The notes beneath the pieces are model-generated. The model did not search any database. It had not been told where the DNA came from and saw only the letters and a list, made by a program, of their open reading frames with translations. From IMG/VR virus record IMGVR_UViG_3300007734_000473, positions 1 to 22,014 of that record: a stretch of 22,014 nt of DNA. The stretch is one strand, 5' to 3'. This DNA comes from a virus. Positions within the stretch are counted from its first letter, which is position 1. The number at the start of each line of letters is the position of its first letter. Positions 1-22,014 of this stretch are shown piece by piece. The position numbers and the translations under genes are program-made.

Positions 1-515
1 ATAAATAACTGAAGATGCTCCGGCACTCGCGGGTCAAAAGATACAAAGTCGCACCAAGCCCGACCCGTGACCCACATCTGCGTCTGCATTTGATTAATGT
101 AAGCAGCCGGGGCTTTCTTGTCGAGCATATAGCTGAGATGCGTCTGGGTATTGGGACACTTGATTTCTAATAGTCCTCCTGTATCGTTCAGAAGCCCATC
201 AGGTGACGCGCCAAGCCATTTTATCGTAGGATGAGTATAGAACTCAGCCTCGTCTACAATACGCCCCGTAGCGGCTGCATATCGCGTCCTAGCGAAAGGC
301 TCCTGTTCTGTACCCCACTCCATCGCCGCAGAACTAAAACTATCGGCAACTCGACCCGTGATACGTTCGGCAATGATCTGCATCCTGTACTTGGCGCGGG
401 TGACTGCTTCTCCTGATTTCCCCTTTGCAAGCACATCACTCATACGACTAGCGGTAACGTGACCAAGCCGCTGCGCGAACCATTCTTCACTGCCCTGTTT
501 TATTATATTAAGCAT
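1..515 (-). CDS. YqaJ-type viral recombinase/exonuclease (partial, C-terminus off the window)
   Basis: Leftward gene starting at the ATG at 515-513 and running off the left edge; about 171 residues are visible. The N-terminus reads GSEEWFAQRLGHVTASRMSD, the usual opening of the YqaJ/lambda-exonuclease fold. It is followed by EWGTEQEPFAR and by the catalytic block SPDG...LLEIKCPNT, where the Asp and the Glu-x-Lys are the metal-binding nuclease residues of this family. The following YINQMQTQMWVTG helix is also typical. Such enzymes degrade the 5' strand of duplex ends to supply a 3' overhang for an annealing protein. The Rad52-like protein encoded upstream in the same operon is the expected partner. 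The start codon overlaps the stop of the HNH gene (ATGCTTAA, 8 nt), so translation is probably coupled. Seen: motifs. Known: family function. Inferred: pairing with the annealing protein. Confidence 0.88.
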   Translation of the reverse strand, partial: MLNIIKQGSEEWFAQRLGHVTASRMSDVLAKGKSGEAVTRAKYRMQIIAERITGRVADSFSSAAMEWGTEQEPFARTRYAAATGRIVDEAEFYTHPTIKWLGASPDGLLNDTGGLLEIKCPNTQTHLSYMLDKKAPAAYINQMQTQMWVTGRAWCDFVSFDPRVPEHLQLF

Positions 516-1008
516 ATTCACCGTAAAACTCCTTACGTTTTTGTTGGTAAATAAGCTCGGCTTCTTCTGGTGTATTGTAAGCACCTAGATAAATGACCTT
601 TTTATTTACTGTAATTCGAGCCTGATATTTTCCAGAAGAATTATTCCTAACGCCCATAGGCAAATTAATTTTTCTAGCCCTGCATTTGTGATTCCAAGCA
701 TTTTGGGTAATTGTTGCCGATCTTAAATTTGCCGATCTATCATCTAAAGAGTCCCCGTTGATATGATCTATTTGTTGTTCGCATTGAAACCCGTGTACAA
801 ACAAATAAATTAATTGGGAGCGTTTAATTTTTCTTCCATCAAGTGTTATTACCCAATATTTTTTCCCGTCAGGTTGTTCTTTCGCAAGCCCCGCTTCTTG
901 CCCTACAAAAACTCTGTTATTCTTAGGTCTAGAAGCCCAATAAACAACCCCATTTTCGGTATCAATCTTAAACTTGGCTGATAAGTAATCAATCCCCTGA
1001 GTTATCAT
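508..1008 (-). CDS. HNH endonuclease with AP2 DNA-binding domain (free-standing homing-endonuclease type)
   Basis: A 166-residue protein. The HNH core lies at about residues 79-108 (QIDHINGDSLDDRSANLR, then TQNAWNHK). The C-terminal AP2-like three-strand DNA-binding domain lies at about 119-165 (GVRNNSSGKYQARITVNKK...YLGAYNTPEEAELIYQ). The N-terminal part (VVYWASRP...) is the usual HNH lead-in. Enzymes of this architecture are mobile genes that cut cognate alleles and spread by repair. It sits between the small HTH gene and the exonuclease gene, splitting what is otherwise a recombination operon. Its ATG overlaps the previous stop by 4 nt (ATGA at 1005-1008) and its stop overlaps the next ATG. 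No intron is evident, so it looks free-standing. Confidence 0.9.
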   Translation of the reverse strand: MITQGIDYLSAKFKIDTENGVVYWASRPKNNRVFVGQEAGLAKEQPDGKKYWVITLDGRKIKRSQLIYLFVHGFQCEQQIDHINGDSLDDRSANLRSATITQNAWNHKCRARKINLPMGVRNNSSGKYQARITVNKKVIYLGAYNTPEEAELIYQQKRKEFYGEYA

Positions 1009-1208
1009 TTTAGAAAGTACCTCCCAATAACCTTCCCGTTATCGAGGTGGACGTTCTCTGTGTGGATGTTATAGCCCATCGTGCGTAGATTATAAACCCG
1101 CGCCGATAACCTCATACACTGCGCCTCATACATTGCGTCGAGAGAAGTTATCCGGCGTTTTTTCTTTAGCTGTTCAAGTAACCAAAAGTTCTGTGATGAC
1201 GGGTTCAT
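1005..1208 (-). CDS. Small helix-turn-helix protein (HTH_39-like)
   Basis: A 67-residue protein. After a short N-terminus it has a helix-turn-helix of the type often seen in small phage proteins (ITSLDAMYEAQCMRLSARVY, then NLRTMGYNIHTE) and ends in a short strand, GKVIGRYFLK. The pattern S/P-L-DA-...-C.RL.ARI..LR.-G is what I recall from the phage HTH_39 family; the function is not established. The start overlaps the stop of the annealing-protein gene (ATGA at 1205-1208), and its own stop overlaps the start of the HNH gene. It could be a regulator of the recombination operon or a DNA-binding accessory factor. That role is inference from position only. Confidence 0.72.
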   Translation of the reverse strand: MNPSSQNFWLLEQLKKKRRITSLDAMYEAQCMRLSARVYNLRTMGYNIHTENVHLDNGKVIGRYFLK

Positions 1209-1681
1209 GTCGTTTCCTTTTCTATGTGAAGTACGCCTTTGTGCCAGAGTTCAAGACCTGCGCCGAATCGCATTGCAGCATTTCGCAGAGCGTCTCCGAT
1301 CCGTTCTTTGCTGGCGTTAGCCCCGACCTTTCCCTGTGCGTCTCCATAACCCAAGCGAGTCACTCCCAAGACTGTCAGACGAATCCACATCCCGCCTTCT
1401 GAGTCTACAAAGGGTAGTCCGTTCTCATCGTACGCAAGCGGCTCCCAGTGCCAACTAGGATCGACATCGAGAAGCCGATCTGTTAAAGCAGCGTGACCTA
1501 CATAATCGAGGTGTACTACTTTCGGATGGTGCCAAGCCCCACACTCTACACATCTAATACCTTTGGTGTAGTCGGCTCGTACTTCTTCGGTCTGTTTTGC
1601 TGTAGGTTTTGGTAGTCTACCGATTAGATGATCTGGGAATTTGGTTCTCATCGTTACGGGTTCGGCTATAATTTTTTCCAT
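1205..1681 (-). CDS. Rad52-like single-strand annealing protein
   Basis: A 158-residue protein starting at the ATG at 1681. That start has a strong GGAGG ribosome site seven bases upstream; a TTG farther upstream (1702) is open but has no ribosome site and would run through the Shine-Dalgarno. A Cys-x2-Cys...His cluster (C44, C47, H51, H52, H57) is followed by DYVGHAALTDRLLDVDPSW, WEPLAYDENGLP, GGMWIRLTVLGVTRLGYG and KERIGDALRNAAMRFGAGLE. This series is characteristic of phage Rad52/Sak-type annealing proteins. Such proteins anneal complementary single strands made by a partner exonuclease; here that is the YqaJ protein three genes downstream. The gene heads a leftward operon and is driven by the divergent promoter region at 1682-1743. 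Confidence 0.85.
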   Translation of the reverse strand: MEKIIAEPVTMRTKFPDHLIGRLPKPTAKQTEEVRADYTKGIRCVECGAWHHPKVVHLDYVGHAALTDRLLDVDPSWHWEPLAYDENGLPFVDSEGGMWIRLTVLGVTRLGYGDAQGKVGANASKERIGDALRNAAMRFGAGLELWHKGVLHIEKETT

Positions 1682-1696
1682 TTCAACCTCCAAATA

Positions 1697-1709
1697 TGGC
1701 AAAATGCCA
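1697..1709. promoter_or_regulatory. Palindromic operator candidate TGGCA-AAA-TGCCA
   Basis: A perfect 5+3+5 inverted repeat lies in the 55-bp gap between the divergent annealing-protein and rusA genes. It covers the expected transcription start of the leftward promoter (about 7 bp past its -10). A repressor bound here could block the leftward operon and perhaps the rightward one. No cognate regulator can be named from the window. Confidence 0.5.
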
Positions 1710-1715
1710 ACAAGT

Positions 1716-1743
1716 ATTATATCCCAATTTATAACTATGATAA
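1716..1743 (-). promoter_or_regulatory. Sigma70-type promoter for the leftward recombination operon
   Basis: On the minus strand the -10 is a perfect TATAAT (1721-1716) and the -35 is TTATCA (1743-1738, 4 of 6 consensus), with a 16-bp spacer. Transcription would start near 1709, inside the TGGCA/TGCCA palindrome, leaving a leader of about 27 nt with GGAGG before the ATG at 1681. The -35 overlaps the first codons of rusA on the other strand. Confidence 0.6.
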
Positions 1744-2081
1744 GATTAAATTTACCCTACCCGCCGTCAGTGAACACCTACTGGGGGTTTCGTGGTTCTA
1801 CTAGGTTCTTGACCAAGACTGCCAATAATTTCAAGCTAGAGGTGGTCGTTGCCAGCCGCCGCGCTAGGTTCGGTGCTGATAAAGTGTCAGTAGAGGTTTT
1901 GCTTCATGCGCCAGATCGCAGAAGGCGCGACATAGACAACGTGCTGAAGCCGTTGCTCGATGCTCTACAAGCTGCTGGCGTATTCGATGATGACTCGCAG
2001 GTAGATCAGTTGATGGTTTCCCGTGGAACCATTGTTAAAGGCGGTGCCTGTGTCGTAAAAATTAAAAGTTTACAAGAATGA
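1737..2081 (+). CDS. rusA: RusA-family Holliday junction resolvase
   Basis: A 114-residue protein, near the usual RusA length of about 120. The opening is MIRLNLPYPPSVNTYW, then the acidic/basic catalytic block RRRRDIDNVLKPLLDAL (residues 61-77; D65, D67), then GVFDDDSQVDQL (81-92; D84-D86). These are the conserved RusA aspartates that bind metal and cleave four-way junctions. The start at 1737 is chosen because RusA proteins begin just ahead of the LPYPPSVN block. No Shine-Dalgarno is visible, and the divergent promoter region ends directly upstream, so the mRNA may have a very short leader. It belongs with the annealing protein, exonuclease and Ref-like nuclease as recombination or resolution of replicating phage DNA. 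Its 3' end carries the promoter for the replication genes. Confidence 0.9.
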   Translation: MIRLNLPYPPSVNTYWGFRGSTRFLTKTANNFKLEVVVASRRARFGADKVSVEVLLHAPDRRRRDIDNVLKPLLDALQAAGVFDDDSQVDQLMVSRGTIVKGGACVVKIKSLQE

Positions 2082-2097
2082 GTTTGTAATACATAAT
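2069..2097 (+). promoter_or_regulatory. Sigma70-type promoter for the replication genes
   Basis: TTTACA (2069-2074, 5 of 6) and CATAAT (2092-2097, 5 of 6) with a 17-bp spacer. The -35 lies in the last codons of rusA. Initiation about 7 bp downstream falls at A2104, directly before the first leader hairpin, giving a 5' leader of about 147 nt ahead of the DUF1376 gene. Confidence 0.55.
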
Positions 2098-2104
2098 ATA
2101 CATA

Positions 2105-2236
2105 TCGGGATTAGTAACCCCGACTTCAGAGAGGGAGTCAGTTATGCAATTCAGTATTTTTTCCGGTGAGAACAGGGCTTACGGCCTACCCCTTTCTATG
2201 GTTGTATGCCTGTCGGGTTACTACCGACTCTCACCG
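2105..2236 (+). promoter_or_regulatory. Structured 5' leader: two hairpins with complementary loops plus an enclosing stem
   Basis: Hairpin 1: TCGGG (2105-2109) pairs with CCCGA (2119-2123), with loop ATTAGTAAC. Hairpin 2: GTCGG (2212-2216) pairs with CCGAC (2224-2228), with loop GTTACTA (2217-2223). The hairpin 2 loop is an exact complement of TAGTAAC in loop 1 (2112-2118). In addition, 2112-2124 can pair as a whole with 2212-2223 (12 bp, one bulged C), which would exclude both hairpins. An 8-bp stem CGGTGAGA/TCTCACCG (2164-2171 with 2229-2236) encloses hairpin 2 and ends two bases before the ribosome site AAAGGA of the DUF1376 gene. The pairs are seen in the sequence; a regulatory role is inferred. 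I do not recognise a known riboswitch. Confidence 0.45.
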
Positions 2237-2239
2237 TAA
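2144..2239 (+). CDS. Possible 31-residue leader peptide
   Basis: An ATG six bases after GGGAG (2133-2137) opens 31 codons beginning MQFSIFSGENRAYGL and ending SGYYRLSP, with the stop TAA at 2237-2239. The stop touches the AAAGGA ribosome site of the next gene, so translation of this peptide could control or feed the DUF1376 gene. Ribosomes reading it would melt the hairpins at 2164-2236. The peptide matches nothing I recognise and may simply be open by chance. Confidence 0.3.
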   Translation: MQFSIFSGENRAYGLPLSMVVCLSGYYRLSP

Positions 2240-2250
2240 AGGATATTGAT

Positions 2251-3006
2251 ATGCACTATTATAAATTTAACATTGCAGACTATCGGAAGGATACGGCCCA
2301 CCTAACTCCGATCGAGCATTACATCTATCGCAGCTTGATAGACTGGTACTACCTAGACGAGTTACCAATACCGAAAGAAACCGAGTCGGTTATTCGCCGC
2401 TTGTCGCTCGATAACCACTCGCTTGGGTTATTGCAGAATGTCCTACATGACTTCTTCAAACTTACGGAAACTGGATACATCCATAAACGCATTGATGTAG
2501 AAATTGCCGAATATCACGGCATGATTAAGGCAAATACTGCGAATGGGAAGAAAGGTGGCAGACCTCCAAAGCCAGCACCCAAGCGGGATAAAACCGAGCC
2601 GCTTAAATCCGTTAAGCGAGATGAAAGCGAAATTAACCCTAACTATAAACCACTAACTACAAACCAAGAACCATTAACCACTATAGAGAGTCTGCGCGGT
2701 TCGCGCTTATCCATCCCCCGGATTCATGATGAATGGGTGAACTGGGCGATACTAGAAAGACCAGAACTAACCGCAGCTAAAGTCCATTCCATATACGATC
2801 AATTCTACGACTACTGGAAGGCTCAACCCGGAAGCAAAGGGATTAAACTCGACTGGTTTGCTACTTGGCGTAATTGGGTAAGGCGTGATAAGTCTTTCGG
2901 TCGAGTAGAAAGGCTGTCTATTGCAGATCAGAATCGGGCGGTGGTAGATGCTTTCAATTTAAAACTAGACCAACAAGAAGAAGGGGCTATATATGAACAC
3001 GAGTGA
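2251..3006 (+). CDS. DUF1376 phage replication protein (DnaT/initiator-like C-terminus)
   Basis: A 251-residue protein starting at the ATG at 2251, which has AAAGGA seven bases upstream. An ATG at 2206 in the same frame lacks a ribosome site and lies inside the leader structure. Residues 1-90 form the DUF1376 (YdaU-like) domain: MHYYKFNIADYRKDTAHLTP, then RSLIDWYYLDELPIP. A basic, low-complexity linker follows (GKKGGRPPKPAPKRD). The C-terminal region FYDYWKAQPGSKGIK-DWFATWRNWVRR resembles the DnaT/initiator module found in phage replication proteins. Known: DUF1376 proteins sit in phage replication modules. Inferred: origin binding or primosome assembly together with the next gene, which overlaps it by 14 nt. 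Confidence 0.8.
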   Translation: MHYYKFNIADYRKDTAHLTPIEHYIYRSLIDWYYLDELPIPKETESVIRRLSLDNHSLGLLQNVLHDFFKLTETGYIHKRIDVEIAEYHGMIKANTANGKKGGRPPKPAPKRDKTEPLKSVKRDESEINPNYKPLTTNQEPLTTIESLRGSRLSIPRIHDEWVNWAILERPELTAAKVHSIYDQFYDYWKAQPGSKGIKLDWFATWRNWVRRDKSFGRVERLSIADQNRAVVDAFNLKLDQQEEGAIYEHE

Positions 3007-3556
3007 GAAAAAGGAATTTAACAATCTTTTAATCGGTACTTTCGAAGTCTACGGAACGAAACTAACGCCAGCTTCAATAATGATCTGGGCGAACTCGATG
3101 GATAAGTATTCGTTTTCTGATCTTAAAAATGCTCTCTCATATCACATTCAGAGTTCACCTTTTGCTCCGAAGCCTTCAGATTTGATTCATATCATACAAG
3201 CCCAAGACGGTAGACCTTCTGCCGATGAAGCGTGGGCGATGATTCCTCGCAATGAGTCAGTCAGTGCCGTATTGAGTCAGGAGATGTTAACGGCTATGCA
3301 ATCCGCGCAGCCTTTGCTTAATGAAGGCGATCAAGTCGCTGCTCGAATGGCCTTCAAAGAATCTTATTCTCGTCTTGTAAACGAATCCCGCCAGACTTCT
3401 CGACCTGTCGAGTGGTTCCCTAGCTTGGGAGATGATAAGTACGGCAGAGAAGCGGTCGTTAAAGAAGCTATCAGACTTGGTAGAATCAGCGAGACTCACG
3501 GTAGAAAGCTACTGCCACAAATTAATAATTGGACTGAGTTAATGAGGCTTTCATGA
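2993..3556 (+). CDS. G39P-like helicase loader (replication accessory protein)
   Basis: A 187-residue protein. The N-terminal half (LTPASIMIWANSMDKYSFSD, NALSYHIQSSPFAPKPSDLI) is the helical pattern of the SPP1 G39P / phage replicative-helicase loader family. In that family a short all-helical domain precedes a disordered tail that contacts the helicase. The C-terminal half is polar with no clear motif. A GGGG ribosome site lies eight bases before the ATG, and the gene overlaps the DUF1376 gene by 14 nt, a common pairing of initiator-like and loader genes. No helicase gene is in the window, so it would be outside it or supplied by the host. Confidence 0.62.
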   Translation: MNTSEKKEFNNLLIGTFEVYGTKLTPASIMIWANSMDKYSFSDLKNALSYHIQSSPFAPKPSDLIHIIQAQDGRPSADEAWAMIPRNESVSAVLSQEMLTAMQSAQPLLNEGDQVAARMAFKESYSRLVNESRQTSRPVEWFPSLGDDKYGREAVVKEAIRLGRISETHGRKLLPQINNWTELMRLS

Positions 3557-3957
3557 CTTACCCTGTAGGCTGTCAATACTTCGACCTGACTGGCAAAGGT
3601 TCTTTTGTTGGAATCGCTGATGAGATTCTCAGTATCAATAAATTAAACCGCCAGAAGCGAGACTCTGCCAACAGAATTAGGCTTATGCGAACGATGGAGA
3701 TGAGGGATTACAAAAGGGAAAGCCGCGCTAGACCAAGTAAAAGAATGACCGAGGCGATGCGAGACATAGTGAAATACATAACCAAAAAGCCGGGGGTTCA
3801 GCGTCGAGAGTTGCTGGAAAAGGCTTTGGGTGGACACATTATCTCGCCCTCAAGTCTTGGCGGTAGCTTAAAAGCCCTCGTCGATCAGAAGATCATCACT
3901 GGAAACGGACGCACCACCAATCGCAAATTTTACTTAGTAGGGGAAAGTTTTGATTAA
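3553..3957 (+). CDS. Winged-helix DNA-binding protein, function unknown
   Basis: A 134-residue protein starting in an ATGA overlap with the loader gene. The N-terminal 55 residues are basic and unrecognised. From about residue 60 the pattern is a winged helix: helix MTEAMRDIVKYITKKPGV, helix RRELLEKALGG, recognition-like helix SPSSLGGSLKALVDQKI, then a wing ITGNGRTTNRKFYLVG. Position between the replication genes and the methyltransferase suggests a regulator or a replication accessory protein, but nothing in the sequence decides this. TAA ends it 11 bases before the TTG start of the methyltransferase. Confidence 0.6.
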   Translation: MTYPVGCQYFDLTGKGSFVGIADEILSINKLNRQKRDSANRIRLMRTMEMRDYKRESRARPSKRMTEAMRDIVKYITKKPGVQRRELLEKALGGHIISPSSLGGSLKALVDQKIITGNGRTTNRKFYLVGESFD

Positions 3958-3968
3958 CGGAGGGTCAG

Positions 3969-4739
3969 TTGAATGAGTTGGCTTTATTCGCGGGTGCTGG
4001 TGGAGGAATACTTGGAGGACAATTGCTTGGATGGCGAACCGTCTGTGCAGTCGAATGGGAGCAGTACCCCGCAAGCGTACTGTGCGCCAGACAAAATGAC
4101 GGCCTTCTCCCGCACTTCCCGATTTGGGATGACGTTCAAACCTTTGCCGGAAAGCCTTGGAGAGGAATTGTTGACGTTATATCGGGAGGATTTCCGTGCC
4201 AAGACATTAGCTGCGCCGGAAAAGGAGCTGGAATCAACGGAGAAAAAAGTGGAATGTGGAAGGAATTCGCAAGAATTATTAGCGAGGTACGACCCCAGTA
4301 CGTCTTTGTGGAGAACAGCCCAATGCTCACTTCTCGTGGACTTGGAACAGTGCTTGGAGACTTGGCCTCGATGGGGTTCGATGCGGAATGGGGCGTGTTA
4401 TCAGCAGCCGATGTTGGCGCAAATCACAGGCGAGACAGAATCTGGATTATTGCCGGACAACGAGACTTTCTTCCACACGCCGAACACGACAGGCTTGGAC
4501 GGGGGGAGCAAATGGCCCACTCCAACAGCGCACAATGCGAAAGAAACCAACGCTCCATCAGAGAAGAACAGAAACACTCCGACTTTGGCGGCTCAAGCTG
4601 GTGGTCAACTGAACCCAACGTGGGTAGAGTGGCTAATGGGGTGGCCGCTAGGGTGGACAGACTTAAGGCCATTGGGAATGGACAAGTCCCTTTGTGTGCA
4701 GCAACAGCCTTTAAACTACTTAAAGAGAGATTGAAATGA
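3969..4739 (+). CDS. DNA cytosine-5 methyltransferase
   Basis: A 256-residue protein starting at TTG 3969, four bases after GGAGGG, and holding all core C5-MTase motifs in order. Motif I (SAM) is LALFAGAGGG at residues 4-13. Motif IV is GGFPCQDIS with the catalytic Cys77. Motif VI is VENSP (114-118). Motif VIII is RRDRIWI (154-160). The IX/X region is WWSTEPNVGRVANGV and RLKAIGNGQVP (231-241). The target-recognition stretch between VIII and IX is short. It transfers methyl from SAM to cytosine C5, most plausibly to protect phage DNA from host restriction. It ends in an ATGA overlap with the next gene. TTG is required because the nearest ATG (3973) is in another frame, and that frame is also open for the whole length (see the next entry). 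Confidence 0.93.
   Translation: MNELALFAGAGGGILGGQLLGWRTVCAVEWEQYPASVLCARQNDGLLPHFPIWDDVQTFAGKPWRGIVDVISGGFPCQDISCAGKGAGINGEKSGMWKEFARIISEVRPQYVFVENSPMLTSRGLGTVLGDLASMGFDAEWGVLSAADVGANHRRDRIWIIAGQRDFLPHAEHDRLGRGEQMAHSNSAQCERNQRSIREEQKHSDFGGSSWWSTEPNVGRVANGVAARVDRLKAIGNGQVPLCAATAFKLLKERLK
3973..4734 (+). CDS. Second full-length frame inside the methyltransferase gene (possible overlapping gene)
   Basis: In the frame one base on, an ATG at 3973 (eight bases after the same GGAGGG) opens 253 codons and stops at 4734, five bases before the methyltransferase stop. Random sequence would give about 12 stops over this length. The product is Trp- and Pro-rich, with stretches ARYDPSTSLWRTAQCSL (104-120), WPRWGSMRNG (131-140), WPTPTA (181-186) and LNPTWVEWLMGWPLGWTDL (213-231). 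From memory these resemble an uncharacterised phage/bacterial family often named 'DNA methyltransferase' or hypothetical next to C5-MTases. It could be a genuine overprinted gene, or a shadow kept open by strong conservation of the MTase frame. I cannot decide between these; the MTase is certain and this one is not. Confidence 0.35.
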   Translation: MSWLYSRVLVEEYLEDNCLDGEPSVQSNGSSTPQAYCAPDKMTAFSRTSRFGMTFKPLPESLGEELLTLYREDFRAKTLAAPEKELESTEKKVECGRNSQELLARYDPSTSLWRTAQCSLLVDLEQCLETWPRWGSMRNGACYQQPMLAQITGETESGLLPDNETFFHTPNTTGLDGGSKWPTPTAHNAKETNAPSEKNRNTPTLAAQAGGQLNPTWVEWLMGWPLGWTDLRPLGMDKSLCVQQQPLNYLKRD

Positions 4740-5068
4740 CTGACACTATCAACCCATTCAAAGCCTTAGACTTCATCAGAGATCACGCCCAGCTTTACGC
4801 TCAGGCTAAGGCTAATTTGCTGTACCTGACAGAGTATCGTAAGACTAAGAAAGCACTGCTTATGATCGAGTCAGATGCAAAGACCGAAAGTGGCAAAGAA
4901 AGTTACGCCTATGCACATGATGAATACATCGAACATCTAAAAGCCCTAGCAATGGCCCTACAAGAGTCTGAGAGGCTGCGATGGCTCATGGTAGGGGCAG
5001 AGGCTAAGATAGAGGTCTGGAGGTCACTGGAAGCGTCTGCACGACTTGAAATTAAATCGACATCATAG
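4736..5068 (+). CDS. Conserved phage protein of unknown function
   Basis: A 110-residue, largely helical and charged protein starting in an ATGA overlap with the methyltransferase stop. The pattern DFIRDHAQLYAQAKANLLYL, then YRKTKKALLM, AYAHDEYIEHLKAL and AEAKIEVWRSLEA recalls a widespread small phage family of early genes. No enzymatic motif is visible; helical hairpins or a coiled coil are likely. Its stop TAG merges into the AGGAGG ribosome site of the next small gene. Confidence 0.7.
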   Translation: MTDTINPFKALDFIRDHAQLYAQAKANLLYLTEYRKTKKALLMIESDAKTESGKESYAYAHDEYIEHLKALAMALQESERLRWLMVGAEAKIEVWRSLEASARLEIKSTS

Positions 5069-5076
5069 GAGGATAT

Positions 5077-5163
5077 ATGCAGCCAGTTTGCGAATGTTGT
5101 AATCAAAAGATCAGGAAACTTAATCCACATCGAATGGACAAACATAAGGCAGAAACATTATAG
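5077..5163 (+). CDS. 28-residue zinc-knuckle peptide, probably the N-terminus of the following protein
   Basis: An ATG four bases after a perfect AGGAGG opens 28 codons: MQPVCECCNQKIRKLNPHRM, ending KHKAETL. The Cys cluster (C5, C7, C8) and His residues look like half of a zinc-binding site. The stop is TAG at 5161, and the frame continues directly into ATGATG of the next gene. In the phage family I recall, a Cys-rich start like this is fused to the winged-helix body encoded next, so this looks like one gene cut by an amber codon. Two coupled genes (TAGATG) remain possible. Confidence 0.6.
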   Translation: MQPVCECCNQKIRKLNPHRMDKHKAETL

Positions 5164-5511
5164 ATGATGGGAAAAGCCGCCCTACAAGGTGACGAATGGA
5201 TACAGGCGCAAGCTGGAAGCGGTATGCTAGTTGGTGGGGTCATGCTCCGCGCACCCTATCGAGTACAGGCTCATGTCAGTAGACTGGTATGGTTTGGACT
5301 TGCAGAGCATGGCCCACACAGATCAGGTAAATACAAAATAACGCCGGCAGGGATAGGCTTCTTGCGTGGACTTGTTAGCGTTCCAGCCATAATTCATTGC
5401 CGGGACGGCGTAGTTTATACTCGCTCAGATAGGCAGGTGTTCATTAGCGACATTAACAATGTCGTGTTAGACAAGAAGTATTGGGACGATTATTGGAAGG
5501 TTCAGATTTGA
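5164..5511 (+). CDS. Winged-helix-like phage protein (C-terminal part of an amber-split gene)
   Basis: 115 residues open from the ATG at 5164, in the same frame as the 28-residue zinc-knuckle peptide just upstream. The stretch LVWFGLAEHGPHRSGKYKIT followed by PAGIGFLRGLVSVPAIIHC matches the pattern of a small phage family (LR.WGLIE...GxWxIT.KG..FV.G...VP..... ), which I know as one protein with an N-terminal zinc site. The body is probably a winged helix followed by a beta-rich tail. No ribosome site precedes 5164, so expression would need restart at the TAG or read-through. It ends in a TTGA overlap with the Ref-like nuclease. Confidence 0.65.
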   Translation: MMGKAALQGDEWIQAQAGSGMLVGGVMLRAPYRVQAHVSRLVWFGLAEHGPHRSGKYKITPAGIGFLRGLVSVPAIIHCRDGVVYTRSDRQVFISDINNVVLDKKYWDDYWKVQI

Positions 5512-5774
5512 GCAAGAAGAAAGACCTCGCAAAGATCGCGGATATTGGTTGCATCCTATGTCGATACAAAGGGGTGTATGATACCCCCGCAGAACTTCAC
5601 CATATTAGGAATGGTGGTCGGCGTGAAAATGCTCCTGTTATTCCTTTGTGTCCAGAACATCACCGAGGGGCTACAGGGGTGCATGGTTTAGGTAGCCGAG
5701 GCTTCCTGCGAGTTCATGGAATCAGCGAGGAAACTCTGCTAAGTGTTTTATTAATACTGACGGGGAAAGAATGA
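5508..5774 (+). CDS. Ref-like (RecA-dependent) HNH-type nuclease
   Basis: An 88-residue protein. The start chosen is TTG 5508, eight bases after GGAAGG and overlapping the previous stop (TTGA). A TTG at 5481 in the same frame is possible but lacks a better ribosome site. The core reads IGCILCRYKGVYDTPAELHH, then IPLCPEHHRGATGVHGLGSR, the Cys/His pattern of the P1 Ref / recombination-enhancement nuclease family. P1 Ref cuts DNA at RecA-made displacement loops. This protein is much shorter than P1 Ref (about 186 residues) and contains essentially only the catalytic domain. It adds a fourth recombination enzyme to the window. Confidence 0.78.
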   Translation: MSKKKDLAKIADIGCILCRYKGVYDTPAELHHIRNGGRRENAPVIPLCPEHHRGATGVHGLGSRGFLRVHGISEETLLSVLLILTGKE

Positions 5775-5890
5775 CAACGAAATTTAAGCGCAAGTTATCG
5801 CCCCACGAAGGACTGATTGTCTTTCTCGCAATGGCCCCGATAGTAGTGATCCTCGTAATCATTGGTTATCTCATAGGACTCATACTATAG
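5771..5890 (+). CDS. 39-residue single-span membrane protein
   Basis: An ATGA overlap with the Ref-like gene opens 39 codons: a basic, cytoplasmic-type start (MTTKFKRKLSPHEG), then one hydrophobic segment of about 24 residues (LIVFLAMAPIVVILV...GYLIGLIL) reaching the C-terminus. It has no cysteine or signal cleavage site. Its stop TAG is part of TAGGAGG, the ribosome site of the SleB-like hydrolase. A small membrane protein directly before a wall hydrolase could be a holin-like partner; this is inference from position. Confidence 0.6.
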   Translation: MTTKFKRKLSPHEGLIVFLAMAPIVVILVIIGYLIGLIL

Positions 5891-5898
5891 GAGGTAAA

Positions 5899-6264
5899 AT
5901 GACAGAAATGCTAATGTGGTTAACGATGACAGTATGGTTCGAGGCTCGTGGAGAGCCTGAGCATTGTCAAATAAAGGTAGCGCAGGTCGTATTAAACAGG
6001 ATGACAGACGGAGATATTAAGAAAGTTATTTTAGCTCCATACCAGTTTTCTTGGGTTCCTGAGAAGCTAAACAACGGTGTATTGAAGCCAGAACATAGAC
6101 CTAACAAAGAATCGGCAGCATGGTTAAAAGCAGAAGAGTCTGCTAGAACTGCGCTATACTCAGACGGTACATTTTTAGCAACGCATTTCCACGCTATAAC
6201 AGTTAACCCTAAGTGGGGTAGACCGTTCTATAAGACCTGTGGGAATCACCACTTCTACTTGTGA
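5899..6264 (+). CDS. SleB-like cell-wall hydrolase
   Basis: A 121-residue protein with an ideal AGGAGG five bases before the ATG. The catalytic-type start MTVWFEARGEP (Glu15 in ARGE) is the hallmark of the Hydrolase_2/SleB lytic transglycosylase-like family. It is followed by KVAQVVLNRM, YQFSWVPE and the terminal ATHFHAITVNPKWGRPF...HHFYL. It cleaves peptidoglycan glycan strands. There is no signal peptide; the first hydrophobic residues are part of the fold, so export would need a holin or other route. It lies outside the main lysis cassette, which is on the opposite strand and encodes a different hydrolase (M15). Confidence 0.87.
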   Translation: MTEMLMWLTMTVWFEARGEPEHCQIKVAQVVLNRMTDGDIKKVILAPYQFSWVPEKLNNGVLKPEHRPNKESAAWLKAEESARTALYSDGTFLATHFHAITVNPKWGRPFYKTCGNHHFYL

Positions 6265-6286
6265 GGTTTAATATGTCTACACCTGC

Positions 6287-6457
6287 ATGACCACAAAGTT
6301 TTGTATGCAGTGTCAGAAGCCCGTCTATGTCATAGATAAAGACTTGAGCGCATGGAAGCCTATCTACAATAAATTAGGTAAAGTAACTAGAAGGATTTGC
6401 CCTGCCTGTGCTGCTGGTAAAAAGAAGTTTGATTCTAGCGGTCAGTACAAACAGTAG
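6287..6457 (+). CDS. 56-residue zinc-finger mini-protein
   Basis: ATG 6287 to TAG 6455-6457. Two CxxC pairs (CMQC at 6-9, CPAC at 38-41) spaced by about 28 residues form a likely zinc ribbon, and the tail is basic (GKKKFDSSGQYKQ). The ATG overlaps the stop of a five-codon open frame (6273-6290, MSTPA) that itself has a GAGG ribosome site, so translation may depend on coupling through that mini-frame. Function unknown. It is the last rightward gene before the convergent junction. Confidence 0.6.
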   Translation: MTTKFCMQCQKPVYVIDKDLSAWKPIYNKLGKVTRRICPACAAGKKKFDSSGQYKQ

Positions 6458-6492
6458 TTATATCAAGTTATATACTAAAACAGGTATAACTA
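6458..6492. other. AT-rich part of the convergent junction
   Basis: Between the last rightward gene and the repeat array there is an AT-rich stretch with an AGTTATAT direct repeat. A weak hairpin is possible: AGTTATA (6466-6472) with TATAACT (6485-6491) around a 12-nt loop. It has no GC-rich stem or T-tract, so no classical terminator is claimed. Confidence 0.4.
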
Positions 6493-6558
6493 ATTGCCCT
6501 GTATTGTTAACCTAATTGTCCTATATTGTTAACCTAACCGCCCTGTATTGTTAACTTA
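6493..6558. repeat. Three tandem 22-bp direct repeats, each with GTTAAC
   Basis: Units lie at 6493-6514, 6515-6536 and 6537-6558. All share the core CCT(G/A)TATTGTTAAC and differ at a few bases. They are contiguous, without spacers, and overlap the stop of the Rz1 gene on the minus strand. Period (two helical turns) and location between convergent operons suggest iteron-like protein-binding sites or a transcription-end element. Confidence 0.75.
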
Positions 6559-6780
6559 CTCATCTAATGGCTGACTGCTCTCTAACCCAGCCTTGGAGGC
6601 TGCAGAGAGTTTCTGAGTTGGTATTACAGGCTTGGTAGTTTTCAAGAACAGTTTGGGCAACGGCTTCAACGCCAATGGCTTCCGCATCAGCAATTCTGGC
6701 GGGGTCGGGAAGTTCATTGTAGATGGCGCTGTCGTGGAGCAGCCTGAAGCCACCAGACAAAGTGCAAGTATCTTGTACAT
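6556..6780 (-). CDS. Rz1-like outer-membrane spanin lipoprotein, embedded in Rz
   Basis: A 74-residue protein encoded wholly within and just past the Rz gene in another frame. It has a lipoprotein signal MYKILALCLVASGC with lipobox Cys14. The mature part is Pro-rich (FPTPPELLMRKPLALKPLPK), as expected for o-spanins. With the i-spanin it would bridge the periplasm and fuse the inner and outer membranes at lysis. The arrangement of Rz1 nested in Rz is classical. It ends four bases beyond the Rz stop, inside the third 22-bp repeat. Confidence 0.82.
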   Translation of the reverse strand: MYKILALCLVASGCSTTAPSTMNFPTPPELLMRKPLALKPLPKLFLKTTKPVIPTQKLSAASKAGLESSQPLDE

Positions 6781-7051
6781 AAACTTTTACCTCTTTAATT
6801 ATCTCTCTGCTCTTTCCTTGCACAATCTGTACTCTGTCCACATATTCTGTGACCGTTTTATCTGAAACCACAGCCTGTTTGATCCCTGTCTCAATGGTAT
6901 GCCTCTGCGCCTCGATTGTAGCCTCATAGCAAGACGATACTCCCCATTTGTGACCAACGTATAGACCAGTAGAAAACAATGCAGCACAGAGCGTTGTACA
7001 GATAGCAATTTTACTACTTAGAGATAGTGCCTGTAATCCAGCCCATATCAT
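6560..7051 (-). CDS. Rz-like inner-membrane spanin
   Basis: A 163-residue protein. A single N-terminal membrane segment (about residues 13-32, IAICTTLCAALFSTGLYVG) is followed by a periplasmic helical region (TVTEYVDRVQIVQGKSREII) and a C-terminal part LLHDSAIYNELPDPAR...NYQACN...LQGWV. This is the layout of Rz-like i-spanins of proteobacterial phages. The Rz1 lipoprotein is nested in the 3' half. Its start overlaps the M15 peptidase stop (ATGA at 7048-7051), making it the last gene of the lysis cassette. Confidence 0.8.
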   Translation of the reverse strand: MIWAGLQALSLSSKIAICTTLCAALFSTGLYVGHKWGVSSCYEATIEAQRHTIETGIKQAVVSDKTVTEYVDRVQIVQGKSREIIKEVKVYVQDTCTLSGGFRLLHDSAIYNELPDPARIADAEAIGVEAVAQTVLENYQACNTNSETLCSLQGWVREQSAIR

Positions 7052-7458
7052 GGTTTGAAGGTTCTTTTACCAGACAATGGCTTACGGGTAGAAAGATGAC
7101 ACCAAGATTTTGTTGATGCTGGCTCTTCTCTGTACAAATCATACTTAATTAGTGCGTCAGGCTTTGCATCCAGCCAGAGGTCAAGATGATCGCCTTTATC
7201 GTAAATATCAACAGCTTGTGCAGTCTTGTGCGCTGACTTGGATGATCCAGTTAGAGATGTAGGAAGTCTAAAACCGCCATCACCACCTTTACTGCCTGAG
7301 ACTTGACTACCTGTAATTGGATTGATCTCCGGCATCTTGCCAGTGTCAGTCGTATACGCAGCTAGTAAGTTATTCGCCCTGTATAGTAAAGTTAAAGCGT
7401 TGAGATTGTATTCATTAGGGTGCGGCTTGTCGCTAAAGTAGTCTTGTAGCGTAATCAT
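7048..7458 (-). CDS. M15-type peptidase endolysin
   Basis: A 136-residue protein with the zinc site of M15 (VanY/L-Ala-D-Glu peptidase-like) enzymes: SSKSAHKTAQAVDIYD (His77, Asp84) and SWCHLSTR (His121). Upstream, GFRLPTSLTG fits the same fold. It should cleave peptide cross-links of the wall. It has no signal peptide, so it needs the holin encoded just upstream (start overlap ATGA at 7455-7458). Size fits single-domain phage endolysins of this class. Confidence 0.8.
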   Translation of the reverse strand: MITLQDYFSDKPHPNEYNLNALTLLYRANNLLAAYTTDTGKMPEINPITGSQVSGSKGGDGGFRLPTSLTGSSKSAHKTAQAVDIYDKGDHLDLWLDAKPDALIKYDLYREEPASTKSWCHLSTRKPLSGKRTFKP

Positions 7459-7637
7459 TTAATGGCCTCTGAGGTGTAAAACCTGAGAATCATGTTGCCA
7501 GCACCAGATATGAATATCATAGTTGAGTAGACAATCGGCGGTACAGGAAAGGTAGTAGCTGCTAGTTCAATTAATCCTAGTATTAAGACCAATAAGCCGT
7601 TCAGCCACAGAGTCTTAGAGTCACGCTTTCGTTTCAC
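7455..7637 (-). CDS. Holin candidate (two membrane segments)
   Basis: A 60-residue protein with a basic N-terminus (MKRKRDSK). A first hydrophobic segment (LWLNGLLVLILGLIELAATT), a Pro-containing turn (FPVPPIVY) and a second segment (STMIFISGAGNMILRF) follow. Small size, two spans and position between a membrane protein and the endolysin gene, with ATGA overlaps on both sides, support a holin. The assignment rests on topology and context, not a diagnostic motif. Confidence 0.68.
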   Translation of the reverse strand: MKRKRDSKTLWLNGLLVLILGLIELAATTFPVPPIVYSTMIFISGAGNMILRFYTSEAIK

Positions 7638-7888
7638 TTATCTGCTTTGGTGTCGAGCTTTTCAAAGAGTTTCTCTAGCGTCATATCAATCTTGTCAAAC
7701 CTTGCTTCTATATCATGCTTCAAATCGGACATATCCTGTTTTCGGACATAGTTCGATGGTAGGCAAATCTCGATACCCTTAACGTCATGCTGTAATCTCT
7801 CAACTGCATCCCAGAGTTGTCGAGCGAACCAGCCTAGTACACCCAGACCGCTACCCACCAACAGATTGATTATCACCTGACCGTCCAT
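7634..7888 (-). CDS. Membrane-anchored coiled-coil protein of the lysis region
   Basis: An 84-residue protein. An N-terminal hydrophobic segment (VIINLLVGSGLGVLGWFA) precedes a charged helix likely to form a coiled coil (LWDAVERLQHDVKGIE). The motif LPSNYVRKQDMSDLKHDIEA then leads to the C-terminal KLFEKLDTKADK. This LP-YVRK-D...K-DTKADK ending is common in phage lysis modules, where function is unproven; it may be an antiholin or holin partner. Its stop overlaps the holin start, and its ATG directly follows the TAA of the 53-residue membrane protein. Confidence 0.66.
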   Translation of the reverse strand: MDGQVIINLLVGSGLGVLGWFARQLWDAVERLQHDVKGIEICLPSNYVRKQDMSDLKHDIEARFDKIDMTLEKLFEKLDTKADK

Positions 7889-8050
7889 TTATACCATCCA
7901 AATAATTAGACCAACAATTAAGATAATAATTATTATACTACGCTTGGAGGACTTAATTATGTCAAGTGCATGGTCTACGGTGGAGTCGGTCTTTACAATA
8001 ACCTCATCAACCTTGCTCACCACTTTTTTAGCTTTCGCTTTAATGGTCAT
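7889..8050 (-). CDS. 53-residue membrane protein with C-terminal span
   Basis: ATG 8050 overlaps the stop of the preceding 74-residue protein (ATGA), and TAA 7889-7891 touches the next ATG. A lysine-rich amphipathic N-terminal half (MTIKAKAKKVVSKVDEVIVK) is followed by one hydrophobic segment (SIIIILIVGLIIWMV) at the extreme C-terminus, i.e. a tail-anchored layout. Position at the head of the lysis cassette suggests a role in lysis timing; nothing more can be said. Confidence 0.6.
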   Translation of the reverse strand: MTIKAKAKKVVSKVDEVIVKTDSTVDHALDIIKSSKRSIIIIILIVGLIIWMV

Positions 8051-8271
8051 GCCGATAACGCCTTGAGTTCATCCAGCGTTTTGGCTTGGTCTGCTAGTTT
8101 AGTAACGTCACGCAGTCTTTGTTTCTCTGAGATGATAATGGTGGTATCTCTGCCATCTTCCTGAGCGCGTTGGTACTGTACGTCTAAGGCTGTTAGCAGT
8201 GGGGCGCGTTCTTGGCGTAATCTTTTACGAGTAAGCTCTTGTGCTTTGGTGAAGTCTATTGTTATGCCCAT
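8047..8271 (-). CDS. Small phage protein of the tail/lysis junction (helical)
   Basis: 74 residues if started at ATG 8271, which has GGAG seven bases upstream. The ATG at 8277 is only one base from that site and is less likely. The sequence TKAQELTRKRLRQERAPLLT, LDVQYQRAQEDGRDT and EKQRLRDVTKLADQAKTLDE is a helical, charged pattern I recall from small proteins next to tail-fibre genes in many phages. Function unknown; a fibre-associated chaperone or structural peptide is possible. Confidence 0.66.
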   Translation of the reverse strand: MGITIDFTKAQELTRKRLRQERAPLLTALDVQYQRAQEDGRDTTIIISEKQRLRDVTKLADQAKTLDELKALSA

Positions 8272-8453
8272 GTCCATGCTCCTCTAGAATGTCGGTCTGT
8301 TGGAACTGTGTCGGTATCTACAATCTCAAATGGAGTATTTGCCGGAACATCCTTGGCAGCAAGTTCTTCAATAGTGTGATCTTGTAGGTATTCTGGTGAT
8401 GGGACTAGAACTGCTACGCCGCCATCTTCTTGTTTGTATATTATTCTTTTCAT
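8262..8453 (-). CDS. Small conserved phage protein following the fibre gene
   Basis: A 63-residue protein starting at ATG 8453 with AAAGGAG eight bases upstream. The opening MKRIIYKQEDGGVAVLVPSP and the segment HTIEELAAKDVPANTPFEIV fit a small phage family usually found just after tail fibres. It has no membrane segment. It overlaps the next gene by about 10-16 nt. Function unknown. Confidence 0.64.
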   Translation of the reverse strand: MKRIIYKQEDGGVAVLVPSPEYLQDHTIEELAAKDVPANTPFEIVDTDTVPTDRHSRGAWTWA

Positions 8454-8465
8454 GGTTGCTCCTTT

Positions 8466-8615
8466 TTAGCGGAAGATTGCGGCTTCAACATACGCGTTAT
8501 CTTGATATGTATAGTTATAAAAAATAACACCAAGTCTAATCAAAGATACTGTAGGTGCGCTGTTTCCAAAACCGCCGTTATCATTTAACATCACCCATGT
8601 CGCCGCACCACCCGT
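8466..8615 (-). pseudogene. C-terminal 49 codons of the tail fibre, beyond an in-frame ochre codon
   Basis: In the same frame as the fibre gene, the codons after TAA (8618-8616) stay open for 49 residues and stop at 8468-8466, twelve bases before the ATG of the next gene. The tail reads TGGAATWVMLNDNGGFGNSA and ends in AYVEAAIFR, the type of hydrophobic terminus with which such fibres normally end. Without it the fibre stops abruptly after SCVTSVQ. This is either a nonsense lesion, a sequence error or a read-through extension. Confidence 0.6.
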
Positions 8616-9224
8616 TTACTGGACAGACGTTACACAAGAGTAGCTTGCATCTGGCATGGCGGTAGTAAAGTTAATACCATAATCACCAGTACCATTATCA
8701 GTAATACTACTCACATTCCCACTAGCACGAATAGCAACTGTACCAGTACCATTGAAGTTCACCCAAGCACGACATCCGTATGCAGTGGCAACAGAACCGT
8801 AACCAGAGTTGAATAGCAAGTTACCGCTGGCGTCAATACGCATACGTTCTGTGTCGTTGGTGCCAAAGGTCAAAGGATATGCTTTTGTCGTGCCAATAGT
8901 GGCTGCATAAGGAGCATTACCCCCACCACCCCAAAAACTCCCGCTTGAACCAATAACCCCAAACAAAAGGTTGCCTGTTGTATTTTGAATAAGCCCGTAT
9001 GAATAGCCAGTTGTAGCCCCGCTATTTTGAAAAAATTGAGAGTTATTTGTATTGCCAATATCTAATTTACTTGCAGGACTAGCAGTACCAATACCTACAT
9101 TACCACTTGATACTGCCAAGTTTGTTGCACCCGTAACACTCAGTGTTGTTGCTATAGTCTCACCGGCAGTATTTACTACACCCGGAGTAGTGAGACCAAG
9201 ACTTCCATCCAAAATTAGAGCCAT
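8616..9224 (-). CDS. Tail fibre protein (truncated by an ochre codon)
   Basis: A 202-residue protein with AAAGGA before ATG 9224. The N-terminus MALILDGSLGLTTPGVVNTA and the block VSSGNVGIGTASPASKLDI are typical phage-fibre shaft and head-domain joints. The segment NDTERMRIDASGNLLFNSG is a common fibre motif preceding a C-terminal receptor or trimerisation domain. The natural C-terminus appears to lie at 8466 (see the entry at 8466-8615). The start overlaps the stop of the GIY-YIG gene by 10 nt. An 11-codon stub with a similar start lies on the far side of that gene. Confidence 0.78.
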   Translation of the reverse strand: MALILDGSLGLTTPGVVNTAGETIATTLSVTGATNLAVSSGNVGIGTASPASKLDIGNTNNSQFFQNSGATTGYSYGLIQNTTGNLLFGVIGSSGSFWGGGGNAPYAATIGTTKAYPLTFGTNDTERMRIDASGNLLFNSGYGSVATAYGCRAWVNFNGTGTVAIRASGNVSSITDNGTGDYGINFTTAMPDASYSCVTSVQ

Positions 9225-9898
9225 GACGTTTCCTTTATAAATCTACAATTATCAAAATGCCACCTGTTCCCAGCACCTTTGCCATTGCCATGCTTGCTGC
9301 AATAAGGACATACCCAAGATTCTTTTATAGCCAATTCTCTCATTCTTTGTACAGTTTCTGCGCTATTTTTAAATCCTTTTTTGCTAGATGGCTTCCCTAG
9401 TTTTACCAGCCTCATTTGCAATAAGGATTTTGCAGAATGCTTCTTGCCTTTCATATGAGATGACTGCCCCTTATGGGCATCAGACATACGCTGTCTATAT
9501 TCAGGATTCTCCCAAAGCTTGGTCACATTATTCTTAATGCTTTCCCTAGCTTCAGCAGACCAAGGAATGCCTTTGTTCCAAGCAGGGACACCTTTAGTAT
9601 GACCCTTCTTTGCCCGTGGCGGATATCCTCCACCAGCCACTAAATTCCAACCAATCCCATCTGCTGATCTTAGCTTCTTCTCAATGTCTAAACAGTAATC
9701 TTTCCTACCAATTACTATCTTCTCTTTTACTAGGTTATCCCAACCGTACTTCTCAATGGCAAAGTTGAGATGTCTATTCCCTGATCTCTTAAAGTGCTGA
9801 ACCCATCTTTTCTCAGCAGACTTTGATATTCCTACATAGCCTTGAGTAAATATATCCGTATGATCTAAACAGTGAATCCAGTAAATGCTATGCTGCAT
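9215..9898 (-). CDS. GIY-YIG homing endonuclease with NUMOD3 repeats
   Basis: A 227-residue protein. The GIY-YIG nuclease domain occupies about 1-90: IYWI (5-8), GYVGIS (20-25) and Arg31. This is followed by Asn/Gly/Lys-rich DNA-binding repeats of NUMOD3 type (WNKGIPWSAEARESI; MKGKKHSAKSLLQM). A C-terminal Cys/His finger follows (CPYCSKHGNGKGAGNRWHFD, then NC). These are free-standing mobile endonucleases. The ATG shares bases with the stop of an 11-codon stub (TAATG at 9900-9896), and the stop overlaps the tail-fibre ATG, so it sits at the 5' end of a fibre gene. Codon use and local composition are more A-rich than the neighbouring fibres. Confidence 0.88.
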   Translation of the reverse strand: MQHSIYWIHCLDHTDIFTQGYVGISKSAEKRWVQHFKRSGNRHLNFAIEKYGWDNLVKEKIVIGRKDYCLDIEKKLRSADGIGWNLVAGGGYPPRAKKGHTKGVPAWNKGIPWSAEARESIKNNVTKLWENPEYRQRMSDAHKGQSSHMKGKKHSAKSLLQMRLVKLGKPSSKKGFKNSAETVQRMRELAIKESWVCPYCSKHGNGKGAGNRWHFDNCRFIKETSWL

Positions 9899-9933
9899 TA
9901 GCTTGAGAGATCGCCATCCAAAATCATCGTCAT
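9898..9933 (-). pseudogene. 11-codon stub resembling the start of the tail-fibre gene
   Basis: ATG 9933, after a GGAG site, reads MTMILDGDLSS and stops at TAA 9900-9898. The downstream fibre starts MALILDGSLGL, and the two share the 11-nt string ATTTTGGATGG at the same codon positions. This looks like the displaced 5' end of the fibre gene, left upstream of the inserted GIY-YIG gene. It now serves to bring ribosomes to the endonuclease through the TAATG overlap. Confidence 0.6.
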
Positions 9934-9934
9934 A

Positions 9935-10309
9935 TTATTCTCCTTGTAGCCAAACTTCAGTTGGCGGTGTAGCCCAGACTATCTCACCAGCTGGTGGATA
10001 TACAGCAATAGCCCTGATAGTGTTACGGTAGGCTATGAAGTCTGCTTGGTTGCCTAAGTATGGATTGTTTGTAGGACTAGCAACGTCAGCTATGGTAGTC
10101 CAGTCAGTGCCAGATAGTAGTGATGATGCTGTGGCTTTGTTGGCAGACTTGCTATCGGCTTCTTGTGTAGGTATCCATAGAGCATCAAGTTCTTCTTGTG
10201 TTGGCTTTGGAGTGGAGTCGTACCATTCCAGACCAGAGTATTCCTCGCCGTATAAAGCCCACTGAGTACCAGCATAGTTGAGTGTAAGTATTTGAGAATA
10301 GTTAATCAT
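9935..10309 (-). CDS. Tail-fibre companion/assembly protein
   Basis: A 124-residue protein starting in an ATGA overlap with the fibre gene before it. The first third describes a small domain (LNYAGTQWALYGEEYSGLEW), then the frequent phage motif PKPTQEELDALW. The C-terminal half contains FIAYRNTIRAIAVYPPAGEI, typical of the small assembly proteins that follow fibre genes. Its role is probably folding or attachment of fibres; this is inferred from context and a remembered family pattern. Confidence 0.65.
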   Translation of the reverse strand: MINYSQILTLNYAGTQWALYGEEYSGLEWYDSTPKPTQEELDALWIPTQEADSKSANKATASSLLSGTDWTTIADVASPTNNPYLGNQADFIAYRNTIRAIAVYPPAGEIVWATPPTEVWLQGE

Positions 10310-10947
10310 GCTGCTATCTCCGTGATTGTGATTGAGGAGTACATAACTCCACCTAAAAACCTTGCCGAACTATTTCCATTGAGAGTTAAAGTTCCAGCAC
10401 CCGGTCCAGCTCTAACTGTAAAGGTTGTTGATGATGTTGTTCCGCTCGTCATAAAATAATTTAAGGCGGCAGTAGTATTAAACGTTGCCCCGGAATTAGT
10501 TAGAAGCGCAGCAATTGCATTTGCAGTTGCCCCTTGAAATAAAGCAACAGTTATACCATTTGCTCCAGATGTGGATACCATTAAAATAATCTCAAACAAT
10601 AGTTTGCTTGTTGCGCTTATTGGAGTAATCGCTAGTGATAGAAATTGAGCGCCCTCAGTAATTTGCGGGATAGTATCGTCAACAGGAATTGTGGTGGTTG
10701 TTGTTGACACCGCACCTGTCTGAAAATTAACCACCTGTAAAACGCTGCCAGCAGGTAGGGCTGATGCTGCAATAGTCCCTGTTAACTGGGAAGCTGCTAT
10801 CGACTTATTAGTTAACGTGTCTGTAGTAGCCTTGCCTACTAGTGTGTCTGTGGCTACGGGTAGAGTTAGTGTGCCTGACCCTGCTACAGCCGGAGCAGCT
10901 ATTGTGATACTGCCAGATGTGTCTCCCGCGACAATTACGCTTGCCAT
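10306..10947 (-). CDS. Tail fibre protein
   Basis: A 213-residue protein with AAGGAGG upstream, inside the end of the preceding 57-residue gene. The N-terminus MASVIVAGDTSGSITIAAPA and the repeat LPVATDTLVGKATTDTLTNK are standard phage-fibre shaft sequences. The C-terminal half (LLFEIILMVSTSGANGITVA ... GGVMYSSITITEIAA) is a beta-rich domain probably binding the receptor. It is intact. It is one of several parallel fibre genes in this stretch, all with short Gly/Thr/Ala-rich N-termini but different C-termini. Confidence 0.78.
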   Translation of the reverse strand: MASVIVAGDTSGSITIAAPAVAGSGTLTLPVATDTLVGKATTDTLTNKSIAASQLTGTIAASALPAGSVLQVVNFQTGAVSTTTTTIPVDDTIPQITEGAQFLSLAITPISATSKLLFEIILMVSTSGANGITVALFQGATANAIAALLTNSGATFNTTAALNYFMTSGTTSSTTFTVRAGPGAGTLTLNGNSSARFLGGVMYSSITITEIAA

Positions 10948-10948
10948 A

Positions 10949-11122
10949 TTATGCTACCTCCTTATCTGCTGGTAAAGGTGTGTTGCCTTCAGCAAGCCAC
11001 GCTAGGTAGGCTTGGTAGTCTGTATTGGCAGGGTCGAATGGAATGGTTAATAGATCTTTTCCTTGTTGCGTAGATACACAATTAGGCTCTGTTGAAAATC
11101 CAATTTTAATTAATTTATACAT
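10949..11122 (-). CDS. 57-residue fibre-associated protein
   Basis: ATG 11122 directly follows the stop of the upstream fibre gene; TAA is at 10951-10949. The sequence MYKLIKIGFSTEPNCVSTQQ, then IPFDPANTDYQAYLAWLAEG and NTPLPADKEVA, carries the P-NTDYQ-YL-WLAEGNTPLPAD motif. That motif is very common in small proteins encoded beside fibre genes. Its 3' end contains the AAGGAGG ribosome site of the next fibre gene. Probably a fibre-assembly helper. Confidence 0.7.
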   Translation of the reverse strand: MYKLIKIGFSTEPNCVSTQQGKDLLTIPFDPANTDYQAYLAWLAEGNTPLPADKEVA

Positions 11123-12242
11123 TTATAACTCCGCTTGACAAGCAACAAAACTTGCGGCATTTTGGCAAGTGAAAACACCAGAACGACCTTGTGTTTGGCT
11201 AATTTCAGTATTGTTTTGAATTATTACAATATTTGGTGTTTGTCCTGTAACATTTACTGAATCAACAAAATCATCAGCACCAAAAGATAAAAATCTATAA
11301 TAATTAGTTCCGCTAACTACTGACCCAGTAGGACTTGTTCTCATGCTAACTGGCAAATTAGCAGCACCATAAGCATTTGATGTTGTTTGTGCCGTTGCAT
11401 TACAGAAATAAGCACTAGCCCCACTAGCAATAACTTGATAGTACCGCTGACACATCGCCAACTCTCTACCATAGTCACGGAAATCAAACGAAGTAGCTGT
11501 TGAGCCTTTTTCTAGTTGAACATTACCAATTGTCCAAGTTAGACCTGCTGTTAATGCGCCCACAGTAAACAAGATTTGTATGCCTGTTGTAGCCGCCGCT
11601 GGAATACTGATATTTGCAGAGAAGTTAGCGACTGTTGCGCCTACTGTAAATGTACCTGTGGCAATTTGGGTTATAGTTGGGCTTGCCAAAGAACCAAATG
11701 TGTCGGCTGTTGTTGTGGCATAAGAAGCTGTCCAAGTCACAGTCGTTAGCGTTGCCGATATACCCAAGTCTGCTGATAGCGTACAAGTAGAGCCAGCCAA
11801 ATCATAAGAGTTTTTTTGCTCAATTCTTTGCCCAAATCCAACTGCTGTAACAGATGCAGCACCTGTAAATTTATATCTAAATTGAGTATTAGTTGGAGTA
11901 GTCGAACCAGCAACTTGTTGTCCTGTTACGTTAGCACCTGTGCAATAGCCATACCATCTGTCTACTGAATAAGCCAAAGCTCCTGCGGCTGTAAATGTCT
12001 GTGATGCGGCAGCATTTCTTTGATCGGTAGTCATCCCACCATTTATGATGCGATTCTTGAAGCCAAATGTGTTTGGTGTGTTTATACCAGTAGAAGAACT
12101 CAGAGTACCAGTTACAGCCACACCAGTAGAGGTCACAGCAACTACTGTATTTACACCTGAGAGTAATGAGAGGTTACCTGGCGTCTGCTGTGGTGATTAC
12201 ACCACCCCCACCCGTTGTTACTGCCGCAATAGTTGAAGCCAT
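11123..12242 (-). CDS. Tail fibre protein with a frame break near codon 22
   Basis: ATG 12242, seven bases after GGAG, opens MASTIAAVTTGGGGVITTAD-AR and stops at TAA 12176-12174. One base on (skipping A12179) the frame continues GNLSLLSGVNTVVAVTSTGV into a 337-residue body (11123-12136) without a credible start of its own. The joined protein would have the classic fibre N-terminus. The body includes NRIINGGMTTDQRNA, YSVDRWYGYCTGANVTGQQV, WTIGNVQLEKGSTATSFDFR and LAMCQRYYQVIA, a carbohydrate-binding-like fibre domain seen in many aquatic phages. A +1 shift at GCC-AGG-TAA, an indel or a sequence error are all possible. The intact reading is inferred. Confidence 0.72.
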
Positions 12243-12251
12243 TTATATCTC

Positions 12252-13547
12252 CTAGAGAACGCACCAGCGTTGACCTGCGCTAATCGTTACCACAACGCCA
12301 CCAGATACCGTTATAGGCCCACAGCTAGTAGCATTGAATCCAGTAGCTATCGTATAGCTTGACGATACAGTAGACGAATTAAGCACTAATCCATTGCTTG
12401 CTATTGGCGCTCTAACACTCAATTCACCAGTAGAAGGTTTGTAGAGGTAGTTAGCGTTGCCTGTGTATATTGCTGTAGCAGTACCAGTTGTAGCGCCTAA
12501 GAATGCTGGGTATAGGTTAGTCGCTGTGGTCGTATCGTTCGTTATTGCTGAACCGCCAACGCTTGACCATGCTGCGCCATTATATCCTTCAAACTCTGAG
12601 CTGGTTGTATTAAACCGTAAGAACCCTGCTGATGGGACTGCATCTCTCTGTCCTGTCGTTCCAGTAGGCAGAATCTCTGAGCCTGTAGCAGCACTAATTA
12701 CCTCTAAACTGATCTTTGCAGCAGCAGCCGTTACCGCATTAGTGCCACCATTGGCTATTGGCAGTGTGCCAGTTACACCAGTGGTTAACGGTAGCCCCGT
12801 GAGGTTAGTGGCTACTCCGCTTGCAGGTGTACCTAGTGCTGGTGTTACCAGAGTAGGGCTTGTAGACATAACTACGTTACCAGTACCCGTCATTGTGTTG
12901 CTTACTAGACCCTTAGAAGCGTCTGTAAATACAGGTAGTGAAGCAGTCAGACTCGATACGATTGGCTGTGCTGTGAAAGTAGCTACACCAGTAACACCTA
13001 GAGTTCCTGAGACTTTAAGATTGGTAAATGAGTTGCCGTTAACCAATTGGAAGCGCGTACCGTCATAGATAATCTCGACCGCCTGACCTGCAACCATGTC
13101 TCCAGCAACTAGAGCAGTAGTACCAGTCCGCGTAATTGCTTTAGCACCAATACCGTCCACATTGATGGTGACAGCGCCAGTATTTGTGTTAGCAACTAAG
13201 AAGCTAAATTGATTGCCTGTAGCATAAGCTGATAGCGCAGGGGAGACTGTACCCGTAAGAGTGTCAGTCCCAGTTACTGTGATGAATGTAGCAGCACCAC
13301 CCTGTACCTGATCGAGCCTAGCAGCATCAGAAGCTACAGTACCAGCGGCAAGATTCGTGATCTTAAACGCGCCCATACCGATATTAGCGGTAGGAGTAGA
13401 CTGACCATCCCTAGTCAGTGCTGTAGTCAGACCAGTCGCTAAGTCAGCCGTAAGACTGTTAAATGTTGTACTGGAGATGGTTGTACCAGTAATGACTGGT
13501 TGTCCAGCCGTATTTATTGTGAATACCCCACTCCCGTTGTAAGACAT
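12252..13547 (-). CDS. Large tail fibre protein
   Basis: A 431-residue protein. The AGGAGG site lies within the end of the ejection-protein gene and the ATG overlaps its stop (TAATG). The N-terminus SYNGSGVFTINTAGQPVITG-TTIS is the usual phage-tail attachment segment, followed by IGMGAFKITNLAAGT-ASDAAR (fibre neck). A long shaft holds repeats such as TLVTPALGTPASGVATNLTG and TGTLPIANGGTNA. The motif FLRFNTTSSEFEGYNGAAW-S is a head-domain joint, and the C-terminus GVVVTISAGQRWCVL is a short knob. Being first of the fibre set and joined to the ejection genes, it is likely the fibre bound directly to the tail. Confidence 0.82.
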   Translation of the reverse strand: MSYNGSGVFTINTAGQPVITGTTISSTTFNSLTADLATGLTTALTRDGQSTPTANIGMGAFKITNLAAGTVASDAARLDQVQGGAATFITVTGTDTLTGTVSPALSAYATGNQFSFLVANTNTGAVTINVDGIGAKAITRTGTTALVAGDMVAGQAVEIIYDGTRFQLVNGNSFTNLKVSGTLGVTGVATFTAQPIVSSLTASLPVFTDASKGLVSNTMTGTGNVVMSTSPTLVTPALGTPASGVATNLTGLPLTTGVTGTLPIANGGTNAVTAAAAKISLEVISAATGSEILPTGTTGQRDAVPSAGFLRFNTTSSEFEGYNGAAWSSVGGSAITNDTTTATNLYPAFLGATTGTATAIYTGNANYLYKPSTGELSVRAPIASNGLVLNSSTVSSSYTIATGFNATSCGPITVSGGVVVTISAGQRWCVL

Positions 13548-15532
13548 TACTCACCTCCTTGAATTTGTCCAGCTCCAATACCAGTAAGGCTTGCTCTACG
13601 CAAACGCTCTGCCGCTAATCTATCCATCATAGGCTTTAGGTTCTGTAACTCTTGCTGACCGCCTTGACCACGCATCATAAGCAGTCTAGCCATCTCATCT
13701 CTAGTGGCTTCTGGAGTGCGTACCTTGTTCCACATCCCAGCTACTCCTCGTGCGCTCCCAGCTATTGCAGGTAGAGCCTGACCTGAGCCTATACTTGTAG
13801 CTACTTGTGCAGCATTAGATATTGGTTGCGCGTCTAAGTCACCAGCGGCATATAGTCTTGATGCTGTCTGGCTACCTCTGCCTACAGACTCTAGCTCTTT
13901 TAACCTAGCCTCTCTAGCTACATCTGCTGCAAATTTCTTGTAGTCGTTGCCAAATATCTCTTTGAGTTTTCCGCTAGTAGCAGGTTCTTTCCACATTTTA
14001 AGGAGAGATGTCTGACCAGACTCAGTACCTACCTTGTCTCTAAGAGACTGCAATGCTCCGACCTTGAAGGCTTCTACTTGGTCTTTAGTCATTCCCTTCA
14101 TCATATCAGATACGCCGATAGCGTCTGCTTTCATCGCACCACGCCCTGATTCTACTGCATCCTGTAGCTGAGCTGGGCCTGAGAAGGCGTTTCTAGCCTG
14201 TTTGTAAATAGAGCCAGCCTCGTTTTGTGGAGATAGGTCATCCATCTTATTAGTAAGAGAGATTCTTAGTTTGTTATAAGCAGCACCTACTTCCTTGTTG
14301 CCAGCACGTTTAGAAGTCTCGCCTAAGTCATACAGACTTTGTTTGATCTTATCTAGTGCAGCAAAAGGTATATCATCTCCAGCCTTTAGAGCAGATATGT
14401 TAATTGGCACTTCTTGTCTGAGCTTAGAAAGTAACTCTGCTCCACCATGTGCGCTATCAGCAGCCTTCAGTAAACCGCTTAGTTCTGGGTCTACACGAAC
14501 GCTCATACCTTCGAGCTGTTTGTACAATGGCGCGGCTTCTGTAACCTTTCTATCAATCAAGCTCTGCATGGTGTCTTGGTATCCAGCACCCTTAGTACCT
14601 AGAGATTCGTTAGCAGCAGCAGTCAATCTACCAGCACGACCAGACTGACGCTCTCTAATTAGCCCTTCTGCAAGCTGTTTTGATCTACCCGGCAATGTAG
14701 CCAGCGTATCGAGTAATTGTCTTGAACTAGCACCACCAGCATCAGCTATCGTAGCTTCTGGGCCTAGTTTCTGCATTCTACGAGCAGCCATGTCTGTAGC
14801 ATTCGTTAAAGCGCCCGGAGTCTGCGCTAATGTGCCTCTAGCATCTCTGCCAAGAGCCTCTGCCAGCTTCTCACGAGCTACCTGACCTGCACTACCCTGC
14901 GACATTCTTTGCGCTACGTTGCTTGCTATGCCGCCTATTCCTGACCCTACACCGCTTAATGCTCCACCAGTTACAGCACTTAAAGCGCCACCAGATAGAG
15001 CATCACGACCTAAGCCTTCTACATCTTGAGCAGTAGACTCGCCGACTCCTTGAGCAGCGCCATATCCAGCGCCTACTTTTGCTGCTTGCAGAGCTTTAGC
15101 TAGTGTTGTAGCTGTACGAGCCTGACCACCGGGTATTAAAGCCAATGGTAACGATGAAACGCCTCTAGCTACTTGTGAGCCAATAGGATAGTCCTCTTCA
15201 TGCTGCTTAACAGCGCCACGAATGTAGTCACGACCAGACTCGTAGCCAGGAGTGTATCCCTTTCCTTGTAGAGCAGATAACGCACCAGAACCCACTCCAG
15301 CAGCCTCATCCAAGAAGCCTAGTGTTGGGCCTTGCAATGCGCTTAAAGCGCCACCAGTGAAGCCTCCAGCCCCTCTACCGCGTGTCATAGAGCTAGATTC
15401 TGTTGGTTTTTGAGTAGGGGTAGAAATTGCTTCATCTGCACGAATGTAATCTGCTAATCTCTGCGCTGCATCAGTATCCCCTGCTGCGTGTGCAGCACGA
15501 AAAGCAGCTTTTGCTCTCTCTATGTCTGCCAT
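13547..15532 (-). CDS. Ejection-type internal virion protein
   Basis: A 661-residue protein, the longest gene in the window. It opens with a short amphipathic helix (ERAKAAFRAAHAAGDTDAA). It then has Gly/Ala-rich, mildly hydrophobic stretches (GGFTGGALSALQGPTLGFLD; ALSGGALSAVTGGALSGVGS) and a long helical, charged region. Such composition and position between tail and fibre genes are typical of DNA-ejection proteins that form a channel across the envelope. No catalytic motif is visible. It begins in a TAATG overlap with the preceding 368-residue protein. Assignment rests on context and composition. Confidence 0.66.
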   Translation of the reverse strand: MADIERAKAAFRAAHAAGDTDAAQRLADYIRADEAISTPTQKPTESSSMTRGRGAGGFTGGALSALQGPTLGFLDEAAGVGSGALSALQGKGYTPGYESGRDYIRGAVKQHEEDYPIGSQVARGVSSLPLALIPGGQARTATTLAKALQAAKVGAGYGAAQGVGESTAQDVEGLGRDALSGGALSAVTGGALSGVGSGIGGIASNVAQRMSQGSAGQVAREKLAEALGRDARGTLAQTPGALTNATDMAARRMQKLGPEATIADAGGASSRQLLDTLATLPGRSKQLAEGLIRERQSGRAGRLTAAANESLGTKGAGYQDTMQSLIDRKVTEAAPLYKQLEGMSVRVDPELSGLLKAADSAHGGAELLSKLRQEVPINISALKAGDDIPFAALDKIKQSLYDLGETSKRAGNKEVGAAYNKLRISLTNKMDDLSPQNEAGSIYKQARNAFSGPAQLQDAVESGRGAMKADAIGVSDMMKGMTKDQVEAFKVGALQSLRDKVGTESGQTSLLKMWKEPATSGKLKEIFGNDYKKFAADVAREARLKELESVGRGSQTASRLYAAGDLDAQPISNAAQVATSIGSGQALPAIAGSARGVAGMWNKVRTPEATRDEMARLLMMRGQGGQQELQNLKPMMDRLAAERLRRASLTGIGAGQIQGGE

Positions 15533-16638
15533 TATTTCCCCTTTGGTGCGTACTTATCCATATCAGCATTTCTTTGTGATTCCTTGTTAGAACCCGGATT
15601 CAGTGTGTCACTTACTCTCTGTAGTATCGACATATTTGTTTCGTATGATGTCCCCGGCCCACCAAGAGATTTCATAAACGCCTCTCTTTCTGCGTTTGAG
15701 TTTAGTTGCTGCGAAGTCATACCAGAAGCCTTCATTAACGGGCCTAGTAATGATTGAATATTTGCATCAATTCTTTCGCGCAGCATAGCAGCATCTTTAG
15801 TTTGCAATGCGTAAGGAAGAGCATTTCCAAGACTAGCGGCAGACCTACCAACTACATCTTGATTTAAATTCCTAAGTCCACCTATCTTATTTAAAGATTT
15901 GTAATCAGATGCCAATTGATTTATTGTGGTTGCCGCGTTTGTAGCTCCTTGCTGCTTCTCTGTCGCTTTCTCTTGCGCTGCCGCTGTTGGCAACCTGCCT
16001 TGTCTCAGCTTCTCTAGCTGAAGTCCGTATGCTCTGTCTCCAATACGTTGAGCTTGTGCTTGCGTACCTTCGTAGTTTTGCTGTGCTTGCGCTCTACCAG
16101 AGAGCATATCTTCTCTTGTTTGCGCTCTCTCTTCTAACCTTGCTTTCTCCTGAGCTTTAGTAGCGTCATAATCTAAGTAATTTTTTGCAGAACTACGGAC
16201 TCTCTCATCAGCACTTCCCATAGAACTCATTAAGTGTGCAAGGCGCTCTGCGTCTGATCGTGACTGTGATGGCATTTCCTGACCACCGTAATCTCCAACA
16301 CTGCCAGATGCTCCAAAGCCCGGTTTCGGAGCTATCCCAGCTTGGAAGTCTGTATACGCTTGGTTACTACGTTCACGTTCATCCACCATCTTCTGTTCAG
16401 CAGCAGCCTTCTCATTAGCATATCTTTCATCCATCTGATTCTGTTGATGTCCAGCTAGTAGAGCAGCAGCCATCTTTGCGGCAATTTGTGTAGGTTGTAT
16501 AGGAGCTTGTATACCTTTATAGCTATAGGGTTCAGTTGGAGCAGCGGCCTGATCTTGTAGCATTCTGGCGTACTGATTACGCCTGTACATATCGGCAACA
16601 TCTTGCGAGTTGAAGTTAATGAATTGGTTATCTGCCAT
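15532..16638 (-). CDS. Probable ejection/internal virion protein
   Basis: A 368-residue protein with a GGGAG site before ATG 16638. It is Gln-, Ala- and Arg-rich and mostly helical (NQFINFNSQDVADMYRRNQY; ARLEERAQTREDMLSGRAQA), with a probable long coiled coil at about residues 150-230. The C-terminal third is more structured (INQLASDYKSLNKIGGLRNL; ASGMTSQQLNSNAEREAFMK). It matches no enzyme. It lies in the block of virion proteins between the gp10-like protein and the fibres and is likely co-ejected with DNA. Confidence 0.6.
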   Translation of the reverse strand: MADNQFINFNSQDVADMYRRNQYARMLQDQAAAPTEPYSYKGIQAPIQPTQIAAKMAAALLAGHQQNQMDERYANEKAAAEQKMVDERERSNQAYTDFQAGIAPKPGFGASGSVGDYGGQEMPSQSRSDAERLAHLMSSMGSADERVRSSAKNYLDYDATKAQEKARLEERAQTREDMLSGRAQAQQNYEGTQAQAQRIGDRAYGLQLEKLRQGRLPTAAAQEKATEKQQGATNAATTINQLASDYKSLNKIGGLRNLNQDVVGRSAASLGNALPYALQTKDAAMLRERIDANIQSLLGPLMKASGMTSQQLNSNAEREAFMKSLGGPGTSYETNMSILQRVSDTLNPGSNKESQRNADMDKYAPKGK

Positions 16639-16649
16639 GACTATCTCCC

Positions 16650-17039
16650 TTATGCGAAAAGTTTGCCAAAGCCGCTTGCAGCCGACTTGAGAGCGCCACC
16701 AACATTGCTTGCCCCTCTGTTAATTGCACCACCAGCACCAGCGAACATTCCGGCAGGTTTTTGTCCTGAAGTAAGTGAATAACCAGTTTGTGAGCCGCCG
16801 CCGGGTGCATTGTAGTTTTTCATAATTTGACCAGCTTGTTGCTGCTGTGGACTCATAGGGGTAGCTTGTGATTGACCCATTTGATCTTGAGATTGCTGAT
16901 TAAATGAGTTAGCAAAAGACTGAGCGCCAGACTCATCTTGACCAAGACCATACTTCCTTAGTCTCTCAGCCAAAGACAGGCGATTTTGCTGCTGAACTCC
17001 AACTACTTGTGGATTAGCCATCTCGCCCGGCTGCTGCAT
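16650..17039 (-). CDS. Small Gln/Gly-rich virion protein with uncertain 5' end
   Basis: 129 residues open from ATG 17039, but that codon has no ribosome site. Internal features are LSLAERLRKYGLGQDESG (helix), a Gln-rich stretch and a Gly/Ala-rich C-terminus (GMFAGAGGAINRGASNVGGA). The only well-placed start is ATG 17067, five bases after GAGG and two bases after the previous stop, but it lies one frame off (MAKQN..., stop at 17016-17014). Removing one base from the A4 run (17062-17059) would join them as MANRIVNFQMQQPGEMANPQ. Possibly an ejection protein; function unknown. Confidence 0.58.
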   Translation of the reverse strand: MQQPGEMANPQVVGVQQQNRLSLAERLRKYGLGQDESGAQSFANSFNQQSQDQMGQSQATPMSPQQQQAGQIMKNYNAPGGGSQTGYSLTSGQKPAGMFAGAGGAINRGASNVGGALKSAASGFGKLFA

Positions 17040-17067
17040 CTGGAAATTTACAATTCTGTTTTGCCAT
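17014..17067 (-). other. 17-codon out-of-frame 5' end of the small virion gene
   Basis: ATG 17067 with GAGG opens MAKQNCKFPDAAAGRDG and stops at 17016-17014, overlapping the 129-residue frame one base out. It is best read as the true start of that gene separated by a single-base frame break, or as a very short coupled leader frame. Confidence 0.4.
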
Positions 17068-17069
17068 AA

Positions 17070-17753
17070 CTACCTCATTAAATCAACGATTGGAATGATT
17101 GTACCCTTTAATTTGCTCATGTTTAACGCATACTTATCATATAGTTCTGGATGGTTTACTTTAGTCCATTCAACCCTATCTGCTGAGTCCTTCATAAATC
17201 CTGTGCAGTCGTAACAGTCAAGGCTTGTATGGTTTAAGCTAAAGTGTTCTGGTAGTTGACCGCGCTGCGTTGCTACAAAGTCTAATACCTGCTTACTCGT
17301 CCACTTCTCTATAGGCTGTATGTACTCTATACCGTCTACAACTGCTCCATGCCTAGACTCACCCTTAAATGATTCGTCATTACGCTGGCCCTTGATGAGC
17401 TGAGTAATGCCCCTCTTTTTCATTGCTTCAAGCAGCGGTAGAGTAATATTCTCCATACAGCAGTTTAAGTGACTCTGTATCAGAACATCTTTTTTACCCG
17501 ATACAATCATTCCATCTAACGTATTAGCAATCGGCACGATGTCGCTAGGTATGCCGTTAGCGTCAATCTGAGCCTGTTGATCTACATTAATCTCTATAAA
17601 TTCGACAGCTTCTGCTCTAATCTCTTCAACAATTGCTAAAGTCTCAGGGTAAGCCTTGCCTGTATTGGCAAAGAAAACTATAGGATTCTTAGCTTTGTAT
17701 AGATACCAACAAGCAAGAGAATCTTTACCGCCTGAGAAAGCTAGTCCTAGCAT
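17070..17753 (-). CDS. PP-loop ATPase of the PAPS reductase/CysH-DndC superfamily
   Basis: A 227-residue protein. The PP-loop SGGKDS (residues 7-12), FFANTGKAYPETL (27-39), KGQRNDESFKGES (121-133) and QPIEKWTSKQVLDFV (146-160) define the ATP-binding adenylyl-transfer fold of PAPS reductases and related sulfur-transfer enzymes. Cysteines occur at 98-99 and as LDCYDC (180, 183). The ECGIH-type C-terminus of true PAPS reductases is not seen, so a sulfur-relay or nucleotide-modifying role is equally possible. It sits amid virion genes, starting in a TAATG overlap, so it looks like an added gene carried on the late transcript. Confidence 0.8.
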   Translation of the reverse strand: MLGLAFSGGKDSLACWYLYKAKNPIVFFANTGKAYPETLAIVEEIRAEAVEFIEINVDQQAQIDANGIPSDIVPIANTLDGMIVSGKKDVLIQSHLNCCMENITLPLLEAMKKRGITQLIKGQRNDESFKGESRHGAVVDGIEYIQPIEKWTSKQVLDFVATQRGQLPEHFSLNHTSLDCYDCTGFMKDSADRVEWTKVNHPELYDKYALNMSKLKGTIIPIVDLMR

Positions 17754-18655
17754 TACATCATCGCCGCGCCGCCAAGAGAGCCGCCCATACTCATTAAGCC
17801 GCTCATCATATTGTTCTTTGCTTGCTGTCTGATGCCGTACTGATCCATCTGACCTTGAAACGTATCTTGTACACCCTGATAGATCGGAGCAGCAGCGATA
17901 TTAGCGCCTTGATAGCCTTGAAACTGAGGCATCTGTATTTGTGATCCACTCATTAAGCCCGTGATCTGATTTAATGGCTGATTACGCAGTGCAAGTTGCT
18001 GATCAAGACTCTGTTGCTGCGCTTCATTCCCAAACTGAGCTAGACCTAGTTGCTGATTGTAGTTTTGAGCAATAGCAGCATTTTGTGCAGTCTGTGCAGC
18101 TAATTGATTCTGATAGTCTTGCTGTAGCGCTGTATTGCCCATGCCTGCATTTTGCAAGGCAGCTTGGAACTGGTTCAGTTGAGCTTCATTGCCAAACTGA
18201 CCTTGAGCCTGAGCCTGTCCAAAGCCTTGCTGATTCATCATTGCATCAAGATTGATACCTTGTGCGGCAGCTTGTAGCTCTAAGTCGTTTCTGTTCTGGC
18301 CCATAGTACGCATTTCATTCTCGTAAGCCTCGCCACCAGCAACTAGACCTTGATTAGCAAGTCGTTGTCTAGTCATTCCCTCATTCTGCGTTAACTGAGG
18401 TTGAAGCCGAGACATAATCGCTTGCTGACCAGTCATACCTGCGTTTACAGGCATTGCGGCTATTCCTGACGTATCTATACCTTGCTGAAGATTAGGGCCA
18501 GTAACAGACCTCTGTGCGCTTCCAGCATTAAATGCCGCTTGATTGACTGGTGAAACTGACTCTGCAATGCTTGTATCAATGCCCGGCAAGTTAGGATTAA
18601 ACGGAGTGCCTAGTATTTTTAGCTTGTCCAACACCTTGCTGACCAAGTTCTGCAA
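17753..18655 (-). CDS. Ejection-type virion protein, C-terminal part (frame break at the 5' end)
   Basis: About 300 residues, open from a TTG at 18655 that has no good ribosome site. From LGTPFNPNLPGIDTS onward the sequence is Gln/Asn/Ala-rich and helical (MTRQRLANQGLVAGGEAYEN; QLGLAQFGNEAQQQSLDQQL; QALRNQ-type repeats). It contains a MPQFQGYQGANIAAAPIYQG segment and a Met/Gly-rich end. This is a familiar phage virion-protein pattern in which the N-terminal part belongs to the same chain. Here that part is the 97-residue frame upstream, one base out. Joining at the A5 run (18620-18616) gives ...GVGQAK-ILGTPFNPN. Confidence 0.65.
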   Translation of the reverse strand: MQNLVSKVLDKLKILGTPFNPNLPGIDTSIAESVSPVNQAAFNAGSAQRSVTGPNLQQGIDTSGIAAMPVNAGMTGQQAIMSRLQPQLTQNEGMTRQRLANQGLVAGGEAYENEMRTMGQNRNDLELQAAAQGINLDAMMNQQGFGQAQAQGQFGNEAQLNQFQAALQNAGMGNTALQQDYQNQLAAQTAQNAAIAQNYNQQLGLAQFGNEAQQQSLDQQLALRNQPLNQITGLMSGSQIQMPQFQGYQGANIAAAPIYQGVQDTFQGQMDQYGIRQQAKNNMMSGLMSMGGSLGGAAMM

Positions 18656-18890
18656 GCGATCTCTCTACGCCCTGTTGCGCTCCTAAAGTAGCCTGAGCAT
18701 CAGGAGTAAGACTCTGACGAATAGTAGGAATGTCACCCTCATAGCTAATAGTCTGGCTACCTAAAGGCCCGTAGATGTTAGGATTGCCTAACTTTGCCGT
18801 AGCCCTAGCTGCCTCTACGTTAGCAGCGCCTTGTTGTTGAGCAGCTGCGGCATAATCTGGCACTGGTGGTGGCGTTGATTTCTTAGTCAT
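18597..18890 (-). CDS. Ejection-type virion protein, N-terminal part
   Basis: 97 residues from ATG 18890, which follows an AGGAGG site. The opening MTKKSTPPPVPDYAAAAQQQ, the motif NPNIYGPLGSQTISYEGDIP and LTPDAQATLGAQQGVERSLA form the conserved N-terminal domain of the protein that continues in the next frame. The final residues (NTRHSV) are out-of-frame sequence after the A5 run. The gene overlaps the GNAT gene stop by 8 nt. Confidence 0.68.
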   Translation of the reverse strand: MTKKSTPPPVPDYAAAAQQQGAANVEAARATAKLGNPNIYGPLGSQTISYEGDIPTIRQSLTPDAQATLGAQQGVERSLAELGQQGVGQAKNTRHSV

Positions 18891-19287
18891 ACTTGCCTCC
18901 TAAAAATTTACATTTATCTTTCAACAGCGTAAAAAATATCATATCACCGTTACTTCTCGTAATTCTAGCCTCTTCAGTAAATCCCATGTTCTTTACCAGA
19001 TTAATGCTTTTATCATTATCTGCAATGACTGGAGCTATTATCTTATCTACATTACACACTCTAAACGGGTAATCAAATATCGCCCGTAGAAACGTCTTAT
19101 TAACTCTGCCAGCAATTGCTATATGGCAGGTAATCGTGGTGTCCATGAAGCTCTCGTAGATCACCCCTGCAACTACTTGTCCTTCTCGTTCCAGCCCTAT
19201 AGCTGTAGCATTGTAATGATACGATCCTGTGGTCTGTTGCGCTACCCATGCACCAACAGAATCGCCTTGTACTATATGCCAGCCCAT
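18883..19287 (-). CDS. GNAT-type acetyltransferase
   Basis: A 134-residue protein. The beta-strand YNATAIGLEREGQVVAGVIY leads to the acetyl-CoA region and IIAPVIADNDKSINLVKNMG-FTEEA, the motif-A/B ending (N-x-S-x-x-L-x-x-x-x-GF) of GNAT enzymes. The Q/R-x-x-G-x-G/A loop is degenerate, as often in phage homologues. It overlaps the gp10-like gene by 16 nt and the ejection gene by 8 nt. The substrate is unknown; a host or virion protein is possible. GNAT genes in this position are common in phages. Confidence 0.75.
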   Translation of the reverse strand: MGWHIVQGDSVGAWVAQQTTGSYHYNATAIGLEREGQVVAGVIYESFMDTTITCHIAIAGRVNKTFLRAIFDYPFRVCNVDKIIAPVIADNDKSINLVKNMGFTEEARITRSNGDMIFFTLLKDKCKFLGGKYD

Positions 19288-20816
19288 CCAGTTTGATACA
19301 CTACGTCAGTTGCCGCCCATTCGAGTTGCAAGGTCTGTGATGCGCTTTTAAGGTGTATACCACCGCAATACCCAATTCCCGTAATCCCTTGAAAGTTATT
19401 AGTAATCATCAGTCCTTGTCCCCATGATGACGCATCCCATGTCCCTATATCCCATAGCCCATAGGAACTAGGAGAATAAGACAAGGCAGATGTAGGGTCA
19501 GATACGTCGTAATCGATATTCATTGAGACTAGGACAGAAGGTAGCCCGTCTGTAAAAATAGATGGTCTAGCTCTAGTAAAGTATTTCTTTACACCACGCT
19601 GCTCAAAGTAGTTAAACGCTTGCAGCACGTTAGTATTAATGTCTGTACCGTTATCTGCATAGGTTGTGTCCCAAGCCCTGCCGACAACGCCATTGCCGCC
19701 AAAGTAAGGATTATCTTCAAAATCCTCCCAGCAGTTGGCTTCCCAGCCTTGAAACTTGCACCAAGACTTTGTAATCGTATTCATTACATACTGCTCTTGA
19801 TTGTTCCCTTCATCTACAGGCACATTTACCCATACAGCGTTATTCTTGGCTGAGTAATGTATCTGCCAGCCAAAGTTGTCTGCATAGAGCGTAGAGGCCG
19901 TTGTAATCGCTCCCTGTATCTTGTTACTCAAAGCCACACGAGGATCGAGCCTAGAGCTTTGTAGTGATGCTGCGAGGGGTATTAATCCATCGTATGTAAT
20001 GATTAGAATGTCACCGCCGTACTTCATGAAGCAGCGATCACCAATCGGAGAGCCTAGCTTCCATACGCCAACCAATGCCCAAGTAGCAGAGCTTGCTGGG
20101 TCTGTACCTGAGTACACAATGCACTCGCCATTGCTTGTAATAAATACTAGGTTGTCATCGACCCCGTACCCAGCGTCAATCGTCCAAGTAGCTACGTCTA
20201 CAATGTAACCGCCAAACTTAGCAATAGAGCTTAGATCGAGAGCCTGTGCTGCACCACCAACTGCATTGGTCGGCAAGTACCAAGCCTTTAATGTATCTTT
20301 TTGACTGAACCAAACTCTATTTTTGAAAAGGGTTATATTGTTTAATGTTGTAGTCGTAACGCCTGTTATGGCTATAGTCGATATAGCAGTAATAGAAGCC
20401 CATGTAGTGCCATCAAATAACAGTGGAGCGTCTACACCATTGACTAGATATAGATAGCTACCGCCGCCAGTCGTGACATTGATGAATTCCCATCTAGCAT
20501 TTGTCAGACCCGTCTTTACAGCAGCGCCTACTGGCCCAGCAGAAGTAACATCGTATATTTTAGTCTGTGCAATAGCGTATAGCTCCTCACCCGTACCAGT
20601 TGAGTAGTTCATTAAAGTCTCAACCTGACCAGTTATTCCTGTAGCGTGGTTAGAGTACCCGCCGCGTAGAACTACGTTTGAATAGGATGGAAAGAAGTTG
20701 ACTAGCTGTACAGCATCAGTCTGTTCCATGTTCGCAATAGAATCACGAGCATTCCAACCACCTACCGGAGCAGGTATAGAAGCGACTTGAGCAGCGGTTT
20801 TCTGTGCTGGGAACAT
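19272..20816 (-). CDS. P22 gp10-like packaged-DNA stabilisation / tail hub protein
   Basis: A 514-residue protein, near the size of P22 gp10 (472). The N-terminus PAPVGGWNARDSIANMEQTD, the segment AVQLVNFFPSYSNVVLRGGY and repeated beta-strand units such as SYLYLVNGVDAPLLFDGTTW, LFKNRVWFSQKDTLKAWYLP and NLVFITSNGECIVYSGTDP are typical of this beta-propeller family. The protein closes the portal-tail channel and carries the receptor-binding parts. It starts in a TAATG overlap with the tail adaptor gene, the arrangement expected for P22-type tails. Confidence 0.78.
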   Translation of the reverse strand: MFPAQKTAAQVASIPAPVGGWNARDSIANMEQTDAVQLVNFFPSYSNVVLRGGYSNHATGITGQVETLMNYSTGTGEELYAIAQTKIYDVTSAGPVGAAVKTGLTNARWEFINVTTGGGSYLYLVNGVDAPLLFDGTTWASITAISTIAITGVTTTTLNNITLFKNRVWFSQKDTLKAWYLPTNAVGGAAQALDLSSIAKFGGYIVDVATWTIDAGYGVDDNLVFITSNGECIVYSGTDPASSATWALVGVWKLGSPIGDRCFMKYGGDILIITYDGLIPLAASLQSSRLDPRVALSNKIQGAITTASTLYADNFGWQIHYSAKNNAVWVNVPVDEGNNQEQYVMNTITKSWCKFQGWEANCWEDFEDNPYFGGNGVVGRAWDTTYADNGTDINTNVLQAFNYFEQRGVKKYFTRARPSIFTDGLPSVLVSMNIDYDVSDPTSALSYSPSSYGLWDIGTWDASSWGQGLMITNNFQGITGIGYCGGIHLKSASQTLQLEWAATDVVYQTGWAGI

Positions 20817-21724
20817 TAGTTAGACCCGTAGCCGCTGTCTGGGATATTGTCATATCCGATGAGGACTGTATTCGGTCTTGGAGCAAACGACAAGTTAGCT
20901 GAACTCTGATCCTGAGCGATAACTACTTCTAGTTCTGTCAAGAAGTTTCTGTACATAGCTGTAGTATCGAAGCCCTTAGCCTCAAAATACTTCAGTTTTG
21001 TCATTAGAACGACTAAACGGTCTGGGTATATGCAGGTATCGGTGTCTATGGTAAAGCTCGTCTTAGCCACACCTGCTGCGGTTTCGGCCCATCCATTACT
21101 TCTATACTCATAGCCTAAGTTTTCATTGTCTGAAACACCGGGCCATATCTGAAAGTATTTACCAAGCAAGCGCCAGCGTATGCGTGGGCCTGTAGAGATG
21201 TACCCGGACAGCAGCCATTCCCATTGTTGAGCGTCAATTGGGCCAAGCATCTCCCAATGTTTATCACGATCCCAGTGAGTTCTAGGTACTGTAGCGTCGT
21301 AATCGGACGGCAGCGTGTACTTTACCTTCATAAAGGTAATAGCAGCGTTTGTTGCAGACTCAGTGAATTTTTGATCGGCGGTTATTTGCGTGCCAGAGTC
21401 AACAGTAACAATTAAGGCATCGTTTGTTGTCCCTGCACCGTATAGCTGGTAGGTGCTGTCTAGCCCAGTGGTCGAAGGTATTGCTGTGACTGTAGTACCA
21501 CCATCAGTCCATGTGCCAGTGGTGGTCAAGTATTCTGTGTAAAACTGATGCCGTTTTGTAAGTCTACGCCAATCATGCTTGCGGAGTAACTCGTACCCCG
21601 AAGCATTCATAAGTGCGAGAATCTGGATTACATCCTGATTTGTATTGCCTGCAACCGATGTTGGGGTACTAACACCTAGTTCGTTTGTTACTTGTGTGAC
21701 CAGTTGCAGCATCGTGGATGACAT
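20816..21724 (-). CDS. Head-tail/tail adaptor protein
   Basis: A 302-residue protein with GAGG before ATG 21724. The N-terminal helix (LQLVTQVTNELGVSTPTSVA) and ILALMNASGYELLRKHDWRR-LTK match the adaptor family that precedes gp10-like genes in podophages. Central beta strands contain a short Gly/Thr-rich insertion (TTGTWTDGGTTVTAIPSTTG). The C-terminal part IYPDRLVVLMTKLKYFEAKG is also typical. It probably joins portal and tail. P22 gp4 (166 residues) is a functional analogue rather than a confirmed homologue. Confidence 0.7.
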   Translation of the reverse strand: MSSTMLQLVTQVTNELGVSTPTSVAGNTNQDVIQILALMNASGYELLRKHDWRRLTKRHQFYTEYLTTTGTWTDGGTTVTAIPSTTGLDSTYQLYGAGTTNDALIVTVDSGTQITADQKFTESATNAAITFMKVKYTLPSDYDATVPRTHWDRDKHWEMLGPIDAQQWEWLLSGYISTGPRIRWRLLGKYFQIWPGVSDNENLGYEYRSNGWAETAAGVAKTSFTIDTDTCIYPDRLVVLMTKLKYFEAKGFDTTAMYRNFLTELEVVIAQDQSSANLSFAPRPNTVLIGYDNIPDSGYGSN

Positions 21725-21727
21725 ACT

Positions 21728-22014
21728 TTAATCCTCTTTTTTTGGCCTTCCCATTTTAGGCTTGCTTAGAAGAGCTACCTGACCTTTGAGAATCTCAATC
21801 TGCTTCTGAGCATCCTCGACAGCGGTAGAGGCAGCGGTTTGGTTTTGTTTCGCCAAATACGCCCTCGCCTTCTCTCTCAATGCAAAACCACTCATACCAA
21901 CGCGCTGTAGCTGAGAATCCGTTGATGTTGCTACCTGCTCAACCGTTTGGTATTTTAGAATCTGTAGCTCTTCCATCTGGAACCTGTCGAACTCTTTAGG
22001 CTCGTCCGTATTCC
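21728..22014 (-). CDS. Conserved phage virion-region protein (partial, N-terminus off the window)
   Basis: The frame is open through the right edge: residues NTDEPKEFDRFQ precede the internal Met at 21976, so this is the C-terminal part of a longer protein. The middle holds a helix-hairpin-helix-like unit, QTVEQVATSTDSQLQRVGM-SGFALREKARAYL. A coiled-coil (EDAQKQIEILKGQVALLSK) and a basic tail (MGRPKKED) follow. Proteins with this ending lie in the head/connector region of many phages; function is unknown. Confidence 0.65.
   Translation of the reverse strand, partial: NTDEPKEFDRFQMEELQILKYQTVEQVATSTDSQLQRVGMSGFALREKARAYLAKQNQTAASTAVEDAQKQIEILKGQVALLSKPKMGRPKKED

Follow-up and report, generated by a model that had tools for sequence, protein, structure and literature searches.

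The window analysed here is the whole stretch of 22,014 nucleotides (positions 1 to 22,014) of the IMG/VR virus record IMGVR_UViG_3300007734_000473. It contains two long open frames that overlap on the same strand, frame A with a TTG start and frame B, read in the +1 frame, with an ATG start. As the initial annotation had described, their products have 256 and 253 residues, and the frames start 4 bases apart, downstream of AACGGAGGGTCAGTTGAATGAG, and end 5 bases apart. The locus is composed as follows.

3959..3964, + strand: GGAGGG, presumed ribosome-binding site common to A and B (read from the sequence)
3969..4739, + strand: frame A, C5-cytosine DNA methyltransferase, putative large subunit (TTG start, 256 aa)
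3973..4734, + strand: frame B, putative small subunit of the PHROG 1008 family, in the +1 frame (ATG start, 253 aa)
3973..4443, + strand: B residues about 1-157, overlapping motifs I-VIII of A, the probably overprinted half (A-dominant substitutions; fourfold sites suppressed)
4444..4611, + strand: variable region separating motifs VIII and IX, for the most part read in B (synonymous fractions; profile match to one-piece relatives)
4609..4665, + strand: putative motif IX LNPTWVEWLMGWPLGWTDL in frame B; the reading of frame A there is EPNVGRVANGVAARVDRL
4659..4730, + strand: motif X region RLKAIGNGQVPLCAATAFKLL in frame A (A-dominant substitutions)
4736..5068, + strand: next gene, 110 aa, whose ATG overlaps the stop of A (ATGA)

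The GGAGGG ends 4 bases before the TTG of A and 8 bases before the ATG of B, and a Shine-Dalgarno-like tetramer was present at most 18 nt from the ATG of B in 190 of 248 related loci. The 110-aa gene gave no family match in Pfam or PHROG searches. Elsewhere in the window are genes for an HNH endonuclease (508-1008, - strand), a single-strand annealing protein (1205-1702, - strand), a DUF1376 primosomal-type protein (2206-3006, + strand), a cell wall hydrolase (5899-6264, + strand), a homing endonuclease (9215-9898, - strand) and an amidase for lysis (19272-20816, - strand).

Frame A matched the Pfam profile PF00145 with E=1.7e-32, covering only positions 4-195 of the 324 in the profile, and phrog_363 with 4.7e-69. 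The match to M.HhaI and M.HaeIII was confined to residues 1-166 of A. Motifs I-VIII of the C5-methyltransferases were found, with the catalytic motifs GGFPCQDIS (motif IV, PCQ) and VENSP (motif VI, ENV-like), and motif X was read as RLKAIGNGQVP near the C-terminus. By these motifs, A is a C5-cytosine methyltransferase. The motifs IX and X do not occur together in this chain, since X is there without IX and the site of motif IX is read in B. The canonical one-piece enzymes, for example that of Streptococcus phage P0094, have motifs I-VIII as in the window and carry motif IX (LTPRECWRLQGFP) and motif X in the same frame.

Pfam and NCBIfam searches with B found no family, and a PDB profile search gave no matches. 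B belongs to PHROG 1008 (3.5e-26), which is labelled 'DNA methyltransferase' and also holds the relatives of B (up to 1e-74). This PHROG pools proteins overlapped in the +1 frame, downstream split genes and the C-terminal parts of one-piece enzymes. The initial annotation had likened the product to a widespread, uncharacterised family usually encoded near C5-methyltransferases. The family is widespread, but it already bears a methyltransferase label, and among the related loci classified by layout there was no B without a methyltransferase frame and hence no stand-alone gene.

In B, we read a motif IX (LNPTWVEWLMGWPLGW) that has no counterpart in A. Canonical one-piece phage enzymes end in LTPRECWRLQGFPDWAF...QAGNSV, as seen in phage P0094, and the stretch LNPTWVEWLMGWPLGWT of B was aligned by eye with the first part (LTPRECWRLQGFPDWAF) of this ending, which is motif IX. 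In the one-piece relatives L239, L243-L247 and L267, a single frame runs through motifs I-VIII, LPTPxA repeats, a LNPRFAEWMMGWPLDW-like sequence and motif X. The three that were tested (L244, L239 and L267) matched phrog_363 and phrog_1008 in one ORF, L244 with 1.3e-49 to phrog_1008. In a profile comparison, residues 158-231 of B aligned to the C-terminal part of the one-piece relatives with 98% probability and E=2e-14. Sequence searches of Pfam and PDB with A, B and the one-piece relatives gave no motif-IX match; the assignment of motif IX to B comes from the in-frame relatives, the position and the alignment by eye. AlphaFold modelled B poorly (pLDDT 59.5), with motif IX and its surroundings as the exception, and its model of the one-piece L244 was confident only for the catalytic domain and the C-terminus. 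Foldseek with the L244 model matched C5-methyltransferases, and motif IX was not read at the residue level.

These results suggest that residues about 158-231 of B are old methyltransferase sequence, the variable region plus motif IX, in a new frame. The variable region corresponds to B residues about 158-213, including WPTPTA, and is probably the target-recognition region, located in B. Residues about 1-157 have no relative known outside the overlap and are probably overprinted. The proposal of the initial annotation that the family arose by overprinting of methyltransferase genes fits this N-terminal part but not the segment from about 158 to 231.

B has no internal stop, whereas the other same-strand frame has 13 at the window locus. 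The 12 or so stops initially expected by chance assume random codons. When A was shuffled synonymously, with its protein and codon usage kept, the mean was 5.7 stops in the B frame, and a frame without stops was still rare (0.03% of the shuffles). Canonical one-piece enzymes, too, have a +1 frame that is open for about 140-150 codons across motifs IV-VIII. The openness of B is therefore partly passive, so that its length alone is the weaker evidence and the comparison between loci is decisive.

For this comparison, 124 distinct IMG/VR loci with both frames were used, 49 of them retrieved with A alone. Each of these 49 loci had an open B at the same place; their +2 frame averages 18 stops. The first codon of B was ATG in 123 of 123 IMG/VR loci. 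The start of A is less conserved than that of B, with ATG, GTG or TTG at this place or further upstream. In 8 of the 124 loci the tblastn span passes a stop of B; where the full B was listed, this stop was its own end in an unconserved tail. L093 was considered as a homologue with stops in B and rejected, as the stops lie past the early end of its B, after GWTDLED. Close homologues with stops in the second frame, which according to the initial annotation would speak against B, were not found for the conserved part of B.

The second residue of A provides the start codon of B when it is an Asn encoded by AAT. Among 248 distinct loci, AAT was used in 241 of 241 cases with Asn at this residue, compared to a 42% share of AAT among the Asn codons elsewhere in those genes. 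In GC-rich genes, it was used in 36 of 36 cases and for 33% of the Asn codons elsewhere. Synonymous change in A was suppressed. At 60-75% amino acid identity, the divergence at fourfold sites of A was 0.27-0.31 versus 0.50-0.60 in the controls, which were other ORFs on the same contigs and not matched one-piece methyltransferases. The fourfold sites of A over B residues 1-157 were still suppressed (0.20-0.42 versus 0.50-0.60), and the third-position differences agree with the suppression. In every region, the identity to the B of the window exceeded that of a synonymous-shuffle null that ignores shared ancestry. In the overlapped layout the +1 frame over motifs IV-VIII had 0.04 stops versus 1.48 expected, and none in 302 of 314 loci. 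The numbers were 1.6 versus 2.5 expected in the one-piece layout and 1.1 versus 1.6 expected in the simple-split layout. Judged by these comparisons, B is a real gene under selection, and its start codon is selected too.

The dominant frame was followed along the gene by the share of changes that are synonymous in A or in B among codons differing by one base. In motifs I-III the share was 0.86 in A and 0.21 in B, and in motifs IV-VIII it was 0.77 and 0.21, respectively. In the variable region it was 0.16 in A and 0.55 in B, and in the motif-IX segment 0.26 and 0.69. In motif X, the values were 0.80 in A and 0.14 in B. The wobble base of B was the most variable position exactly in the variable and motif-IX segments. 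On these substitution patterns, the dominant frame changes along the gene in the order A-B-A. Because the pattern is B-dominant there, EPNVGRVANGVAARVDRL of A is largely a shadow of LNPTWVEWLMGWPLGWTDL of B. The N-terminal half of B is largely carried by A, with a constraint of its own in addition.

An open second frame might arise by accident from the methyltransferase motifs, without any B product, which was the alternative given in the initial annotation. The 140-150 open codons over motifs IV-VIII in the canonical one-piece enzymes and the differences in these motifs, which are mostly synonymous in A, are consistent with such a passive shadow. However, it does not account for the selected ATG, the halved fourfold divergence of A, the B-dominant evolution of the variable and motif-IX segment, the stops that reappear in layouts not needing B and the absence of motif IX from A. 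We rejected this explanation and regard it as extremely improbable.

The switch of dominance, which follows exactly the order A-B-A, would also be expected from two programmed frameshifts that lead the ribosome from A (motifs I-VIII) to the +1 frame B (variable region and motif IX) and back to A (motif X), giving one polypeptide. Such a polypeptide would need neither an open B over motifs I-VIII nor an open A through the B-dominant segment nor the ATG of B. In addition, the first switch falls in variable codons that show no evident common slippery site, and we consider the explanation improbable. B might instead be an independent overprinted protein with a function of its own unrelated to methylation. 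Its N-terminal half is conserved beyond the needs of A and has no relatives elsewhere, and in some loci A is broken while B is kept. Nevertheless, the best-conserved part of B has its homologue in the C-terminal part of one-piece C5-methyltransferases, A is without motif IX, and B was always accompanied by a methyltransferase frame in the classified loci. An unrelated function of B is thus highly unlikely.

The locus very probably encodes one C5-cytosine methyltransferase as two polypeptides in the frames 0 and +1, of the M.EcoHK31I type. The small subunit of M.EcoHK31I, reportedly described by Lee and colleagues in 1995, is read from an alternative frame within the gene of the large subunit, with a beta chain of about 176 aa inside an alpha chain of 309 aa. 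The small subunit of M.EaeI likewise lies in an alternative frame within its large-subunit gene. The B of the window, at +1 inside A, corresponds in this to the alternative-frame small subunit of M.EcoHK31I. The large subunit of M.EcoHK31I has motifs I-VIII and X and the predicted target-recognition domain, whereas the small subunit has motif IX (PMC3404938). By this described layout, the window resembles M.EcoHK31I (YGGCCR), with motif IX in the small chain and motifs I-VIII and X in the large one. In contrast to M.EcoHK31I, the two frames of the window span practically the same DNA (253 of 256 codons), their starts lie 4 bases apart, and the variable region is apparently read in the small-subunit frame. 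The M.AquI-type split also makes one enzyme from two chains, and actinophage relatives have a split into motifs I-VIII and variable region-IX-X. Unlike this type, the window keeps motif X in A and not in the small subunit, and its two frames overlap completely. Searches of the literature for a family of overlapping methyltransferases turned up only mentions of M.EcoHK31I.

In the proposed enzyme, A would form the large catalytic domain with motifs I-VIII and X. From B would come motif IX and, most likely, the part of the small domain that recognizes the target, and the overprinted N-terminal half of B may help it to bind to A. With a single ribosome site and two starts, TTG for A and ATG for B, the choice of the start could set the ratio of the subunits. 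Neither chain would methylate DNA alone, but A and B together would methylate the phage DNA, probably against host restriction. The union of A and B in a single enzyme is inferred, as are the chain that recognizes the target and the purpose of the methylation. Even where it is not used, the +1 frame tends to have few stops over motifs IV-VIII; it may thus have been an easy frame for the overlap, which might explain why it is always +1. If the proposal is true, these genes are among the most widespread and the best supported cases of two same-strand genes that overlap over their full length, in prokaryotes as well as in their viruses, and the overlap has a purpose, holding two halves of one enzyme in one stretch of DNA. 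For many phage genes now listed as complete C5-methyltransferases, the product may then be only the large subunit, so that tests of activity or specificity with the single protein would fail or mislead.

Among the relatives, three layouts were found: the overlapped one, the one-piece enzyme in a single frame, and the segment as a separate downstream +1 gene. The third is seen in the actinophages Mori (6/5), Peaches (77/76) and Sebastisaurus (34/35), where a gene with motifs I-VIII is followed by a +1 gene with the variable region, IX and X. Both genes of such simple-split relatives carry the annotation DNA methylase. The overlapped layout is widespread in phages, prophages and plasmids, including an archaeal plasmid. 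It was found in phages and plasmids of Salmonella, Vibrio, Pseudomonas, Klebsiella, Acinetobacter, Leptospira, Microcystis, Nostoc, Bacteroides and Paenibacillus and in mycobacteriophages; the cultured Vibrio phage vB_VviC_ZQ26 is one example. It was also found in 79 of 80 bacterial-genome loci retrieved with B, and of 295 Enterobacteriaceae genomes 19 had a match, mostly in this layout; since most loci were retrieved using B, this spread shows breadth, not frequency. The frame shift was almost always +1, the few exceptions being broken or frameshifted loci. Phage records gave 1312 matches to A at E<=1e-5 and 125 to B at E<=1e-3, and the distant A matches that were opened were explained by canonical one-piece enzymes.

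A tree of A required about 6 layout changes, with one-piece and split forms in two separate places. As it is unrooted with many weak branches, we claim no direction for the evolution of the layouts. It is conceivable, though slightly doubtful, that full overlap is normal, and perhaps old, in a large clade of methyltransferases from phages, prophages and plasmids, that in evolution the segment moves between frames and that the N-terminal half of B has gained a function of its own. Since one-piece, split and overlapped relatives coexist, it is possible to follow stepwise how an overlapping gene originates.

Six bacterial loci (L276, L293, L296, L307, L308 and L310) have a single nonsense codon in A and a fully open B, which may reflect a separate role of B or plain decay of A. 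In the E. coli prophage copy (L348), which has a pseudogene annotation, both frames are interrupted. In two contigs from different samples (L248 and L249, 2662-3429), about 90 codons of A are followed by B in the same ORF; the apparent indel after GGFPCQDISVAGGG is a natural A-B fusion or an error. In Pseudomonas phage phPA-G (L163, 2501-3229), B is annotated as a hypothetical protein and A is missing from the annotation. Nested +1 ORFs are annotated as DNA methyltransferase in Paenibacillus phage Tadhana (L176, gp54/gp55), where it is a true B, and in Streptococcus phage P0094 (L415, P0094_42/43). P0094_43 does not include the motif-IX part and resembles a passive shadow of a one-piece enzyme. 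In Mycobacterium phage Jinglebell (L165, 2326-3031), the minus-strand hypothetical genes 75 and 76 lie over a frame-disrupted plus-strand methyltransferase. The Enterobacteriaceae loci L351-L365 encode highly diverged methyltransferases of the MTAYYNEIDP type with 312-397 aa, and their +1 ORFs of about 160-320 codons end in (S/G)GQLNPxxSRWLMGLPPEW-like motifs.
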